NCBI RefSeq assembly: GCF_015169395.1 | Contig: NZ_CP063458.1 | Span: 1,302,001 to 1,366,000 of the forward strand | DNA from: Humisphaera borealis | Lineage (GTDB): Bacteria > Planctomycetota > Phycisphaerae > Tepidisphaerales > Tepidisphaeraceae | Length of the DNA stretch: 64,000 nt | Reading direction: 5' to 3' | Shown here: positions 1 through 64,000 of the stretch, one piece after another | How the letters are laid out: each line of letters starts with the position of its first letter | Position numbering within the stretch: the stretch's first letter is position 1 | Program-made: the position numbers and the translations under genes | The notes under the pieces: model-generated | What the model was told of the DNA's origin: nothing | Seen by the model: the letters and a program-made list of their open reading frames with translations, nothing else | Databases searched by the model: none

Positions 1-34
1 CGAAACTCTGCGAACGAACGCACCTCACGTTCGG

Positions 35-79
35 CCCCTCACCCCATCCCTCTCCCCCGAGTACAGGGGAGAGGGGGAA
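35..79. repeat. Palindromic dispersed repeat copy (ccctctcccc hairpin)
   Basis: A 10-bp perfect stem (48-57 with 66-75) encloses CGAGTACA, with C-rich and G-rich flanks. The pattern resembles the pair at 23015-23054 and 23163-23203 (C-rich arm, GTAC-containing loop, G-rich arm), so it is probably a relative of that family. It ends about 10 bases before the first gene. Confidence 0.6.
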
Positions 80-87
80 GAAACCAA

Positions 88-900
88 ATGCCTGAAAACC
101 TCTTCGATCTCTCTGGTGAAGTAGCCGTCGTCATCGGCGCGACCGGCGTTCTCGGTGGTGCCCTTGCGGAGGGCCTCGCAGCCGCCGGCGCTTCGGTCGC
201 CGTCCTCGGCCGCAGCGCCGAGCGCGGCCAGGCCTGCGTCGATCGCATCACCAAGGCCGGTGGCGAGGCGTCGTTCTACGCGGCCGATGCCGTCAGTGCC
301 GAGAGCCTGGCCGATGCCCACCGTCAGATCGAAGCGACCCTCGGCCCGCCGACGATTCTCGTCAACGCCGCCGGCGGCAACGACCCGAAGGTGACTGTGA
401 CTGCCGAGCGCGCGTTCGAGACGATCGCCGCCGCCGACTGGCGGAGCGCGTTCGACCTGAACCTGGTCGGTGGCGCCCTGCTTCCCTGCCAAGAGTTCGG
501 GCCGGCGATGGTGAAGCGCGGTAAGGGGAGCATCATCAACATTGCCAGCGTGTCGGCCCATCTGCCACTCAGCCGGGTCGTCGCCTACTCGTCAGCCAAG
601 GCCGCGGTGCTGAGCCTGACGCAGTTCCTGGCCCGCGAATGGGCAACCAAAGGTGTTCGCGTGAACAGCCTGACGCCCGGCTTCTTCCCCGCCGAGCAGA
701 ACCGCGCCCTGCTTTACAATCCCGACGGCAGCCCCACGCCGCGGGCGCAGCAGATCCTCGGCCACACACCAATGGCCCGTTTCGGGACATCGCAGGAACT
801 GATCGGCGCCGCGGTCTTCCTGGCGAGCGCGAAGGCGGCGAGCTTCGTGACGGGGATCGATCTGCGCGTCGATGGTGGCTTCCTGGCGCAGACGATCTAG
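88..900 (+). CDS. SDR family oxidoreductase
   Basis: A 270-residue classical short-chain dehydrogenase/reductase. The N-terminal nucleotide-binding motif GATGVLGG lies at about residues 17-24, NAAGG at 93-97, a serine in the NIASVSAH strand at about 154-156, and the catalytic Y167-x3-K171 in AYSSAK. The C-terminal DGGF segment is typical of the fold. Full length for the family. The best family match by eye is the D-mannonate oxidoreductase / gluconate 5-dehydrogenase type (sugar-acid metabolism), but the substrate cannot be read from the sequence. It stands alone; the next gene belongs to a different functional group. Confidence 0.9.
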   Translation: MPENLFDLSGEVAVVIGATGVLGGALAEGLAAAGASVAVLGRSAERGQACVDRITKAGGEASFYAADAVSAESLADAHRQIEATLGPPTILVNAAGGNDPKVTVTAERAFETIAAADWRSAFDLNLVGGALLPCQEFGPAMVKRGKGSIINIASVSAHLPLSRVVAYSSAKAAVLSLTQFLAREWATKGVRVNSLTPGFFPAEQNRALLYNPDGSPTPRAQQILGHTPMARFGTSQELIGAAVFLASAKAASFVTGIDLRVDGGFLAQTI

Positions 901-1092
901 CCAGAGCCGTTCGCCTGACGTGCAAGTCGCGGTTCACCGCTACCGGATGGCGGAACCTTACGCAGCAGGTGTGGTCCGAACGGCCCTGTTTGCATTCAGC
1001 AATTGGCCTTGGGCGCTCCCCGGTCTATGATCGTTCGCGACGCCTGAGCCCGGCTTGGGTTGCCGGTCGGCGTTCGCGATTCGGAGTCATGG

Positions 1093-1752
1093 ATGCAGCA
1101 AGCCCAACTATCCGATCCCGATCCGCCACCCTCTCTTGAGACACCACCGTCAGCCGAAACGGCGCTGGTCCTTCGCCTGCAAGCCGGCGACGACTCGGCC
1201 TACGCCGAACTGGTGTCCACCTACGGCGGCCGTCTGCTGGCCGTCGCCCGGCGCATCATGAAGACCGAGGCCGACGCCGAGGACGCCCTTCAGGAGGCGT
1301 TTCTGTCGGCGTTCAAAGCGATCGATAAATTTGACGGCCGTTCGTCGCTTGGCACCTGGCTTCATCGCATCACGGTGAACGCCGCCCTGATGCGCAAACG
1401 CTGGCACAAGGCCCGGCCTGAGACGTCGATCGAGGCTCTGCTGCCGACTTTCAACAACGGTCACCACACCCAGCACCCGCAGGAGTGGACCGCTGTCACA
1501 GATGGCGCGTCCAGCCGCATCGAAGACGCCGAGGTGCTTTGGTCGGCGATCGACCGGCTTCCGCCGGAATTTCGCGAAGTGCTCGTGCTTCGGGAGATCG
1601 AAGGCATGGATTCCAAGGCGGTCGCGGCGACGCTGGGGATCAGCGATGCGCTGGTCCGTCAGCGGCTGCACCGTAGTCGCCAGGCGCTGGTGAGACTGCT
1701 GGAACCGGTCATGGCGCAGGAACAAGGCGCCGCCGCCGGAGGTCACGTATGA
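1093..1752 (+). CDS. ECF-type RNA polymerase sigma factor
   Basis: A 219-residue sigma-70 family protein of the extracytoplasmic-function class. Region 2 is visible as DAEDALQEAFLSAFKAI followed by SSLGTWLHRITVN. Region 4 is the C-terminal helix-turn-helix around LPPEFREVLVLREIEGMDS and VAATLGISDALVRQRLHR. I chose ATG 1093 because GGAG at 1083-1086 is correctly spaced; an in-frame TTG at 1060 would add 11 residues without such a site. The stop overlaps the next start (ATGA), so it is translationally coupled to the zinc-finger protein that follows, the usual sigma/anti-sigma arrangement. The regulon is unknown; the neighbouring peroxidase and thioredoxin suggest redox stress, which is inference. 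Confidence 0.92.
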   Translation: MQQAQLSDPDPPPSLETPPSAETALVLRLQAGDDSAYAELVSTYGGRLLAVARRIMKTEADAEDALQEAFLSAFKAIDKFDGRSSLGTWLHRITVNAALMRKRWHKARPETSIEALLPTFNNGHHTQHPQEWTAVTDGASSRIEDAEVLWSAIDRLPPEFREVLVLREIEGMDSKAVAATLGISDALVRQRLHRSRQALVRLLEPVMAQEQGAAAGGHV

Positions 1753-2057
1753 GCGACACGCCCAAAACACCTTCGCCGAATCCGACCTGTTCTCAGTCCG
1801 GCGGTCCCGTTTCGTGCCGGGATTGCGCCGATTTCCTGATGGACTACCTGGACGGGCTGCTTCCTGAATCCGAGCGGCTGAAGTTCGACGCACACCTGGC
1901 CCTCTGTCGGGACTGCAGGGTGTACATGGAGAACTACCGCAAAACGGTGGAAGCGACGTGCCGCTGCCCCGAAGCAAAGGCACACTGTCAAACCCCGGAA
2001 ATGAACCTTCCCGCCCGCCTGGTTCAGGCGATCCTGGCGGCTCGACGAAGCCAGTAA
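1749..2057 (+). CDS. Zinc-binding anti-sigma factor (zf-HC2 type)
   Basis: A 102-residue soluble protein with the ZAS signature: C26, then H49-x3-C53-x2-C56, within DCADFLMDYLDG...FDAHLALCRDC. There are further cysteines at 14, 23, 71, 73 and 80. No membrane segment is present, so it would act in the cytoplasm by holding the preceding ECF sigma factor. Zinc-bound cysteines in this family can be redox-sensitive, which would fit the adjacent AhpD-like and thioredoxin genes. It overlaps the sigma gene by four bases, and a strong terminator follows. Confidence 0.85.
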   Translation: MSDTPKTPSPNPTCSQSGGPVSCRDCADFLMDYLDGLLPESERLKFDAHLALCRDCRVYMENYRKTVEATCRCPEAKAHCQTPEMNLPARLVQAILAARRSQ

Positions 2058-2106
2058 TCAGCGGCGGATCGGAAGACGAATCCGAAGATTGGTAAGAATT
2101 GTGACC

Positions 2107-2144
2107 GGCCGGCGCGGAAGATTCCGTCGCCGGCCTCTTCTTTT
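2107..2144 (+). terminator. Intrinsic terminator after the sigma/anti-sigma pair
   Basis: Two stacked perfect stems (2107-2114 with 2128-2135, and 2115-2119 with 2122-2126; only T2127 unpaired) are followed by TCTTCTTTT. It ends the sigma/anti-sigma transcript. Confidence 0.8.
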
Positions 2145-2325
2145 GGTGACACCTCGGTGTTGTCCAGTGCCTTCTGGATTGTTGTCACGTTCACCAGTTC
2201 GCTCGCATCTCACATGGCGGGCAACGAAGCAGAAATAACCGTTACTCGGACGATTTCGAAACCAGTCACCGCGGGTGTTCCGCTGGCGGCCACGGTGATC
2301 GTTCGTCATCTACCGGAGAACTCCC

Positions 2326-2880
2326 ATGTCACGCCTTCCCATTCAGGATTTACAGTCCACCACGGGCCCGAACAAGCAGATCTACGACGCCTTGCAGAAG
2401 ATGCTGGGCACCGTTCCCAACATGGCCAGGGTGATGGGCAATTCCCCGGCCGTTCTGCAGGCCTGGGCGCAATTCAACGGCACGCTCGGCTCGGCGAAGC
2501 TTCCGGCCAAAACCCGCGAGCAGATCGCGCTGTTGACCGCCGAAAACAACGCCTGCGACTATTGCCTATCCGCGCATACGGCGATCGGAAAGCTCGTGGG
2601 GCTCAAGCAGGACGAGATCGATGCCGCCCGCGACGGACTCTCCGGCGATGCCAGAACCAGCGCGTCTCTGGCGTTCGCACAGGCGGTGATCGATAGCAAG
2701 GGTGGCGTATCGGACGACGACTTTGCCGCTGCAAAGGAAGCCGGATTGTCCGACGCCGAACTCGCCGAAGTCGTCGCGGCAGTGGCACTCAACGTATTCA
2801 CCAACTATTTCAACCGGGCGTTCGGTGTGGACGTGGACTTCCCAGCAGTGCACGCACGTAAGGCGGCCCTGGCGGTGTAA
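2326..2880 (+). CDS. Carboxymuconolactone decarboxylase / AhpD-like peroxidase
   Basis: A 184-residue all-helical protein of the AhpD-like family. The core motif is E73 followed by C77-DY-C80 and H84 in NNACDYCLSAHTAIG, the redox-active CxxC plus proton-relay histidine used to reduce peroxides or peroxiredoxins. Helices of the CMD fold fill the rest. GGAG at 2315-2318 supports the ATG. A thioredoxin gene lies about 100 bases downstream on the same strand and may supply reducing equivalents. The exact electron partner is not shown by the sequence. Confidence 0.88.
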   Translation: MSRLPIQDLQSTTGPNKQIYDALQKMLGTVPNMARVMGNSPAVLQAWAQFNGTLGSAKLPAKTREQIALLTAENNACDYCLSAHTAIGKLVGLKQDEIDAARDGLSGDARTSASLAFAQAVIDSKGGVSDDDFAAAKEAGLSDAELAEVVAAVALNVFTNYFNRAFGVDVDFPAVHARKAALAV

Positions 2881-2984
2881 ACCGGCGAAATCTCCGTAAT
2901 GCCAGGCGCGCCCTGCGACGGGCCGAACGAAGCATGTCACGCCGCGGACGGCAACGGCATCAAAGCTGTAGAAAGGTAATCATC

Positions 2985-3335
2985 ATGAACACTGCAACTA
3001 CGGACATCGGAACCACGCTTCATCTGACCGAGAGCGACTTTGACACCACCCTGGCATCGACGGATAAGCCGGTGCTGGTGGACTTCTGGGCCGAGTGGTG
3101 CCCGCCCTGCCGGGCCCTGGGCCCCACGATCGACCGCGTCGCCCGAGAGCAATCCGGTCAGACAGTCGTCGCCAAAGTGGACATCGACGAGTCGCAGGCG
3201 CTAGTGGCGCGGTTCCAGGTCAATTCCATCCCGACGCTGATCGTTTTCAAGAACGGTCAGGTCGTCGATCGGATGGTCGGCCTGCAGCCCCACGGCGAAA
3301 TCGTGAAGCGGCTCGCCAAGGCCGCGTCGAAGTAA
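2985..3335 (+). CDS. Thioredoxin
   Basis: A 116-residue single-domain thioredoxin without a signal peptide. The active site is WCPPC (C39, C42), a variant of the usual WCGPC. Buried D33, cis-proline P83 in SIPT and the C-terminal FKNGQVVDRMVG strand all fit the fold. I chose ATG 2985, preceded by GAAAGG (2971-2976); the frame is open upstream to 2934 but with no good start site. It probably works with the upstream AhpD-like peroxidase. A terminator follows at 3353. Confidence 0.93.
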   Translation: MNTATTDIGTTLHLTESDFDTTLASTDKPVLVDFWAEWCPPCRALGPTIDRVAREQSGQTVVAKVDIDESQALVARFQVNSIPTLIVFKNGQVVDRMVGLQPHGEIVKRLAKAASK

Positions 3336-3352
3336 TGCCCGATAAATCGCAG

Positions 3353-3397
3353 TCCCGGCGAGAGCGGCTTCGGCCTGCTTTCGCCGGGATTGTTGTT
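3353..3397 (+). terminator. Intrinsic terminator after thioredoxin
   Basis: A 9-bp stem TCCCGGCGA (3353-3361) / TCGCCGGGA (3381-3389) with further inner pairing (AGC/GCT), followed by TTGTTGTTT. Confidence 0.7.
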
Positions 3398-3438
3398 TAC
3401 TTGACCCCGGTCGCGCGTTGCCGATAGAGTGCTAACGC

Positions 3439-3906
3439 GTGATCTATTCGTCGCTCCAACGCCTGCTCGCCGGGACACTCGTGGTCCTGCTGACCGTTGC
3501 CTCGGCCGCCCCGGGCGGCAGGTCGCTGGTGCTCTGTGTGGCCGGCGGGGATCACAGCCACGTCTTTATCGCGTCCGAAGCCGCGCAGTCGATTTCCCAC
3601 GTGCACGATCACGGTGACGACTGCGACCACGCCCTGCCGGTCGGCGATGCTCCGGCCGACGCCTGCTGCGACGGCGTTGCCGACGATTGCCATCGCCACG
3701 ACTGCATCGATATCGCCCTGCCGGGTGGCGACTTCCAGAGCCAGGCTCGCAAGTCGTCGGCCCAGACGGACGTCGGCCTGCCTGCGTTCATCGCGTCAAT
3801 CGCGTTTGTCAGTATCCAGCAGCCGCCGCGTCTGCCGGACACGCTCGATCCCGCTTGCATCGGCTCGCCTCCCCACCTTCTTCGCAGCGTTGTTCTCGTC
3901 ATCTAG
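3439..3906 (+). CDS. Exported His/Cys/Asp-rich protein upstream of a metal efflux operon
   Basis: A 155-residue protein starting at GTG 3439. Residues 5-25 form a hydrophobic signal segment. The centre is dense in potential metal ligands: DHSH, HVHDHGDDCDH, DACCD and DDCHRHDC. No named domain is recognised. Small His-rich exported proteins often sit at the head of CzcCBA-type operons, and this one lies about 130 bases before the CzcC-like gene, so a periplasmic metal-binding or sensing role is a reasonable inference. The C-terminal 50 residues are unremarkable. Confidence 0.65.
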   Translation: MIYSSLQRLLAGTLVVLLTVASAAPGGRSLVLCVAGGDHSHVFIASEAAQSISHVHDHGDDCDHALPVGDAPADACCDGVADDCHRHDCIDIALPGGDFQSQARKSSAQTDVGLPAFIASIAFVSIQQPPRLPDTLDPACIGSPPHLLRSVVLVI

Positions 3907-4036
3907 AGCGTCATCGCGCCCTTCCGTTCGTTTTTCCATCAAAGCCGTAACGCAATTCTGGTTCTGAACGCGCTCTTGTGTCGTTCGACGCCCTGTCAGG
4001 CAGTTCGAAGCGACTGCATCCGCGCACGGACATTTC

Positions 4037-5410
4037 ATGAGATACGTTGCATTTCTGACGGCGGCCTTGCTGGCCGGCTGTCAGTCCTACAGACCCACTC
4101 CGCTGGATCTGGCTGCGCACGGCGCGGCGTGGCAATCACGCGACCCTGCGTCGCCGGACGTCGCGGCGTATGCGCGAGAACTCGCCTCCGCGCGCGCCGC
4201 CGAACCCGCTTTCGATCCGGCCGACGGGTTTTCTTTGAACGAGGCGCACGTTGTCGCGCTCTACTTCAATCCCGATGTCCGCGCCGCCCGCCTGAAGGCG
4301 CGCGTCCCGGCAGCGTCGGCAGCCGAGGCCGGCCGCTGGCAGGACCCGACCCTGCGCATCGACGCCGAACGCATCATCCAGAGCGTGTCGCACCCATGGG
4401 TCATCGGCGGCATGCTGGAACTGACGCTGCCCCTGTCGGGAACGCCGGGCTTGGAGCGGGCGAAAAGTCTCGCCCAGGCCGACGCAGCCTGGACCACCGC
4501 CCTTCTCGAAGAACAGCGTGTTCTCACCGACCTCGACAAGGCCTGGCTGGAGCTGCACCAACTGCAACGGCGTTCGGAACTCATTGATGGGTTCGTCAAA
4601 GACCTCGACGTCTTCGTGAAGCAGGCCGAGCAGTTGCAGAAAGCCGGCGAAATGAGCCCGCTGGAGGCTGGTCTTCTCAAGATCGAGCGCGCTCGCAAGC
4701 AGGCTGAACTGCGTTCGCTCGTCGCCCGGCGAACAGAACAGGAGATCGGCGTCAAATCGCTGATGGGATTGACCCCCGAAGCGGCCGTACAGCTCTTGCC
4801 CTCGTTGCCCGCCGCATTCGCTGATTCGGGAACGACCGCACAAGAACGGCGTGAACGGCTGGTGGCGTTGCATCCCAAACTCCTGCACGCCCGCCAGCAG
4901 TACGCCGTTGCCGAGCGATCACTCGAACTGGAGATCCGCCGGCAGTACCCCGACCTGACGCTCGGCGGCGGGTTCGGCCGCGATGAGGGCACGAGCCGAA
5001 TCCTGGGCGGGCTGGGGATTCCAATTCCGATCTTCAACGCCAACCGCCAGGCGATCGCCGAGGCGACCGCCGAGCGCAATGCCGCCCGGGCGGCCGCGGA
5101 GGCCGAGTACGAAAACCTGATCGCGGCCCTTGCTCGGGCCGAAGCCGCGCTGGCGGCTTCAGACGTTCACCGGCAAGTCCTCGAGCGCGACGTCGCCCCG
5201 CTGATCGACCAGCAACTGCAATCGGCCCGCGACCTGGGCCGGCTCGGCAACATCAACCCCGTGGCGATCTTCGAATCGCTGGTGATCGCCCACGACACTC
5301 GGCTGGAAATCCTCGATGCCGTCGGCACACGAGCCGCGGCAGTCAATCAAATCAATGCATTGCTGCGTCCAGTACCGGGCGTCGAGATGCAGATGCGGGA
5401 GAAACAATGA
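4037..5410 (+). CDS. TolC-family outer membrane efflux protein (CzcC-like)
   Basis: A 457-residue outer-membrane factor. It starts with a lipoprotein signal ending in lipobox LLAGC (C15). Long alpha-helical coiled regions rich in Ala, Glu, Arg and Leu form the periplasmic barrel, with the two internally similar halves typical of TolC/CzcC. LEIRRQYPDLTLGGGFG and LGIPIPIFNANRQAIAEA are characteristic of CzcC relatives. It forms the outer-membrane channel of the tripartite pump encoded with the next two genes; its stop overlaps the next start (ATGA). Confidence 0.9.
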   Translation: MRYVAFLTAALLAGCQSYRPTPLDLAAHGAAWQSRDPASPDVAAYARELASARAAEPAFDPADGFSLNEAHVVALYFNPDVRAARLKARVPAASAAEAGRWQDPTLRIDAERIIQSVSHPWVIGGMLELTLPLSGTPGLERAKSLAQADAAWTTALLEEQRVLTDLDKAWLELHQLQRRSELIDGFVKDLDVFVKQAEQLQKAGEMSPLEAGLLKIERARKQAELRSLVARRTEQEIGVKSLMGLTPEAAVQLLPSLPAAFADSGTTAQERRERLVALHPKLLHARQQYAVAERSLELEIRRQYPDLTLGGGFGRDEGTSRILGGLGIPIPIFNANRQAIAEATAERNAARAAAEAEYENLIAALARAEAALAASDVHRQVLERDVAPLIDQQLQSARDLGRLGNINPVAIFESLVIAHDTRLEILDAVGTRAAAVNQINALLRPVPGVEMQMREKQ

Positions 5411-6879
5411 CCAAACGGAAACATGCAATGTCTGTAACGCATCGCGTCCTTCGGTATGCAGCAGTTTCTTTTGTCCCGGTTCTGTCGCTGACAGCTGGAT
5501 GCAAAGACAAGGCCGTCTCCGTCGACTTGAAGGGCACTTCACGTGATGCACCGCCAACGATTACCAATCGGATAGACGTCCCCGAGGCCGTCCGTCGAAA
5601 CCTAGGTATCACTTTCGCGAAGGTCGAACGCCGGCAGGTCGTTGGGACGATCCGTGTGCCCGGGCAGTTCGAACTGCTCCCGTCAGCAAGACGGGAGTAC
5701 CGGACGGTACTACCCGCGCGTGTCGAACTGCTTGTCAAGCAATATGACCGCGTCGAACCCGGCCAGATGCTTGCCCGCCTCGACTCACCCGAGTGGCGGC
5801 GCGTGCAGCATGAAGCAGTTGAGGCCGAAGGCGAAATCAAGACTGCCGAAGCCCGGGTGGATGTCGCCGAGGCAACCGCGGCGGAGAATGAGCGGGCGGT
5901 GGCGTTGCTTCGGCAGCGCACGAACGCGCTGGCCGAAGCGAATGCGTCGCGTGCCGATCTGACTGCGGAACTGGCACTGGCCGAGAGCAAGTCGGCCCGG
6001 CTGGCAGCCGAGGTACGCGCCTCAAAGGTTGCGGTTTCCGAAGCACACGAGCATTACGCGTCCCGGCTTCGCGTGCTTGCCGCGGTCGTGAATCTGCCAA
6101 AGGAAGACCTGCTTCGTCCGTCCAGCGCACCCATGACGCGACCCGCCGCAGTACCTGGATCCGGCGGCAATCTCGGCAGTTCCAATTCGACCGTCGACGC
6201 CGTCGGAGAACCGCTCTGGCGCACGATCAACTTGATCGAAGTCCGAGCCAGCGCAGCGGGTGTGGTCGAATCCACTTCCGTCACCAATGGCGGCTGGATC
6301 GAGACCGCCGGATTGGTGCTGACCGTCACAGATCCATCGCAACTTCGTTTTCGTGCCTCGGCATTGCAATCCGATCTAGGTGCGCTGAAGGACGGCGCTA
6401 CCGTCGCGATCGTCCCCCCCCGTGCGATTCGCGCCAGCGCCAACGACTCTGTGCCCGCCGAACTGGCGATCGGACTTGAGGCGACCGCGGGCAACCGCAC
6501 GGTCGATGTGCTGCTTTCGCCCAAGAGGCCTGTGCCATGGGCGAAGCCCGGCGTGTCCGCGTTTGCCGAGATCAGCATCGACAGAGCCGCAGAACCCGAT
6601 TTGGCGATTCCTGTCGCCGCGGTGGTGCAGGACGAACTGGTCAAGATCTATTTCCGTCGTGATCCGACCAATCCGGACAAGGTCATCCGCGTAGCGGGAG
6701 ATTTCGGTGCATCGGACGGGCGATGGGTCTCAGTCCTAAGCGGCTTGAAGGCCGGCGACGAAGTCGTGGTGGACGGTATCTACGAGCTAAAACTGACTGG
6801 TTCCGGCAAAACCGGTGGTGCCGACGGTCACTTCCATGCCGACGGAACCTGGCACCCCAATGGAACGCCTGAAAAGTGA
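5407..6879 (+). CDS. RND efflux periplasmic adaptor (CzcB-like membrane-fusion protein)
   Basis: A 490-residue adaptor. It starts with a lipoprotein signal whose lipobox LTAGC gives C32 (C25 if ATG 5428 is used). A barrel-sandwich/lipoyl segment follows (VLPARVELLVKQYDRVEPGQMLARLDSPEW), then an alpha-hairpin of long helices (about 140-230), the second lipoyl half (LIEVRASAAGVVESTSVTNGGWIE) and a beta-barrel region. The C-terminal tail is His-containing (GGADGHFHADGTWHPNG), often seen in metal-pump adaptors. It links the CzcC-like channel to the CzcA-like pump. Confidence 0.9.
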   Translation: MTKRKHAMSVTHRVLRYAAVSFVPVLSLTAGCKDKAVSVDLKGTSRDAPPTITNRIDVPEAVRRNLGITFAKVERRQVVGTIRVPGQFELLPSARREYRTVLPARVELLVKQYDRVEPGQMLARLDSPEWRRVQHEAVEAEGEIKTAEARVDVAEATAAENERAVALLRQRTNALAEANASRADLTAELALAESKSARLAAEVRASKVAVSEAHEHYASRLRVLAAVVNLPKEDLLRPSSAPMTRPAAVPGSGGNLGSSNSTVDAVGEPLWRTINLIEVRASAAGVVESTSVTNGGWIETAGLVLTVTDPSQLRFRASALQSDLGALKDGATVAIVPPRAIRASANDSVPAELAIGLEATAGNRTVDVLLSPKRPVPWAKPGVSAFAEISIDRAAEPDLAIPVAAVVQDELVKIYFRRDPTNPDKVIRVAGDFGASDGRWVSVLSGLKAGDEVVVDGIYELKLTGSGKTGGADGHFHADGTWHPNGTPEK

Positions 6880-6953
6880 GGCACGTCGCCTCGCGTCCTT
6901 CGTCCAACGGGTGCGATACCCGACAATTCTGCTTCGCATGAAGGCTGTGTCCA

Positions 6954-9900
6954 ATGCTCAAGCGACTGATCGCATTTTCTATTCAAAACGCGCTGCTCGT
7001 GCTACTGGCGGCGGTTGCCGTACTGGGTCTGGGCGTCTATCAGCTTCAGCATATGCCGGTGGACGTCTTCCCCGAACTGAACGCGCCCACGGTCATCATC
7101 CTGACGGAAGCGGGCGGGCTTTCGGCAGATGAAGTGGAGCAGTACGTCACGTTTCCCATTGAATCGGGGTTAAATGGTCTGAGCGGCGTCCGCCGAGTTC
7201 GCAGCGGCAGCGCGATCAGTCTTTCCGTTGTCTATGTCGAGTTTGACTGGGGCACCGACATCTATCGCGCCAGGCAGCAGGTGGGAGAGCGGCTGGTCGC
7301 CGCCGAAGAACGGCTTCCGAAGAACGTCCACGTCGAGATCGCGCCGATTACGGGCATTACCGGCGAGATCATGCTGCTCTCTCTCGCTGCAACGAAGCCT
7401 TCGGTCACGGACACCGATCTTCGCGCCCACGCGGAGTACGATCTGACCAACCGCCTGCAATCGGTGCCAGGGGTGGCGATGGTCGTTTCCATCGGCGGAG
7501 AGTTGCCGGAGTATCAGGTCAATGTGCGACAGGACGAATTGCGGCTCTATGGGCTGACGACCGACGACGTTGTCGCGGCCGCCCGCAAGGCCCATAGCGC
7601 CGACAGCGCGGGCTACCTCCCGAATGTCGGCGGCTTGGAATTGCCCGTGCGCCAGTCGGCCCGCGTACGGTCCGTGGATGACATCAAGGCGACCATCGTC
7701 AAGTATCATCAGGGTAAGCCGGTCACCATCGGACAGGTCGCCGAAGTGGTCATGGCCGGCGCACCCAAGCGAGGTACGGCGTCTGAAGGTGGCCGGCCGG
7801 CGGTGGTACTAAGCGTTCAGAAATCGCCCGGCGCGAACACGCTTCAACTGACGGCCGACATCGACAAGGCGCTTGATGCCGCCGAGGCCGGGGTGCCCGA
7901 CGGCATGCAGTTGAATCGGTTCGTCATGCGACAGGCGAACTTCATCAATATCTCGCTTCAGAACGTGCTTCACGTGCTCCGCGATGCCGCAATCCTCGTG
8001 ACGATTGTCGTGATCCTGTTTCTGCTGAACATACGGACTGCGATCATCACCCTTACCGCTTTGCCACTTTCGCTGGCGGTTGCACTTCTGGCGTTGTCAG
8101 CACTGGGCCTCAGTATCAACGTCATGACGCTCGGCGGTCTGGCCGTTGCCATTGGCGAACTAGTCGATGACGCGATTATTGACGTCGAAAACGTCTTCAG
8201 ACGGCTGCGCGAGAATGCGGCGCTGCCCGAACTACAGCGCAAGTCCTTCACCCGTGTCATCTTTGACGCCAGCAATGAGATTCGATCGGCAGTGGTGTTC
8301 GCGACGGTCATCATCGTGATCGTGTTTATTCCACTCTTGTTCCTTCAGGGAATCGAAGGCCGGTTTTTCCGCCCGCTGGGCATTGCCTACATCACGTCGA
8401 TCCTCGCATCCCTTGTCGTCGCGCTGACCGTTACGCCGGCGATGTGCCGTTACCTCTTGCGCGGCAAACTGGCCCGGCACGCAGACAGGGAAGGATTTCT
8501 CGTTCGTTGGCTGAAGGCGGCTTATGCCCCTACGCTTCGCGCGGTCCTCGGTGCCAGATGGCTTGTTCTGGGGGTCGCGGTCGTCATGACGGGGCTGAGT
8601 TTGTGGCTCGCCAACACTTTCGGCACGGAGTTCCTGCCCCGATTCAATGAGGGCACGATCACCGTGTTCCTTACCGCGCCACCGGGAACAAGCCTTGTCG
8701 AAAGCAATCGTCTCGCGGCGGCGGTGGATGTGCAGATGATGCAGGTGCCGGGTGTCCGCAGTGTGGTCCGACGAACCGGCCGGGCCGAACGTGATGCTCA
8801 CGCCGAACCGCCGAATCGCAGCGAAATTGAACTGTCGCTGAATCCCGGTGTTCGCCGGCAGGACGTGCTTCCTGAACTCGACAAAGTCCTGGCACGCATT
8901 CCGGGAATCGGCGCAGAAACCGGTCAGCCGATGGAGCACCGGCTCAGTCATATCCTGTCCGGAACCCCGGCGGCGATCGCCATCAGCGTGTACGGCGAAG
9001 ATCTGCCTAAGCTTCGACAGGCCGCTGCCGAGGTAGAACAGGCACTACGAGCCATTCCCGGGACTCGTGACGTCACCGGCAATCGCGAGGCGACGGTCAT
9101 CTCGCTTCCCATCAAGTACCGCCACGAGGATCTGGCCCGTTACGGATTAACGCCGGCAGAAGCGGCCTCCCAGGTGAAACAGGCTCTGGCGGGAGAGATC
9201 GTCGCCGAAGTCAACGATGGATTCCGCCGCTATGACCTGACCGTCAGGCTGCACCCCGACGAGCGGCGCGGCGTCGAGGACGTGGGGCAACTGATCCTGC
9301 ACGGACAGGGCGGAGCGCTGGTCCGCCTGAATGAGGTCGCGGATTTGGGACGTGAACACGCGCCGATGGGCATCACCCGGGAAAACGCGCGTCGAAAGGC
9401 GGTCATCTCGACCAATGTCGCCGACGGCTACAACCTGGGGCACCTGGTGGAGCAGGTGAAGGCGAAGGTCGATCCGATCGTCGCTCGATACGGATATGCC
9501 ATCGTCTACGGGGGGCAATTCGAAGCGCAACAGTCGGCAGCTCGCACGATCTATTTGATGGGTGCTGGCGTGCTCGTTGTCATCCTCGTATTGCTGTACA
9601 TCGCGCTGGGCACGTTCCGGGCGGCGCTGTTGGTGATGGTCAATCTTCCGTTGGCGCTGGTGGGTGGCGTCGTTGCGGTCTACCTTACGGAATCGCGGAG
9701 TATCCTGGGCAACACCCTGGCTTTGTTCGGCGGCGGCGACGCCCGCTACCAGGCACCGGTCATCTCGATCGCGAGCATGGTCGGCTTTGTGACGCTGTTC
9801 GGCATCGCGGTGCGAAACGGCATCCTGATGGTAGACCACTACCGAAATCTGCAGCGCGAGGGCAAGTCGGTTCACGATTCCATCGTACAGGGTTCCATGG

Positions 9901-10169
9901 AGCGGCTGGTGCCCATTCTTATGACCGCGCTGGCCGCCGTCCTCGGACTCGTTCCGTTGGCCATTGCCGGTGGCGAACCGGGGAGCGAGTTGCTCGCGCC
10001 TCTGGCTGTCGTCGTGTTAGGCGGATTGGTAACCAGCACCCTGTTGAACCTTGTAGTCGTCCCGGCGGGTTACGCCCTGGTGTTCCGGGATTCGCAGAGT
10101 CCGAAAGCTCGAAACTGGGCGTACGAAAGCAGGGAAAACCTGCTTTCAGAGCCCGTTGCTTCTCATTGA
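6954..10169 (+). CDS. CzcA/CusA-family heavy-metal RND efflux pump
   Basis: A 1071-residue inner-membrane proton/substrate antiporter of the HME-RND class, full length. The first helix is followed by VDVFPELNAPTVIILTEAGG, a porter-domain hallmark of CzcA proteins. Two large periplasmic loops and twelve expected membrane segments are present. The TM4 motif contains acidic residues (AIGELVDDAIIDVENVFRR) used for proton relay. The second half repeats the layout (FGIAVRNGILMVDHYRNLQ). Together with the two preceding genes it makes a CBA pump; the metal cannot be assigned from the sequence. Confidence 0.93.
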   Translation: MLKRLIAFSIQNALLVLLAAVAVLGLGVYQLQHMPVDVFPELNAPTVIILTEAGGLSADEVEQYVTFPIESGLNGLSGVRRVRSGSAISLSVVYVEFDWGTDIYRARQQVGERLVAAEERLPKNVHVEIAPITGITGEIMLLSLAATKPSVTDTDLRAHAEYDLTNRLQSVPGVAMVVSIGGELPEYQVNVRQDELRLYGLTTDDVVAAARKAHSADSAGYLPNVGGLELPVRQSARVRSVDDIKATIVKYHQGKPVTIGQVAEVVMAGAPKRGTASEGGRPAVVLSVQKSPGANTLQLTADIDKALDAAEAGVPDGMQLNRFVMRQANFINISLQNVLHVLRDAAILVTIVVILFLLNIRTAIITLTALPLSLAVALLALSALGLSINVMTLGGLAVAIGELVDDAIIDVENVFRRLRENAALPELQRKSFTRVIFDASNEIRSAVVFATVIIVIVFIPLLFLQGIEGRFFRPLGIAYITSILASLVVALTVTPAMCRYLLRGKLARHADREGFLVRWLKAAYAPTLRAVLGARWLVLGVAVVMTGLSLWLANTFGTEFLPRFNEGTITVFLTAPPGTSLVESNRLAAAVDVQMMQVPGVRSVVRRTGRAERDAHAEPPNRSEIELSLNPGVRRQDVLPELDKVLARIPGIGAETGQPMEHRLSHILSGTPAAIAISVYGEDLPKLRQAAAEVEQALRAIPGTRDVTGNREATVISLPIKYRHEDLARYGLTPAEAASQVKQALAGEIVAEVNDGFRRYDLTVRLHPDERRGVEDVGQLILHGQGGALVRLNEVADLGREHAPMGITRENARRKAVISTNVADGYNLGHLVEQVKAKVDPIVARYGYAIVYGGQFEAQQSAARTIYLMGAGVLVVILVLLYIALGTFRAALLVMVNLPLALVGGVVAVYLTESRSILGNTLALFGGGDARYQAPVISIASMVGFVTLFGIAVRNGILMVDHYRNLQREGKSVHDSIVQGSMERLVPILMTALAAVLGLVPLAIAGGEPGSELLAPLAVVVLGGLVTSTLLNLVVVPAGYALVFRDSQSPKARNWAYESRENLLSEPVASH

Positions 10170-10233
10170 CCAAATGTCGCCGGATGTTCCGGACGGGTCA
10201 ACGAGTCACAGTTCCTGAAGGGAGTTAGTCTAC

Positions 10234-10704
10234 ATGCTGAAGCTAGCAGCATCTTTTGTGTTCACACTGTCCGCCGCTGTCGCCATAACCGGCTGTAAGG
10301 ACGATCACGGCCATTCGCAGGATGGCAAGCCAACGTCTGGCACGCAGGCGACCCCGGCGGCCAAAGAGAATCATCCCAATCAAGTCGTCATTGGCGAACT
10401 TGCAACGAATGGCCTGAAGATCAAAGCAATGCAGGACGAGCCGGTGAAGCCCGGTGGGGAAGGCGCTTTCGACCTTCAGATCACCGGATACCCTGCGGGC
10501 GGCAAGCCCAAAGCAGTTCGGTTCTGGGTCGGCAGTGAATCGGGCGAAGGTTCGGCCAAGGCCAAAGCAGAGGAAGAAACGCCTGACAACTGGCACACCC
10601 ACGCCGAAGTCCCCAAGCCGATCCCGGCCGGATCGAAATTCTGGGCCGAGATCGAGCCGGCGACGGAAGATAAGTTCAAGGTGTCGTTCGAACTGGCGAA
10701 GTAG
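10234..10704 (+). CDS. Small lipoprotein at the end of the metal efflux operon
   Basis: A 156-residue predicted lipoprotein: hydrophobic signal with lipobox AITGC (C21), then a His/Asp-containing linker KDDHGHSQDGK. The remainder looks like a single beta-rich domain; no family is recognised. GGGAG at 10220-10224 supports the ATG. It is the last gene of the efflux operon and is followed by a very long perfect hairpin. A periplasmic accessory or metal-buffering role is inferred only from position. Confidence 0.7.
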   Translation: MLKLAASFVFTLSAAVAITGCKDDHGHSQDGKPTSGTQATPAAKENHPNQVVIGELATNGLKIKAMQDEPVKPGGEGAFDLQITGYPAGGKPKAVRFWVGSESGEGSAKAKAEEETPDNWHTHAEVPKPIPAGSKFWAEIEPATEDKFKVSFELAK

Positions 10705-10751
10705 TCGATCAGCGCAGGTTCCTGCGAACGCGCAAGTACGTGACCCTTACG

Positions 10752-10851
10752 AGGAGCCGCGCACGAAGTGTACTCACGGAGTAAGCGGGAAAGGGTGCCG
10801 AAACGTCAGCGCTCCCGCTTACTCCGTGAGTACACTTCGTGCGCGGCTCCT
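10752..10851. repeat. 39-bp perfect inverted repeat (long hairpin) between convergent genes
   Basis: Bases 10752-10790 are the exact reverse complement of 10813-10851 (39 of 39 pairs), separated by a 22-base loop. It sits between the efflux lipoprotein (plus) and hpnG (minus). There is no long T run, so it is not a standard terminator, though it may block readthrough both ways or be a repeat pair of the REPIN type. Confidence 0.9.
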
Positions 10852-10887
10852 TAAGAGATGCCCATTGCGAAGTGAATATTTCCTTGG

Positions 10888-11619
10888 TCACCGTGTCCAC
10901 GGCGGCATCAGCCGGGCCACTTCGCTTCCCAACCGTTCGACGGCCAGGTTGGCGTGGGCCCCAAGACGTTTGAGGGCGGCCACGCGTCGCGGGTCTGCCA
11001 ACAGATAGGCGGCCAGCTTCAGAGGCTTCGGCCGGCCGAGGTCATTGACGAGTGACAGCACGCGCGGATCGATCGCGTCGCCGGCGGTGTCGCTGATGGC
11101 GCGGAGGTGGACGAATGGCACGCCCGCCGATCGCGCCAGCGCCGCAACCAGATCCCCTTCCATATCCACCGCGACAGCGCCGGTGCGCCTAAACAGCGCG
11201 GCCTTGTCGGCCGGTGTCGCGACTGGCTGGGGAGAGGTCCAGATTCGACCGGCGACGGCGGAGGACTGCGCGGCGATAGCGGTGATGTCGTCCGTGGAGT
11301 GAACGTCGCGCCTAGAGTGGACGTCGCGCACGGGCTGCATGTACTGCGGGCCGCGGTCGGCACTTGTCGCGGGTATGTCCAGGACCAGGTCGCCGACCCG
11401 TAAAGCCGGATCGAGCCCGCCGGCCAGGCCGGCGAGGACGACCAGAGTCGTGGACGGGTCGAGTACCCGTGGGAGGTGCACCGCGCGCACGCCGATCGCC
11501 GAAAGTTCCCAGTCGAACGCCCGGGCGGCACCCGAGTCAAAAGCGCGGGTCAGCGCGTGCCGCACGGCACGGCGTTCCATGTCGATCGCCGTGAAAATCT
11601 GTAGCCGGGGACGCGTCAT
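10888..11619 (-). CDS. hpnG: Hopanoid-associated phosphorylase HpnG (nucleoside phosphorylase family)
   Basis: A 243-residue protein of the purine/uridine phosphorylase superfamily. The motifs are LAGLAGGLDPALRVGDLVL (phosphate and nucleoside pocket region), AVDMEGDLVA and RAISDTAGD, the aspartate-containing loop of the family. Known HpnG enzymes remove adenine from adenosylhopane to give ribosylhopane, acting after HpnH. Here hpnH lies 800 bases away on the other strand, which supports the assignment. An in-frame GTG at 11637 is an alternative start; neither start has a clear Shine-Dalgarno. A general MTA/SAH-nucleosidase-like role is the alternative. Confidence 0.8.
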   Translation of the reverse strand: MTRPRLQIFTAIDMERRAVRHALTRAFDSGAARAFDWELSAIGVRAVHLPRVLDPSTTLVVLAGLAGGLDPALRVGDLVLDIPATSADRGPQYMQPVRDVHSRRDVHSTDDITAIAAQSSAVAGRIWTSPQPVATPADKAALFRRTGAVAVDMEGDLVAALARSAGVPFVHLRAISDTAGDAIDPRVLSLVNDLGRPKPLKLAAYLLADPRRVAALKRLGAHANLAVERLGSEVARLMPPWTR

Positions 11620-11740
11620 GAGCGCGGCATTTACCACTTGACCAATTGGGATGAATAGAACATAATACTAACAGATTGTATGGTGACGTCGGAACATGTC
11701 AAGCGCCGTGTGGCGCGTTTCCGACGCAGCATGAGCCCGG

Positions 11741-12370
11741 TTGCAGAGTTCGCCGGGTTCGTTCGACAGGACGGCTCGGGTTCGTTCGGCGAAAGGACTT
11801 CTCGGATTCGTTTGGCAAAGAGACGTCGATCTGGTGCCACGGGTCGCCGGTACTCCGGAGACCCGTGTCCTGGCTCGACTGGCGCACGAGTCTGCGGGAT
11901 ACCGCCGACTCGTGGCACCGACAATCTCGGGTTCGTTCGGCAGGATGGCTCGGGTTCGTTCGGCGAAGTGACGTGGATCTGGTGCCACGGGTCGCCGGTG
12001 CTCCGGAGACCCGTGTCTTGGCTCGACTCGCGCACGAGTCTGCGGCGTACCGCCGACTCGTGGCACCGACAATCTCGGGTTCGTTCGGCAGGACTTCTTG
12101 GGTTCGTTCGGCGAAGAGACGTGGATCTGGTGCCACGGGTCGCCGGTACTCCGGAGACCCGTGTCTTGGCTTGACTCGCGCACGAGTCTGCGGCGTACCG
12201 CCGACTCGTGGCACCGGCAATCTCGGGTTCGTTTGGCAAAGAGACGTCGATCTGGTGCCACGGGTCGCCGGTACCCCGGAGACCCGTGTCTTGGCGCGAC
12301 TCGCGCACGAGTCTGCGGCGTACCGCCGACTCGCGGCACCGACAATCTCGGGTTCGTTCGGCGGAACGCG
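11741..12370. repeat. Tandem array of four 87-bp cloverleaf-forming repeats
   Basis: Four copies at 11833-11919, 11981-12067, 12129-12215 and 12254-12340, each exactly 87 bases. Starts are spaced 148, 148 and 125 bases. Each unit has an outer stem GGTGCCACG / CGTGGCACC and two inner hairpins of 13-bp arms with 4-base loops. Spacers carry one or two copies of GGGTTCGTTCGGC. The array fills most of the 800-bp gap between hpnG and hpnH. Open frames on both strands through it are by-products of the repeat. A fifth unit lies at 53243-53329. Confidence 0.92.
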
Positions 12371-12441
12371 ATGTCGCCGCATTTGCCGCCGGTGTGATTT
12401 GTCTGCTATCCTGCGATGCCGACTTTTGGGATTAAAGCTTT

Positions 12442-13569
12442 ATGGGCGTACCCGTCTCGCAAATGTGGACCGTCGCGACGTATGTGCTGAAGCAGAAGCT
12501 GCTTCGCCGCCGTCGCTACCCGCTCGTGCTCATGCTCGAGCCGCTGTTCCGCTGCAATCTGGCCTGTGCCGGTTGCGGCAAGATCCAGTACCCGGCCCAC
12601 ATTCTGAAGAAGGATCTCTCGCCAGAACAATGCTTTAAGGCGGTTGATGAATGCGGGGCGCCGATGGTCAGCATTCCCGGCGGCGAGCCGTTGCTGCACC
12701 CGAAAATCAAGGAGATCGTCGAGGGCCTGGTCGCCCGCAAGAAGTACATCTATCTGTGCACCAACGCTTTGCTGCTGAAAGAGAAGATCGATCTCTTTAC
12801 GCCGAGCAAATACCTGACCTTCAGTGTTCACTTGGACGGGCAGCGCGAGCATCATGATTTCGCCGTCTGCCGGGAAGGCGGATACGACGTCGCGGTGGAG
12901 GGGATCAAGGAAGCGGTCAAACGTGGCTTCCGCGTCACCACCAACAGCACCCTCTTCGACGGTGCCGACGCCAACAGCGTGCGGGCATTCTTTGATGAGA
13001 CCATGGCGCTGGGCGTCGAAGGGATGATGCTTTCGCCGGGCTACAGCTACGACAAGGCGCCCGACCAGAAGCACTTCCTGGGCAAGGCCCGCACCAAGCG
13101 GCTGTTCAGCAAGATCCTCTCGAACCGCAGCAAGAAGTGGGTCTTCAATCAGAGCCCGCTGTTCCTCGAATACCTGATGGGCAAGCGGCACTACACCTGC
13201 ACGCCCTGGGGTATGCCGACGTACAACGTGTTCGGCTGGCAGAAGCCGTGCTACCTGCTGCAGGATGGCTACGCCGACACGTTCGCCGAACTAATGGAAG
13301 AGACCGAGTGGGAGCGCTACGGCACCGAGAGCGGCAACCGCAAGTGTGCCAACTGCATGGTGCACAGCGGCTACGAAGCCAGTGCCGTCAACGACACGTT
13401 CGGCTCGGTACGGGGGTTCCTCGCGACGGTCCGTGCGGTGCTCTTCGGCGGTGCGTACAAGAACGACGAAGCGCTGGCGGCACTGAACGACAAGCCGGAT
13501 TCGGGGCCCCTGGTGCAGTTGAAGATCACGCGAGCGAGTAAGAACGAGCGCGAGACGGTCGAGGTGTAG
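12442..13569 (+). CDS. hpnH: Adenosyl-hopene transferase HpnH (radical SAM)
   Basis: A 375-residue radical SAM enzyme. The [4Fe-4S] cysteines are C38, C42 and C45 (CNLACAGC), followed by SIPGGEPLLHP. A C-terminal cysteine-containing region includes YTCTPWGMPTYNVFGWQKPC and KCANCMVHSGYEA, typical of HpnH. The enzyme joins the 5'-deoxyadenosyl group to diploptene, the first step of extended (bacteriohopanepolyol) hopanoids. Its neighbours are hpnG and shc. Length fits the family. The ATG directly follows an AT-rich stretch without a clear Shine-Dalgarno. Confidence 0.95.
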   Translation: MGVPVSQMWTVATYVLKQKLLRRRRYPLVLMLEPLFRCNLACAGCGKIQYPAHILKKDLSPEQCFKAVDECGAPMVSIPGGEPLLHPKIKEIVEGLVARKKYIYLCTNALLLKEKIDLFTPSKYLTFSVHLDGQREHHDFAVCREGGYDVAVEGIKEAVKRGFRVTTNSTLFDGADANSVRAFFDETMALGVEGMMLSPGYSYDKAPDQKHFLGKARTKRLFSKILSNRSKKWVFNQSPLFLEYLMGKRHYTCTPWGMPTYNVFGWQKPCYLLQDGYADTFAELMEETEWERYGTESGNRKCANCMVHSGYEASAVNDTFGSVRGFLATVRAVLFGGAYKNDEALAALNDKPDSGPLVQLKITRASKNERETVEV

Positions 13570-13576
13570 CAAACGG

Positions 13577-13670
13577 TCGAGGATGGAAGATGGAGGATCG
13601 ACGATTGCGATCATCTCCATCCTCGGTTGCGGTTCTCAATCTTCCAGCTTCTATCTTCTATCCTCGATCC
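13577..13670. repeat. Inverted pair of GAGGATGGAAGATGG-type repeats
   Basis: Bases 13577-13607 and 13637-13670 are imperfect inverted copies separated by about 30 bases. The pair fills the gap between hpnH and the next ORF and ends four bases before its ATG. Confidence 0.6.
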
Positions 13671-13674
13671 GCCG

Positions 13675-14097
13675 ATGCCCCAGGAAACCAAAGCCCATCC
13701 GACCGATGCCGACATGGAACTCGCCCCGCCGACGGAGCGCGAGAACCTTGAGGGCGCCATCCCGTCGCTGGCGACCGACGAGGAACTGCGGTCGGCGCTG
13801 GAGAAGGCGTTCGACTATCGCGGCGACGTGACGATCACGCTGAAGGACGGGTCAACGGTTGAGGGGTACATCTTCGACCGCCGAAGCACGGGCCCGAAGC
13901 TGGCGGACAGCGTGGTTCGGCTGTTTCTGAAGGATCGCGATGAGAAGGTCGCCGTCCGCTACAGCGATATCGGCAAGCTCGCGTTCAGCGGCCGTGACAC
14001 CGCCGCCGGCAAGAGCTGGGAGACGTGGGTGCGAAAGTACAACGAACGCAAAGCCGCCGGGGAGAAGAACATCGGCCTGGAGCCGGAGGCGCTGTAG
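13675..14097 (+). CDS. Hypothetical protein in the hopanoid locus, possible small beta-barrel fold
   Basis: A 140-residue cytoplasmic protein. Residues about 50-105 (VTITLKDGSTVEGYIFDRR, then RLFLKDRDEKVAVRYSDIG) look like a short five-stranded barrel of the LSm/Hfq or SH3 type, with the DGS turn those folds share. The C-terminus is charged and helical (WETWVRKYNERKAAG). No signal or membrane segment. It is co-directional with hpnH, about 100 bases downstream, suggesting co-expression. A TTG at 13627 would extend it into repeat DNA, so ATG 13675 is preferred. Its stop TAG is the first three bases of a dispersed repeat. Confidence 0.75.
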   Translation: MPQETKAHPTDADMELAPPTERENLEGAIPSLATDEELRSALEKAFDYRGDVTITLKDGSTVEGYIFDRRSTGPKLADSVVRLFLKDRDEKVAVRYSDIGKLAFSGRDTAAGKSWETWVRKYNERKAAGEKNIGLEPEAL

Positions 14098-14114
14098 GGT
14101 CCGCCTTGGCGGAC
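14095..14114 (+). repeat. TAGGGTCCGCC repeat, copy A, supplying a stop codon
   Basis: A 20-base copy of the repeat, with palindrome GTCCGCC-TT-GGCGGAC. Its TAG is the stop codon of the preceding gene. Confidence 0.8.
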
Positions 14115-14142
14115 GCTATGGTTTCCAAGGTGAGTTTCTTTG

Positions 14143-14266
14143 GTGGGGCAGACATTCTTGTCTGCCTCGGGCACGGTACGCCGTGACCGGAAGGGCCTGC
14201 CGAGTGGAGAGTGGTGTCGGACGGATGAGTACATCCGCCCGCGGCAGGCAAGAATGCCTGCCTCAC
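14143..14266. repeat. Inverted pair of GGGGCAGACATTCTTG-type palindromes
   Basis: Bases 14143-14166 and 14243-14266 are inverted copies (21 of 24 identical), each itself partly palindromic (CAGACATTCTTGTCTG). The arrangement is REPIN-like: two inverted palindromes about 75 bases apart. Confidence 0.75.
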
Positions 14267-14314
14267 CGGAGTTGCATCAAGCCCGCAGTCTTCGACTGCG
14301 CTCCAGCGCCATCA

Positions 14315-14380
14315 CGTAGGGTCCGCCTTGGCGGACCGTGGGTGTTCGAATACGCCGCGTCCGCCAAGGCGGACCCTACG
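14315..14380. repeat. TAGGGTCCGCC repeat, inverted pair B/C at the shc 3' end
   Basis: Bases 14315-14336 and 14359-14380 are perfect 22-base inverted copies of the repeat seen at 14095 and 44489. Copy C on the minus strand provides the TAG stop (14378-14376) of shc. Just outside, 14282-14314 resembles 14381-14414, the shc C-terminal codons, as a direct repeat, suggesting duplication on insertion. Confidence 0.85.
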
Positions 14381-16331
14381 AGCGCAGTCTTCGATACCGC
14401 GCCAGCGCCGTCAGTGGGAAGTACAGCCGGTAGTAGTGGTACTTCAGGTAGAAGACGCGCGGGAAGCCGGTGCCCGTGTAGTTCGTCTCTTCCCACGAGC
14501 CTTCGTGGGTCTGCGTTTCGATGAGCCAGCGGATGGCTTTCTCGATCGCGGGGTGGCTGGCGCCGTGGACGGCCATCAGGCCCATCGCGCCCCAGGCGGT
14601 TTGCGAGGCGGTGCTGTCGCCCTGACCTTTGAGACGCGCGTCGTCGTAGCTGGCGCAGGTCTCGCCGAAACTACCGTCCGGCTTCTGCACGCTGAGCAGC
14701 CAGTCGGCGGCCTTTCGGGTCCAGGACTCGCTCATGTCCTGGCCGACGGCTTTGAGGCCGGTCAGCACCTGCCAGGTGCCGTAGACGTAGTTGACGCCCC
14801 ACCGCCCCCACCAGGCGCCGTCGGCGTCGGCCTGTTTGCGAATGTACTGGACGGCCCGGTCGATCGCCGGGTGACCGACGCGCATGCCGCAGCGGCCAAG
14901 GCCTTCGATGACGCGGCCGGTGATGTCGGGGCAGCTGGGGTCCTGCATCGCGTTGTGGTCGGCGAAGGGGATTTTCTCCAGCAGCGGGCGGTCGGTGGTG
15001 CGGTCGAACGCGGCCCAGCCGCCGTCGTCGTTCTGCATCGCCAGCAGCCAGTTGACGCCGCGTTTCACGGCGGATTGTGCGTCGGGACCGCCGACACGAG
15101 AGAGCGACGTGCATACCATCGCGGTGTCGTCGGTGTCGGGGTAGTGGGCGTTCTCGAACTCGAAGAACCAGCCCGACGCCTCGACCGGCCGGCAGTTTTT
15201 CTGCCAGTCGGAGGCGACGCGGCATTCTTTGGCAAGTAGCCATTGGGTCGATCGGCGGGCGACATCGTCACCCGGCGACAAGCCGGCTTCGGCGAGTGCA
15301 TTGAGCGCAATGCCCGTGTCCCACATCGGCGACAGGCACGGCTGAATGCGGATCTCGTCGCCGTCCTGGATGAAGAAATCTCGCAGTTCCTTGTGGGCTT
15401 TGACGACGCGAGGATGGTTTTCGGGATAGCCGAGCAGTTGGAAGACGATCAGCAGATAAACCATCGGCGGGAAGATCGCACCCAGTCCTTCGGAGCCGCT
15501 GAGATGATCGAGAATCCACTCCTCGGCTTTCTTGATCGCCTTCTGCCGCAGCGTGTCGTTGGGCGTCTTGTCGTAGACCTTCAGGAGCTGATCGATGCGA
15601 AGGAAGATCTCCTGCCAGGTTTTCGGGAGGCCCGACAGGGGTTTAAGGCTCAGGCGGTTGGCGGCTTGGCGGTCGAGGTAAAGCTCGGAAATGCCCTGCT
15701 CGGGTTTCAGCTTGCGGGCCCGGCGGAAGGTTGTCACCAGGCCCAGCGGCAGGATCATCGTCCGTGTCCAGGCCGAGACGTGATACAGGTTGAAGTAGAA
15801 CCACTTGGGCAGGAAGACGATCTCCGGCGGAATGCTCGGGCAGGCGTCGAAGCTGATCTGGCCGAGGCATGCGAAGTAGAACCGCGTGAAGGTGTTGCAC
15901 TTTTCGGCTCCGCCAAGGCTGAGGATCAGCTCGCGGGCGCGGCGCATGTGCGGGGCGTCGGGGCTGTCGCCCATGAGCTTGAGCGCGAAGTAGCCTTTGA
16001 CGGTGCCAGAGATATCGGCCGGACCGCCGGGGTAGAGGCTCCAGCCGCCGTCGGGATTCTGGATCTTGCGGAGGTAGTTGGCGATGAGCGGCAGATCGGG
16101 CTCGGCTTCACGGCCGAGGATCCACATGAGCAGGAGGTATTCGGATTCGAGGATGCTGTCGCCCTGAAGCTCGGCACACCAGAAGCCGGCAGGGTCCTGA
16201 CGCGCGACCAGTGCTTCGCACGCGGCTTCGATGGCGCGATCGAGCGTGGAACTGGAGAGCGTGCCGGTGCTCGCCGTCTCGAGGGAACGATCGGACAAAG
16301 GTTCGGCGGCCGTCGCGTCGGCGGTCAACAT
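14376..16331 (-). CDS. shc: Squalene-hopene cyclase
   Basis: A 651-residue class II triterpene cyclase. The catalytic acid motif DTDD is at residues 399-402. Several QW motifs are visible (QDPAGFW, QNPDGGWSLYPGG, QNDDGGWAAFD, QKPDGSFGETCASY, QTHEGSW). The C-terminus has GTGFPRVFYLKYHYYRLYFP, typical of bacterial SHC. It cyclises squalene to hopene/hopanol at the membrane. It is last in the minus-strand hpnC-hpnD-hpnE-shc series. The frame is open to a TTG at 16406, but ATG 16331 matches the family's start. A repeat pair separates it from hpnE. Confidence 0.96.
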   Translation of the reverse strand: MLTADATAAEPLSDRSLETASTGTLSSSTLDRAIEAACEALVARQDPAGFWCAELQGDSILESEYLLLMWILGREAEPDLPLIANYLRKIQNPDGGWSLYPGGPADISGTVKGYFALKLMGDSPDAPHMRRARELILSLGGAEKCNTFTRFYFACLGQISFDACPSIPPEIVFLPKWFYFNLYHVSAWTRTMILPLGLVTTFRRARKLKPEQGISELYLDRQAANRLSLKPLSGLPKTWQEIFLRIDQLLKVYDKTPNDTLRQKAIKKAEEWILDHLSGSEGLGAIFPPMVYLLIVFQLLGYPENHPRVVKAHKELRDFFIQDGDEIRIQPCLSPMWDTGIALNALAEAGLSPGDDVARRSTQWLLAKECRVASDWQKNCRPVEASGWFFEFENAHYPDTDDTAMVCTSLSRVGGPDAQSAVKRGVNWLLAMQNDDGGWAAFDRTTDRPLLEKIPFADHNAMQDPSCPDITGRVIEGLGRCGMRVGHPAIDRAVQYIRKQADADGAWWGRWGVNYVYGTWQVLTGLKAVGQDMSESWTRKAADWLLSVQKPDGSFGETCASYDDARLKGQGDSTASQTAWGAMGLMAVHGASHPAIEKAIRWLIETQTHEGSWEETNYTGTGFPRVFYLKYHYYRLYFPLTALARYRRLRS

Positions 16332-16407
16332 CAGGACATCATCCTTGGTGAGGGTTCTGATCCAATTTGGGCGGCGGAAACTACCATGGGTGTGTGGCGC
16401 GGGCAAT

Positions 16408-16529
16408 CGGCGCGGTCAGTGACACGGGCTTCCAGCCCGTGCGAGATGCGTTGTAGTTTGAGAGGTATGCGCTTTTCCTACCTATGCGCCGCTAGCACGG
16501 GCTGGAAGCCCGTGTCACTGACTGCGCCG
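16408..16529. repeat. 35-bp inverted repeat pair between hpnE and shc
   Basis: Bases 16408-16442 and 16495-16529 are inverted copies with one mismatch. Each contains the small palindrome CACGGGCTTCCAGCCCGTG. The pair lies inside the hopanoid operon, in the 248 bases between hpnE and shc; nothing else is seen in that gap. Confidence 0.85.
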
Positions 16530-16579
16530 CTCGTATTGGTAAGAACCGTGCGTTTGAACGATGACGCAGTTTGGTGAGA

Positions 16580-17989
16580 TCAGTCACAGCCGAGACCGGC
16601 AAGACGTGCCGGCCACTCGATCGGCAGATCGGGAACTAGGAACGGCGGATGGGCGATGTGCGACGCGGACAGTATCGCATCGGCGGCGAGATAGCCGGAG
16701 CGCACCGCGCCTTCCATCGTCGCCGGCCAACCGGTGATGGTGTAGTCGCCGGCGAGGTAGAGGTTGTCGATTCCGCCGGGTGGCGGAGCTTGCGACGCGC
16801 GGTGTCGGTCGCTGCCGGGCGATGGCGAGAACGTCGCCCTCTTCTCGACGACGACGACACCGCGAATCAGCTTCGCGTCGCGTGCGGCCGGCAGCGTCTG
16901 GCGGACCTGCCGCTCGAAGAGCGCGAGACATTCGTCGGTGGATCGCCCCACCCAGTCGCGGGCCGCGCTGATGACGCCGTGCAGCGACGTGCCGATGTCG
17001 TCCTTGCGAAAGAGCCATTGGAGCGGGCCAGAGACGAGTGCCACGTGGGGCTGCGGCAACACCGGCCGATCGAACCAGAGATGCACGCCGAGGATCGGCA
17101 CATCGGTCAGCCCGGCCGACTGTATGAAGCGAACGTCCGTCGCGGTCCTAGCGTCGCCGACCAGGCGACGGGCGGTGTGGTGTCCGGTGGCAATGATGAT
17201 CGCGTCTGCGGTCAGTTCTTCGCCGGCCTGAAGGATGACGCCGGAGATGCGTTGTCCAACGAACCGAAGTTCGCGGACGCGGACGCCGAGCCGGACGTCT
17301 TTCACCGGCAGCGAGCCGTAGAGCCGGCTGAGCGGGCAGTTGGGAACGCCGACGACGTACCCCGCTTCGTTGGCGAGCATTGCGTCCTGGAAGACCTGGA
17401 TTGCGTAGGCGGCGCTGGCGTCGCGGCATTGCTCATTGAGGGCGCCGACGAGGACGGGATCGTAAAACTTCGCGACCAATTCAGGCGGCTGGTCGTGGGC
17501 GTCGAGCCAATCGCCGAAGGAGGTGTCGGCCAGGGCCAGTCGCCCGGCGCGGCCCATCCAGAGCATCTCGAGCATCGCCCGGCTGATGGCGAGGCGCTCG
17601 GGAATCGAGAGGAGCGAGAACCACAGCATCGACGGACCCAGGTGCAACGGTGCGGGCAGGCCGCGTATGCCGAACAGGTCGTAGCCGCGACCGGTGGCGT
17701 CGACGAAGCGGATGGTGCGGTCGTAGCGGATCAGGTGTTCGGCACCAACCCTGCGGTAGAAGTCGCGAAGGTTGGTGCAGCAGCCGAGCAGGACATGCTG
17801 GCAGTTGTCGAGTTGCTCGCCGGTTTGGGGGTCTTCGAACGACCCGGCTCGGCCGCCGAGCCTGCGGCTTGCTTCGAGCAATGTGACCGAGACGCCGGCC
17901 GATTGCAGCGCGACCGCCGCCGCCATGCCGGCCAGACCACCGCCGATGACGATCGCGTTTTCGGGAGTTTTCGATGGCTTGGTTGGCAC
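16580..17989 (-). CDS. hpnE: Hydroxysqualene dehydroxylase HpnE (FAD oxidoreductase)
   Basis: A 469-residue FAD-dependent amine-oxidase/phytoene-desaturase-like protein. The N-terminus has the dinucleotide motif VIGGGLAGMAAA and RLGGRAGSF. The C-terminus has the second FAD segment NLYLAGDYTITGWPATMEGAVRSG (split here only by length). HpnE reduces hydroxysqualene to squalene, the third step of the HpnCDE route. The start is GTG 17989. It lies between hpnD and shc in the same orientation, which separates it from carotenoid desaturases of similar sequence. Confidence 0.92.
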   Translation of the reverse strand: MPTKPSKTPENAIVIGGGLAGMAAAVALQSAGVSVTLLEASRRLGGRAGSFEDPQTGEQLDNCQHVLLGCCTNLRDFYRRVGAEHLIRYDRTIRFVDATGRGYDLFGIRGLPAPLHLGPSMLWFSLLSIPERLAISRAMLEMLWMGRAGRLALADTSFGDWLDAHDQPPELVAKFYDPVLVGALNEQCRDASAAYAIQVFQDAMLANEAGYVVGVPNCPLSRLYGSLPVKDVRLGVRVRELRFVGQRISGVILQAGEELTADAIIIATGHHTARRLVGDARTATDVRFIQSAGLTDVPILGVHLWFDRPVLPQPHVALVSGPLQWLFRKDDIGTSLHGVISAARDWVGRSTDECLALFERQVRQTLPAARDAKLIRGVVVVEKRATFSPSPGSDRHRASQAPPPGGIDNLYLAGDYTITGWPATMEGAVRSGYLAADAILSASHIAHPPFLVPDLPIEWPARLAGLGCD

Positions 17990-18058
17990 GGCGAAGGATG
18001 CGGCGGAGGAACGCGGCGGGCGAGCCCGCCGGCTAAACCGATTTCGTTGGGTGGTGAA

Positions 18059-18982
18059 CTATCGCGCCCAGGTGGCACGCTTGGCGCGGGACGCGATCAG
18101 CACCTTATCCAGCAGTGACAGCGAGACCCGCTGCCGCAGGATGCACTCGGGATCTTTGGCAATCTTTTTGAGCAGGCCGCGATAGATCTCGGTCATCGCG
18201 CCGAGTGTGGGCCGGCTATCCCGGCTGATGCGGTTCTCCAGGTCGGCCGACTTCTCGTACGACGCCTCGGCGCGGGCGATCTGGAATCGCACCATCTCGA
18301 CGAATTTCGGTCCGCCGCGACCCTGGAGGATCTGTTCGTCGGTTACGCCGGCGGCGTCGAGATCCTCTCGTGGGAGGTAGATGCGTCCGCCCCGGGCATC
18401 GCTCTGGATGTCGCGAAGGATGTTGGTCAACTGGAACGCCACGCCCCGCTCGATTGCCAAGTCGAGCGTGGCCTGACCGCCTTCGTAGCCCCAGACGTAG
18501 ACACTGGCGATGCCGACCACGCCGGCGACGCGGTAACAGTACTCGCGGAGCTGTTCGAAGGTTTCGAACCGGGTTGAGACTAAGTCCTGCCGCTGCCCGG
18601 CGATCGCGGATTCAAAGATGTGCAGCGGGATGGCGTGACGGTGCACCAGATCTGCGAACGCCGGCCAGATATCGGGTCCGGTGCCCTCCGGCAGGCGGCT
18701 CTCCAGGACCTCGCTAGTGAGCTCACGCCACGCGGCAAGATCGGCCAGCCGGCGATCGTGCGAACGGCCGTCGTCTTCGTCGGCAATATCGTCGAGGAGA
18801 CGCATGTAGGCATAGAGCGCGTACATGCGCGAGCGCTTCGGCTCGGGAAGGAGTTTGAGTCCGTGATAGAAGTTCCGCGCCGCCCGGCGGGTGATCTGCC
18901 TGCACAGCGCCGACGACGCCAATAGCGCTTCATCGGTTCCAGCAAGCGTGGTTGTGGGCATGGTCGCGGACGTCATGGTCAT
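18059..18982 (-). CDS. hpnD: Presqualene diphosphate synthase HpnD
   Basis: A 307-residue all-helical prenyl-joining enzyme of the squalene/phytoene synthase family. The first aspartate-rich motif is LLDDIADEDD, and the second region is NILRDIQSDARGGRIYLP, both Mg-diphosphate binding. The stretch FYHGLKLLPEPKRSRMYALY is characteristic of HpnD. It couples two farnesyl diphosphates to presqualene diphosphate. Its ATG overlaps the hpnC stop (ATGA), so the two are coupled. A short gap separates it from hpnE. Confidence 0.94.
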   Translation of the reverse strand: MTMTSATMPTTTLAGTDEALLASSALCRQITRRAARNFYHGLKLLPEPKRSRMYALYAYMRLLDDIADEDDGRSHDRRLADLAAWRELTSEVLESRLPEGTGPDIWPAFADLVHRHAIPLHIFESAIAGQRQDLVSTRFETFEQLREYCYRVAGVVGIASVYVWGYEGGQATLDLAIERGVAFQLTNILRDIQSDARGGRIYLPREDLDAAGVTDEQILQGRGGPKFVEMVRFQIARAEASYEKSADLENRISRDSRPTLGAMTEIYRGLLKKIAKDPECILRQRVSLSLLDKVLIASRAKRATWAR

Positions 18983-20070
18983 TCAAGTTCTCCAACACTC
19001 GGCGCGGTCGGAAGACGTCCGGCGCCCGCACGGCTGCTTCGAGGGCCCATGATACTCGACATCGCGTCGGTCAGAGCAACTCCGGCAGCGGCCGATAACG
19101 CCGTGGCCACAAGCCTGCTCTTTTGCCACCGCGATAGCGACGGCCGCCTCGACAGCGTGTCGAAGTTCTGCCGACGAATCGCCCGGGAGATCGCCATCCC
19201 GCCGGCGGCGAACAGCGACACCTGTCCGCGCACCGAACGGCCGAGCAGCGGCAACAACGCTCGTCCGCGGTCCATCTGGCGGTCGGCTGCGTCGAGCTGA
19301 TGCTCGATCAATCGGCGGAACGATTCATCGCCCCGACCGACTTCGATCTGATGCCGCAGCCCGGCTTCCGTGACGCCGAATCGCTGCATTGCCGATTTCG
19401 GCAGATAGATCCGATCCCGATCCAGCAGATCACGTCGGACGTCCTGCCAGAAGTTGATCAACTGTAACGCCGTCGAAATGTCGTCCGACAGACTCGCTCG
19501 CCCGGCATCCCGATAGTCGCACATGAGCAACACCAGGCGACCGACAGGGTTGGCACTGCGGCGGCAGTAGTCCAGAAGCTGCTCGTCGTCGGCGTAACGC
19601 GTGACCGTCTGGTCCTGCTCGAACGCACTGATCAGGTCCAGAAACGGCTCGACCGGCAATCGATGCCGCTCAACGGTTCGGGACAGGGCCTGGAACAGCG
19701 GCGTCTGGCTGCGACCGTCGAAAGCGGCCACCGTCTGCCGTCGCAGGATTGCAAGCTGCTCCAACGAAAGCCGTTGATCGCCAAGCTCGTCACCCAGGTC
19801 GTCGGCCGTTCTGCAGAAGGCGTAGACGTTGCAGAAATCCTGGCGCAGACGTTTGGGCAGCAATGTCGAGACGACCGAAAAGTTCTCGTACTGCGTGCTG
19901 ACCAGTTGCCGGGTCAGCGCTTCGGCACTGTCGTGGTCAGAACGATCGAGCGATTCGGTCGAGATCAGTCGCCGAACGAGCGGCTGGAGCCGTTCAAGGC
20001 CAATCGATTGCGCCCGCGAGCCGACGTCGGCGGAGGGTACAGGCTCGCTGGAAACCGCCAATCGGGTCAT
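18979..20070 (-). CDS. hpnC: Hydroxysqualene synthase HpnC
   Basis: A 363-residue squalene/phytoene-synthase family protein. Motifs: ENFSVVSTLLPKRLRQDF, the first Asp motif as AFCRTADDLGDE, and the second as NFWQDVRRDLLDRDRIYLP. HpnC converts presqualene diphosphate to hydroxysqualene. Compared with usual HpnC (about 280-300 residues) it has a C-terminal extension ending in a small Ala-rich hydrophobic segment (VATALSAAAGVALTDAM) and a Ser/Arg/Gly tail, perhaps a membrane contact. Starts at 20094 or 20205 are also in frame; ATG 20070 best fits the family. Confidence 0.9.
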   Translation of the reverse strand: MTRLAVSSEPVPSADVGSRAQSIGLERLQPLVRRLISTESLDRSDHDSAEALTRQLVSTQYENFSVVSTLLPKRLRQDFCNVYAFCRTADDLGDELGDQRLSLEQLAILRRQTVAAFDGRSQTPLFQALSRTVERHRLPVEPFLDLISAFEQDQTVTRYADDEQLLDYCRRSANPVGRLVLLMCDYRDAGRASLSDDISTALQLINFWQDVRRDLLDRDRIYLPKSAMQRFGVTEAGLRHQIEVGRGDESFRRLIEHQLDAADRQMDRGRALLPLLGRSVRGQVSLFAAGGMAISRAIRRQNFDTLSRRPSLSRWQKSRLVATALSAAAGVALTDAMSSIMGPRSSRAGAGRLPTAPSVGELE

Positions 20071-20281
20071 TCGTTGCCGCCGGATCAACACCATGTCGCG
20101 TTCGGCCTGCGGGGCGCAATTAGCGCGGTCAAAAACCGAAACAAGCCTTGTCCGAGCGCCACACCCGGCATCTGGATAGTACAGGGGCCGTCGATGGCAT
20201 GGCAAGATGTAATGGCTCAGACGACACTAACATGTTGCAAAAGAATCATTTGCCTGAAACTGTTCGAGCACGCGATCGCCG

Positions 20282-20890
20282 TCACCTCTTCCAGCGAATC
20301 GACTCGGCGACCGCTTCGAAAACACCTCGAACAGTCGCTCGGGTTGCTTCTCCGTGCTGTCCCCGGAGTATCACGACATGGTCGCCCCGCACCATCAATA
20401 GTGCCACTTCCGTCCGCGTCCGCCCGCCGTCCTGATAGGTTGATTCGACCCGCCGACCTGCAGCCCCGTCGATCCGTGTTTCAATCGCTTCCGACACGAC
20501 AATGCCCGGATGAGCTTTCTTCAGGTCGTCCACGTACCCGTTTTTCACCAAGCCGATCGGAATGAGCCCGGGAATGTGCGGCGGCAATTCCGGCACGTCA
20601 ACGCTAAGCGAAGCTTCCGACCGATCGAGACCAGGAGGAGCGAGCAGAAGAACAAAATTCGCCGACTGGTGTCGAGTCCAGTCTGCAGGGTGGTCAAGCG
20701 TCAGACCGGTCTTGGCATCCGCGAATCGCACGACCGCGGGAATTGTCGAGGCCGATGACGCCTGCGTCGTCGCCGGGGCGAGTCGGGGCGGGTTGTCCGA
20801 TGTGGGCGTCGCCGCACATCCGTGCATGGCTAGAATCACTGCACCGAGCAGGCCGCGTGCTGCGAATTGTGTGCACAACGAGTAAGTCAT
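20282..20890 (-). CDS. Probable lipoprotein, possible PsbP/Mog1-like fold
   Basis: A 202-residue exported protein. The signal segment ends AMHGC (C25), an imperfect but usable lipobox, followed by a Pro/Ser/Thr linker. The domain begins FADAKTGLTLDHPADWTRH, a pattern seen in PsbP/DUF1795-like domains (strand, HP-x-W), and ends with a long helix TRATVRGVFEAVAESIRW. This suggests a periplasmic fold of that class, but the function is unknown. It is upstream of hpnC on the same strand with about 210 bases between, so co-transcription is possible. Confidence 0.7.
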   Translation of the reverse strand: MTYSLCTQFAARGLLGAVILAMHGCAATPTSDNPPRLAPATTQASSASTIPAVVRFADAKTGLTLDHPADWTRHQSANFVLLLAPPGLDRSEASLSVDVPELPPHIPGLIPIGLVKNGYVDDLKKAHPGIVVSEAIETRIDGAAGRRVESTYQDGGRTRTEVALLMVRGDHVVILRGQHGEATRATVRGVFEAVAESIRWKR

Positions 20891-20985
20891 CTCGGCACCG
20901 CTCGGTCTGTACTACGACACCCCGCTAGCAGACGTCCGGGATCGCCGACTCCGGTTGAACTGCGGCAACATTAGGCGTCCTTGCC

Positions 20986-21477
20986 ATGACCATCAATACG
21001 CAATCAGACCCGGGCCGCCGCAAAATTCGATTCGAATCATTGGACGACATTCTCGCCGATGTAGAGCGACTCGCCGAGGCCGAACGCAACGGCAAGCTGG
21101 AACGCGTGGGCAACTGGACCTTCGGTCAGTCGCTCGGTCACATGGCGACTTGGGTCGGGTACACCTACGACGGAATCCCTCTGAAAATCCCGTTCCTGCT
21201 CCGCCTCTTGCTTCGCCCCATGAAGCGACGAATGCTCCGGACGAAGATGCGGCCGGGACTGCGGATTCCCGGTACTACTGAAGGAACACTTGGCACTGAA
21301 CTGCTCTCGACCGAAGAGGGGCTGTCGCGGTTCAAAGCCGCGATCGAACGACTGAGACGCGAGCCTCCGACGAAGCCGCATATGTTCTTCGGCCAGATGA
21401 CGCACGACGAGTGGATCAGTCTGCAACTGCGACACGCCGAGTGCCATCTTGCCACCCTGCGGATCAAAGGCACGTAG
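20986..21477 (+). CDS. DUF1569 family protein (DinB-like fold)
   Basis: A 163-residue protein with the DUF1569 pattern: an N-terminal helix SLDDILADVERL, then NWTFGQSLGHMATW with the first histidine, a basic segment, GTELLSTEEGLSRF, and the C-terminal MTHDEWISLQLRHAECHLA with further histidines. The spaced histidines match the metal site of DinB-like four-helix proteins. The family has no settled biochemical role. It is transcribed divergently from the lipoprotein upstream. Confidence 0.8.
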   Translation: MTINTQSDPGRRKIRFESLDDILADVERLAEAERNGKLERVGNWTFGQSLGHMATWVGYTYDGIPLKIPFLLRLLLRPMKRRMLRTKMRPGLRIPGTTEGTLGTELLSTEEGLSRFKAAIERLRREPPTKPHMFFGQMTHDEWISLQLRHAECHLATLRIKGT

Positions 21478-21528
21478 CGTCGAGCGCAGCGGAAGTCGGC
21501 CAGCCGCACAAGTGTTGCAGGCAAGAGT

Positions 21529-22986
21529 CTACGCCAGCGCTTTGGCGATCACGTTCCCCGCGACATCGGTCAGCCGCTCGTCGCGGCCGTTGTGTCGGAA
21601 GGTCAGCCGGGTGTGATCCATTCCCATCAGGTGCAGGATTGTCGCGTGGATGTCGTGCACATGCGTGCGGTCTTCGGTCGCCCGCAGTCCGACGGCGTCT
21701 GTCGCGCCGATGATCTGGCCACCCTTCACGCCGCCGCCGGCCATCCACATGCAGAAGCCGTGCGGGTTGTGATCGCGGCCGTCGTTGCTTTCGCTCATCG
21801 GTGTTCGGCCGAATTCGCCACCCCAGATGACCAGCGTGCTGTCGAGCAGGCCGCGCGACTTAAGGTCTTTCAACAGGCCGGCGACGGGCAGATCGCTTTC
21901 GGCGCAAAGCTTACCGTGGTTGGCTTCGATCTTGTTGTGGGCGTCCCAGCCGTTGGTATCGCCGCAGTAAAGCTGCACGAACCGCACGCCGCGCTCGACC
22001 ATCCGCCGGGCAAACAGGCACCGCAGGCCGAACTCGGCGGTGGCTTGGTTGTCCAGGCCGTACATACGCCTGGTCGCGTTGGTCTCGGTCGAGATATCGA
22101 CGACGCCCGGCGCGTGGGCCTGCATGCGGAACGCCAGTTCGTAAGCGGCCGACCGTGCGGATAGTTCCGAATCGCCGGACACGGAAGCTGGATTGGCGCG
22201 GTTCAAACGGTTGATCAGATCGACCGTCGCCGCCTGCTGTTTGTCGCTGACACCCGCCGGCGTCTTGAGGTTGAGAATCGGCGACTCGCCGCCGCGCAGG
22301 ATCGTGCCTTGATAGGCCGCCGGCAGGAAGCCGTTGCCCCAGGCCGGCGCGCCGCCTTTCACCCAGCCGGCGGGGTCGGGCAAAACGCAGAACGCCGGCA
22401 TGTTCTCGCTCTCGCTCCCCAAGCCGTACGCCACCCACGAACCCAGACTCGGCTTGCCCATCAGGATGGTGCCGGTGTTCATGAGGTAGACGGATTCGGG
22501 GTGGGTGACACTGTCGCCGTAACAGCCGCGGAGCAGGCACAGGTCGTCCACGCAGCCGGCGATGTTGGGCAGCAGGTCGGAGACGTCCATCCCACAGTGC
22601 CCGTACTTCTTGAACGGCCGCAGCGGCGGAAGCAGCTTGTTCTTCGCCACCGCCCGGCGGGTCTTGAACGTGCCGAACGACTCGGGAATCGGCTGGCCGG
22701 CCAGGCGAATCAGGTCGGGCTTGGGGTCGAACAAGTCGACATGGCTCGGCCCGCCGGACATGAACAGGAAGATGACGCTCTTGGCCTTGGCGGCAAAGTG
22801 GGTCGGCTTGGCGGCGAGCGGGTTGCCAGCAGCGGGCGTCGGAGGCGCACCTGCGGCGAGCAAGCCGTCTTTTGCCAGCAGCGATGCGAGCGCCAGCATT
22901 CCGAACCCCCCGCCGGCATGGCGGAGGAAGTCGCGCCGCGAGGCGGGACGGGTTTCAGGACCGGAAGGGCCGGTGCAGGTTCCCAT
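21529..22986 (-). CDS. DUF1501 family exported protein
   Basis: A 485-residue DUF1501 protein (alkaline-phosphatase-like superfamily fold). The Tat signal is SRRDFLRHAGGGFGMLALA. Family landmarks are FLFMSGGPSHVDLFDPKP, LVIWGGEFGRTPMSE and GRDHNPHGFCMWMAGGGVKGG. These proteins are abundant in planctomycetes and normally paired with DUF1549/DUF1553 proteins; that partner lies directly upstream on the same strand. The pair is thought to act in the cell envelope, but no reaction is established. An inverted repeat pair separates the two genes. Confidence 0.93.
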   Translation of the reverse strand: MGTCTGPSGPETRPASRRDFLRHAGGGFGMLALASLLAKDGLLAAGAPPTPAAGNPLAAKPTHFAAKAKSVIFLFMSGGPSHVDLFDPKPDLIRLAGQPIPESFGTFKTRRAVAKNKLLPPLRPFKKYGHCGMDVSDLLPNIAGCVDDLCLLRGCYGDSVTHPESVYLMNTGTILMGKPSLGSWVAYGLGSESENMPAFCVLPDPAGWVKGGAPAWGNGFLPAAYQGTILRGGESPILNLKTPAGVSDKQQAATVDLINRLNRANPASVSGDSELSARSAAYELAFRMQAHAPGVVDISTETNATRRMYGLDNQATAEFGLRCLFARRMVERGVRFVQLYCGDTNGWDAHNKIEANHGKLCAESDLPVAGLLKDLKSRGLLDSTLVIWGGEFGRTPMSESNDGRDHNPHGFCMWMAGGGVKGGQIIGATDAVGLRATEDRTHVHDIHATILHLMGMDHTRLTFRHNGRDERLTDVAGNVIAKALA

Positions 22987-23014
22987 AAATGCTCTCCGCG
23001 AAAGAATGCCCTTG

Positions 23015-23203
23015 TCCCCTCCTCCGGTACTCCGGGGGAGGGTTAGGGAGGGGGTTTCGTCGGGTGACGTCCACTATGGCAATCGGCAATGCGAAACATC
23101 GAACGTGACGCGACCGGCCTATTGATTGACTGCGGCATGCCAGTCCTGCATTTATCGAAGCAACCCCCACCCTAACCCTCCCCCGGAGTACCGGAGGAGG
23201 GGA
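23015..23203. repeat. Inverted pair of 40-bp GC-skewed palindromic repeats
   Basis: Bases 23015-23054 and 23163-23203 are nearly identical inverted copies, each containing CTCCGGTACTCCGG and the motif GGGTTAGGG. The pair fills the operon gap between the DUF1549/1553 and DUF1501 genes. A related single copy is at 35-79. Confidence 0.85.
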
Positions 23204-23222
23204 TGGGACCATGCCGCACCCT

Positions 23223-25721
23223 TCACTCCAGATACACAAACTCATTCACGTTAAATAGTGCGCGGCACAACTCACTCATCGGCGCTGCGGCGACGAACTC
23301 CTCCGAGATCGCCAACTCGTTTGCCGTCGGTGCTCGGCCGAGCGTCAGCTTGTACGCAAGCGCGATCCGTTCCTCCGGCGTCTTTGCTTCTCGCTCCAAC
23401 CGCTCGGCCAGCGACTTCGCCGCCGCCATCACGTCCTCGGCGTTCAGCAGCGTCAGTGACTGCGGCGCTGTGGTGCTGCGCTCACGGCTCGGGCAGCTCA
23501 GGTTGCTGTTGGGGGCGTCGAATACCTCCAGGAACGGGAACCTCAGGTTCCGTCTGGCGAAGATATAGATACTCCGCCGGCCGTGGTCGGCGAGGTTCTT
23601 GCTCGCCTCCCAACCTTTGGCGCCTTTCAGTACGGCCTTGGGTATGGGCGGGAAGACGCCCGGGCCCCCCATCTCCGGGTTCAGCCGGCCGCTGATTGCC
23701 AGCAGGCTGTCGCGGATGATCTCACCTTCCAGCCGCAGGCGGTTCATACGGCCATAGAGTTGGGTGCCGGGGTCGGCGGCGGTCAACTTGCCAACGTCAT
23801 CCGCCGCCGGTGTCGTCGACTGCTGATACGTCGCCGACATCAGCATCAGCTTGTGCATCTGCTTGACGCTCCAGCCGCGGGCGACGAACTCGCTGGCCAG
23901 CCAGTCGAGCAGTTCGGGGTGTGAAGGCTGTTGCCCGTGTACGCCAAAATCGCTCGCCGACGCGACCAGGCCTTTGCCGAAATGGTGCTGCCAGATGCGG
24001 TTGACCATGACCCGCGCGGTCAGCGGATTCGCCGGGTCGACCATCCACTGCGCCAGCCGGGATCTCCGCCCGGCGGCGGGCAGGTCAGCTGCAGATGAAT
24101 CGCCGGGTGTCGCGGCCAGTACGGTCATCACGCCCGGCGAGACTTCGTCTGTCGGTTGGCTGTACTCGCCACGGTTCAGGACGAACGTTTTCGTCGCCGC
24201 CCCCTTGCCGTTGGAGAGCGCCATCGCCATAGGCGGCTGCGGCGGCTTGGGGAGTTTCTTGATCTGGTCCTTCAGGTTGGAGCGTCGGGCCCGGTCGTCG
24301 GTGGAATGGGCCGACCCGATGGCGTTGTCGTTCACCTCGACCAGGTGCGCCGTCTCGAGCACCAGGTTCGCCTGCTCGGTGTCGCGACGTTCTGGTGCGA
24401 CGGCGTGCGCCGCCTGGGCCTCGGGGGAGAGTTTGCGTATCTTCGCCGCACGCAGTTTTTCGATCACCGGCGCATCGAGCTTTGCCAGCTCCTGCACAGG
24501 CGATTGCTGCTCCCACTCCCGCATAGCCGAGTCCAGCTTTTCCCGATCGGCCGGCGTGGCGACCGGCAAGTCGCGCTTGAAGGCCACCGGTGTGAAGCTC
24601 GCCTGAAGCCGGTAGTAATCCTTCTGCGAGATCGGCTCGAACTTATGGTCGTGGCAGCGGGCGCAGCCGACCGTCAGGCCCAGGAACACCAGGCCGGTCG
24701 TGTCGGTCATGTCGTTGAGGGTGTTCTGACGCCGCTGCACTTGGTCGGCTGAGTCCACCATATCCGGGCCTAGCAGGTTGAAGCCGGTCGCGATCAGTGC
24801 ATCGGATTCCGTGGGCCAAAGCTCGTCGCCGGCGATCTGTTCGAGAACGAAGCGGTCGTAGGGCTTGTCGGCGTTGAAGGCACGGACGACATAGTCTCGA
24901 TACCGCCACGAATGCGGGCGGACGGCGTCGTGTTCGAAGCCGTCGGTCTCGGCGTAACGGGCCAAGTCGAGCCAGTGCCGCCCCCACCGCTCTCCGTAGT
25001 GCGGGGACGCGAGGTAGCGGTCGATCAGTTTCTCATATGCGTCGGGTGATGCATCGGCGGCAAACGCCGCCACTTCTTGCGGCGTCGGCGGCAGACCGAC
25101 GAGGTCGAACTTGACCCGGCGGATCAGCGCCTCGCGACCGGCGGCCGGCGACAGCGTCAGACCAATCTCACGCAGCTTCGCGAGGATGAACCGGTCGATC
25201 GGATGGGCGCTGGAAAGCGACGGATCATCCGCCAGCGGAAGCGGCGGCCGCTTCACCGGCTGGAAGGCCCAGTGCGATCGGTCCTTGTCGGTGATCGCAA
25301 ACTCAGTCTTGAGCTGGACGCCTTCCTTGTTGAGCACGCGTGGGTACGGCGCTCCCGCTGCCACCCACGCCGACAGGGTGGCGATCGATCCGTCCGAGAG
25401 CTTCCGGGCCTTGTGGGGCATCGGCGCGTCGGTTTCATGGCGGATTGATTTGATGATCAGGCTGTCGTCCGGCTTGCCAGGGACCAGGCCCGTTCCGCCA
25501 TCGCCACCGGACAGCAGGGCTTCGCGGGTCACAAGGTTCAGTCCGCCTTTGGTGCTTTTGCCGCCGTGGCATTGGACGCAGTGGGCTTCGAGAAGCGTCA
25601 GGGCCTCGTTCACCACGGACCGCCCGTCTTCGACGGCCAAGGCAGGGGTGACAGTGAGGACAATCACCGCCGCGAGAAACGGCGCAAGAAATCCGCGAGT
25701 TTGCGACATCCGGTTTTGCAT
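23223..25721 (-). CDS. DUF1549/DUF1553 protein with planctomycete cytochrome-c-like domain
   Basis: An 832-residue exported protein. Order: signal peptide (about 10-29, cleaved near ALAVED); a PSCyt1 haem motif C48-VQ-C51-H52; a DUF1549 region starting [15 protein letters not shown] with [18 protein letters not shown]; and a DUF1553 region with [23 protein letters not shown] and [13 protein letters not shown]. The layout is the standard PSD1-type planctomycete protein. A role in envelope carbohydrate or sulfate-ester breakdown is often suggested but unproven. It is paired with the DUF1501 gene downstream. An alternative start is the ATG at 25709. Confidence 0.93.
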
Positions 25722-25943
25722 GGGGAAGTGTTCGTTTGTTGTACCTGACCCGCCGTGGGATGTGGAATCACAAATGCCGCCCCGGTGAAGTTGGCAGCGG
25801 TGTCGCGTCCATGTTTTGCACTACCGAGTGATGTGAAAGCATCCCTTCGCACGACCACGCGAGTAACATGGCTCCCGGTTGCTCGGATTCCGGCAAACGG
25901 AAACACGGGCAAGACGCCCCTGCCACAGCCTACAATACCACCC

Positions 25944-27995
25944 ATGCCTCCTCCGCTCCGTTCCAGTCGCCGTCGTTATCGTGATTACCGCCAAAAGCTT
26001 AACGACCGCCGGAAGAAGCGGGTCGAGGGATCGGCCGACGCTCAGGTGCCGGGTGCGTCGGCGGTCGGGACGGGTGATCCAGGCCACAAAAAGGATCGCA
26101 AGCGGACTCGCTCGTTTACGAAGTTGCTGAAAGAGTTCTGGGGCCTGCTCCGCGGTCACCGCAAAACGCTCGCTGTCATTCTCGCGGCGCTGGGCATCTC
26201 CACCCTTCTGGGCCTGCTGCCGCTTTACGGGACGAAAGTGGTGTTCGACAGTGTGCTGAGGAACCCGCCGCTGCCGACCGGATTGCCGGCATGGGTGCCG
26301 ACGCCGCAGGGTCCCATCGCCACGCTGACCTTTGTCGCCATCGCCATGGTGATTCTGGCGATCACCTCCGAGGGCTTCAGCCTGATCAGCCGCTGGCAGG
26401 CAACCCGCATGACCAAGCGGGTGCAGGTGTCGGTCCGCAAGAAGGTGTTCGACCACGCCGTGCGCCTGCCGTTGCACCGGGTGTATGAACTGAAGTCCGG
26501 CGGCGTCGCGTCCATCCTTCGTGAAGACGCCGGCGGCGTGGGCGACCTGATCTTCTCGCTACTTTACAACCCCTGGCGGGCGATCATTCAGCTCATTGGC
26601 AGCTTAGTGATCCTGGCGTTCGTCGATTGGCGATTACTGTTGGGCTCGCTGGCACTACTGCCGACGGTCTGGCTCACACACCGCACCTGGATCGGCAGGA
26701 TTCGGCCGCTCTTCCGCGACATCCGCTCGACCCGCCAGACGATCGACTCGCACGCGACCGAAGCCTTCGGCGGAATGCGCGTCGTCCGCTCGTTCTCCCG
26801 TCAACAGTCCGAAGCCGCACAGTTCACCCGCAACGGCCATCTGATGGCCCGTCAGGAAGTCTTCGCTTGGTGGTGGATGCGCGGCATCGACATGGCCTGG
26901 TCGGTCATCATCCCGGTCGCGTCGGCGTTGCTGCTCTATTTCGGCGGCATGCGGGTGCTGGCCGACAACCAGAAGCTCAGCGCCGGCCTGATCACCCAGG
27001 CCCAGGCGTTGACGGTGGGCGATCTGGTGATGTTTCTGGCGTACCTGACGGCCCTGCTCGGCCCGATCGCCGCGCTTGCGGCGACGGCGACTTCGCTGCA
27101 GAACAGCCTGTCGGGGCTTGATCGCGTTCTCGACCTGCTCGCTGAGCCACTGGAGATGCCGTCGAAACCCGGCGCAAAGGTCGTGGATCGCGATAGGGCT
27201 ACCGGGCGGATCACGTTCGAGAACGTGGCGTTCAGCTACAAGGGTTCCGAAACGCCGGTCCTGCAAGGCATCAATCTCGACGTCCGGCCGGGAGAGATGG
27301 TGGCGCTGGTCGGCCCCAGCGGTGCCGGTAAGACGACCCTCTGCAACCTCGTCGCGCGGTTTTACGACCCGACGGGCGGCTCAGTGAAACTCGATGGCGT
27401 CGCACTGACTGACATCACTGCCGAGAGCTACCGCCGGCTGCTGGGTATCGTCGAGCAGGACACGTTCCTGTTCGACGGCACGATCGCCGACAACATCGCC
27501 TATGGCCGTCGGAACGCGACGCAGACGGAGATCGAGCACGCGGCAAAGTTGGCCAATGCCCACGAGTTCATCAGTAAACTAGCCGACGGCTATGGCTCGC
27601 TGATTGGCGAGCGAGGCGTGAAGCTGTCCGGCGGGCAGCGGCAGAGACTGACGATCGCCCGGGCCATTCTGGCCGACCCCCGCATCCTGATCCTCGACGA
27701 GGCGACGAGCAACCTCGACACCGAATCCGAACGGCTCATCCAGGGAAGCCTGCAATCCCTGATGGCCGGCCGGACGAGTTTCGTGATAGCCCACCGCCTG
27801 AGCACGATCGCGCACGCCGATCGAATCCTGGTGTTGGAGAACGGCCGGATTGTCGAGCAAGGCCGGCACGATGAGTTGATGCAGGCGAGCGGAAGATACC
27901 GGGCGATGGTGGACTTGCAGACCAGCCCCCCGCCAGCGCCTGTCGTGGAACCCAAGCCGGTGAAGAAGGAGTGGTCGCACGCGAAGATGGAGTGA
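25944..27995 (+). CDS. ABC exporter, fused permease and ATPase (MsbA-like)
   Basis: A 683-residue half-transporter. A basic cytoplasmic N-terminus (about 1-60) precedes six expected membrane helices. The ATPase domain has Walker A GPSGAGKTT, Q-loop VEQDTFLFDGTIADNI, signature LSGGQRQRL, Walker B ILILDEATS and H-loop VIAHRLS. It would export a lipid, lipopolysaccharide-like molecule, peptide or drug as a homodimer; the substrate is not readable. The frame is open to 25755, but ATG 25944 begins the compact basic N-terminus. Confidence 0.92.
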   Translation: MPPPLRSSRRRYRDYRQKLNDRRKKRVEGSADAQVPGASAVGTGDPGHKKDRKRTRSFTKLLKEFWGLLRGHRKTLAVILAALGISTLLGLLPLYGTKVVFDSVLRNPPLPTGLPAWVPTPQGPIATLTFVAIAMVILAITSEGFSLISRWQATRMTKRVQVSVRKKVFDHAVRLPLHRVYELKSGGVASILREDAGGVGDLIFSLLYNPWRAIIQLIGSLVILAFVDWRLLLGSLALLPTVWLTHRTWIGRIRPLFRDIRSTRQTIDSHATEAFGGMRVVRSFSRQQSEAAQFTRNGHLMARQEVFAWWWMRGIDMAWSVIIPVASALLLYFGGMRVLADNQKLSAGLITQAQALTVGDLVMFLAYLTALLGPIAALAATATSLQNSLSGLDRVLDLLAEPLEMPSKPGAKVVDRDRATGRITFENVAFSYKGSETPVLQGINLDVRPGEMVALVGPSGAGKTTLCNLVARFYDPTGGSVKLDGVALTDITAESYRRLLGIVEQDTFLFDGTIADNIAYGRRNATQTEIEHAAKLANAHEFISKLADGYGSLIGERGVKLSGGQRQRLTIARAILADPRILILDEATSNLDTESERLIQGSLQSLMAGRTSFVIAHRLSTIAHADRILVLENGRIVEQGRHDELMQASGRYRAMVDLQTSPPPAPVVEPKPVKKEWSHAKME

Positions 27996-28064
27996 AGTGG
28001 CGGCACGGCGTATAACCGTCGGGTCGGAGACGTGTCTAATCTCGCGGCACCGATCGAGGCCCCG

Positions 28065-28385
28065 ATGAACCGCCATTTTCAATTTGCATTCGTGTTTTTA
28101 ACGCTGGTCGGCTCCGCCACGTTCGCGTTGGCCGACCGCGTGAATGTGTCAATCTCGGGTCTCAAGTACAGCCCCGGCACGGTGGAAGTGAAAGTCGGCG
28201 ATACCGTCACCTGGACGAACAATGACGACCGCGAGCACACCGTGACCGCGGATGACGGGTCGTTCGAGTCTGGGACGCTGAAAAAGGGACGCACGTTCAG
28301 CAAGACGTTCAGCAAGCCGGGCAGCTATGCCTATGGGTCTGACCCTTCACCCCGAACCAGGGGTGTGGTAGTGGTCGCAAAGTAG
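28065..28385 (+). CDS. Cupredoxin-like protein lacking three of four copper ligands
   Basis: A 106-residue exported protein: signal peptide 1-24, then a plastocyanin/amicyanin-type beta-sandwich (ISGLKYSPGTVEVKVGDTV, TWTNNDDREHTVTADDG). H58 matches the first copper ligand. The ligand loop near the C-terminus reads YAYGSDPSPRTRGVVVV. It aligns without gaps to the amicyanin loop Y-x-Y-x-C-x-P-H-P-x-M-R-G, giving Ser92 for Cys, Ser95 for His and Thr98 for Met, while P94, P96 and G100 are kept. Copper binding of the normal kind is therefore unlikely. ATG 28065 is preferred to the upstream in-frame start. Confidence 0.85.
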   Translation: MNRHFQFAFVFLTLVGSATFALADRVNVSISGLKYSPGTVEVKVGDTVTWTNNDDREHTVTADDGSFESGTLKKGRTFSKTFSKPGSYAYGSDPSPRTRGVVVVAK

Positions 28386-28401
28386 TCACTGTGACCCGTC
28401 G

Positions 28402-31400
28402 CTAGGTGATCTCGATGAAGTTGATCCGCGTCACGCCCGTTGCAGCCCCTCCGACGCCGAGCGACAGTTTACCGTCGGCGACTGTGACCGTGATCGACTT
28501 GCTGCTGAAGGTGTTCGCCGTAAGTGCGACGTAATTGAACAGGTTGGCACTTTCGATCCAGACGTTGTTCTGGCTGCTTGCGCCGGAATCGCCGATGCCG
28601 ACCCTCACCGTGTAGGTGCCATTGGGAACAGCGACTTCCCATCTGGCACCCGCCTTCACACCTACATTAGTATCGAGCAGTTGATTGGTATTCTTGTTAC
28701 GATCGACGACGGCATCACTGTGGCTGATCGTCCATCCGTAGGTGCGGCCGTTTCGCGTGCCGTAGGTCGCCCCGGTATCGACCATATATCCGGCCACCGT
28801 CGGAGCCGAAGCAGGCTGGAACTTGATCTTGGTTGCCCCTGTTGTAGTCGGCGGAGGCGATATCGGTGGAGGGGACGTTGGCGGAGGAGACACAGGTGGG
28901 GGAAGCGTCGTTGTCTGACTCTGCTGAACGAGCAGTTCCGGCCGATTCGCGGTCGCTTCATCGCTGACAATGGTAACCCATGGCGTCGCAGCCGCGATCG
29001 CCTTGATTGCAAAGTTCACGGTGACGACGCCGGCCGCCTTTTGTTGCCTCACGTAGTTCGTCACATCGAACTCGATCCAGGTCGCGCCGGTTGCCGAAAT
29101 CGTTCGGGTCGCCAAGGCGGTCGCTGAAGTTGCGGGCTTATTGCTCCACTTGAGGCCGGACTCCGTCCAAGTCGCCGAGCTGACGGCAAAAAGGCCGATA
29201 GACACCCCACTCGCAAGTGCTTGAGAGAGCTTGCCCGCGACACGCACCTTCGCCGAGGTCAGTCCGGACGACGGACCGACGGTCGTTAGGTCGAAGCGAA
29301 GATATGCCTCACGGGAGTTGCCGGCAATCGTATTCTTGCGCACGTGAAGTTCGCTGGCCGACCCAAAATTGGTCGCTGCATAGGATCCGTCCCGAACATA
29401 CGCGTCAGCAGATGCCCGAAGCGCGATCGAAGGGGACCGTCGAATGAGCACATCGGCAGAGAAGTTCTGGCCGGCCGCCACGCTGATGGTTCGCTGAATG
29501 GAGATGTTGTTGGAGGGTGACCAACCCGCCGGTGTGACCACTCCGATGCGATATCCGCCGGGCGCGAGGTTGGCGAATGAATAGGCGCCGGTAGCTAAGG
29601 TTGTTACGACGGGATCAAGCCCGTCGCGAATGCTGTTTCCGTTCAAGTCGAGGAAGACTTGCGTGTTGGCCAGCCCTGGCTCGGATGGCGCAAGGATGCC
29701 GTTGCCGTCTGTGTCCTGACCGACCCGTCCGGATATCGACGCGGGCGCGGTCACCGCAACGACCTGCGATGGAGGTGAAACTCCCGCCGCATTCATGGAC
29801 GCCACGCGATAGTACGCAGTCGTCGGTGCCGCAGGATCGGTCCACGCCTGTGCGTTTGCGTTGACCCAAACATTGCTGGTTGGGCCGGAAAAGTCTGGCG
29901 ATGTCGATCGCTCGACGTAGAATCCGGTTTCAGTTGAGGCGCGGTCTTTCCAACTGACCTGAACCCTCGTCGCGGCAGGCAACGCGCCAGTGCCGACTGC
30001 AGGCATATAGCGAGCCGAGAGTGCTGCGACTGGCGTTGAAGGGTCGGCAATTGCGCGGACCTCATCCGGAGCTATCGGGGCTGTTCCCGAGACGCACCAA
30101 AGCTGATCGTTGCTACCGTTGACATCCGTCGCCTTGTAAAAGAGCGAGCCGTTCACCTCGGCGAGCCGTCCGCCGAGTTCGGCGAAGACTGGTGCTCCAT
30201 TCGCGACGAAGATGGTACCGGCTGATGTGCCATCCGTGCGATAGAGTCGAGTGTCGTCAATGAAGTAGACCTTGTCTCCGACGCGATAAAGTACCCGTTT
30301 GAAAAGGGACGGCTGGGCAATGGGCTTCAATGCCGAGAGAGTTGAAACGATGTCCGGGGTGATCGTGACGAGGCTTCCGTCTAGGGCTGCGATCAGTCGG
30401 CCACCCAAGCCCACGATTTGATCGGTGCGTACCCCGCCTAGGCGTAATACGGCGGAGCCTCCGCCGGCATCGACTTCATATAGGGCGTTGCCCGCAGTAC
30501 CGAAGTAGACTTTGCCAGCGAGGGGCCCCAGCCCGGTGCCGGCAATGACCGTCGGTCCGCCGGTGGGGGATGTGCAAACCAGACGCGTACCGGCGGCGGT
30601 TCCATCGGTTGCATAAAGCCCCGCGGAACCACCCCCCACACCGAAATAGACTGTGCCGTTGATGATCGTTAGAGCCGTGATTTGCGTCGATTCGGGACCT
30701 GTGCTGAGGTCGGCGACGACCGACGTGCCAGACGGGCTGCCATCGGTTCGCCAAAGTTCTACGCCGCCCGCGGGGGTGGTGCCGACGAAGCAGAGGGTAG
30801 ATCCCGAAACAATGGGGCTCGGCTTGCCTGGTGAAGCGGTGCCGGGGCCCTGGTAGGGCCCGACATAAAGCGAGACGTCTTCGATCGGCTTTGTTCCGCC
30901 CTCGGTCCCGTCACTTGTCCAGAGCGTGCGAGTTTCCGAAAACGGGTCGGGCGTTGAACTGAAAAACAGTCGGTCTCCGGCGGCGATAAAGTCGCTGTAC
31001 TCGACGTAGGTATCCGATGTGCCCGGCGGAGCGAGCTGGCGGACAATCCGTGTGCCTGTGTCGGTTCCGTCGGAGGACCAGAGGTACTGCCCTACGCTAC
31101 TGTCGCCGGTCCTGAAGTAGAGGAGGTTTCCAGCAACCGTAAGCTCTGCAGGAGTGACGCCCTTCACGGGGTCTAGCAGGACAACCAGCTTGGTTCCGGA
31201 CGCGGTCCCGTCGCTTCGCCAGAGCCCCGGAACAGAGACGCCCGACGTAAAATAGCAGTAGCCTTTGTATGAAGTCAGATCATTCGGAAACCGTGCAATG
31301 CCGACGTTCGCATCGTCGACCGGGCTTGCAAGGCCGGGCATCGTCAGTCGCAGCAGGTCCGACGGGTTGAAGTTGCCGTCGCTTGTTCGTCGGTAAATGG

Positions 31401-31758
31401 TGTAGTCATAGGTCTGACCGGCCTCAATGGAAGAGTCGACGTATTCGCCCGCGGCCGGTAAGTCGCTGAAAGTGAATACCGACGGCCCCAAGGGCCCGAC
31501 CAATGACCGCCTGATGCGGACGTCTGTCACGCCGGAATCTGATGCCCAAGTCAACCGTACCGAGTACGTTGACAGAGACGCATTGGTTGGCGCGTCCGGA
31601 ATGACGTCCGCACTCTGAATAAAACGGCTCGGGTCGGAGCTAACGCCCGAGCCGTACAGCGGGCTTGGAGGATAGGCTGACAGCGCCGTCCCGACGGCGA
31701 AGAGGCGGCGGCGTTCCAGATTTTCGATCCGTGGTCGCGACGATGAAGGCTGAATCAC
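28402..31758 (-). CDS. Large secreted multidomain protein (ELW repeats, Fn3, SdrD-like B, DNRLRE, malectin-like)
   Basis: I start this 1118-residue protein at GTG 31758, which has GGGAG just upstream and puts the surface-protein motif IENLERRRLF at residues 11-20. The frame is open to 31941 but that extension looks non-coding. Order: Fn3-like domain; about seven repeats of the type LWxxDGTxxGT (beta-propeller-like); a second Fn3; an SdrD-B-like domain (GRVGQDTDGNGILAPSEPGL); a DNRLRE domain with SADAYVRDGSYAATNFGS; a proline-rich linker; and a C-terminal malectin-like carbohydrate-binding domain. Probably cell-surface or extracellular, binding polysaccharide. It ends 16 bases from the convergent cupredoxin gene. 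Confidence 0.85.
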   Translation of the reverse strand: MIQPSSSRPRIENLERRRLFAVGTALSAYPPSPLYGSGVSSDPSRFIQSADVIPDAPTNASLSTYSVRLTWASDSGVTDVRIRRSLVGPLGPSVFTFSDLPAAGEYVDSSIEAGQTYDYTIYRRTSDGNFNPSDLLRLTMPGLASPVDDANVGIARFPNDLTSYKGYCYFTSGVSVPGLWRSDGTASGTKLVVLLDPVKGVTPAELTVAGNLLYFRTGDSSVGQYLWSSDGTDTGTRIVRQLAPPGTSDTYVEYSDFIAAGDRLFFSSTPDPFSETRTLWTSDGTEGGTKPIEDVSLYVGPYQGPGTASPGKPSPIVSGSTLCFVGTTPAGGVELWRTDGSPSGTSVVADLSTGPESTQITALTIINGTVYFGVGGGSAGLYATDGTAAGTRLVCTSPTGGPTVIAGTGLGPLAGKVYFGTAGNALYEVDAGGGSAVLRLGGVRTDQIVGLGGRLIAALDGSLVTITPDIVSTLSALKPIAQPSLFKRVLYRVGDKVYFIDDTRLYRTDGTSAGTIFVANGAPVFAELGGRLAEVNGSLFYKATDVNGSNDQLWCVSGTAPIAPDEVRAIADPSTPVAALSARYMPAVGTGALPAATRVQVSWKDRASTETGFYVERSTSPDFSGPTSNVWVNANAQAWTDPAAPTTAYYRVASMNAAGVSPPSQVVAVTAPASISGRVGQDTDGNGILAPSEPGLANTQVFLDLNGNSIRDGLDPVVTTLATGAYSFANLAPGGYRIGVVTPAGWSPSNNISIQRTISVAAGQNFSADVLIRRSPSIALRASADAYVRDGSYAATNFGSASELHVRKNTIAGNSREAYLRFDLTTVGPSSGLTSAKVRVAGKLSQALASGVSIGLFAVSSATWTESGLKWSNKPATSATALATRTISATGATWIEFDVTNYVRQQKAAGVVTVNFAIKAIAAATPWVTIVSDEATANRPELLVQQSQTTTLPPPVSPPPTSPPPISPPPTTTGATKIKFQPASAPTVAGYMVDTGATYGTRNGRTYGWTISHSDAVVDRNKNTNQLLDTNVGVKAGARWEVAVPNGTYTVRVGIGDSGASSQNNVWIESANLFNYVALTANTFSSKSITVTVADGKLSLGVGGAATGVTRINFIEIT

Positions 31759-31984
31759 TGGAAGACTTCTCCCACGACTATGCCACAGTCCCCAAGTGCT
31801 GCCGTGGGCGAACCGCCCCGGTTCACAGACATTGATCAAGGTATTTAAGGGAAAGTAGTCCCCTGCTGCCGTGGCATGCATGAACATACCACGGGCCTCT
31901 AAGCTGGCCAACCGGATTTCAACTATCGCCGAAAGGTGCAAGCACTTGTTAACGGCCTCTCGTTTACTTTAAGAATTTGACGAA

Positions 31985-32068
31985 ATGGCGTTTCCCGCTA
32001 CGATCATCGCAATGCTGTCTGTTGCCTACGTCGCCCGGCCCATTATTACGCCCCGACATCTCGGGTAG
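31985..32068 (+). CDS. Leader peptide of the cimA attenuator
   Basis: A 27-codon ORF starting at ATG 31985 and ending at TAG 32066-32068. It holds tandem isoleucine pairs at codons 7-8 (ATC ATC) and 20-21 (ATT ATT), plus two Val and two Leu codons. Its final Gly codon and stop lie inside the antiterminator arm (32063-32071). The second Ile pair sits so that a stalled ribosome would cover 32033-32041 and leave that arm free. No strong Shine-Dalgarno precedes it. It would act through ribosome position rather than as a product. Confidence 0.7.
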   Translation: MAFPATIIAMLSVAYVARPIITPRHLG

Positions 32069-32128
32069 GGCCGACGTCTTAGCTTGTTTGAATGACGACC
32101 AGAGCCCTGCCCATTGGCAGGGTTTTTT
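32033..32128 (+). promoter_or_regulatory. Isoleucine-responsive transcription attenuator of cimA
   Basis: Four segments can pair in alternative ways. Segment 1 is GCCCGGCCC at 32033-32041. Segment 2 is GGGTAGGGC at 32063-32071. Segment 3 is GCCCTGCCC at 32104-32112. Segment 4 is GGCAGGG at 32116-32122. 2:3 pairs over nine positions with one G-U. 3:4 is a 7-bp terminator stem followed by six T. 1:2 pairs with one mismatch. Segment 2 spans the leader stop codon. This is the classic layout of amino-acid attenuators, directly ahead of an isoleucine-pathway gene. Confidence 0.78.
32105..32128 (+). terminator. Intrinsic terminator within the cimA leader
   Basis: CCCTGCC (32105-32111), loop CATT, GGCAGGG (32116-32122), then TTTTTT. 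No plus-strand gene precedes it within 3.8 kb, so it must act on the cimA leader transcript. Confidence 0.88.
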
Positions 32129-32204
32129 GTTTAGACCGCTTTCGAATCCTTGTGGTTGCCCGGTACGCCGCAACTGACAAATGACCAGTGACAAAGGACC
32201 ACCC

Positions 32205-33815
32205 ATGTCCCGCATCGAAATCTACGACACCACCCTCCGTGACGGCACGCAGGGCGAAGGCTTCAATCTCTCGCTGCAGGACAAGCTCGCGATTGCTCAG
32301 AAGCTCGACGAACTGGGCGTGGATTACATCGAAGGTGGCTTTCCTCTTTCCAACCCGAAGGATGCCGCGTTTTTTCGCGATGTGCGTGAGCTGAAGCTCA
32401 AACACGCCAAGGTCGCCGCATTTGGCATGACCCGGCGGCGCGGGATCAAGGCCGAGGACGACCCCGGCATGAAGGCGCTGCTTGAGGCCGAAACGCCGGT
32501 GGTGACGATCGTCGGCAAATCCAGCGAGTTCCAGGTGACCAAGGTGCTTGGGGTGTCGCTGGAGGAGAACCTGAAGATGATCGGCGATACCGTCGCGTTG
32601 ATGCGGTCAGCCGGGCGGCAGGTGGTTTACGACGCCGAGCATTTCTTCGACGCCTATAAGGCCAACGCTGAGTACGCCATCCGCACGCTGCTGGCGGCGC
32701 AGGAAGCGGGCGCGTCGGTGCTGGCGCTGTGCGACACGAACGGCGGATCGATGCCCGAGCATGTGGCCCGCGCCGTGGCGGACGTATTGAAGCAGACGTC
32801 GGCCCGAGTCGGTGTTCATACCCACAACGATTGCGGCATGGCGATGGCCAACGGTCTGGCGGGTATCGCCGCGGGTGCCACGCACGGGCAGGGAACGATC
32901 AATGGCGTCGGCGAGCGGTGCGGTAACATGGACCTGCTGCCGTTCATCGCCAACCTTCGCCTGAAGTACGGCCACGACTGCCTTCGGGCCGACAGCCTCA
33001 AACACCTGACGGAGACCAGCCGGTACGTCTATGAGATCGCGAACATGAGCCCGATCAACGGCCAGCCTTACGTCGGGGCGAGCGCCTTTGCGCACAAGGG
33101 CGGCATGCACGTTCATGCCGTGCAGAAGGACGCCAGCACGTACGAGCATGTTTCGCCGGAGACGGTGGGCAACAGCCGCAAGGTGCTGGTGAGCGAGATG
33201 TCCGGCCAGAGCAACATCGCCGCCAAGGCGGGTAAGAAGTTCGACATCGAGTCGGACAAGGAGGTGTTGCGCAAGGTCCTCGGCCGCGTGCAGGACCTTG
33301 AGAACGAGGGGTATCAGTTCGAGGCTGCCGAGGCGAGTTTCGAACTGCTGCTTCGGAAAGAGATCGGGCGGTACCGCAAGTATTTCGAACTTGACCATTA
33401 CCGCTGCGTCATCCTCCGGCAGAACGGCAGCGATCCGCTTAGCGAGGCGACGGTCAAGCTGCACGTCGGCGGCGACAGTCAGCATCAGGTCGCCGAAGGC
33501 GACGGCCCGGTGGCCGCGCTGGACGGCGCGCTGCGCAAGGCGCTGCGGGCACATTACCCCCAGATCGATCAGGTCCACCTGACCGACTACAAGGTTCGCG
33601 TCATCAACAGCAAGGACGAGACGTCGGCGAAGGTGCGGGTGGTGATCGAATGCAAGCGGAACCGCTCACCCGGCGACGGCAGCACGGAAGGAAAAAAGGA
33701 GCTGTTCGGCACCATCGGCGTCAGCACGAACGTGATCGACGCCAGCTGGCAGGCGCTCGTGGACGCGTATGAGTATCATCTGGTGCATGTGGAGGAGGGG
33801 GCTGGGCAGCCTTGA
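32205..33815 (+). CDS. cimA: Citramalate synthase (2-isopropylmalate/homocitrate synthase family)
   Basis: A 536-residue enzyme condensing pyruvate and acetyl-CoA to (R)-citramalate, the first step of the threonine-independent route to isoleucine. It has the N-terminal catalytic signature YDTTLRDGTQGEGFNLS, the metal-site HTHNDCG, and GTINGVGERCGNMDL. The C-terminal LeuA allosteric-type dimer domain spans about 400-530. The CimA class is recognised by the GEGF variant and total length. AAAGGA (32193-32198) supports ATG 32205. An attenuator with an Ile-rich leader peptide lies directly upstream, consistent with end-product control at transcription. Confidence 0.93.
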   Translation: MSRIEIYDTTLRDGTQGEGFNLSLQDKLAIAQKLDELGVDYIEGGFPLSNPKDAAFFRDVRELKLKHAKVAAFGMTRRRGIKAEDDPGMKALLEAETPVVTIVGKSSEFQVTKVLGVSLEENLKMIGDTVALMRSAGRQVVYDAEHFFDAYKANAEYAIRTLLAAQEAGASVLALCDTNGGSMPEHVARAVADVLKQTSARVGVHTHNDCGMAMANGLAGIAAGATHGQGTINGVGERCGNMDLLPFIANLRLKYGHDCLRADSLKHLTETSRYVYEIANMSPINGQPYVGASAFAHKGGMHVHAVQKDASTYEHVSPETVGNSRKVLVSEMSGQSNIAAKAGKKFDIESDKEVLRKVLGRVQDLENEGYQFEAAEASFELLLRKEIGRYRKYFELDHYRCVILRQNGSDPLSEATVKLHVGGDSQHQVAEGDGPVAALDGALRKALRAHYPQIDQVHLTDYKVRVINSKDETSAKVRVVIECKRNRSPGDGSTEGKKELFGTIGVSTNVIDASWQALVDAYEYHLVHVEEGAGQP

Positions 33816-33869
33816 TCGCCGGGTGCCCTCCTTGCATCCATCCCTCCGCCGCCGGACAATCGCCGGACA

Positions 33870-34658
33870 ATGTCCGTCGCCCCCGATCTCTCAGACCTCC
33901 CGCGCAACAAGATCCCCCGGCACATCGCCGTCATCATGGACGGCAATGGACGCTGGGCAGTCAAACGCGGTCTGGAGCGGGTGCGGGGGCACCAGCAGGG
34001 CGCTCGCACCGTGCGCGACATCGTCACCGAGTGCGCCCGGCTGAGGAAAGAGTTCGGTGGGCCGGACTACCTCACCCTTTACTCCTTCAGCCTCGAAAAC
34101 TGGAAGCGCCCGGTCGATGAAGTCACGTTCCTGATGCAGATGTACATCGACTACCTGCGCAGCGAACGGGCGACCATGATGGAGAACAACATCCGCTTCC
34201 AGCAGATCGGCCGGCTGGAGAATCTGCCGCTGCCGGTGCTCAATGAGATGGAACGGACGCTGGAAGAGACGAAGCACAACACCGGCCTGACGCTGGTGTT
34301 GGCACTGAACTACGGCAGCCGGGCCGAGATCGTTGACGCCGTGCAGGCCATCGCACGGGAAGTGAAGGAAGGCCGGCTCAAACCGGAACAGATCAACGAA
34401 GAGGTCATCAGCGGCCACCTCTACACCGCCGGCATGCCCGACCCGGATTTGCTGATTCGCACCGCCGGCGAAATGCGGGTGAGCAACTACCTGCTGTGGC
34501 AGATCAGCTACGCGGAACTGTTCGTGAGTCCGACGCTCTGGCCCGATTTCGGCGTCGCCGACCTACACGAGGGAATCCGCGCGTTTGCCAGCCGCAACCG
34601 GCGATTTGGAGCGCTGGATCACACCAACACGTTGAAGGCAGTAGGCAGTAGGCAGTAG
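33870..34658 (+). CDS. uppS: Isoprenyl transferase / undecaprenyl diphosphate synthase
   Basis: A 262-residue cis-prenyltransferase. Signatures: HIAVIMDGNGRWAVKRG with the catalytic Asp, LTLYSFSLENWKRP, LNYGSRAEIVDAV, and the C-terminal DLLIRTAGEMRVSNYLLWQ (usual family form RTSGExRxSNFLLWQ). It makes undecaprenyl diphosphate, the carrier lipid for cell-wall and polysaccharide synthesis. cdsA follows about 700 bases downstream on the same strand, a common uppS-cdsA neighbourhood, interrupted here by a minus-strand lipoprotein gene. The stop codon falls inside a 7-bp tandem repeat (34637-34664). Confidence 0.95.
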   Translation: MSVAPDLSDLPRNKIPRHIAVIMDGNGRWAVKRGLERVRGHQQGARTVRDIVTECARLRKEFGGPDYLTLYSFSLENWKRPVDEVTFLMQMYIDYLRSERATMMENNIRFQQIGRLENLPLPVLNEMERTLEETKHNTGLTLVLALNYGSRAEIVDAVQAIAREVKEGRLKPEQINEEVISGHLYTAGMPDPDLLIRTAGEMRVSNYLLWQISYAELFVSPTLWPDFGVADLHEGIRAFASRNRRFGALDHTNTLKAVGSRQ

Positions 34659-34664
34659 GCAGTA
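34637..34664. repeat. Four tandem copies of GGCAGTA across the uppS stop codon
   Basis: Four exact 7-bp units. The uppS stop TAG is bases 34656-34658, inside the third and fourth units, so copy-number change would alter the protein C-terminus. Confidence 0.9.
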
Positions 34665-34753
34665 CTGCTATGCGCGTTCGGTGCGAAGCTACAGGTCTGG
34701 GGTAGGCGAGCGGGCATTTCTCAGCGTTGAACGCCTCAGCCCTTTCCTGCAAC

Positions 34754-35068
34754 TCAATCTTTTCGTTTCCACACCATCGAAGCATCTTCATACGTCCAGA
34801 TGCTCTCACCGGCCACCACGTTGATCCGGCCGGTTTCGGCGGTTTTGAAGCCGATGGCATCGCCTTTGCGCAAAGGGATGGGCCCCTTGATCGTCGATGG
34901 CGGGAACTTCTGGTGCAGGGTGTATTCGCCGTCGCTTGGGGCTTCGATCGGCGTTTCCAGGTTTCCGGCGTCGTGCGTACAGACGACCGTGCCGCCGCAA
35001 CCGACGAGCAGTGCCGCACATGGGATCAGCATCAACAGCAGCAGGCGACGAGAAACAGTCGGCGGCAT
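34754..35068 (-). CDS. Small lipoprotein of unknown function
   Basis: A 104-residue predicted lipoprotein: basic N-terminus, hydrophobic core, lipobox LLVGC (C24). The mature part of about 80 residues is beta-rich (GEYTLHQKF, GDAIGFKTAETGRINVVAG). AGGAG upstream of the ATG supports the start. No family is recognised. It is antisense between uppS and cdsA. Confidence 0.7.
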   Translation of the reverse strand: MPPTVSRRLLLLMLIPCAALLVGCGGTVVCTHDAGNLETPIEAPSDGEYTLHQKFPPSTIKGPIPLRKGDAIGFKTAETGRINVVAGESIWTYEDASMVWKRKD

Positions 35069-35364
35069 GACAGTGGCTCCTGGGCACGAGCGAAAGACTT
35101 CGCGTGAGACTCGATTCGAATCGACAGGCCCTGGGCCTGTTCCCGACCGCGCTGTTATCGGTCAACCGGGCCTCCCAACTTCACCGTTTGATTGCAACCG
35201 CGACGCCACTCGCGTAAACCATCCCGCCCGGTCGTGCCGGCTTGTGTGACGCCCGGATCACGGTTCGCCTTGCGGTATCGGCACATCGGCTGGCCAAGCG
35301 TACTTGCCCGTGACCGGCAGCGTCCGGCGAATCCTGATGTCCCCTCTCCGTTGATGTCTCTCCT

Positions 35365-36321
35365 ATGGAAGCCTCCCTTCGCAACCGCCTGACCTTCGGC
35401 CCGATCATGCTCCTGGGCCTCGTCGGTCTTTTGTGGCTCGATGCCAATTTCCAGGGCATGACGCGTCAGTGGACACAGGACTATTTCGGCTACAGGCAGT
35501 TTGAGCCGAACAAGTTTGAGATGCCTTCAGGCGTCGGCGGGTTGGGGCTGCTCATCATCCTCGCGATCGTGCTGCCGATCGCGACGAAAGAGATCGGCAC
35601 ACTTTTCGCCGCCGAGCGAGTGAAGCCGTACCCGCTGATCGCCGCGCTGGGTTCCGGTGCGATCGTGCTTCACGCGTTTCTCACGCAGTTCCCGCCCTTC
35701 AAAGTCGTCGCCGCTTCGGCACTGGCTTTTATCGTTGCGTTCATTCCCCTGCTGGCGGCGCTGCGGCGGGCCTGGGACAAGCAGACCCAGGAAGCGATTG
35801 TCCGCATGGCAGGCACCGTGCTCGCCTCTCTCTACCTCGGCGGACTCGGGTGGTTCCTGATGGCGATCCGGGTCAAGCAGGGACAGGGGGAGAGCGGTTT
35901 CAAGGGGACCACCGCGATCATCCTTATGATCCTGCTGATGGTGAAGTTCACCGACATTGGCGCCTACTTCGGCGGTCGTGCACTCGGCCGCCACAAGCTC
36001 ATCCCCTGGCTCAGCCCGGGTAAGACATGGGAGGGCCTGTTCTGCGGCCTGGCGACTGCCGCGGGCGTGGGCGCTCTTTTTGCACTGGGTGCCGGCACGA
36101 ACGGCATACCGGCCAACTGGGTCTGGTGGCGCGGCGTCGTCTTCGGTGTCGTGATCGGTGGGATCGGTCAGGCCGGCGACCTGCTGGAGTCGATGATGAA
36201 ACGCGACGCCGAAGTCAAAGACAGCGGCAAACTCGTTCCCGGCTTCGGCGGTGTGCTCGACATCATCGACAGCCCGCTCCTTGCTGCGCCGTTCGCCTAC
36301 CTGATGTTCAGTCTGGTATGA
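35365..36321 (+). CDS. cdsA: Phosphatidate cytidylyltransferase
   Basis: A 318-residue polytopic membrane protein with about eight hydrophobic segments. The family signature is near the C-terminus: LLESMMKRDAEVKDSGKLVP followed by GFGGVLDIIDS, matching S-x(3)-KR-x2-x-KD-x5-PGHGG-x2-DR-x-D with His replaced by Phe and Arg by Ile. It makes CDP-diacylglycerol for phospholipid synthesis at the inner membrane. The Phe/Ile replacements in the signature are also seen in some non-proteobacterial CdsA proteins. It converges on the hybrid kinase gene with a 25-base gap. Confidence 0.9.
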   Translation: MEASLRNRLTFGPIMLLGLVGLLWLDANFQGMTRQWTQDYFGYRQFEPNKFEMPSGVGGLGLLIILAIVLPIATKEIGTLFAAERVKPYPLIAALGSGAIVLHAFLTQFPPFKVVAASALAFIVAFIPLLAALRRAWDKQTQEAIVRMAGTVLASLYLGGLGWFLMAIRVKQGQGESGFKGTTAIILMILLMVKFTDIGAYFGGRALGRHKLIPWLSPGKTWEGLFCGLATAAGVGALFALGAGTNGIPANWVWWRGVVFGVVIGGIGQAGDLLESMMKRDAEVKDSGKLVPGFGGVLDIIDSPLLAAPFAYLMFSLV

Positions 36322-36346
36322 ACGCCTGTTTTGGGCCCCCGGCCGC

Positions 36347-38338
36347 TTACGCCGACATCAGCTCGCTTACGCGTTCCAGCAGTCTGGCCACATCGACGGG
36401 TTTCGAAAGATGGTCATTGAAACCCGCCGAAAGCGACCGTTGGCGGTCCTCGGGGCGTGCATAGGCGGTCAGTGCGATCGCCGGGATGTCGGCCATGCCG
36501 TCCCCGCTCGCCCTGACGCGGCGAATAAACGTGTACCCGTCCTGCTCCGGCATGCCGATATCGCTGAGGAGCAAATCGGGGCGTTCCGACTCGAGAATCT
36601 TCATTCCCGTTTCAGCGCGGTCGGCGACAAGCACTTGGGCGCCGCAGTCCACGAGAATCCGCCGGAAGTAGTCGCGGGCGTCAGGTTCGTCGTCCACGAC
36701 GAGCACTTTTAAGCCGGTCAGGCTTGGTGGCTTCATTCGACCGGCGAATGTGATGCTGCCGTTGGGATTGATTCGCGAACGCGGCAGTCGGACGATGAAT
36801 GTTGCGCCAGTCCCGGGACCGTCACTCTCGGCATACACCTCGCCGCCGTGCAGTTCGACAAGATGCCTTACGATGGACAGGCCGACACCCAATCCGCCAT
36901 GGCGACGAACGATCGATGAGTCCTGCTGCCGGAATCGGTCGAAAACGTTGGGCAGGAAGTCGAGGTCTATGCCCTGGCCGGTGTCCTTCACCTTGACCTC
37001 AACCCAGTCCCTGGTCGCGGTCGCCGATACCTCCACCTCTCCGCCGGGCGGAGTGAACTTGACGGCGTTGGACAACAGATTCCAGAACACCTGCTGCAAT
37101 CGCGACGCGTCGCCTCGGACCACCAGCGACGGCCGGGGGACGTGGTCAACAAGCTTTACGCTTCGACTCTCGGCCGCAGGCTGAATCGCCGACAACGCCG
37201 CGCGAATGACCGGTGTCAGCTCGGTGGGTTCCGATTCCAGTCGCAGTTTGCCGGAGGTGATGCGACTCATGTCCAGCAAGTCTTCGACCAACTGGGCCTG
37301 CAAGCGGGCGTTCCGCTCAATGATCTCCATGGTCGCGGGCTGCTCGTGCGCGGGAACAGCACCCCGGCGCAGCAGTTGTGCCCAGCCGAGCACGGCGTTC
37401 AGCGGTGTACGAAGTTCGTGAGACAGCGTAGCCAGGAAGTCATCCTTCAGCCGACTGGCGCGCTCGGCCTCCGACCGCGCCTCACGTTCACTGCGCAGAA
37501 GGCGCTCGCGTTCCTGCTCGGCAAGCTTTCTTGCGGTGATGTCCATCACCAGTCCCGACGCCGATCCGGATTCCAAGGACCCCGTGGACGGGTGGTGCGC
37601 CCCCTTGATCCAAACCCACCGCTCGGTTCCATCCTCCCAAAGAATCCGACACTCGAACTCGCAGTGGCCGCCGGGCCGCAGCACGCTATTCAACGACGAG
37701 CCGGCGTTCGGCGCGTCGTCAGCATGAACGTGCGAGAGCAGGCGATCGATGTCCCACGGAAGGTCCGGCCTGTCGCATCCGAAGATGTGGTCAAAAAACG
37801 GTGACCGTGCTCGGAACCTGCCCGAGGCGGCGTCGACATCCCAGTGGCCTATGCGGACCGCTTCGAGCGTGAAGCGGAGTTGCGCCTGGCTGCGCGAGAG
37901 TTCCTGTTCGACGTCCCGGCGGCGTCTTCGCTCCGCCGCCTCCGCCAGGGCGCGTCGCAGGGACGGAACCAGCCGGTCCATGCGCTGCTTGAGCACGTAA
38001 TCCGTCGCGCCGAGCTTCAGCGAATCGATCGCATTTTCCTCGCCGAGCACGCCGGAAACGAAGATGAACGGTACATCCGGCCGGTTCTGGCGGGCGATCG
38101 ACAACGCCGACATGCCATCAAAGGCCGGGAGCTTGTAATCCGAAAGGATCGCGTCCCACGGGGCGCCACTTTCGATCGCCGACTCAAATGCGGCGCGCGT
38201 ATCCACCCGCCGCACCTCGGCTTCCAAGCCTTCGCGGCGCAGACGGGCGACCGTCAGGTCGGCGTCGAGCGGACTGTCCTCCAGGTGGAGGATCAGGATG
38301 CGTCCGTCTCGTTGAAGTTTTACGTCGTCTCGATCCAT
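36347..38338 (-). CDS. Hybrid sensor histidine kinase with N- and C-terminal receiver domains
   Basis: A 663-residue cytoplasmic protein. Order: receiver 1 (residues about 12-130, phospho-acceptor D67); coiled linker; PAS domain (about 155-270); HisKA with H307 in LATLSHELRTPLN; HATPase (GLGVGLSIVRHLVELHGG); and receiver 2 (from about 535, VVDDEPDARDYF and LLLSDIGMPEQDG). No membrane segment. It follows the phytochrome and response regulator genes on the same strand, so it likely receives phosphate through receiver 1 and extends the light-signalling relay. Output beyond receiver 2 is not visible. Confidence 0.9.
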   Translation of the reverse strand: MDRDDVKLQRDGRILILHLEDSPLDADLTVARLRREGLEAEVRRVDTRAAFESAIESGAPWDAILSDYKLPAFDGMSALSIARQNRPDVPFIFVSGVLGEENAIDSLKLGATDYVLKQRMDRLVPSLRRALAEAAERRRRRDVEQELSRSQAQLRFTLEAVRIGHWDVDAASGRFRARSPFFDHIFGCDRPDLPWDIDRLLSHVHADDAPNAGSSLNSVLRPGGHCEFECRILWEDGTERWVWIKGAHHPSTGSLESGSASGLVMDITARKLAEQERERLLRSEREARSEAERASRLKDDFLATLSHELRTPLNAVLGWAQLLRRGAVPAHEQPATMEIIERNARLQAQLVEDLLDMSRITSGKLRLESEPTELTPVIRAALSAIQPAAESRSVKLVDHVPRPSLVVRGDASRLQQVFWNLLSNAVKFTPPGGEVEVSATATRDWVEVKVKDTGQGIDLDFLPNVFDRFRQQDSSIVRRHGGLGVGLSIVRHLVELHGGEVYAESDGPGTGATFIVRLPRSRINPNGSITFAGRMKPPSLTGLKVLVVDDEPDARDYFRRILVDCGAQVLVADRAETGMKILESERPDLLLSDIGMPEQDGYTFIRRVRASGDGMADIPAIALTAYARPEDRQRSLSAGFNDHLSKPVDVARLLERVSELMSA

Positions 38339-38344
38339 CGAAAA

Positions 38345-38806
38345 CTACCGCTTCATCTGGGGCCTCACGGCTCCCGGTGGGGGCTCGTTCAGAACCGCCC
38401 AGAACACGCCGAGATCCTGAATGGCGTCCACGAAATCCTTGAAGCCCACCGGCTTAACCACGTAGGCGTTGACGCCAAGCTTGTAACTGCGCACCAGGTC
38501 CTGCTCCTCGCGACTGCTGGTGAGCATGACGACCGGAACCGTTTGCGTGGCGGCTTCGGATTTGATCGCCCGAAGCACTTCCAGACCGTCCACCTTGGGC
38601 AGCTTCAGGTCGAGCAGGATGACCGCCGGCAGTCCGCGTGGGCGGTCCTTGAAACGCCCCCGGATGAACAGGTAGTCCAGTGCCTCTTCGCCGTCGCGAA
38701 CGGTCACCACATCGTTGGCAAGCTGACTTCGTTCCAGCGCGGCGAGTGTCAGTTCCAGGTCTTTGGGATTGTCCTCCACCAGTAGAATGGGTTTGAGTTC
38801 AGCCAT
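38345..38806 (-). CDS. Single-domain response regulator (Rcp1-like)
   Basis: A 153-residue receiver domain only: acidic pocket VEDNPKD, phospho-acceptor D66 in LLDLKLPKVDGLEV, switch T/S in VVMLTSS, and lysine in VVKPVGFKDF. The insertion YLFIRGRFKDRPRGLP is typical of Rcp1-type partners of phytochromes. The start ATG 38806 overlaps the phytochrome stop by eight bases, so the two are coupled. It probably takes phosphate from the phytochrome and passes it to the hybrid kinase or another protein. Confidence 0.92.
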   Translation of the reverse strand: MAELKPILLVEDNPKDLELTLAALERSQLANDVVTVRDGEEALDYLFIRGRFKDRPRGLPAVILLDLKLPKVDGLEVLRAIKSEAATQTVPVVMLTSSREEQDLVRSYKLGVNAYVVKPVGFKDFVDAIQDLGVFWAVLNEPPPGAVRPQMKR

Positions 38807-41054
38807 GGGTCTCCTTGTCCTGTGGCTCGTTCTTCGGGAGCGTGAAGTAGATGACCGCACCCTTGCCGGGCTCGCCTTCGGCCCAGGTGCGACCGCCATG
38901 ACGACTGATGATTCGCCGCACGTTGGCAAGTCCGATGCCGGTGCCCTCGAACTCTTCCATCCGGTGAAGTCGTTGAAACACGCCGAACAGCTTGCCGACG
39001 TACTTCATGTCGAACCCTACCCCGTTATCCCGGACAAAAATGACGTGTTCGGAAGGCTCCGAAACGTATCCGACGTCCACCTTCGCCTGCGGCGTGGTGC
39101 TGGTGTATTTGACGGCATTTGAGAGCAGATTCTGCACGACCAGCCGCAGCATCATCAGGTCTGCCTGGACTGTCGGCAGAGGTGCCACCGCGAAGGCGAT
39201 GTGTCGTTCGCCGATATCGCTGCGCTGTTCGCGCCAGCCTTCCTGGAACAGCAGATTAAGGTCGATCGCGCTCATCGAGAGGGCGGCACGCCCCATCTGT
39301 GAGAACGTCAGCAAATTGTCCACCAGGGTTCCGGCGTACTGGGCCGATTCGATGATCGTTTCGATGTATCGCTTTCCGGTGGCACTCAGGCCGTTGGCTT
39401 CGTCCTGACGCAGCAGCTCGGCGTACCCGACGATGTGCCGGAACGGCGCCCGCAAATCGTGTGACACGCTGTAGCTGAACGCCTCCAGCTCCTTGTTGCT
39501 CTGCTCGAGTTCGCCCGCAAGTTCGGCCACTTCCTCGGCCTTGCGGAGCACGATGCCGACGATGTGATTCCGCAGTTCGGTCGCGGCTTCGATCTGGGCA
39601 TCGGTCCAGGGCTCTGAAGTGTTCCGGACGATCTGCTTCCAGACGTCAAAGCTGTGTCGGGGGTGGATTCGCCCGGTATGGATGTCCGGTGCATTCTTAT
39701 TGGGGTCGCCGGCCCAGGACAGCGTGCGAATCAGTTCCGGACGGAACCAGATCAGGTAGCGGGCGTGCAGCTTCGAGACGGAGATCGCCAATACGCCGCT
39801 GGCCAGATCTGCGTATTCGGCCGATTCGGGAAACGCGGCTGAAAGCTGATGTGTCCAGAAGACTTCCGCCGGCGGGCGACTTTCCAGCCAGTCACTCAAC
39901 GCCCGGACCTTTGCTTCGCCGGGAGTCTGGCCGATGAGGATGCACTGCTGGGCGGACACGATCGCCGCACCGGTCGATCCGGTGAGGTTCAGCAGCGACG
40001 CCTTGTCGGCAGTGAGGCCACGCAGGAACTCCGACTCGCCTGCCATTTCCGCCAGCAACCTGGACTGGTACGACTTGAGCGCCATTCTGCTCGTGTATTG
40101 CTCGGCGTGCGAATGCGCAGCCACCTGCTGCGACAGCACCTGTCCGAGAAACACGCACGCGGTCCTGACATGAAACGGTACGCGGCGGGGTTGGGCATTG
40201 TGACATGCGATCAAGCCCCACAGCTTCTCGGCCACGACGATCGACACCGACATGGACGCCGCCGTTCCCATGTTTCGCATGTATTCGGCATGAAGCGGCG
40301 AAACGCTCCGCAGTGAAGCGTACGAGAGATCGAGCGGTTCGTGAGCCGAATCCGCCGGCCTGAGCGGCACCGGCGTATAGGAGGCGTCGGGAATCAGCCG
40401 GACGGGATTGACCCGGTACAGGTCGCGCGCCTGGGCCGGGATGTCGGATGCCGGAAATCTCTGGCCGAGGTAGCTCGGCAGGCGGTCATTGCGATCTTCG
40501 GCGACAACGATCCCGTTCCAGTCCGGGTCGAACTGGTAGACGAGAACGCGATCAAATCCCGTCAGCTCTCTGACTTGCCCGGCCGCTACGGCACACGCCT
40601 CGGGCATGTTTTTAGCAGCGAGCAGCTTGCTGACCAGGGATTGCAGGACCGGGTAGATGACGTCAAACGCGGCGGGTTCGCCGCTTCCGGTCTCCTCCAA
40701 CTCCACGAGCAGTATCGATCCCATTCGGTGCGCCAGTACGTGATACGCACCGTTCGACGAACGCGGCCGGGTCGTTTCTATGAACATCGGCGACTCGCCC
40801 GGCGGCACCGCCATCACCTTGTCAGCCAGGACTTTGCCAAGCACGCTGCTTAGGCTGCTGCCGATCAGGCGGTCGGCGCCCCCGCTGGGGTGTTCGACCG
40901 CGTTGGCGCTGACGCGGCGGATGACCGCCGTGGCGGCATCGACCACCAGAAGGACGCCATGTCCCTGAATGCTGCCGGGCGTGCGAATCGGTTCGCTGTC
41001 GCATCCCGACAGTTCGGGGGGCGTTTCCGTGATTGTTCGGACTGAGTCCTTCAT
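38799..41054 (-). CDS. bphP: Bacteriophytochrome histidine kinase
   Basis: A 751-residue photoreceptor kinase with the PAS-GAF-PHY-HisKA-HATPase layout. C18 in SGCDSEPIRTPGSIQGHG is the biliverdin attachment site of bacteriophytochromes. The GAF motif PASDIPAQAR is at 201-210, and the PHY tongue has LSWAGDPNK and HPRHSF. The kinase has FSYSVSHDLRAPFRHIVGY and GIGLANVRRIISRHGG. It senses red/far-red light through biliverdin. The upstream heme oxygenase gene supplies the chromophore; the response regulator follows with overlap. Confidence 0.95.
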   Translation of the reverse strand: MKDSVRTITETPPELSGCDSEPIRTPGSIQGHGVLLVVDAATAVIRRVSANAVEHPSGGADRLIGSSLSSVLGKVLADKVMAVPPGESPMFIETTRPRSSNGAYHVLAHRMGSILLVELEETGSGEPAAFDVIYPVLQSLVSKLLAAKNMPEACAVAAGQVRELTGFDRVLVYQFDPDWNGIVVAEDRNDRLPSYLGQRFPASDIPAQARDLYRVNPVRLIPDASYTPVPLRPADSAHEPLDLSYASLRSVSPLHAEYMRNMGTAASMSVSIVVAEKLWGLIACHNAQPRRVPFHVRTACVFLGQVLSQQVAAHSHAEQYTSRMALKSYQSRLLAEMAGESEFLRGLTADKASLLNLTGSTGAAIVSAQQCILIGQTPGEAKVRALSDWLESRPPAEVFWTHQLSAAFPESAEYADLASGVLAISVSKLHARYLIWFRPELIRTLSWAGDPNKNAPDIHTGRIHPRHSFDVWKQIVRNTSEPWTDAQIEAATELRNHIVGIVLRKAEEVAELAGELEQSNKELEAFSYSVSHDLRAPFRHIVGYAELLRQDEANGLSATGKRYIETIIESAQYAGTLVDNLLTFSQMGRAALSMSAIDLNLLFQEGWREQRSDIGERHIAFAVAPLPTVQADLMMLRLVVQNLLSNAVKYTSTTPQAKVDVGYVSEPSEHVIFVRDNGVGFDMKYVGKLFGVFQRLHRMEEFEGTGIGLANVRRIISRHGGRTWAEGEPGKGAVIYFTLPKNEPQDKETHG

Positions 41055-41060
41055 CGCGTG

Positions 41061-41648
41061 TCACGCTCCGCGGCCAATGATCAACCTCGTGCCCTGCCGC
41101 TTCAGCCAGGATGCCAGCGTTACAAACGTATTACTGGCACCGGCAACGATCTCGGCTTCGCACCGAACGCCGCCGAGTCTGTCGAACTCGACCAGGAAGT
41201 CGCGCCATCGCGACAACGCACGCGCTCCCTCTCCCAAGAAATAGGACCGCCCGAGCCCGGTGGTCAACCCGAGGGAGGCTTCTAAAGTTTTGCTAATTTT
41301 CAGGCCTCCCAGGGTCGACCCCTCCATGACGTAGACGGAGCCCAACAGTCTTCCACCGTCGAGCGCCGGGAGTTCCGAGCATTTCGGCATGTCGTCCGGG
41401 CCGTGATGAAAGTGCCGCAGGTCGGCCGCCAGGCGATCGGCACGCCAACGTGAAGACATCAACATTTGGATTTCAGGATCGCCGCACCCGTGTACCGCTT
41501 GTTCCCAAGGTAGAACGAACCCGTAGAACGCCTTAAGGACCGCGACATAGCCTTCGACGGTGCGGAGGTCGAAGCAGTCTTCAAACGTTTGCTCGACCTG
41601 GGCGTGCAGGGGTGCGGTGGCAAGACGAAGTCGATCAATGAGCGGCAT
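41061..41648 (-). CDS. bphO: Biliverdin-producing heme oxygenase
   Basis: A 195-residue heme oxygenase. The proximal heme ligand is H15 in TAPLHAQVEQ. The distal helix region is GSVYVMEGSTLGG, with the glycines of the family. It opens heme to biliverdin IX-alpha, the chromophore of the phytochrome encoded six bases downstream. It is the first gene of the four-gene minus-strand operon, whose promoter must lie in 41649-41919, where I recognise no clear element. Confidence 0.93.
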   Translation of the reverse strand: MPLIDRLRLATAPLHAQVEQTFEDCFDLRTVEGYVAVLKAFYGFVLPWEQAVHGCGDPEIQMLMSSRWRADRLAADLRHFHHGPDDMPKCSELPALDGGRLLGSVYVMEGSTLGGLKISKTLEASLGLTTGLGRSYFLGEGARALSRWRDFLVEFDRLGGVRCEAEIVAGASNTFVTLASWLKRQGTRLIIGRGA

Positions 41649-41919
41649 GCGGAAATAGGCAGAAACTGCGGACTCGGCTGCGTCGAGGCGTTACGCCGCA
41701 GTTCGGTAGTACGCATGCTCGCCGCAGGCGGGCTCCGCTGACAACGTACAAAAATGCGTGGTGAGCAATAGGGAGCCGGTTGGCAACAGAAGGTGCCATT
41801 GGATTGGTGATTCCCCGTGGTCACTCGACAGCGGGAGGCAGCTTCGTGACAATCAGATCGGATGAGTTTCGGCTAATGTCGGCCGACCAGCTTCGCGTTC
41901 ACGAAAGGCAGCAGTACGA

Positions 41920-42699
41920 ATGGCAAGTCTTAAAACCCTTTGGGCAGAGTTCAAGGCGTTCGCGTTCAAAGGGAACATGATCGACTTGGCAATTGCCGTG
42001 GTGATCGGCGGGGCTTTCTCCGGCGTGATCGACTCGCTGGTGAAGGACATCATCATGCCGACGATCAGCTACGCGACGACGGCCGTGAAGGATGCCAAGA
42101 ACGCGGCCGTAGATGCCGCCGCCAAGGCCAGCGACGCCGTCGGCCTGACGGCGACGACGCAGCCGGCAACCCAGCCGGCGACGAAGCCCTCGAGTGTCCC
42201 ATCCACGCAGCCCGCGCCCGCTTCTGCCGAAGCACCGGCCGTCCCGACGACGCAGGAAGCACAGGCCGGCGCCGTCGCCGACAAGATGATCGCCGACTCC
42301 GGCGGCAAATCGAAGGAATGGAAAGAAATGGTGTCGGCGTTCGCGACGGCTCTGGAAGCCGACCGCAAAGCCGCCGACGCCAAGGCCGCCATCGCCAAGG
42401 CCGAAGCCGACAAGAAGGCCGCCGAGGAAAAGCCGGTCGATCTTTCCTGGAAGATCGGACGAATCAATGTCGGTAACTTTATCGCGGCGATCGTCAACTT
42501 CGTCATCATCGCTGCCGCGGTGTTCATCATCATGGTGAAGATCCTGGGCGGCGTCATGAAGAAAACCGCAGGCACGCCCAAGGCTGAAGAGCCCACGAGC
42601 AAGGAATGCCCCGAGTGCCTCTCGATCATTCCGATCAAGGCCAAGCGATGCCCGAACTGCACGAGCATCCTGGCGCCAAACGCCACGCCCACCGTCTGA
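41920..42699 (+). CDS. mscL: MscL mechanosensitive channel with enlarged loop and C-terminal zinc ribbon
   Basis: A 259-residue MscL relative; the usual length is about 130-150. TM1 with the gate region [20 protein letters not shown] is at 18-45, and TM2 [20 protein letters not shown] at 185-205. The loop between them, normally about 30 residues, is about 130 here (51-180): an Ala-rich helix, a Thr/Pro/Gln linker ([11 protein letters not shown]), then a charged helix ([20 protein letters not shown]). The C-terminus has a zinc ribbon with C230, C233, C244 and C247, replacing the usual charged helix bundle. GAAAGG (41903-41908) supports ATG 41920. Confidence 0.9.
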
Positions 42700-42871
42700 C
42701 GACTGGGACGCTGGCTGCAGAACGCGAACGACATCTTTTGCTTATCCGGTCGGGCTGCCGATCCGATACCGAGTGGACCGTGGCGCGCGTGTCGTGCCAC
42801 GGCCCGCTCTTGGTCTGTCGTGACCGTTCGAATGGCGGTCGGCCCCATCGGCCGACCCCCTTGTCCTCCCC

Positions 42872-43264
42872 GTGAGCCACATGAAGTTGTCGGCCGAGCA
42901 TTTCGAGCAGATCGTCGGGTCGTTGCGGTCTGATACCAGTCAGCGCACGAGCGAACGACGCGACGGGCCCCGCGTTGGGTTTAGGATGACTGTAACGGTC
43001 GTTCCGTGCACGGTGTCGGACGCCCCGACGCGACACGAGGTTCGGGTGCGCGACCTATCGATTGAGGGCATGGGAATCCTCCACTACGAGGGTCTGGCCG
43101 AGGGAAGCTTTTTCGTTGCCATTATGAATCGGGCGACTGGGGAGCCACTTAAGGCGCTGTACCGGGTGGCCCGTTGCGAGAAGGTCTCCCACAGGCAGTT
43201 CCTGATCGGGGGCCTGCTCGAACGCGTCATCGAGAGCACCTCCGCAAGACAAGGGGCCGCCTGA
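42872..43264 (+). CDS. PilZ domain protein
   Basis: A 130-residue single-domain protein. The c-di-GMP binding pattern is present: basic ERRDGPRVGFR (RxxxR type) at about 29-39, followed by VRDLSIEGMGI ((D/N)xSxxG) at about 59-69. The beta-barrel strands follow. It should bind cyclic di-GMP and act on a partner that is not identified here. Starts at GTG 42872 or ATG 42881 are both possible. It stands between mscL and phoH. Confidence 0.85.
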   Translation: MSHMKLSAEHFEQIVGSLRSDTSQRTSERRDGPRVGFRMTVTVVPCTVSDAPTRHEVRVRDLSIEGMGILHYEGLAEGSFFVAIMNRATGEPLKALYRVARCEKVSHRQFLIGGLLERVIESTSARQGAA

Positions 43265-43540
43265 CGGCATGTGCAATCGGCCGGGCGTCGGGCGAGCTCT
43301 GGCGACGGTCGGCGTCCGAAAACTCGTGTGCAACTCGCTGTCATAGATAGACTTGTGTGCATATCCGGGTGCGCAATCCTGCGACCGGCCTGTTATTGGA
43401 CGGCTTCGCCCTCGATTTTTTCTCAAGTTCGGGTGACAATCCTGGGGTTGTTTCGGGGGACGGCATCGGCTTGCGGGTCGTTTCCGCACCTCTGACGCCC
43501 TATTGTCTCTCATCGTCCGACGCCGACTTACCCCGGCCGG

Positions 43541-44491
43541 ATGAAACCCGACGTGAACCTCAGTCTTACACTTGAACAACCTGACAAACGCCTGGCCCTG
43601 TTCGGCTCGGCCGATCGCTACCTGCGCATGATCCGCGACACGTTTGGTGTTCAGATCACCAGCAGGGAGGAGGAGATCCGCATCGCCGGCGAGAAGGACG
43701 GCGTCGCCAGGGCGGCGGCCGTCCTGGACAAGTTGCAGCGAAAGCTCCGTCGTCAGGACTGGCTTAGCGCCGAGGACGTCGGCCAGGCGATCGGGCAGGC
43801 GTTCGACGACACCCACGGCCGCTCGGCCGACGAGATCGACGTCTACGTCAAGGGCGCAGTCGTCCGTCCCAAGACCGAAGGCCAGAAGGCGTACGTGACG
43901 GCGATGTTCGCGCACGACCTGACCTTCTGCATCGGCCCCGCCGGCACCGGCAAGACCTACCTCGCGGTCGCTGTCGCGGCGACGATGCTGAAACGCGGAC
44001 AAGCGCGGCGCATCGTCTTGGCCCGCCCTGCCGTCGAGGCCGGCGAACGGCTCGGCTTCCTCCCGGGTGATCTCCAGGCCAAGGTCAATCCTTACCTGCG
44101 GCCGCTCTTCGATGCCCTCCACGACATGATGGACTTCGAGCAGGTCAAACGCCTGATGACCAACGATGTCATCGAAGTGATCCCGCTCGCGTTCATGCGC
44201 GGCCGGACGCTGAACGACGCATGCGTAATTCTCGACGAAGCACAAAATACTACACCCAGTCAGATGTTGATGTTTCTGACGCGACTGGGTCATGACAGCA
44301 AGATGATCGTCACCGGCGACACCAGCCAGGTGGACCTTCCCGACGACACCCGCAGCGGGCTGGACGACGCCGTTGATAAGCTCCGCGGCATCAAGGGCAT
44401 TGGCCTGGTGGAACTGCAGCGGGAAGACATCGTTCGGCACCGGTTGGTGCAGAACATTGTGAACGCTTACGAACGAAGGAGTGCTGAGTAG
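43541..44491 (+). CDS. PhoH family ATPase
   Basis: A 316-residue PhoH-like protein. The N-terminal KH-like domain (LFGSADRYLRMIRDTFGVQI) precedes the P-loop ATPase with Walker A GPAGTGKTYLAVA, Walker B VILDEAQNTTPSQM and sensor VTGDTSQVDLP. PhoH proteins are linked to RNA metabolism and often sit beside 7TM-HD and YbeY genes; the 7TM-HD gene follows here. The stop TAG (44489-44491) is the first three bases of a dispersed TAGGGTCCGCC repeat. Confidence 0.93.
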   Translation: MKPDVNLSLTLEQPDKRLALFGSADRYLRMIRDTFGVQITSREEEIRIAGEKDGVARAAAVLDKLQRKLRRQDWLSAEDVGQAIGQAFDDTHGRSADEIDVYVKGAVVRPKTEGQKAYVTAMFAHDLTFCIGPAGTGKTYLAVAVAATMLKRGQARRIVLARPAVEAGERLGFLPGDLQAKVNPYLRPLFDALHDMMDFEQVKRLMTNDVIEVIPLAFMRGRTLNDACVILDEAQNTTPSQMLMFLTRLGHDSKMIVTGDTSQVDLPDDTRSGLDDAVDKLRGIKGIGLVELQREDIVRHRLVQNIVNAYERRSAE

Positions 44492-44572
44492 GGTCCGCCT
44501 TGGCGGACGCGAATTGTTCGCGTGCGCCGGACCTTTGCAGCATCAACCTTCCGTCCGCCAAGGCGGACCCTA
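44489..44572. repeat. TAGGGTCCGCC repeat, inverted pair D/E between phoH and the HD-domain gene
   Basis: Bases 44489-44508 and 44553-44572 are perfect 20-base inverted copies. Copy D supplies the phoH stop codon; copy E ends two bases before ATG 44575, so the pair occupies the whole intergenic gap, including the place for a ribosome binding site. Confidence 0.88.
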
Positions 44573-44574
44573 CT

Positions 44575-46869
44575 ATGGACCTCGGCACCAAGAGTACCGC
44601 CCGGCGTCAGGAGATTCGTAAGAATCGCCCCGACGCCCAGCCACGCGACTGGCAGCAGTTGCGTGAGCGTGGAATTCCGCAGTCGATCACGATTGCGGTT
44701 GCCTTCTTTCTGCTCGCGACGGCGATCATGCTGTTGCGGCAGAACGTGGTGCCCTACCGCCCGGGCCAGCCGGTGACGCATGACATCGTCAGCCGGGTCA
44801 AGTTCAGCTACTACGACGAAAGCAAGTTCCGCCTCGCGCAGACCGAGGCATCGACCCGGGAGCCACGGGTGTACAAGGCCGACGACGAGGCCTGGCAGTC
44901 GCTCGAGAAGGACCTGCTGTCGCTGCCCATCCGCATGAGCGCGGCGACCGAGCCTCCCGACGAACTGGCAAAGATCTTTGACGACGCCGGCTCGCGCACC
45001 GCGCTGAGGCAGTTCGGCGCACCCGACGCCGCCAGAACCTACGAAGACACCGTCAAGGCTTTCCTGCAGGGCCTGATCGAGTACCGCAACAAGTCGGCGT
45101 CCAATCATCCGCTCGTCCTGATTCCTGCCGACGAGTACCGCGAGGAACGAACCCGCGGCCGGATCAGGATTGGTACCGATACGCCCATCCCGCTGAGCCA
45201 CGTGTATGCCGTCGACGACCGCGCACAGCTGGTTCCGATTCTGCAGGGACTGGCTGAGAAGGCTTTCCCGCTGGCGCTTCAGGGGAAGATGGTCGAGTAC
45301 TCCTTCGGCCGGTTGAAGCCGACCCACTTGGTCGATACCCAGGCCACCGCCTACCGCAAGAACGAGGCGTCGTCCGCCATCCTTCGGAGCGCCGGCAATC
45401 GCAATGTCGTCCCGACCGAAGTCCTGGTTTCCCGGCTCAAAGGCGCGCTCGACGACGGCGACGTGTCGCTTCTGCGCGCGGAACACGGGGCGTACCTGGA
45501 TTCGCTCAAAGGCTCGGCCTGGAAGCAGTATCTCGGCGTCGCCGCCTGCACGCTGATCATCACGTTGGTCATGGCGGCCTACATCGCGGCGTTCCAGCCG
45601 CGGGCCGTGAAGAACTATGCCCGCGGCGGCGCGATCGCCGGGCTGATGCTCGCGATGCTCCTGCTGGCCACTCTCGCCGGCATCGGCAACGGCCCGATCT
45701 ACCTCTTCGGCACAGGTCCCACGCTGCTGGTGGCGATGATTCTGGCGATCGCCTACGACCGCCGATTCGCGATGGGCATCGCAAGCCTGCACGGGTTGCT
45801 CGTGACCATCGCGTTGGACCAGCCGGCCTCGTTCTTTCTCGTGCTCTGGGTCGGCGTACTGATTGCCGGCTTCCTGCTGGACGACGTCCGGACGCGGAGC
45901 AAGCTGGTCGAGGTCGGCGGCGCCGCGGCGATCGCGATGATGTTCGCCACCGGCGCGTCGGGAATGCTCGACATGGAGTCCGGCCGCTTCGTGCTCCGCA
46001 ACTGCCTGTACACCGGGGCGGCGGGAATCGCCGCCGGCTTCATCGTCCTGGGCATCCTGCCGTTCATCGAAAAGATCTTCCGCATCACCACCAGCATGAC
46101 GCTGCTGGAACTCGGCGATCCCAGCCAGCCGCTGTTCCGCCGACTGCAGGTCGAAGCGCCCGGCACCTACAACCACAGCCTGCAGGTTGCGAACCTTGCC
46201 GAGGCCGCCGCCAAGGCGATCGGTGCCGATTCGCTCCTGTGCCGCGTCGCCGCCTACTACCACGATGTCGGCAAGATCAACAAGCCCGATTACTTCGTCG
46301 AGAACCAGATCGGCGGCCAGCAGAATCGCCACCTGAACCTCGACCCGAATCTGTCGCTGCTGATCATCGTCGGGCACGTGAAGGACGGCATTGAGCTGGC
46401 CCGAGAATACAACCTGCCGACAAGCATCATCCCGTTCATCCAGCAGCATCATGGAACGACCGTGGTCGAGTACTTCTATCGCCGGGCCTGCTCGCAGCAG
46501 GAGCAGCGCGATCCGACGACTTCGATCAGCGAGCACCACTACCGCTACGAAGGACCTCGTCCGCGGACGAAAGAGGTCGGCATCATGATGCTCGCCGACT
46601 GCGTCGAGAGCGCTACGCGTGCACTGGGCGATCCGAGTCCGGCCCAGATCGAAGGCCTCGTCCGCGACCTTACGATGCGACGGCTGCTCGACCGTCAGTT
46701 CGATGAGTGCGAACTGACGATGAAGGAGCTTGAGCTGATCCAGCGATCGCTGATCAAGACGCTCGCCGGCATGTATCACGGCCGCATTCCATACCCGAGC
46801 CAGCAACAGACCGCGCCGGAAACGATGCAGACGACCATCGGGCAGATTCGTCCGACCGGTACCGCTTAG
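44575..46869 (+). CDS. 7TM-HD family membrane protein (PgpH-like HD phosphohydrolase)
   Basis: A 764-residue protein. N-terminal membrane segment (PQSITIAVAFFLLATAIML), extracellular 7TMR-HDED domain (about 60-310), about seven membrane helices (320-500), then a cytoplasmic HD domain with YNHSLQVANLAEAAAKA and the metal-binding YYHDVGKINKPDYF. PgpH relatives hydrolyse cyclic di-AMP; that activity is inferred from the family. It sits after phoH, the usual phoH-7TMHD order. The in-frame extension to 44500 consists of repeat sequence, so ATG 44575 is preferred. No convincing Shine-Dalgarno outside the repeat. Confidence 0.9.
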   Translation: MDLGTKSTARRQEIRKNRPDAQPRDWQQLRERGIPQSITIAVAFFLLATAIMLLRQNVVPYRPGQPVTHDIVSRVKFSYYDESKFRLAQTEASTREPRVYKADDEAWQSLEKDLLSLPIRMSAATEPPDELAKIFDDAGSRTALRQFGAPDAARTYEDTVKAFLQGLIEYRNKSASNHPLVLIPADEYREERTRGRIRIGTDTPIPLSHVYAVDDRAQLVPILQGLAEKAFPLALQGKMVEYSFGRLKPTHLVDTQATAYRKNEASSAILRSAGNRNVVPTEVLVSRLKGALDDGDVSLLRAEHGAYLDSLKGSAWKQYLGVAACTLIITLVMAAYIAAFQPRAVKNYARGGAIAGLMLAMLLLATLAGIGNGPIYLFGTGPTLLVAMILAIAYDRRFAMGIASLHGLLVTIALDQPASFFLVLWVGVLIAGFLLDDVRTRSKLVEVGGAAAIAMMFATGASGMLDMESGRFVLRNCLYTGAAGIAAGFIVLGILPFIEKIFRITTSMTLLELGDPSQPLFRRLQVEAPGTYNHSLQVANLAEAAAKAIGADSLLCRVAAYYHDVGKINKPDYFVENQIGGQQNRHLNLDPNLSLLIIVGHVKDGIELAREYNLPTSIIPFIQQHHGTTVVEYFYRRACSQQEQRDPTTSISEHHYRYEGPRPRTKEVGIMMLADCVESATRALGDPSPAQIEGLVRDLTMRRLLDRQFDECELTMKELELIQRSLIKTLAGMYHGRIPYPSQQQTAPETMQTTIGQIRPTGTA

Positions 46870-46938
46870 TCCGCCGAATGCTCATTGCCATCTGAACCAA
46901 CCTCACGGATCGCGTCGAGCTGTTTTGGCTCGCGGTGA

Positions 46939-48387
46939 TCAGGCGAGAATTTCCTTGACGACCTTTCCGTAGACATCCGTCAGCCGGAAGTCTCTTCCGC
47001 CGTAGTTGAAAGTCAGCCTGGTGTGGTCGAGGCCAAGCAAGTGGAGGATGGTCGCGTGCCAGTCGTGAATGTGGACCGGCTTCTCGACGGCCTCGTAGCC
47101 GACATCGTCCGTCGCTCCGTACGCCATCCCACCCTTCATACCGCCGCCGGCCATCCAGGTGGTGTAACCTTTGTTGTTGTGGTCGCGTCCACTGCCGCTC
47201 TGGCCGTAGGGCGTTCGACCGAACTCGCCGGCCCAGATGACCAGCGTGTCGTCCAGCATGCCCCGCTGCTTCAGGTCGGCCAGTAGCCCGGCGATCGGCT
47301 TGTCGGTCGCCGTCGCGCTGTCGGCGAGCTGCTTGTCGATCATGAAGTGGTGATCCCACGTCGCAGGTGCGGTGATCTCGACGAACCGCACGCCCGCCTC
47401 GGACAGCCGCCGGGCCATCAGGCACTGACGGCCGAACCGGTCGGTCGGCTTGCCCGATCCGATGCCGTACAACTGGCGGATCGATTCCGGTTCGGCCTTG
47501 AGGTCCATCACATCCGGCACCTCGTCCTGCATGCGAAACGCCAGCTCGAACGACTCGATCGCCCCTTCGATCTCCGGGTGATAGACATCCCGATGCAGCT
47601 TGTGCTGGTTGAGGCTGCGAATCAGGTCAAGCTGCGCCCGCTGAACGTTGCGATCGGCCCCCGCTTCGCCAAGGTTCTTCATCGGCGGGCCGGGGATCTC
47701 GTCTTTCTTCAGCAGCGCGGCATAGAAACCGGGAATCTGATTGCCGCCGAGCTTTGTCCCCTGAAAGATCGGCGGAAGGAAAGAACTTCCGTAGTTGCGC
47801 GCCCCGCCGTTGTCGGTCGGCGGATTGATCGTGACGAAGCCGGGCAGGTTGGCGTTCTCGCTGCCCAGACCGTAGATCGACCACGCCCCGACCGAGGGCC
47901 GGGTGAACTGGAAGCTGCCGGTGTGCATCTGCACGAACGCCTGCGAGTGGTTCGGCAGGTCGGTGTGCATGCTGTTGATCATGCACAGGTCGTCGGCATG
48001 GGCGGCCAGGTGCGGAAAGACCTGCGAAAACCAGAGGCCCGATTTGCCGTGCTGCGAGAACTGGTACGCCGACCCCAGCAGCTTTGCCCCGCCGCGGCCC
48101 GACATCGCTTTGCCGGAATTCTTCTGCAGTGCCGGCTTGTAGTCGAACGTATCCACGTGCGACGGACCGCCGTTCATGCATAGAAAGATGACGCGCTTGG
48201 CGCGGGCAGGGAAATGAACTGCCTTGGGAGACAATGCCCCACCGGCCGCGCCGCTTCCGGCGTCCTTCGTCGCCGCCTGGCTCGCCAATCCGGCGAACGC
48301 AAGGTAGCCGAAGCCCGACGCAGCAGACTTGAGCGCATGTCGGCGAGAGAACATCATCGGTAAACTCGAAGCGGTTGCGGTGTACAT
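46939..48387 (-). CDS. DUF1501 family exported protein (second copy)
   Basis: A 482-residue DUF1501 protein with a Tat-type signal SRRHALKSAASGFGYLAFAG. Landmarks match the first copy at 21529: FLCMNGGPSHVDTFDYKP, LVIWAGEFGRTPYGQ, GRDHNNKGYTTWMAGGGMKGG. ATG 48387 has GGAG about nine bases upstream; the frame is open to a TTG at 48408. Unlike the first copy, no DUF1549/DUF1553 gene is adjacent; the nearest is at 55.6 kb on the other strand. Confidence 0.92.
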   Translation of the reverse strand: MYTATASSLPMMFSRRHALKSAASGFGYLAFAGLASQAATKDAGSGAAGGALSPKAVHFPARAKRVIFLCMNGGPSHVDTFDYKPALQKNSGKAMSGRGGAKLLGSAYQFSQHGKSGLWFSQVFPHLAAHADDLCMINSMHTDLPNHSQAFVQMHTGSFQFTRPSVGAWSIYGLGSENANLPGFVTINPPTDNGGARNYGSSFLPPIFQGTKLGGNQIPGFYAALLKKDEIPGPPMKNLGEAGADRNVQRAQLDLIRSLNQHKLHRDVYHPEIEGAIESFELAFRMQDEVPDVMDLKAEPESIRQLYGIGSGKPTDRFGRQCLMARRLSEAGVRFVEITAPATWDHHFMIDKQLADSATATDKPIAGLLADLKQRGMLDDTLVIWAGEFGRTPYGQSGSGRDHNNKGYTTWMAGGGMKGGMAYGATDDVGYEAVEKPVHIHDWHATILHLLGLDHTRLTFNYGGRDFRLTDVYGKVVKEILA

Positions 48388-48567
48388 ACGGTTCAACTCC
48401 GATGACAAGCGGATCGATGGTGCAGACCGCTCCGTTACGATAGAAGCATCTCCCGGCTGTATACCGTCGGAAACGGTCGGCGCGGCAGGTGAGTCGCTGG
48501 TTTAGTCGCGTCTGGTTCGGTTGGCTTCTGTCGCGCGTTAGCAAGACGAACCAAACTCCATCCACCC

Positions 48568-49446
48568 ATGATCGAACCTCTCCTATCCGATCAGGCCTTC
48601 CTCGACGACGTCGACGCGACGCTCAAGCTGCCCGGGCAGATTCACCTCTGGTGGCTCGGACAGAGCGGCTACCTCCTGCGCGTCGGCGGGCGATCGATCG
48701 TGATCGATCCCTATCTGTCCGACTCACTGACCGTCAAGTACGCCGCCACTGACAAGCCGCATACGCGCATCAGTCGCCGGGTTGTAGATCCGGCGAAACT
48801 CGGATTCGCCGATGTTGTCCTTAGCAGTCACGCGCACACCGATCATCTCGATCCCGAAACGCTGCGACCCCTGCTGGCGGGGCGAACGCCCGGGCCGTTC
48901 GTCATCGCGCCGGCGGCTATCCTTCCGCTGGTCGCAGAGCGAACGGGTCGAACCATAGGTGACACCAGCCTCGTCGGCGTTGATGCCGGGGTTTCGACTT
49001 CGTTCTTCGGCATGACCATCACCGCCGTAGCCTCCGCCCATGAAACTGTCGAGCGCGACGAGCAACGCCGCTGCCGGTTTCTCGGCTTCGTCATAGATGT
49101 CGGCGGCTTCCGCATCTACCACAGCGGCGACACCATGCTCTACGACGGCCTCGTCGAGACGCTGCGACCGTTTGACCTCGACATCGCCCTGCTCCCGATC
49201 AATGGCCGCAAACCCGAACGCCGGGTCGCCGGCAACACCAACGGCCGCGAGGCGGCCTGGCTGGCAAAGGAGATCGGTGCCGGGTTGGTGATTCCCCATC
49301 ACTACGACCTTTTCGCGTTCAACACCGCCGACCCGGCCGACGAGTTCATCCCCGAGTGCCAACGGCTGGGACAGCCTTACCGCGTGCTGCGCCTCGGCGA
49401 ACGACATTCGGCCGACTTCTCCGCCTCCGGCGTAGAGAAGCGCTGA
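48568..49446 (+). CDS. MBL-fold metallo-hydrolase (UlaG-like)
   Basis: A 292-residue metallo-beta-lactamase fold protein. Metal ligands H88, H90, D92 and H93 in SSHAHTDHLD; further ligands in ASAHE and YHSGDTMLYDG; final HHYDLF. The residues after the first strands (WWLGQSGYLLR) and the overall layout match the UlaG/L-ascorbate-6-phosphate lactonase group. The substrate is unknown; no ascorbate genes are nearby. It is divergent from the DUF1501 gene. Confidence 0.9.
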   Translation: MIEPLLSDQAFLDDVDATLKLPGQIHLWWLGQSGYLLRVGGRSIVIDPYLSDSLTVKYAATDKPHTRISRRVVDPAKLGFADVVLSSHAHTDHLDPETLRPLLAGRTPGPFVIAPAAILPLVAERTGRTIGDTSLVGVDAGVSTSFFGMTITAVASAHETVERDEQRRCRFLGFVIDVGGFRIYHSGDTMLYDGLVETLRPFDLDIALLPINGRKPERRVAGNTNGREAAWLAKEIGAGLVIPHHYDLFAFNTADPADEFIPECQRLGQPYRVLRLGERHSADFSASGVEKR

Positions 49447-49475
49447 ATCGATTTCGCTGCTCGAATGAAACTCCC

Positions 49476-49874
49476 TCACCCGAAGAACGCCCACAACACG
49501 CTCGTCAGCAGTGCCAACCCGAATCCAACCCACACCCAGATCGGCCAGCCCCGGGACAGCTCTTCTTCCATCACATAGTGCCCGCACTTGGGGCAGCGCT
49601 CGGCGTCTTCCAGGATCATCTTCCGGCAGTTCGGGCAGGCGACCAGATCGGGCTCGTCGCTGCGGCGAAGGTCGACGGCATCGGGGCCTTCAGGATGGAG
49701 GTCCTGGTCGTCGTCAGTCACATCGGCATCGACGTCGTCGACCTCGTCAGCGTCCTGGTCATCGTCTCGATAGCCACCAGCTCCGGAAGGTCCGTCGTCG
49801 CTGTAGGACGTCGATTCGACGCCTTCGTCGTCGTCAGGACGCTTGCGGTGATAGTCTCGGTCCTGCCATCCCAT
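49476..49874 (-). CDS. Acidic zinc-ribbon protein with C-terminal membrane anchor
   Basis: A 132-residue protein. The N-terminal 80 residues are extremely rich in Asp (DDDQDADEVDDVDADVTDDD) and probably disordered. A zinc ribbon follows (C80-PN-C83 ... C94-PK-C97). The C-terminus is one hydrophobic helix (WPIWVWVGFGLALLTSVLWAF), suggesting a tail-anchored membrane protein with the acidic part in the cytoplasm. No family function is recognised. Confidence 0.8.
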   Translation of the reverse strand: MGWQDRDYHRKRPDDDEGVESTSYSDDGPSGAGGYRDDDQDADEVDDVDADVTDDDQDLHPEGPDAVDLRRSDEPDLVACPNCRKMILEDAERCPKCGHYVMEEELSRGWPIWVWVGFGLALLTSVLWAFFG

Positions 49875-49904
49875 GCGCGCCTCCGATCTTCGTCCTGCCG
49901 CCGA

Positions 49905-51338
49905 TCAAAACTCCCGCAGCGCCGCCCGGGCCGCATGGTAACCGCACATGCCATGCACGCCGCCGCCGGGAGGCGTGCTGGCCGAACAAAGATACAGACC
50001 CTTCGCGGGCGTGCGGTACGGATTCCTGCTGAGCACCGGCCGCGCGAAGGTCTGCCAGAATGTCGATGCCCCGCCGGCGATGTCGCCGCCGATCAGGTTG
50101 GGGTTCCATGCGGCAAAGTCGGCGGCCGTCGTGACCTTCCTGGCGAGCACGCAGTCGCGGAAGCCCGGCGCAAACCGCTCGAGCTGCGCCTCGATGCGTT
50201 CGGTCACGTCGGCCGTCGATCCGTGCGGCACATGAGCATAGGCCCAGAACGTCTGCTTGCCTTCAGGAGCCCTGGTCGGATCAAACCGCGACGCCTGCAC
50301 CGCCAACACGTAAGGCCGCGGCGCACACCGTCCGTCCCACGGAAATTGCTCGGCGTCGGCGATGTCGTCGAAGGTTCCGCCGAGATGAATCGTTCCGGCC
50401 CTGCCGACGTCGGCGCATTTCCACGGCACCGGCTGCGACAGCGCGTAGTCGATCTTGAACGCGCCCGGTCCGTGGGCGTAGTGCATCAGCTTTTTGACGT
50501 ACGCCGGCGGAAGCCTTGAGCCGGCGATGGTGGCCAGGTTGCGCGGCGCGACATCACACAGGATGACCTTCGCCGCCGGGAGTTCGTCGAGCGAACGGAT
50601 GTGCCGTCCCAGTTCGATCGTTCCGCCGAGCGTCCGCAGGTGTGCCGCCAGCGCGTCGGCCAGTTTCTGCGATCCGCCCTTGGCGACGGGCCATCCGCCG
50701 GCATGGGCTGCGGTCATCAGCACCAGGCCGTACGCCGCCGATCCCATCCATTCCATCGGAAGCACCGAATGTGCTGCACAGCCGGCGAACAGTGCCTTGG
50801 CGGCGGTCGTCAGGAAGTTCTGCTCGACAAACGCCCGCGCCGATTTCATCGCCTTCATCCCGAATCCCGCCATCAGCAACGGGTGCTTCGGAAATGCCAG
50901 TGGAGACGACAGCAGCTGTGGCGACAGCTTCGACCAGTGCCGGGTCATCAACTCGAAAATGTTCCGATAGTGACCGCCGTCACGGCCGAGCTGCTCGGCC
51001 GTCTGTTCCACCGAACGGTGCAGCAAAACGGCCGACCCGTCGTCCAACGGATGCGCGACGGGGATCTCCGGGTGCACCAGTTCCATGCCGTAGTCGCTCA
51101 GCGGCAATGACGAGAACAACGGCGACGCCAGGCACAGCGCCTGCACGGTAGAACAATGGTCATGCACGAAGCCGGGCAGAGTCAGCTCGGCCGACCGCAT
51201 GCCACCGCCGACGGTGTCGGCCGCCTCGTAGACGATGACGGATTTTCCGTTGCGTGCCAGTTCGATCGCCGCCCCAAGACCGTTCGGTCCCGAGCCGATG
51301 ACGATCGCGTCGTAACTCTTTGCAGTGGTGCTGGTCAT
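49905..51338 (-). CDS. Phytoene-dehydrogenase-like FAD oxidoreductase
   Basis: A 477-residue flavoprotein. The N-terminal motif is AIVIGSGPNGLGAAIELARNGKSV followed by EAADTVGGGMRS (read in pieces). The C-terminus has LYLCSASTPPGGGVHGMCGYHAA, the second FAD-binding segment. It resembles the CrtI-like/NAD(P)-binding Rossmann group (COG1233). No carotenoid genes are adjacent, so the substrate is open. It is about 30 bases from the zinc-ribbon gene on the same strand. Confidence 0.9.
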   Translation of the reverse strand: MTSTTAKSYDAIVIGSGPNGLGAAIELARNGKSVIVYEAADTVGGGMRSAELTLPGFVHDHCSTVQALCLASPLFSSLPLSDYGMELVHPEIPVAHPLDDGSAVLLHRSVEQTAEQLGRDGGHYRNIFELMTRHWSKLSPQLLSSPLAFPKHPLLMAGFGMKAMKSARAFVEQNFLTTAAKALFAGCAAHSVLPMEWMGSAAYGLVLMTAAHAGGWPVAKGGSQKLADALAAHLRTLGGTIELGRHIRSLDELPAAKVILCDVAPRNLATIAGSRLPPAYVKKLMHYAHGPGAFKIDYALSQPVPWKCADVGRAGTIHLGGTFDDIADAEQFPWDGRCAPRPYVLAVQASRFDPTRAPEGKQTFWAYAHVPHGSTADVTERIEAQLERFAPGFRDCVLARKVTTAADFAAWNPNLIGGDIAGGASTFWQTFARPVLSRNPYRTPAKGLYLCSASTPPGGGVHGMCGYHAARAALREF

Positions 51339-51532
51339 GTGGGCCGCTGTGATAGCGGAGGATCAGTCCGCTGGCTACGGGTTGGAATCTGAAAGCTGGT
51401 TTCCCGACGATGCCGACAGATTCCGTGCTCCTGTTAAGTGATCGCGCCGGCCCGCGCAATTTTTCAGCCGCCGGGGCGTCGTAGATGTCGATTCGACAAG
51501 TTCATCGATCGTCCTGACCCTGCGGAGAAGCC

Positions 51533-52966
51533 ATGCGTGCCTTTGCCCTTCTGTTCATCCTGCTGTCGGCGTTCGGAGCGCGGCCGGCGGCTGCCGCGAC
51601 TGCCAAGCCCAATGTCATCCTCGTCCTGATCGACGACATGGGCTGGGCCGACTTCTCCTGCTTCGGCAACAAGGCGGTCAAAACGGAACAGATCGACCGC
51701 CTGGCCGCCGAAGGACTTCGCTTTGAGCAGTTCTACGTCAATTCGCCGATCTGCTCCCCGTCGCGAACGGCCCTCTCGACCGGGCAGTATCCGCACCGCT
51801 GGCGGATCACCTCGTTCCTGAACAACCGCAAGAACAACGACGACCGGGGCGTCGCCCAGTGGCTCGACCCTAAAGCGCCCATGCTCGCCCGCACGCTTAA
51901 AGGTGCCGGCTACGCGACCGGACACTTCGGCAAGTGGCACATGGGCGGCCAGCGCGACGTCGGCGAAGCGCCACTGATCACCGAGTATGGCTTCGACGCG
52001 TCGCTCACCAACTTCGAAGGCCTGGGCCCGCGCTTGCTTCCACTCGGTAATGCGTTTGACGGCAAACCGCCGAAGAAACACGCGCTCGGCTCCGACCTGC
52101 TCGGCCATGGCCCGATCACCTGGGAAGACCGCGCCAAGATCACCGCGTCGTACACGACGGCGGCGATCGAGTTCATCAAGAAGTCCTCCGCCGCCGGTAC
52201 GCCCTTCTACGTTAATCTCTGGCCGGATGACGTCCATTCCCCGTTCTTCCCGCCCGAAGCGCAACGCGGCGACGGCAAGAAACAGGCGCTGTACAACGGC
52301 GTGCTCCGCACCATGGACGGGCAACTGGGCATTCTGTTCGACTTCATCCGGGCCGATGCCGGGCTTCGCGACAGCACGCTGATCCTGGTCTGCTCCGACA
52401 ACGGCCCCGAGCCGGGCGCGGGCAGCGCCGGCCCCTTTCGCGGCAGCAAAGGAATGCTGTACGAAGGCGGCGTCCGATCGCCGCTGATCGCCTGGGGCCC
52501 CGGGCTCATGAAACATTCCGGAGCCGGCAAGAGCATTTCCCCCGGCAGCGTCAACAAGACCTCGTTCCTGGCGGCGATCGACTTGGCCCCGAGCATCCTT
52601 GCGATCACGGGCACTACGCCACCGGCAGGCGTGGAATACGACGGCGTTTCCATGGCTGATGTCCTCCTGGGCCAGTCGGAGCGGTCTCGCGATAAGCCGC
52701 TGTTCTTCCGCCGACCGCCGGACCGAGGCGACTTCGGCGGCATTACCAACCTGCCCGACCTGGCCGTCCGCGACGGCAAGTGGAAACTGCTGTGCGACTA
52801 CGACGGCTCCAATGCGCAGCTTTACGACCTCGAAACCGACCGCGGCGAGACGGTCAACCTCGCCGGGAAGGACCCCGCCCGCGTCCAGACCCTGACCGCC
52901 GCGGCGATCGCGTGGCACAAGTCCATGCCGCCGGACAATGGGGCAACGTATCGCCCGGCGAAGTAA
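51533..52966 (+). CDS. Sulfatase (arylsulfatase A type, exported)
   Basis: A 477-residue sulfatase. Signal peptide 1-22. Metal-binding PNVILVLIDDMGWADFSC. The formylglycine motif C74-S-P-S-R78 in ICSPSRTALSTGQYPHRW marks a type I sulfatase needing FGE maturation. Also HFGKWHMGG and CSDNGPEPG, contributing Lys, His and metal ligands. It cleaves sulfate esters, in planctomycetes usually of polysaccharides, in the periplasm or outside. No FGE gene is in the window. The downstream 675 bases are repeats. Confidence 0.94.
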   Translation: MRAFALLFILLSAFGARPAAAATAKPNVILVLIDDMGWADFSCFGNKAVKTEQIDRLAAEGLRFEQFYVNSPICSPSRTALSTGQYPHRWRITSFLNNRKNNDDRGVAQWLDPKAPMLARTLKGAGYATGHFGKWHMGGQRDVGEAPLITEYGFDASLTNFEGLGPRLLPLGNAFDGKPPKKHALGSDLLGHGPITWEDRAKITASYTTAAIEFIKKSSAAGTPFYVNLWPDDVHSPFFPPEAQRGDGKKQALYNGVLRTMDGQLGILFDFIRADAGLRDSTLILVCSDNGPEPGAGSAGPFRGSKGMLYEGGVRSPLIAWGPGLMKHSGAGKSISPGSVNKTSFLAAIDLAPSILAITGTTPPAGVEYDGVSMADVLLGQSERSRDKPLFFRRPPDRGDFGGITNLPDLAVRDGKWKLLCDYDGSNAQLYDLETDRGETVNLAGKDPARVQTLTAAAIAWHKSMPPDNGATYRPAK

Positions 52967-53036
52967 ACGAGCGTGTCCAAGGGAAGAAGCAATCGCGACC
53001 GTTTAGCGGTCGCACCGCAGGTGCACGTTCTGTGCG

Positions 53037-53420
53037 ATGCCCGACACGGCATGTCCCTTTCACACTCTGCCAAACGAACCCAAGACCGACTTCGCCAAAC
53101 GATGGACTTCCCCCCAAATAGTGGGCGCGCCGAACGAAGGCCATAATGGCCAACGCAAGGAGTGTCCCAATGAGCAAGAAGCATCCGAACAACGGCAACC
53201 CGTCGAGCAACCCGAGATTGCCGAACGAACCCAAGATCGCGTGGTGCCACGGGTCGGCGGTACCCCGCAGACCCGTGCGCGGACCGACCGTCGGCACGGG
53301 TCTCCGGCGTACCGGCGACCTGTGGCACCAGATCGACCTCACTTCGCTGAACGAACCCGACATTGCCGAACGAACCCAAGGTGGCCGAACGAACCCGAGC
53401 GTCGGCCATCGAGCCTGTCA
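53037..53420. repeat. 87-bp cloverleaf repeat, fifth copy, with AACGAACCC spacer motifs
   Basis: The unit 53243-53329 is exactly 87 bases, like the four at 11.8-12.3 kb, with the same outer stem (GGTGCCAC / GTGGCACC, C-A interruption tolerated) and two hairpins. By its flanks (AACGAACCC, reverse of GGGTTCGTT) it points the other way. Spacer motifs recur from about 53060 to 53400. The 675-base gap 52967-53642 holds this and no gene I can support. Confidence 0.85.
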
Positions 53421-53642
53421 CACCGCAGCGTCCGAGCCTTTCTCACGAACCGACGCCCTCCTCTCCTTGACATATATGTTAGCTTAATGTATGGTATATG
53501 CAACGACTAAATCTCCGCTCCCCGCGTCGGGCATCACGATCGTGACGTCGCGCTGTTTTCCTTCGCCGGTGGGTCAGGCCGGCGGGCTTCTCGGCTTTTC
53601 AGCCACTCGATTTGCCCGCGCCCCTGCGATACCTTCCGCCCC

Positions 53643-55280
53643 ATGGCACTTCACCCTCTGGCCGGCAAGCCGGCGACCGCGGAACTCCTGATCGACGTCG
53701 CCAAGCTCGAGCGCGAATACCTCCAACGCACCCCCGATGTCAGCGACCCCCGGCAGGCCGTCAGCTTCGGCACGAGCGGCCATCGCGGCACCTCGCTCGA
53801 CGGCACCCTCACCGAGCCACACATCCTGGCGATCACCCAGGCGATCTGCGAGTACCGCAAGGGCAAGGGCATCGACGGCCCGGTCTACATGGGCAAGGAC
53901 ACCCACGCTTTGTCGGCGGCGTCGCAGCGGTCGGCGCTTGAGGTGCTCGCCGCCAACGGGGTCGAGACGATCCTGCAGGCCGGCGACGGCGTGACGCCCA
54001 CCCCGGTCGTCTCGCATGCCATCCTGACGCACAACAAGGGACGCAAGACCGGTCTCGCCGACGGCATCATCATCACGCCGTCGCACAACCCGCCGCAGGA
54101 CGGCGGCTTCAAGTACAACCCGCCCAACGGCGGCCCGGCCGACACCGACATCACCAAGTGGGTGCAGGACCGCGCCAACGAACTGCTCAAAGGCGGCAAC
54201 GCCGGCGTGAAGCGCATCTCGCTCGAAGCCGCGTTCAAGGCCGCCACCACGCACCAGCAGGATCTGGTTCAGCCCTACGTTCGCGACCTGTCGAGCGTGA
54301 TCAACATGGACGCGATCCGCGGCTCGGGCCTCAAGCTCGGGGCCGATCCGCTCGGCGGCGCATCGTCCCCCTACTGGGGACCCATCCGCGACACCTACGG
54401 CTTGAACATCGATATCGTCAACACCAGGGTCGACCCGACGTTTTCGTTCATGAGCGTCGACCACGACGGCAAGATCCGCATGGATTGTTCCAGCCCGTAC
54501 GCGATGGCCGGGTTGGTGAAACTGAAGGACAAGTACCAGGTCGCATTCGGCAACGACCCCGACGCCGATCGGCACGGCATCGTGACGCCGTCGGCCGGCC
54601 TGATGAACCCCAATCATTACCTGGCCGTCGCGATCCGCTACCTCCTGGGCAATCGCCCGCAATGGCCGACGTCGGCGGCAGTAGGCAAGACGCTGGTGTC
54701 GAGCGGCCTGATTGATCGCGTGGTGGCCGACCTGAAGCGAACGCTGTACGAGGTGCCGGTCGGATTCAAGTGGTTCGCGCCGGGATTGTATGACGGCTCA
54801 GTCTGCTTCGGCGGGGAAGAGAGCGCGGGGGCGAGCATGCTCCGCCGCGATGGTACGGTGTGGTCCACCGACAAGGACGGCATCATCCTGGCGCTGCTGG
54901 CGGCGGAGATCACGGCCGTCACCGGCAAAGACCCCGGCGTGCACTACAAGGAACTGACGGCGAAGTTCGGCACGCCCTACTACACCCGCATCGACGCCCC
55001 GGCCACGCCGGACCAGAAGGCCAGGCTGCAGAAGCTGTCGCCCGAGGCCGTGAAGGCGACCGATCTGGCCGGCGATCCCATTTTGGCACGCTTGACCAAG
55101 GCCCCCGGCAACAACGCGTCCATCGGCGGACTAAAGATCACAACAGCCAACGGCTGGTTCGCCGCCCGGCCGTCGGGGACGGAAAACATCTACAAGATCT
55201 ATGCCGAGAGCTTCAAGAGCGACACTCACCTGCAGTTGATCGTTGCCGAGGCACAGAAAATCGTGAGCGATACGCTGTAG
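53643..55280 (+). CDS. pgm: Phosphoglucomutase (alpha-D-glucose-specific)
   Basis: A 545-residue phosphohexomutase of full length. Landmarks: [16 protein letters not shown], catalytic phosphoserine in [20 protein letters not shown], metal loop [11 protein letters not shown], sugar loop [13 protein letters not shown], and phosphate loop [16 protein letters not shown]. It interconverts glucose 1-phosphate and glucose 6-phosphate for glycogen and polysaccharide metabolism. The start ATG has no clear Shine-Dalgarno. Confidence 0.96.
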
Positions 55281-55423
55281 CAAGTGCATCACATCGCGAA
55301 CGAGGAACTCCGATGGAAAACCGCTGCTTCTGCGTCTCCGACACAGCGCCCAGGCTCGTAAGCCTCTTGAGTTCCCCGTTTCAACACGAGCGCACACAGT
55401 GCGGCCAAGCCGCAGCAGAAGAC

Positions 55424-55633
55424 AGAAGCCACAGAGGCACTGAGACACAGAGGGGTTTTCGACCGATGTGCTGCTTTGCGGGAAGTCGGGATGGATTCGC
55501 AGAAAATCGGCGGATGCTATTGGCCCTCTGTGCCTCTGTGCCTCTGTGGCTTTCTCTGATGCGCGCGGGGGTATCAACAAAGATCACAAAGAAGAGAATT
55601 AGATTTTTTCGTAATCTTCGTGACTTCGTGGTG
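55424..55633. repeat. Inverted CACAGAGGCAC repeats and CTTCGTGAC-type palindrome
   Basis: Bases 55424-55453 and 55524-55555 are inverted copies of a CACAGAGGCAC-rich repeat. Bases 55579-55633 form an imperfect palindrome of the ACAAAGAAG / CTTCGTGACTTCGTG type. They fill the 350 bases between pgm and the next gene and stay open in that gene's frame. A short piece of similar CTTCGTG repeat is at 58511-58535. Confidence 0.75.
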
Positions 55634-58123
55634 AGATCGAACCTCGTAAGGCTAGCACTCTTCTGTTGTTTTCTCGGAATTGCATCATCAGTTGCCGCCG
55701 CCGACGCGATGGTCGCTGACGACGCCAAGGGGATCGCATTTTTCGAATCCAGGATCCGTCCGGTGCTGGTCAAGCATTGCTACAAGTGCCATTCGGTCGA
55801 AACGGGCAAATCCAATGGCGGACTGCTCCTCGATTCGCGCGAGAAGACGCGCGCCGGTGGTGACACCGGCCCGGCGGTGGTGCCCGGCAAACCGGAGCAG
55901 AGCCTCCTGCTGACCGCGATCAGCCACACCAATTCCGATCTGAAAATGCCGCCGAAGAAGGATCGGCTGCCGCCTGCGGTGATTGCCGACGTCAAGGCCT
56001 GGATTTCCATGGGGGCACCGGACCCGCGCAAGGAAGCGGCCGGCACCGTCACGGCCGCCCGTCCGCCGGTCACCGTGGAAGAGGGCCGCAAGTTCTGGGC
56101 CTATCAGAAGCCGGTGGCGGTCGCCCCACCGGCGATCAGTATTCCCCCCTGGGCAAGGAATGAAATCGACGCCTTCGTCATTTCGAAGCTCGAGGCTTCC
56201 AATCTCAAGCCGTCACTCCATGCCGCCCCGGGGACGTTCCTGCGCCGGTTGCATTACGACCTGGTCGGTCTGCCGCCGTCGCCAGAAGCACTTGCCGCTT
56301 TTTCTGCCCGCGGCAGAGTTGACGGCGTAGAAAAGGCGATTGAGACCGAAGTCGACGCGCTGCTCGCGTCGCCGCGGTTCGGCGAGCGCTGGGGCCGCCA
56401 CTGGCTCGATGTCGCCCGCTTCGCCGAATCCAGCGGCAAAGAGGCCAACATCTCCTTCCCGTACGCGTTCCGCTACCGCGACTACGTGATCGATGCGTTC
56501 AACGACGATGTGCCGTATGACCGCTTTCTAACCGAACAGATCGCCGGTGATTTGCTGCCGGCAAGCGATGACAAGGAACGGGCGAGGCTGCTTATCGCAA
56601 CCGGGTTCCTGGCGCTGGGGCCGAAGAACCTGGACGAAGCGGACCCCAGGCAGTTCGTCGCCGACCTGGTGGACGAACAGATCGACACCGTCACCCGCGC
56701 CGTGCTGGCCAACAGCGTGGCCTGCGCCCGGTGCCACGATCACAAGTTCGACCCGTTCTCGATGCAGGACTACTACGCGCTGGCCGGCGTTTTCGGCAGC
56801 ACGCGCACGTTCTTCGGCACGTACGTCACACCGTCGAATCGCATCGCCGGCGATCCGCTGGTGCTGCCGAAGGGCGCTGGCGCGCCAATCTTTCACGCCG
56901 GCATTCCGCCGCAGCAGGTCGAGAAGCTCAAAAAGCAACTGGCCGACCTGAAGAAGGAAGACGCCGACCGCCGAGCCGCGGCCATGCGGGCTTCCATGAC
57001 CGGCGGCGACCCGGAAAAGTTTTACTCGATCACCGATGCTCTGCGGATCTTCTGGACCAGCGGCGGGATTGAAGGCCAGCTCGAAAAGGTGGACGAAAAC
57101 GGCGCGCCACTGCCCCTGGCGATGGGCGTGACGGACGGCGCACGCATCGCCGATGCTCCGTTCATGGAACGCGGCGACGTCGCCCGGCCGGGCAAGCCGG
57201 TGCCGCGCGGCTTCCCCCGCGTGATCGAGATCGAAAGTCTGTCGAAGCTTCCCGCCGACCGCAGCGGCCGACTGGAGTTCGCCCGCTGGCTGACCCACCC
57301 CGACAACCCGCTGACCGCCCGCGTGATGGCCAACCGCGTCTGGCGGAATCTCTTTGGCGCGGGGCTGGTCGCGACGGTCGACAACTTCGGCTTCAGCGGA
57401 GAACGCCCGAGCCATCCGGAACTGCTCGATCACCTCGCCGTCCGGTTCGTCGCTGGCGGCTGGTCGGTGAAGAAGCTCGTCCGCGAGATCGTCCTGTCGC
57501 GCACCTATCGCCAGTCGTCCACGTACGACCCGGCGGCCTTTAAGGCGGATCCCGACAACCGTCTGCTCTGGCGCTTCCCCAAGCGGCGGATGGACGCCGA
57601 GGCGATCCGCGACGGCATGCTCGCCGTCTCCGGAGAGTTGAACGAATCGCGGCCGGCCGGTTCACTGGTGGCCAAAGAGATCGGCGATCGGCCGATCTCG
57701 CTCATCGGGCTGGACCCGAAGATCCCGAAGGATCTGGACGGCTCGCTGCATCGATCGGTGTACCTGCCGGTGTTGCGCGACACGTTGCCCGATGTGCTCG
57801 ACCTGTTCGATTTCGCCGAGCCGAGCCTCGTCACCGGCGATCGGCAGACCACGAACGTACCGCCACAGGCGCTCTATCTGATGAACGGCCCGTTCGTGAA
57901 GGCGCGGGCGGCGGGCCTGGCCAATCGGATCGCCGGCGAGAAGGACCCGGCATCGCAGGTACGCAGCGCCTTCCTCCTGTGTTTCAGCCGGGAACCCGAC
58001 GCCGAGGAATTGAAATTGGGTATCGCATTCATTGGCGGTGGTACGAAGGAATCGAGTAAGCCGATCCTGACGGCGTATTGCCAGGCGCTATTGGCCACGG
58101 CGGAGTTCCGGAACGTGGATTAA
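55631..58123 (+). CDS. DUF1549/DUF1553 protein with planctomycete cytochrome-c-like domain (second copy)
   Basis: An 830-residue exported protein from GTG 55631. The signal peptide is about 1-24 (LVRLALFCCFLGIASSVAAA). Haem motif C50-YK-C53-H54 in VLVKHCYKCHS. DUF1549 region with NEIDAFVISKLEASNL and [19 protein letters not shown]1553 region with [18 protein letters not shown] and NVPPQALYLMNGPFV. An in-frame ATG at 55313 has a good GAGGA site but would add 106 residues encoded by repeat DNA before the signal peptide, so I prefer the later start. No DUF1501 gene is adjacent. Confidence 0.88.
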   Translation: MRSNLVRLALFCCFLGIASSVAAADAMVADDAKGIAFFESRIRPVLVKHCYKCHSVETGKSNGGLLLDSREKTRAGGDTGPAVVPGKPEQSLLLTAISHTNSDLKMPPKKDRLPPAVIADVKAWISMGAPDPRKEAAGTVTAARPPVTVEEGRKFWAYQKPVAVAPPAISIPPWARNEIDAFVISKLEASNLKPSLHAAPGTFLRRLHYDLVGLPPSPEALAAFSARGRVDGVEKAIETEVDALLASPRFGERWGRHWLDVARFAESSGKEANISFPYAFRYRDYVIDAFNDDVPYDRFLTEQIAGDLLPASDDKERARLLIATGFLALGPKNLDEADPRQFVADLVDEQIDTVTRAVLANSVACARCHDHKFDPFSMQDYYALAGVFGSTRTFFGTYVTPSNRIAGDPLVLPKGAGAPIFHAGIPPQQVEKLKKQLADLKKEDADRRAAAMRASMTGGDPEKFYSITDALRIFWTSGGIEGQLEKVDENGAPLPLAMGVTDGARIADAPFMERGDVARPGKPVPRGFPRVIEIESLSKLPADRSGRLEFARWLTHPDNPLTARVMANRVWRNLFGAGLVATVDNFGFSGERPSHPELLDHLAVRFVAGGWSVKKLVREIVLSRTYRQSSTYDPAAFKADPDNRLLWRFPKRRMDAEAIRDGMLAVSGELNESRPAGSLVAKEIGDRPISLIGLDPKIPKDLDGSLHRSVYLPVLRDTLPDVLDLFDFAEPSLVTGDRQTTNVPPQALYLMNGPFVKARAAGLANRIAGEKDPASQVRSAFLLCFSREPDAEELKLGIAFIGGGTKESSKPILTAYCQALLATAEFRNVD

Positions 58124-58232
58124 GGTGCTGCACCCGCTCCAACTCGACCTGAAGGTTTGGTTTCACTCCCAAGTTTCTCATGAGGTTGAAGGCCGCACAC
58201 CGGGATTGTGAATACGGATAGATTCCGCTCTT

Positions 58233-58422
58233 CGGCCTGAAGAGTCGGAATCGCTCAGCCCGGGGCAACGCCCCGGGTCATTGTGATGCAATCCGTGCGG
58301 CCTGAAGGGCCGCGATCGACCCGCTCGGACGTCGCGCATCGCGGACTTTCAGCCCGCATCGTTTCGGATCGTCGGAACCCAGGGCGTTGCTCTGGGCTGA
58401 GCGATCCCGGCCCTTCAGGCCG
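58233..58422. repeat. Inverted 47-bp repeat pair with CCTGAAGGGCC and CCCGGGGC palindromes
   Basis: Bases 58233-58279 and 58376-58422 are inverted copies identical at 40 of 47 positions. A third partial hairpin copy is at 58298-58318. They occupy most of the 450 bases between the DUF1549/1553 and GNAT genes, where I see no gene. Confidence 0.8.
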
Positions 58423-58573
58423 AATGCGGCGACGATCACCGCATCGGCGTTCTGTTCTCGGAGCCGTCATGAAGGAACTATTCTGAACGGACGCGATCAT
58501 TTCTGCTTCTACTTCGTGTCTTCGTGCCCTTCGTGTTAAAAGTGGCAGTCGAGCGGCGTTACCTTCGCTACCC

Positions 58574-59524
58574 ATGTTCCTCATGTCCTCCAAAACCGAA
58601 CCCATCCTCCGTCATGCCACCCTCGACGATCAGGACGAGATCGCCGAGCTGATCTGCATTTCCACCAACTACTGGTACCGCTCCAGCGGTAAGCCGCCAA
58701 TCTTCAATCGCGGGCCGGAAACCTGCCGGGTATTCTGGGACATCTACGAAGCGATGGACCCAGGGCGGTGTATCGTCGCTGTCGAGCCGCGAACCGGTCG
58801 GCTGATGGGGTCGTGCTTCTATCACGCGCGGCAGACGCACTATTCACTGGGCATCATGAACGCCCATCCGAACTACTTCGGTCGAGGTGTCGCCGGCCGG
58901 CTGCTCAAGGCGATCACCGACCTCGCCGACGCCGAGGGCAAGCCCATTCGGCTGGTTTCCAGCGCGATGAACCTCGATTCGTTCTCGCTCTACACCCGCG
59001 CCGGTTTCAGCCCGCGGGCGATCTACCACGACATGATCATCCCCGCCGAGCGCGTCGTCGCCGGATTGGACGGCGTCGATCGGTCGCGCGTGCGACCGGC
59101 AGTCGCCGCCGACGTGCCCGCGATCGCCGCCCTGGAGTGGAAGGTCAGCCGAATCCGCCGGGATCATGACTGGCGGCACATGATCGAGAACAAGGCCGGT
59201 GTCTGGAGCGTGTGGGTGTCGCCGGTGGGCAACGGCGAGTTAAACGGTGCGCTGGCGTCGATCAACCATCCGGCCAGCAACATGCTCGGCCCTGGCATCA
59301 TGACCGACGACGACGCCGCCGCCTCCCTGATCGCCGCGGAACTGACCCGTCGCGGCGGAACGACGCCGCCGCTGTTCCTGGCGCCCGCCGCCCGTCCGGG
59401 GCTGATTCGAAAGCTGTACGACTGGGGTGCAAAGAATATCGAACTGCACCTGCATCAGGTGCGCGGCGAATCGGTACCGTTCGACGGCGTCGCGATGCAG
59501 ACGTTCATGCCGGAGACGGGGTGA
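58574..59524 (+). CDS. GNAT family N-acetyltransferase
   Basis: A 316-residue protein whose first 150 residues form a GNAT domain: IAELICISTNYWYRSS, the strand-4/acetyl-CoA loop HPNYFGRGVAGRLLKAITDLA, and LYTRAGFSPRAIYHDM near its end. The second half (from VRPAVAADVPAIAALEWKV) looks like a degenerate second GNAT-type domain. The substrate is unknown. An alternative ATG is at 58583. The stop is directly followed by the next open frame. Confidence 0.85.
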   Translation: MFLMSSKTEPILRHATLDDQDEIAELICISTNYWYRSSGKPPIFNRGPETCRVFWDIYEAMDPGRCIVAVEPRTGRLMGSCFYHARQTHYSLGIMNAHPNYFGRGVAGRLLKAITDLADAEGKPIRLVSSAMNLDSFSLYTRAGFSPRAIYHDMIIPAERVVAGLDGVDRSRVRPAVAADVPAIAALEWKVSRIRRDHDWRHMIENKAGVWSVWVSPVGNGELNGALASINHPASNMLGPGIMTDDDAAASLIAAELTRRGGTTPPLFLAPAARPGLIRKLYDWGAKNIELHLHQVRGESVPFDGVAMQTFMPETG

Positions 59525-59554
59525 ATGCCCATGCCACTAGAACGCGGAGTTTGC

Positions 59555-60670
59555 ATGAGAATGAAACACGTCCTGATCGGCCTTCTAGCACTATTCCTCG
59601 GCGTGCCGGCCTCGGCGGCGCTGGTAGCCGACGGCCGATACCTTTACGTCGCCGTGCCGGGCATCCGCGACTACCTGGAGTTTGGCGGGCATGGCGTTCT
59701 GGTGTTCGACATCGAGGCCGGTCACAAGTTCGTCCGCCGCATTCCCGCCGCCGGCGTCGATGACAAGGGTAAGCCGATCAACGTCAAAGGTGTCTGTGCT
59801 TCGTCAGCTACCGGGCGGCTCTACGTCAGCACGATCAAGACGCTCACCTGTTTCGACCTAACCACCGACAAGATCCTCTGGGAAAAGCCGTACGAAGGCG
59901 GCTGCGATCGCATGTCGATGACGCCGGACGGTAAGGCGATCTATCTGCCGTCGTTCGAGAAGGCGCACTGGAACGTGGTCGATGCGATGACGGGCGACGT
60001 GATCACGAAGATCACCCCCAACAGCAACGCCCACAATACGGTCGTCGGCCTGGACGGAAGCAAGGCGTACCTCGCCGGGCTCAAGTCGCCGCTGCTGGAG
60101 GTTGTCGACACGGCGACGAACAAGACCATCCGCCAGGTCGGACCGTTCGCCAAGCCGATCCGCCCGTTCACCGTCAACGGCCGACAGACGCTCGCGTTCG
60201 TCAACGTCAACGACCTGCTCGGGTTCGAGATCGGCGACATTGCCACGGGCAAGAAGCTCCATCGCGTCGAAGTTCAGGATTTCAAGATCGGTCCGGTCAA
60301 GCGGCATGGCTGCCCGAGCCATGGCGTCGGTCTGACGCCGGACGAGAAAGAGGCGTGGGTGTGCGACGCCTACAACCAGCGATTGCACGTTTTCGACCTG
60401 ACGCCGATGACCGCCACCATTCCGCCGAGGCAGACGGTGAGCATTCCACTGCGCGAGCAGCCGGGCTGGGTGACGTTCAGCCTCGACGGCAAGTATGCCT
60501 ACCCCAGCACGGGTGAAGTGATCGACGTCGCGACGAAGAAGATTGTCGCCACCCTGGCCGACGAAAAGGGCGGACCGGTCCACAGCGAGAAGATGGTGGA
60601 AGTGCACTTCGGCGGCGGGAAGGTCGTGAAGACGGGGGATCAGTTTGGGCTGGGGCGGGTGGCGAAGTAG
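59555..60670 (+). CDS. Exported YVTN/YncE-like beta-propeller protein
   Basis: A 371-residue exported protein. Signal peptide about 3-20 (KHVLIGLLALFLGVPASAA). About six to seven repeats of beta-propeller type, with GRLYVSTIKTLTCFDLTTDK, KAYLAGLKSPLLEVVDTATN and AWVCDAYNQRLHVFDLTPM as clear blades. No catalytic motif. GGAG at 59546-59549 selects ATG 59555 over the ORF's first ATG at 59525. It is 30 bases from the GNAT gene on the same strand. Confidence 0.85.
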   Translation: MRMKHVLIGLLALFLGVPASAALVADGRYLYVAVPGIRDYLEFGGHGVLVFDIEAGHKFVRRIPAAGVDDKGKPINVKGVCASSATGRLYVSTIKTLTCFDLTTDKILWEKPYEGGCDRMSMTPDGKAIYLPSFEKAHWNVVDAMTGDVITKITPNSNAHNTVVGLDGSKAYLAGLKSPLLEVVDTATNKTIRQVGPFAKPIRPFTVNGRQTLAFVNVNDLLGFEIGDIATGKKLHRVEVQDFKIGPVKRHGCPSHGVGLTPDEKEAWVCDAYNQRLHVFDLTPMTATIPPRQTVSIPLREQPGWVTFSLDGKYAYPSTGEVIDVATKKIVATLADEKGGPVHSEKMVEVHFGGGKVVKTGDQFGLGRVAK

Positions 60671-60745
60671 GCGGGCGAAAGCGGGGAAGAGAGTCAACAT
60701 CCTGCGGTACTCCGAAGGACCTTGAACCGCCAGGCGCAATGCACC

Positions 60746-60771
60746 GGACGTCGGAAAGCGATCCGACGTCC
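60746..60771. terminator. 10-bp perfect hairpin between convergent genes
   Basis: GGACGTCGGA / TCCGACGTCC with a 6-base loop, lying between the beta-propeller gene and the RTX-calpain gene. There is no T run, so a terminator role is tentative. Confidence 0.45.
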
Positions 60772-60857
60772 AACGCTTTCGGCCGCGGTCTGCAAGGCCT
60801 TTCCGAGTACCTCAGGGTGACAGAGCTACACTCACGAAGCGGGTGCCGGTACGCCAC

Positions 60858-62639
60858 TCACACCTTTGCCCAGGTGGCTTTCTTGAAGTAGGTGAAGAAC
60901 TGGCTCGCGGTGAAGGTGTAGTACCCGTCCTGCGGGTTGGCGTCGTTGCCGGCGCCGTCGTAGCCCCAGGGGTTTCGCACGGTGATCGTGCCGCCGGCCG
61001 TATCGACGCTGTTGACCACGTACAGGTGTTGGTTGACGTAAGGCAGGCCGTTGGGCAGCGCGTTGATCGACGACGCCACCACCGCGCGGCCCTGATTCAT
61101 CTGGCTGGCGATCGATGCGAGCACGTTGGTGCCGCTGGTGCCCCAGAAGTCGGCATTCTGCGCGGCCAGGGCATCGAAGGGTTCGCTGGATCGGCCCAAC
61201 TCCAGGATCGCGTAGGTGCCGCCGTCGAAGTAGCGGTGGTAGGCGAACGCCTTTTCCATGATCGCAACCCAGATCGAGTTGCCGTTGCCGAGCTTGGCGT
61301 ACTTGGGTGTTCCGTTGACCGCCGGCAGGTCGCCGTCGACGCGGTAGTAACTCGCCACGCCGCTCCTGAAGAACCGCACGGCGTAGGTGCCGTCGCCGAG
61401 ATCAACGACCGATTGGCGGATGCGGTTCGCATTTACCTTGGCGGTCGCCGACAGGCCGCCGACGAAGTAGCAGTCGCCGACGTCGCCCTGGCGGATGTCG
61501 TTCATCCTGATGCCGGCCGCGCCGAACAGCGGCCGGTCGCGGAAGCTGACGTACGGGGCGAGCGCGATCGGGTCCATCAGGTTTTGGCCGACGAGCACCT
61601 TGCTCGGCCGTTCCTGGAGCGTCTGGCCGTTGTTGCGGATGACGTTGTTCTCGAACTGGCTGACAAAATGGAAGTTACTGCCGGCATACTCGGCTGTGTC
61701 GCCGTCCATGTTCAGTTCGGTGGTGCGGGCATCATCCATCCAGAAGCTGTCGATGCCCTTTTCGCCCCAGAGGCGGTCGCTGGTACCGCCGCCGATCGAA
61801 ACCAGGACGTCGTCGCCGTCGCCGCCGAGGAGGAAGTTGTTACCCGCCCCGCCGTATACGCGGTCATTGCCGGCGTTGCCGTAGACGACGTCGTCGCCGC
61901 CGTCGCCGTACACCGCGTCGGTACCGCCCATGCCTTCGATCGTGTCGTTGCCGTCGCCGCCGCGGCAGGTGTCGTTGTCGGTGTAGAAGATCGCGTAACT
62001 GACGGAGGTCGTTTTGGTCAGGCTCATCGCTGTCGAAGCGGTCGAGAAGGCCGGACTGGGAGCCGCCGTGGAACCGGTGGAGAAGGTCACCCGCTGCAGG
62101 TTGGCATTGATGATGACAGGGCCGATCGGGTCGGCCTGACCGTTGCCGTTGACGTAGTCGTTGTCCTGCTCGCCGTCCACGTAGTCGTTGCCCTGTCCGC
62201 CGTAGAGGATGTCGTCGCCGAACCCGCCCAGGAGGGTATCGTCGCCGCTCATGCCGCGAAGGGTGTCGCCGCCGCCGGAGCCGCGGAGCAGGTCGTTGCC
62301 GGCACCACCGTCGAGGGTGTCCGGGCCGTTGCCGCCCTTGAGGGTGTCGTTGCCGTCGCCGCCATTGAGGAACGCCGGGATGGTGATCAGCTCCGAGACG
62401 GCGATCTGGTCGTTGCCGGCCAGGCCGTTGACGGTGACGGCGAAGACGGGCTGGTTGGCGTACGTGGTGGTAACGCCGTTGAGCGTGACCTTGATCGCCG
62501 AACCCTGCTGGCTGACGTTGATCACGTCATTGCCGGCGGTGCCGTTGACCGTGACGTTAAAGTGCCTGCGGTCTTCCAGGCTTTCGAGAACCGCGGCGGC
62601 CAAGCGGGAAGATTCACGGCGGGCTGACGCGGTCTTCAT
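60858..62639 (-). CDS. Secreted RTX-repeat protein with calpain-type cysteine protease domain
   Basis: A 593-residue protein. ATG 62639 has GGAG seven bases upstream. The N-terminus has the surface-protein motif LESLEDRRHF (18-27). Residues about 30-300 carry RTX calcium-binding nonapeptides (GGDGNDTLKGG, GGAGNDLLRGS, GGQGNDYVDG and others). The C-terminal part (about 370-593) is a C2 calpain-like protease: QGDVGDCYFVGG with C390, NQHLYVVNSV with H538, and NPWGYDG with N556, so the triad is intact. Probably exported and calcium-dependent. The substrate is unknown. Confidence 0.88.
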   Translation of the reverse strand: MKTASARRESSRLAAAVLESLEDRRHFNVTVNGTAGNDVINVSQQGSAIKVTLNGVTTTYANQPVFAVTVNGLAGNDQIAVSELITIPAFLNGGDGNDTLKGGNGPDTLDGGAGNDLLRGSGGGDTLRGMSGDDTLLGGFGDDILYGGQGNDYVDGEQDNDYVNGNGQADPIGPVIINANLQRVTFSTGSTAAPSPAFSTASTAMSLTKTTSVSYAIFYTDNDTCRGGDGNDTIEGMGGTDAVYGDGGDDVVYGNAGNDRVYGGAGNNFLLGGDGDDVLVSIGGGTSDRLWGEKGIDSFWMDDARTTELNMDGDTAEYAGSNFHFVSQFENNVIRNNGQTLQERPSKVLVGQNLMDPIALAPYVSFRDRPLFGAAGIRMNDIRQGDVGDCYFVGGLSATAKVNANRIRQSVVDLGDGTYAVRFFRSGVASYYRVDGDLPAVNGTPKYAKLGNGNSIWVAIMEKAFAYHRYFDGGTYAILELGRSSEPFDALAAQNADFWGTSGTNVLASIASQMNQGRAVVASSINALPNGLPYVNQHLYVVNSVDTAGGTITVRNPWGYDGAGNDANPQDGYYTFTASQFFTYFKKATWAKV

Positions 62640-62898
62640 GGGCGAACTCCATTGAAACGGATGTCGGACGGCAAACGTCTTCAAGGAACACCGTAGCCCG
62701 CATCTGACGACCGGCAAACGAGCCGGAACCGGTCAGCCCTGATCAGGTCTGCTGGTCTGTGTGGTGCCGAAACGCCCCGGTACGGATCTGAAATGCCGGC
62801 AGTATTCAACGCGGCGACGCGCCAGCATTACCGTATACCGGCGGCTCCCGACATTGGCTCCGATCTTGAAGCGAACTACACCTGACGCTGGAGGAACT

Positions 62899-64000
62899 GT
62901 GAGAAAGCGGGCTTTGGCATCGTTCGGCGGCATCCTGATGGTCACGGCTTTGGCTTCGCCGGCGAATGCCGAAGTGAAGCTGCCCAACGTCCTCAGCGAC
63001 CACATGGTCCTGCAGGCCGACCGGAAGGTGCCCATCTGGGGCGCGGCGACGGCCGGCGAGAAGGTCACCGTCAAGTTCCGCGACCAGCAGAAGGAGGCAA
63101 CCGCCGGCAATGACGGCAAGTGGCGCGTCGAGCTTGATGCGCTCAAAGCCGGTGGTGCGGCCGACGAGATGACGGTCTCGGGCACGAACAAGCTGGCCAT
63201 TAAAAACGTGCTGGTCGGAGAGGTATGGGTCGGCTCCGGGCAGTCGAACATGGCCGGTGCCGTCGGCAGCTACGCCAAGAACGACCCGGTCCTGGCCAAG
63301 CTCGCCGAGGCGACCTACCCGACGATTCGCATTCTCAAAGGCAACGGCAAGTGGGCCGAGGCCGATCCCAAGTCGCTCCCGGGATTCTCGGCGATCCTGT
63401 TCGCGTTCGGGGTGAACCTGCAGAAGGAACTGAACGTGCCCGTCGGCCTGATGGTCGGTGCGGTGGGTGGTACGCCGTCGGGTCACTGGCTGTCGGAAGA
63501 CGCGCTTCGCAGCGACGAGGCGGTTAAGGGCCAGATCGCCGAGTCCGCTAAGACGTATGACCCCGCCAAGCAGCAGAAGGCGTACGAAGTCGCGCTGGCC
63601 AGGTGGGAGAAAGATGTTGAAGCCGCTAAAGCGGCCAAGAAGAATCCGCCACGCAAGCCGGAAGCCCCGACACCGCCGGGCGCTGTTCGCGGCGGCAAGG
63701 AGGGCAAGGCCGGGCATCTCTACGAGGCACACATCCGCCCGATGATGCCCCATGCCATTCGCGGCGTGCTGTGGGACCAGGGCGAAAGCGGCACGGCGGT
63801 CGCCGGTGTCGATCAGTACGTGCTCATGGGCGCGCTGATCAAAGGCTGGCGCAAGGAATGGGGCCAGGATTTCGCGTTCATCTACGTTCAAAAGCCCAGT
63901 GGCCTGGGGTGTGCCTGGGACCCGACCGAGCCCGTCACCGACAAGGCCGACAAGTTCGAGCCGCTGCCGGCGGCCGTCCCTGCGGACGGCGCGTATCGCG
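62899..64000 (+). CDS. Sialate O-acetylesterase-like SGNH hydrolase (partial, runs off the end)
   Basis: An open frame from GTG 62899 to the window edge (367 codons seen). GGAGG at 62890-62894 supports the start. Signal peptide about 1-23 (ALASPANA), then LPNVLSDHMVLQADRKVPIWG, typical of sialate O-acetylesterases. The SGNH serine is in VWVGSGQSNMAGAVG; further family motifs are PVGLMVGAVGGTPS and GVLWDQGESG. It would deacetylate sugars in the periplasm. A Lys/Pro-rich insert (AAKKNPPRKPEAPTPPG) is present. The C-terminus lies outside the window. Confidence 0.9.
   Translation, partial: MRKRALASFGGILMVTALASPANAEVKLPNVLSDHMVLQADRKVPIWGAATAGEKVTVKFRDQQKEATAGNDGKWRVELDALKAGGAADEMTVSGTNKLAIKNVLVGEVWVGSGQSNMAGAVGSYAKNDPVLAKLAEATYPTIRILKGNGKWAEADPKSLPGFSAILFAFGVNLQKELNVPVGLMVGAVGGTPSGHWLSEDALRSDEAVKGQIAESAKTYDPAKQQKAYEVALARWEKDVEAAKAAKKNPPRKPEAPTPPGAVRGGKEGKAGHLYEAHIRPMMPHAIRGVLWDQGESGTAVAGVDQYVLMGALIKGWRKEWGQDFAFIYVQKPSGLGCAWDPTEPVTDKADKFEPLPAAVPADGAYR

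Follow-up and report, generated by a model that had tools for sequence, protein, structure and literature searches.

A short two-hairpin repeat of Humisphaera borealis, very probably a REPIN with a tag of its own and unlike arms

The REPINs of Pseudomonas fluorescens SBW25, in the excerpted account of PMC3116915, comprise the groups GI-GIII, in which two inverted REPs enclose a variable spacer, and they are accompanied by RAYT genes with related REPs on their flanks. Ordered tandem clusters occur there as well, the largest holding four REPINs together with their flanks, and the same paper proposes that RAYTs read a clover fold of the element and not the hairpin, the reader being a RAYT dimer in the legend to its Figure S11. 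As far as the excerpts of PMC3733652 go, REPs of the GTAG and CGTC super-families are short tagged hairpins arranged in head-to-head dimers, and the preference for heterodimers in many REP families has no obvious explanation, SbcCD protection having been suggested. The partial text of PMC6006769 places the class 3 TnpA-Y1 REPtrons mainly in Planctomycetes and Acidobacteria and reports CnGA as the foot of their hairpins. Finally, the neisserial NIMEs, with dRS3 and RS sequences, comprise according to the available part of PMC3898611 about 700 short-repeat copies per genome, which form intergenic arrays in which they alternate with longer repeats of several families.

The DNA analysed here, a stretch of 64 kb from Humisphaera borealis (the window), contains five repeat units of 87 bases each, four in tandem on the plus strand (11833-12340) and one more, far from these, on the minus strand (53243-53329), exactly as a preceding sequence-only reading had listed them. 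Both sites lie in arrays of a short motif, and the features concerned are the following (bit scores refer to the covariance model R1 described below).

10888-11637, minus strand: gene 5' of array 1, phosphorylase superfamily (PF01048)
11755-12362, plus strand: directional array 1, nine GGGTTCGTTYGGC-like motifs (at most two mismatches to GGGTTCGTTCGGC), all on one strand, around the four tandem units
11833-11919, plus strand: probable REPIN copy 1, 87 bp, consisting of tag GGTGCCAC, hairpin A, variable loop, hairpin B and tag (97.4 bits)
11981-12067, plus strand: probable REPIN copy 2, 87 bp (98.8 bits)
12129-12215, plus strand: probable REPIN copy 3, 87 bp (102 bits)
12254-12340, plus strand: probable REPIN copy 4, 87 bp (93.9 bits)
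12442-13569, plus strand: gene 3' of array 1, radical SAM and DUF3463
53069-53396, minus strand: directional array 2, six motifs (at most two mismatches), all on one strand, around copy 5
53243-53329, minus strand: probable REPIN copy 5, within array 2 (91.1 bits)

The gene 5' of array 1 is presumably a hopanoid-associated phosphorylase, and the one 3' of it we take to be HpnH-like.

The family to which the unit belongs had been left unnamed. In our view it is very probably a REPIN, that is, a non-autonomous mobile element of miniature size in which two REP hairpins stand in inverted orientation, and it would belong to a RAYT system that has GGTGSCA and not GTAG as its tag. The tag GGTGCCAC stands at both outer ends of the unit, at the feet of two inverted, highly conserved REPs that flank a variable spacer, and each arm is itself a hairpin, the left one reading CACGGGTC-GCCGG-TACT-CCGGA-GACCCGTG and the right one, read on the opposite strand, being of a B type with the core GGCGG...CCGCA. 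All five units fold far more stably than their dinucleotide shuffles (z from -5.5 to -8.6, with none of 200 shuffles equal), and folding is strong on either strand.

In its general kind, a hairpin pair such as REP transposases of bacteria disperse, such an element is already known; this one is set apart by its own tag, by mismatched arms that keep a clover possible, and by its place in strictly one-directional mosaic arrays. Compared with the SBW25 REPINs, as excerpted (PMC3116915), it has the same inverted conserved REPs, variable spacer, tens of intergenic copies and tandem clusters, but it differs in its tag (GGTGCCAC/GGTGSCA as opposed to a GTAG-type tag), in the compensated core swaps between its arms and the clover backed by covariation, and in that many copies lie in directional motif arrays and no exact partner RAYT was found. 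Short tagged hairpins, inverted dimers and a preference for unlike arms likewise recall the GTAG and CGTC REPs of the excerpts of PMC3733652, yet neither of these tags is at the hairpin foot here, where GGTGCCAC stands instead, and the RAYT loci tested show no excess of GTAG. With the class 3 REPtrons, as far as the partial text of PMC6006769 describes them, the system shares the phylum and RAYT-like genes with atypical flanking hairpins, whereas the foot is GGTGSCA here and CnGA there. A literature search whose scope left out most subscription papers returned no paper that describes a GGTGSCA tag or GGGTTCGTTYGGC arrays; for CGAACGAACCC it gave no relevant match, a Salmonella CRISPR typing paper that contains this sequence being judged irrelevant.

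How widely the unit is dispersed was determined with R1, which was built from 37 copies and run on the own genome (G000; 7.19 Mb, one contig). Among the matches listed there are 71 distinct places, 56 of which score at least 60 bits. The lengths of these 56 copies cluster, with 39 at 87-89 bases and 16 at exactly 87; the strict equality of length, on the other hand, holds for the five units of the window and widens to 80-100 bases across the genome. Among the matches listed for 100 relatives, the element is abundant in four (G002, G003, G016 and G022), all of other genera of the same family, and one further genome of the same class gave weak matches only. A search of named genomes yielded at least 80 loci among the matches listed, all of them in Humisphaera sp. 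or Phycisphaerales assemblies.

The 56 copies of the own genome comprise 25 inside arrays and 31 solo copies, the latter defined as having no called array within 150 bp. Twenty-two solo copies lie between tandem genes, 6 between convergent genes and 1 between divergent genes, and only 2 of the 31 are within called genes (calls were made with an in-house hexamer script, not a standard gene finder); between tandem genes, 12 copies have the same orientation as the genes and 10 the opposite one. Such a placement, together with random orientation, is as expected of mobile DNA. Could the copies instead be mere passengers of the GGGTTCGTTYGGC arrays, spread by recombination between arrays and not mobile themselves? 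All 25 in-array copies are indeed oriented as the motif, and the stretches that separate motif and element resemble each other from array to array. However, this reading is largely refuted by the 31 solo copies, which have unrelated flanks, and it also conflicts with the presence of the element in four other genera when the array pattern was seen in no other genome searched; we consider it very improbable.

One copy (2123747-2123833) sits in frame inside an ORF of 908 aa, which we assume to encode a U32-type peptidase and whose homologues are without the element: R1 gave no match at any of the 21 remaining U32 loci. Between two anchors the own gene has a linker of 105 aa, as compared to 56-98 aa in 16 homologues (five of the 22 U32 loci, being partial, were left out), and this linker shrinks to 76 aa once the 29 codons of the element are subtracted. 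The second intragenic copy (6714842), located in an apparent 3' extension of an ORF, is weak evidence. High sequence conservation and moderate copy number, as found here, might equally mark a site that stays in place and serves regulation or protein binding (a nucleoid or topology site, say), but we give this hardly any credence: the family-restricted distribution, the copy inside a protein gene with element-free homologues, the variable loop and the related hairpins that flank RAYT genes (see below) all fit mobile DNA better.

As to the fold, the sequence-only reading had drawn a cloverleaf with a 9-bp outer stem and two 13-position hairpins. These elements overlap in their bases and cannot form simultaneously; a coherent clover does exist, and in the version backed by covariation an outer stem of 5 bp is combined with two hairpins, each of 12 pairs with one conserved mismatch. 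Its competitor is a single arm-to-arm hairpin of 35 bp. Both folds were assessed on alignment A3, which holds 37 copies from five genomes (28 own and 9 from relatives). In the clover, 98.4% of cells are paired and 9 of 29 pairs show two-sided changes (27 cells), and none of 500 shuffles is as high on any of five measures, a count which, like the unlike-arm counts given below, overstates independence, as array copies are in part clonal and each REPIN is passed on as a whole. The long hairpin has 92.0% paired and two-sided changes in 4 pairs (9 cells), and on A3 its covariation does not rise above that of the shuffles, 82, 410, 33, 412 and 64 of 500 reaching it on the five measures. This supports the view that the two hairpins of the clover, and not the long hairpin, are what is kept, and it sustains the earlier proposal that structure is selected or required for spread; the paired change named in that proposal, an A-T pair of hairpin 2 in the tandem copies that is G-C in the distant copy, is confirmed. 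Judged by folding energy only, however, it is the long hairpin that comes out as more stable, and this weakens any simple appeal to equilibrium in favour of the clover. The covariation fits the clover-recognition proposal of PMC3116915, as excerpted, and bears as evidence on a question that the REPIN literature, in the parts available, leaves open, namely whether clover or long hairpin is the relevant form.

Conservation of structure might also be accounted for if the unit acted as RNA, that is, as a hairpin at the 3' end of transcripts which either makes them more stable or terminates transcription. The strong folding would agree with such a role, and so would the location of the solo copies, mostly tens of bases from genes, in 22 tandem and 6 convergent but just one divergent of 31 settings. 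However, the even split of orientations relative to transcribed tandem genes argues against a strand-specific RNA role, 25 of the 56 copies lie in arrays, many of which are upstream of genes, the covariation is for two hairpins and not for the more stable single one, and Rfam gave no match above gathering score in the 64-kb window. An RNA function therefore seems unlikely to us.

The two arms of a unit differ in their inner stem cores in 46 of 50 parsed copies of the own genome, and the same is true, counting the best-scoring copies among the matches listed, of 16/17 copies in G002, 6/6 in G003 and 6/6 in G022; G016 is the exception, with different arms in 2/19 and the same core in 17/19. These counts leave out copies with unparsable or odd-length cores, which amount to 6 of 56 in G000 and, among the relatives' 53 copies, to 1 of 20 in G016, 3 of 20 in G002, 1 of 7 in G003 and 0 of 6 in G022. 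The different-arm rule thus holds in four of five genomes, and the same-core units of G016 indicate that unlike arms are not required. The core pairs are characteristic of lineages (GCCGG/GGCGG in G000, GCGG/GGCG in G002, G003 and G022), and core swaps are compensated inside each stem. With DNA parameters, median energies of the arm-to-arm duplex are -30 to -41 kcal/mol in unlike-arm units, as compared to about -48 to -50 kcal/mol in like-arm units (two groups with more than one copy), whereas the two hairpins alone are equally stable in unlike- and like-arm units within a genome. The design thereby narrows the gap between clover and long hairpin, which bears on why REP dimers often have unlike arms, and since copies with unlike arms and copies with like arms (for instance those at 2694850 and 5440990) exist in nature, the matter is directly testable with one enzyme.

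If the unit is a REPIN, a transposase of the RAYT type would be expected to be associated with it. The own genome has 11 Y1_Tnp matches, and all nine of these that were scanned against NCBIfam match NF047646, the model for REP-associated tyrosine transposases, with two, L114 and L119, above its cut-off of 80 bits (L119, 88.6 bits).

1060208-1060777 of the own genome, minus strand: RAYT gene L119 (NF047646)

On both sides of L119 there are inverted hairpins, GGTGCCAT[GGGCTGCGGTACTCCGCTGCCC], at 26-48 bases on the upstream side and at 36-58 bases on the downstream side, and these inverted GGTGCCATGGGCTGCGGTACTCCGCTGCCC hairpins have the same tag and the same CGGTACTCCG core as the 87-bp unit and a different outer stem. 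Homologues of L119 are present in 30 of 101 genomes (own included), and GGTGSCA upstream combined with TGSCACC downstream was found at 15 of the 30 loci versus 0/27, 0/26 and 0/22 in control windows shifted by 400, 700 and 1000 bases. GTAG upstream with CTAC downstream stays at background, at 1/30 loci versus 2/27, 5/26 and 1/22 in the shifted windows. The tag count used all 30 loci; at 24 of them the hairpin flanks were inspected. In G022, one of the genomes with the 87-bp family, the L119 homologue has two dimers on each side, scoring 43.6-50.4 bits by R1, the homologue in G092 is flanked by GGTGGCATGGGTCACGGTACTCCGTGACCC, and three RAYTs have flanks that also share the loop core with the unit. 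Sequence likeness of this kind makes kinship of the 87-bp unit with the L119 RAYT clade well supported.

A linked RAYT had been proposed as a check, and the outcome is divided: some RAYTs do have flanking hairpins that agree with the unit in tag and loop core, but none flanked by exactly the 87-bp arms was found in the own genome or at 99 element-bearing loci of relatives, so that mobilisation by a RAYT is something we infer. Just one of these 99 loci has a Y1 gene, about 0.9 kb off among unrelated neighbours (G016), and at E 1e-15 an L119-clade RAYT is absent from G002, G003 and G016, all of which have many copies of the element. The Y1 gene at 2122123-2122767 was considered as a partner, as a copy lies about 1 kb away; that copy is inside the next gene, however, and among the relatives' homologous loci only that of G016 has a copy nearby, with different neighbours, for which reasons the candidate was rejected.

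Starting from the observed anatomy, dispersal and covariation and from the tag shared with RAYT loci, and by analogy with IS200/IS605 and RAYT systems, we envisage that the unit would fold as a clover in single-stranded DNA, that a dimeric HUH (Y1) transposase from the local RAYT clade would recognise both tagged hairpins, and that the unit would be excised and then re-inserted, mostly between genes. Compensated swaps in the stem cores would allow each hairpin to fold while weakening the competing arm-to-arm hairpin. RAYT recognition, the single-stranded intermediate and current mobility are all carried over from those systems. On this basis, REP/RAYT systems would extend to a planctomycete clade with its own tag.

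Some RAYT-related loci may be mentioned in their own right. L113 (own C1:3416068-3416292, minus strand) is a REP transposase domain embedded, without a break of frame, in a DinG/YoaA-type helicase ORF of 851 aa, in which the helicase model matches in two stretches, and its flanks are CACGGGCTTCCAGCCCGTG / CACGGGCTGGAAGCCCGTG hairpins. L120 (own C1:930440-930601, plus strand) is a REP transposase domain within one open frame of 591 aa overall, whose part preceding the domain looks, we presume, ThiE-like. L110 and L111 (own C1:4158951-4160170) are near-identical tandem RAYT-like genes about 3.6 kb from a directional array. In G092, a genome with 10 RAYT matches, three matches follow one another at exact 1578-bp steps at C1:2614660-2619410, with a fourth on the opposite strand, the steps representing tandem amplification of the whole RAYT unit.

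The arrays in which the units of the window lie are a separate feature, strictly directional and deserving a study of its own. All spacers between the tandem copies carry at least one GGGTTCGTTYGGC, as the earlier reading had seen, and the window has 15 matches to GGTTCGTTCGGC with at most one mismatch where 0.9 are expected. The start-to-start spacing of the tandem copies (148, 148 and 125), with one or two motifs in every spacer, points to duplication of a 148-bp block, composed of the element and two motifs, inside the mosaic array; in the proposed sequence of events this would be a later step. Copy 5 has a 16-nt flank in common with the tandem copies and hence looks like a copied array block, not like an independent insertion.

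Throughout the genome GGTTCGTTCGGC has 707 matches at up to one mismatch, as compared to 83 for a reversed-letter control. In a survey of 1.652 Mb, picked around known sites, 273 exact GGGTTCGTTYGGC motifs were counted, 259 of them intergenic (intergenic DNA makes up 21% of the sequence) and 3 isolated, and neighbouring exact motifs are on the same strand in 217 of 217 pairs. None of 58 arrays, 53 from this survey and 5 from 20 stretches not selected for content, is mixed in direction. Motif spacings cluster at 24, 19 and 23, and the spacer letters are diverse; of 142 inserts longer than 20 nt, 94 fall into 8 multi-copy repeat families, many of them palindromic, and strong insert matches between arrays have the same orientation in 358 of 360 pairs. 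The latter, together with the flank of copy 5, suggests that REPIN-bearing blocks were probably copied between arrays. In 38 of 48 arrays the distance to the next gene is greater at the 5' end than at the 3' end (medians 419 and 141), and the 5'-side gene is divergent in 33 of 48. Motif pairs at array spacing occur in 1 of 392 genomes of the phylum, which is the own genome, and on no contig of a named genome collection, from which the own record may be left out.

In their construction the GGGTTCGTTYGGC arrays resemble the NIMEs of the available part of PMC3898611, with about 700 short repeats that alternate between genes with longer repeat units of several families. But dRS3 is palindromic (ATTCCC N8 GGGAAT), whereas the GGGTTCGTTYGGC motif is non-palindromic and runs one way in each array, with spacing peaks at 19 and 24. 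The uniform direction of all 58 arrays, these spacing peaks, the co-oriented inserts, the greater 5' distances and the confinement to one genome might be read as signs of orientation-locked cassette arrays, in which the 13-bp motif would serve as a site of recombination or capture, and modules of palindromic build, the REPIN included, would be added or exchanged one way, with growth from a defined 5' side. We regard this as unlikely; no recombinase was identified for the arrays, and a simpler account of these facts is copying through homologous recombination. A function linked to neighbouring genes was dropped, as a Pfam scan of the 48 5'-side genes found nothing recurrent beyond DDE transposases (three) and two families with two members each.

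At the 5' side of many arrays there is a near-palindromic GTACAATATGCTAACATTGTAC-like sequence that resembles a promoter or operator of the divergent gene, and others have a common GATCGGT...GATCG...CCGG leader that ends in GATCGATCACTT. Lastly, further dimeric palindrome families occur as array inserts, such as TGTGGCATGGGCATG...CATGCCAC, and these look like more REPIN families.

Follow-up and report, generated by a model that had tools for sequence, protein, structure and literature searches.

A predicted trp-type attenuator with isoleucine codons in front of the citramalate synthase gene cimA of Humisphaera borealis, and related leaders in other planctomycetes

The cimA locus and its leader region

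The gene at positions 32205..33815 (forward strand) of the window, that is, of the whole 64-kb stretch of Humisphaera borealis DNA that was analysed, encodes a citramalate synthase (CimA). Its score with the NCBIfam equivalog TIGR00977, 666 bits, exceeds the cut-off of 450, in agreement with the gene identity given in the original prediction, which was made from the letters of this DNA. In isoleucine synthesis, citramalate synthase catalyzes the first committed step. Threonine deaminase, which would provide the rival isoleucine route, has a partial match below the cut-off in the genome; therefore, cimA is not claimed here as the sole route to this amino acid. A large divergent open reading frame (ORF) of about 1,179 amino acids lies at 28402-31941 on the reverse strand. 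In its longest reading it extends to position 31941, leaving 36 nt to the cimA promoter, but its start is probably located further inside. The region between the two genes contains the following elements:

31977..31982, forward strand: -35 hexamer TTGACG of a predicted sigma70-type promoter, conserved in the family
31999..32004, forward strand: -10 hexamer TACGAT, with a predicted transcription start at about 32010-32012
32012..32068, forward strand: leader ORF of 18 codons, MLSVAYVARPIITPRHLG, stop codon TAG at 32066-32068; predicted to be leaderless, with the layout seen in relatives
32028..32041, forward strand: segment 1, overlapping leader codons 5' of the Ile pair and forming the anti-antiterminator helix with 32063-32077
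32042..32047, forward strand: predicted regulatory Ile-Ile codons ATT ATT, placed by the position of the Ile peak in 38 leaders
32063..32071, forward strand: segment 2, GGGTAGGGC, 5' arm of the antiterminator, holding the leader stop codon (pairing, conservation)
32104..32112, forward strand: segment 3, GCCCTGCCC, 3' arm of the antiterminator and 5' arm of the terminator (pairing, covariation at 32112)
32101..32128, forward strand: intrinsic terminator, 11-bp stem with a G-U pair, core CCCTGCC/GGCAGGG, 4-nt loop and six T (fold, conservation)
32205..33815, forward strand: cimA, the putatively regulated gene (TIGR00977 equivalog)

The pairings proposed in the original prediction were recovered. 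The antiterminator, 32063-32071 with 32104-32112, is exactly as described (9 bp, one G-U), and so is the terminator, a 7-bp stem between 32105-32111 and 32116-32122 followed by six T (32123-32128). The terminator is located between the leader ORF and cimA and is conserved in relatives; the antiterminator uses its 5' arm, and the two structures are mutually exclusive. The upstream segment proposed to pair with segment 2 (32033-32041) does so, in a helix that extends outward through 32028-32033:32072-32077. In the fold, segment 1 occupies the 14 nt that immediately precede the Ile pair, where a ribosome stalled at these codons would be expected to cover it. The leader ends inside 32063-32071, as had been proposed, with its TAG within segment 2 both here and in most relatives, so placed that a ribosome at the stop codon would cover this segment.

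The start of the leader, on the contrary, had to be corrected. It had been given as a 27-codon ORF from 31985, which is open but has no equivalent in relatives and starts inside the promoter: AUG 31985 sits between the -35 and -10 hexamers, and the transcription start predicted by the promoter falls only after the first nine codons. Two Ile pairs had been counted; the second (32042-32047) is retained as the regulatory one, while the first (codons 7-8, 32003-32008) overlaps the -10 hexamer and would not be translated. The promoter hexamers place the expected start of the transcript at about 32011; the next in-frame AUG is 32012, most likely the start of a translated leader of 18 codons.

This placement agrees with the cimA upstream regions of the family, in which a promoter of the form TTGAC-N16/17-TANNNT has its -10 hexamer ending 6-10 nt before an ORF of 18-20 codons. 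All 16 family leaders with a promoter detected by the scan carry TTGA(C/T) at the equivalent place, 16-17 nt 5' of the -10 hexamer; the scan found no promoter at one family locus (L019). Among the 38 leaders collected at the level of the class, the -10 hexamer ends 6-10 nt 5' of the start codon in 35, and a promoter score of >=9/12 at a gap of 5-11 was reached by 27/38, compared with 6/1900 shuffled controls. Only three of the 38 contain a Shine-Dalgarno-like 4-mer. A start codon so close to the -10 hexamer, together with the rarity of Shine-Dalgarno-like 4-mers, suggests that the transcript, whose start is predicted from the conserved promoter, is probably leaderless.

The set of segments is beyond chance. 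A fixed definition was used, consisting of a 7-bp terminator, an 8-bp antiterminator overlapping its 5' arm, and an Ile-Ile ORF ending in the antiterminator. When 31985-32204 was shuffled 20,000 times with its dinucleotides preserved, 121 of the shuffled sequences contained the terminator and nine the terminator plus the antiterminator; the full set, including the Ile-Ile ORF ending in segment 2, appeared in none of the 20,000. No second place in the window, on either strand, satisfies this definition.

Conservation and covariation in relatives

The cimA upstream region could be read in 21 of 26 Tepidisphaeraceae genomes. The leader is present in 19 of these 21, and in 18 it is accompanied by the terminator; in the remaining one (G006) the terminator region is masked and reads N. 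Two members of the family (G012 and G013) have no leader before cimA, which counts against the proposal. The order of promoter, leader, Ile run, stop position and terminator, and the distances between them, are constant in the 18 genomes. The family leaders, of 18-20 codons, contain an Ile run and a TAG inside GGGTAGGGC; examples of their peptides are MKTFTATAGIIITPGQLG, MTPTTSIAPAIIIPQKRG and MLRIAAIARIIIIPLEIG. The original prediction asked for the Ile codons to be sought in relatives, and they are conserved there, with synonymous exchange between ATT and ATC; close relatives lacking the short ORF and stems, which would have spoken against it, were not the general finding. In the 38 leaders the Ile peak lies 6-9 codons before the stop, and Ile makes up 25.4% of the residues, compared with 5.0% in the genes of the window. 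ATT accounts for 63% of the leader Ile codons, compared with 21% in the window genes, where it is a minor codon. The H. borealis leader itself has just two consecutive Ile codons, fewer than most of its relatives, and this also counts against the proposal. One family member, L019 (G017), ends its leader with TGA and has segments 2-4 rewritten as CGGCGGCGG, CGCCCCGCCG and CGGCGGGGCG.

Outside the family, a covariance model (R1) derived from 17 leaders of Tepidisphaeraceae was used to search 397 whole genomes of the class regardless of gene context. Several other families of Phycisphaerae have R1 matches immediately 5' of cimA, and matches 5' of ileS occur in two more families and in three Tepidisphaeraceae genomes (the identity of ileS was checked by TIGR00392 for two proteins and by sequence likeness for the others). 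R1 was trained with the Ile codons present, so Ile in its matches is partly built in. Five matches (L068, L069, L094, L099 and L102) were rejected on inspection. Weak matches of the model R2 (E > ~1e-6), mostly bare terminators, were left out of the counts.

A test independent of R1, in which Ile is not built in, was applied to 80 named cimA loci and required a uORF in which Ile is clustered and, after it, a terminator. It was passed by 25 of the 55 planctomycete loci, compared with 3.3 +/- 1.6 in shuffles that kept the terminator, and by none of the 25 loci from other phyla; 25/55 is a minimum, because the strict terminator rule excludes some true members, L214 among them. Ile was the commonest residue by this test (25 loci; next Arg, 13). 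The passing loci span Pirellulaceae, Isosphaeraceae, Gemmata, Gimesia and Phycisphaerae.

Covariation, whose examination had also been proposed, was found in both the 2:3 and 3:4 stems. The antiterminator pair 32063:32112, which lies outside the 7-bp core of the terminator stem, is G-C in 17/38 sequences and C-G in 12/38, and the terminator shows paired changes on both sides at three positions. Throughout the phylum, segments 2 and 3 have been wholly rewritten and yet remain complementary (permutation p=1e-4, with kinship not fully corrected), as in CTTCGGGGT:ACCCCGAAG, TCCAGGGCT:AGCTCTGGA and TGACTTGAGG:CCTCAGGTCA. The duplex of segments 1 and 2 has an energy of -15.9 kcal/mol with true partners compared with -12.7 kcal/mol with permuted ones (p=5e-5, kinship not fully corrected); permutation within families gave p=5e-5 and the family-only set p=1e-4, again with relatedness not fully corrected.

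Proposed mechanism and alternative explanations

The conserved Ile codons and the covariation in relatives support the interpretation of the original prediction, and the element is very probably a ribosome-mediated transcription attenuator of the trp type that couples cimA to charged tRNA-Ile. We infer its operation, from transcription start to isoleucine response, as follows. RNA polymerase would start at about 32011, and a ribosome would load directly on the 5'-terminal AUG at 32012. When isoleucyl-tRNA is plentiful, the ribosome would reach the TAG at 32066-32068 and cover segment 2; segment 3 would then pair with segment 4, forming the terminator, and transcription would stop near 32128. 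A ribosome stalled at the Ile codons would instead cover segment 1 and leave segment 2 free to pair with segment 3 once this is made; no terminator would form and the polymerase would enter cimA. In the absence of translation, segment 1 would keep segment 2 paired and the terminator would form.

The leader was folded in stages, varying the position of the ribosome and the length of the transcript. For a ribosome stopped at the Ile pair, a transcript that has just been extended through segment 3 has the antiterminator as its fold of lowest energy (-23.4); addition of segment 4 shifts the preference slightly towards the terminator. The full terminator has -17.8 kcal/mol versus -16.9 kcal/mol for the antiterminator, a further point against the proposal; the switch therefore has to operate kinetically, like that of trp. 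A ribosome placed at the stop codon allows the terminator to form. In the finished leader free of ribosomes, segment 1 pairs with segment 2 and the terminator is formed, and segment 1 likewise holds segment 2 before segment 3 is made. A ribosome-free transcript ending just after segment 3 prefers the antiterminator at equilibrium, and thus the untranslated branch also depends on the order of formation.

Three other explanations were weighed. One is an additional action in trans, by the leader peptide or by the small terminated RNA, like that of peTrpL/rnTrpL of Sinorhizobium meliloti, whose leaderless leader is of similar length; a C-terminal PRxRG recurs in the family. The codons of these C-terminal residues, however, belong to segment 2 and the inner hairpin, and their recurrence is therefore explained by RNA pairing; outside the family the C-terminus differs. 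We regard such an additional role as very improbable.

Slightly less credit still is given to a riboswitch (a T-box or a new class) or an RNA-binding antiterminator protein that controls the terminator next to an incidental uORF. In Firmicutes, T-boxes typically control genes for amino-acid biosynthesis and tRNA synthetases, and ileS of Actinobacteria has a translational T-box instead of a leader-peptide attenuator. Against this, no Rfam covariance model (leader, T-box or riboswitch) matched positions 29000-36000 at E up to 1, and the identity of the amino acid is conserved despite synonymous changes, being Ile before cimA and ileS, Leu before leuA and Thr before thrS. The simplest alternative, an ordinary intrinsic terminator beside a chance short ORF, with cimA transcribed from a promoter of its own downstream, draws on the fact that intergenic terminators are common (R2 finds many bare ones elsewhere), and is just as improbable in view of the uniqueness of the full element set in the window, its fixed spacing in 18 family genomes and the covariation of the 1:2 and 2:3 pairings.

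Known systems and related leaders at other genes

Leader-peptide attenuation is a classical mechanism. The enteric attenuators of ilvGMEDA (ilvL), leuL and thrL share with the cimA leader the runs of codons, for Ile as well as Val, Leu and Thr, and the four-segment logic of antiterminator and terminator; they differ in having Shine-Dalgarno leaders and other genes, and the enteric isoleucine pathway starts from threonine. In E. coli, pheST is an example of an aminoacyl-tRNA synthetase under leader-peptide attenuation, although synthetase and phylum are other than those of the ileS and thrS leaders considered here. Streptomyces trpS and leuS are likewise controlled by leader peptides, again with other synthetases in another phylum (PMC1262725).

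The attenuator of ilvBNC in Corynebacterium glutamicum (leader MTIIRLVVVTARRLP) has a branched-chain leader and translation-dependent transcription attenuation, as proposed here, and its start codon lies one nucleotide from the transcription start, similar to the predicted leaderless cimA leader; it differs in that the target is ilvBNC, the leader is rich in Val, Ile and Leu, the model has three hairpins and the host belongs to Actinobacteria (PMC11857589). The attenuator mRNA of S. meliloti trpL (rnTrpL/peTrpL) is leaderless and begins with the AUG of the leader, as predicted for cimA, but has Trp codons, trpE as target, an alphaproteobacterial host and an action in trans as well (PMC10117765, PMC7298713). 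In Mycobacterium tuberculosis ilvB1NC, a uORF with branched-chain codons, a ribosome at the stop codon that masks the antiterminator and a terminated RNA of ~120 nt correspond to the present model, while the codons (LVVI) and the target (ilvB1) differ (PMC13236596). According to a survey of 2010, amino-acid leader peptides were known only from Proteobacteria and Actinobacteria, to which it added Firmicutes (PMC2965389). The original prediction knew of no cimA attenuator in planctomycetes; similarly, our literature search found no attenuator described for cimA or for planctomycetes, with subscription journals mostly outside its reach. The mechanism is known from other phyla, leaderless leaders included; novelty appears to lie in the gene controlled, in the phylum and in the apparent regulon.

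Similar leaders precede other genes. The leuA gene of H. borealis (L144, contig C1, ~2803750-2804000) has a Leu-rich leader with a GTG start that ends in ALRLTELRPALTGLGLGCVRS and is accompanied by the antiterminator arm GATCGTAGGG and a terminator. By eye, without statistics, the leuA upstream regions of this genome and of 17 family relatives carry Leu-rich leaders with a layout like that of cimA, and most contain GATCGTAGGG, CCCTGCGATC and a terminator. In relatives, thrS or thrS-like genes (L166, L167, L168, L210, L211) are preceded by poly-Thr leaders with terminators, for example MNAKRFTTTTTTTTHCVGR and MHRPTTTTTTTTATRHRG, each up to the stop codon. In several family genomes ilvB is preceded by leaderless uORFs ending in RLTVVVR and a stop, or similar (L195, L197, L199, L201). 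No obvious U-run terminator was seen at these four loci, which suggests that control may be exerted by Rho or at translation. At the ilvB of H. borealis (L194), no leader of the RLTVVVR type was recognised, and its ileS has no adjacent leader.

Since leuA, ilvB and thrS have related leaders, a general attenuation regulon is likely to exist. On balance, we also incline to the wider view that leaderless leader-peptide attenuators serve the Planctomycetota as a general sensor of charged tRNA in branched-chain and threonine metabolism, occupying the niche of the T-box in Firmicutes and forming an undescribed regulon across the phylum; it would comprise cimA and ileS (Ile), leuA (Leu), ilvB (Val) and thrS (poly-Thr). 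Planctomycetes have an unusual cell organisation, and a phylum-wide distribution would mean that they use attenuation, a form of control that depends on transcription and translation being tightly coupled. For cimA, the proposed attenuator would make the citramalate route the point at which isoleucine synthesis is controlled, and would yield small reporters with which coupling and leaderless translation could be tested in planctomycetes. Upstream of cimA, leuA, ilvB, ileS and thrS, annotation would gain short terminated transcripts and small ORFs that are now missing.

Some further observations concern neighbouring loci. At L179 of H. borealis, a candidate upstream of a gene for a MATE-like transporter in an apparent operon with ileS was rejected as weak, its promoter being 21 nt from the ATG. 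In the family, ileS is often found 3' of such a transporter gene (L164, L178, L185, L186, L179), and in several family genomes an Ile leader with a terminator precedes the latter. Finally, in a genome from another family of the phylum, two tandem Leu leaders, MLNGSLKLLLLSPSCGRE and MSACRTLLLLALLLLGLP, each up to its stop codon, lie before a leuA-like gene (L165; G566 contig 58, 3226-3566).
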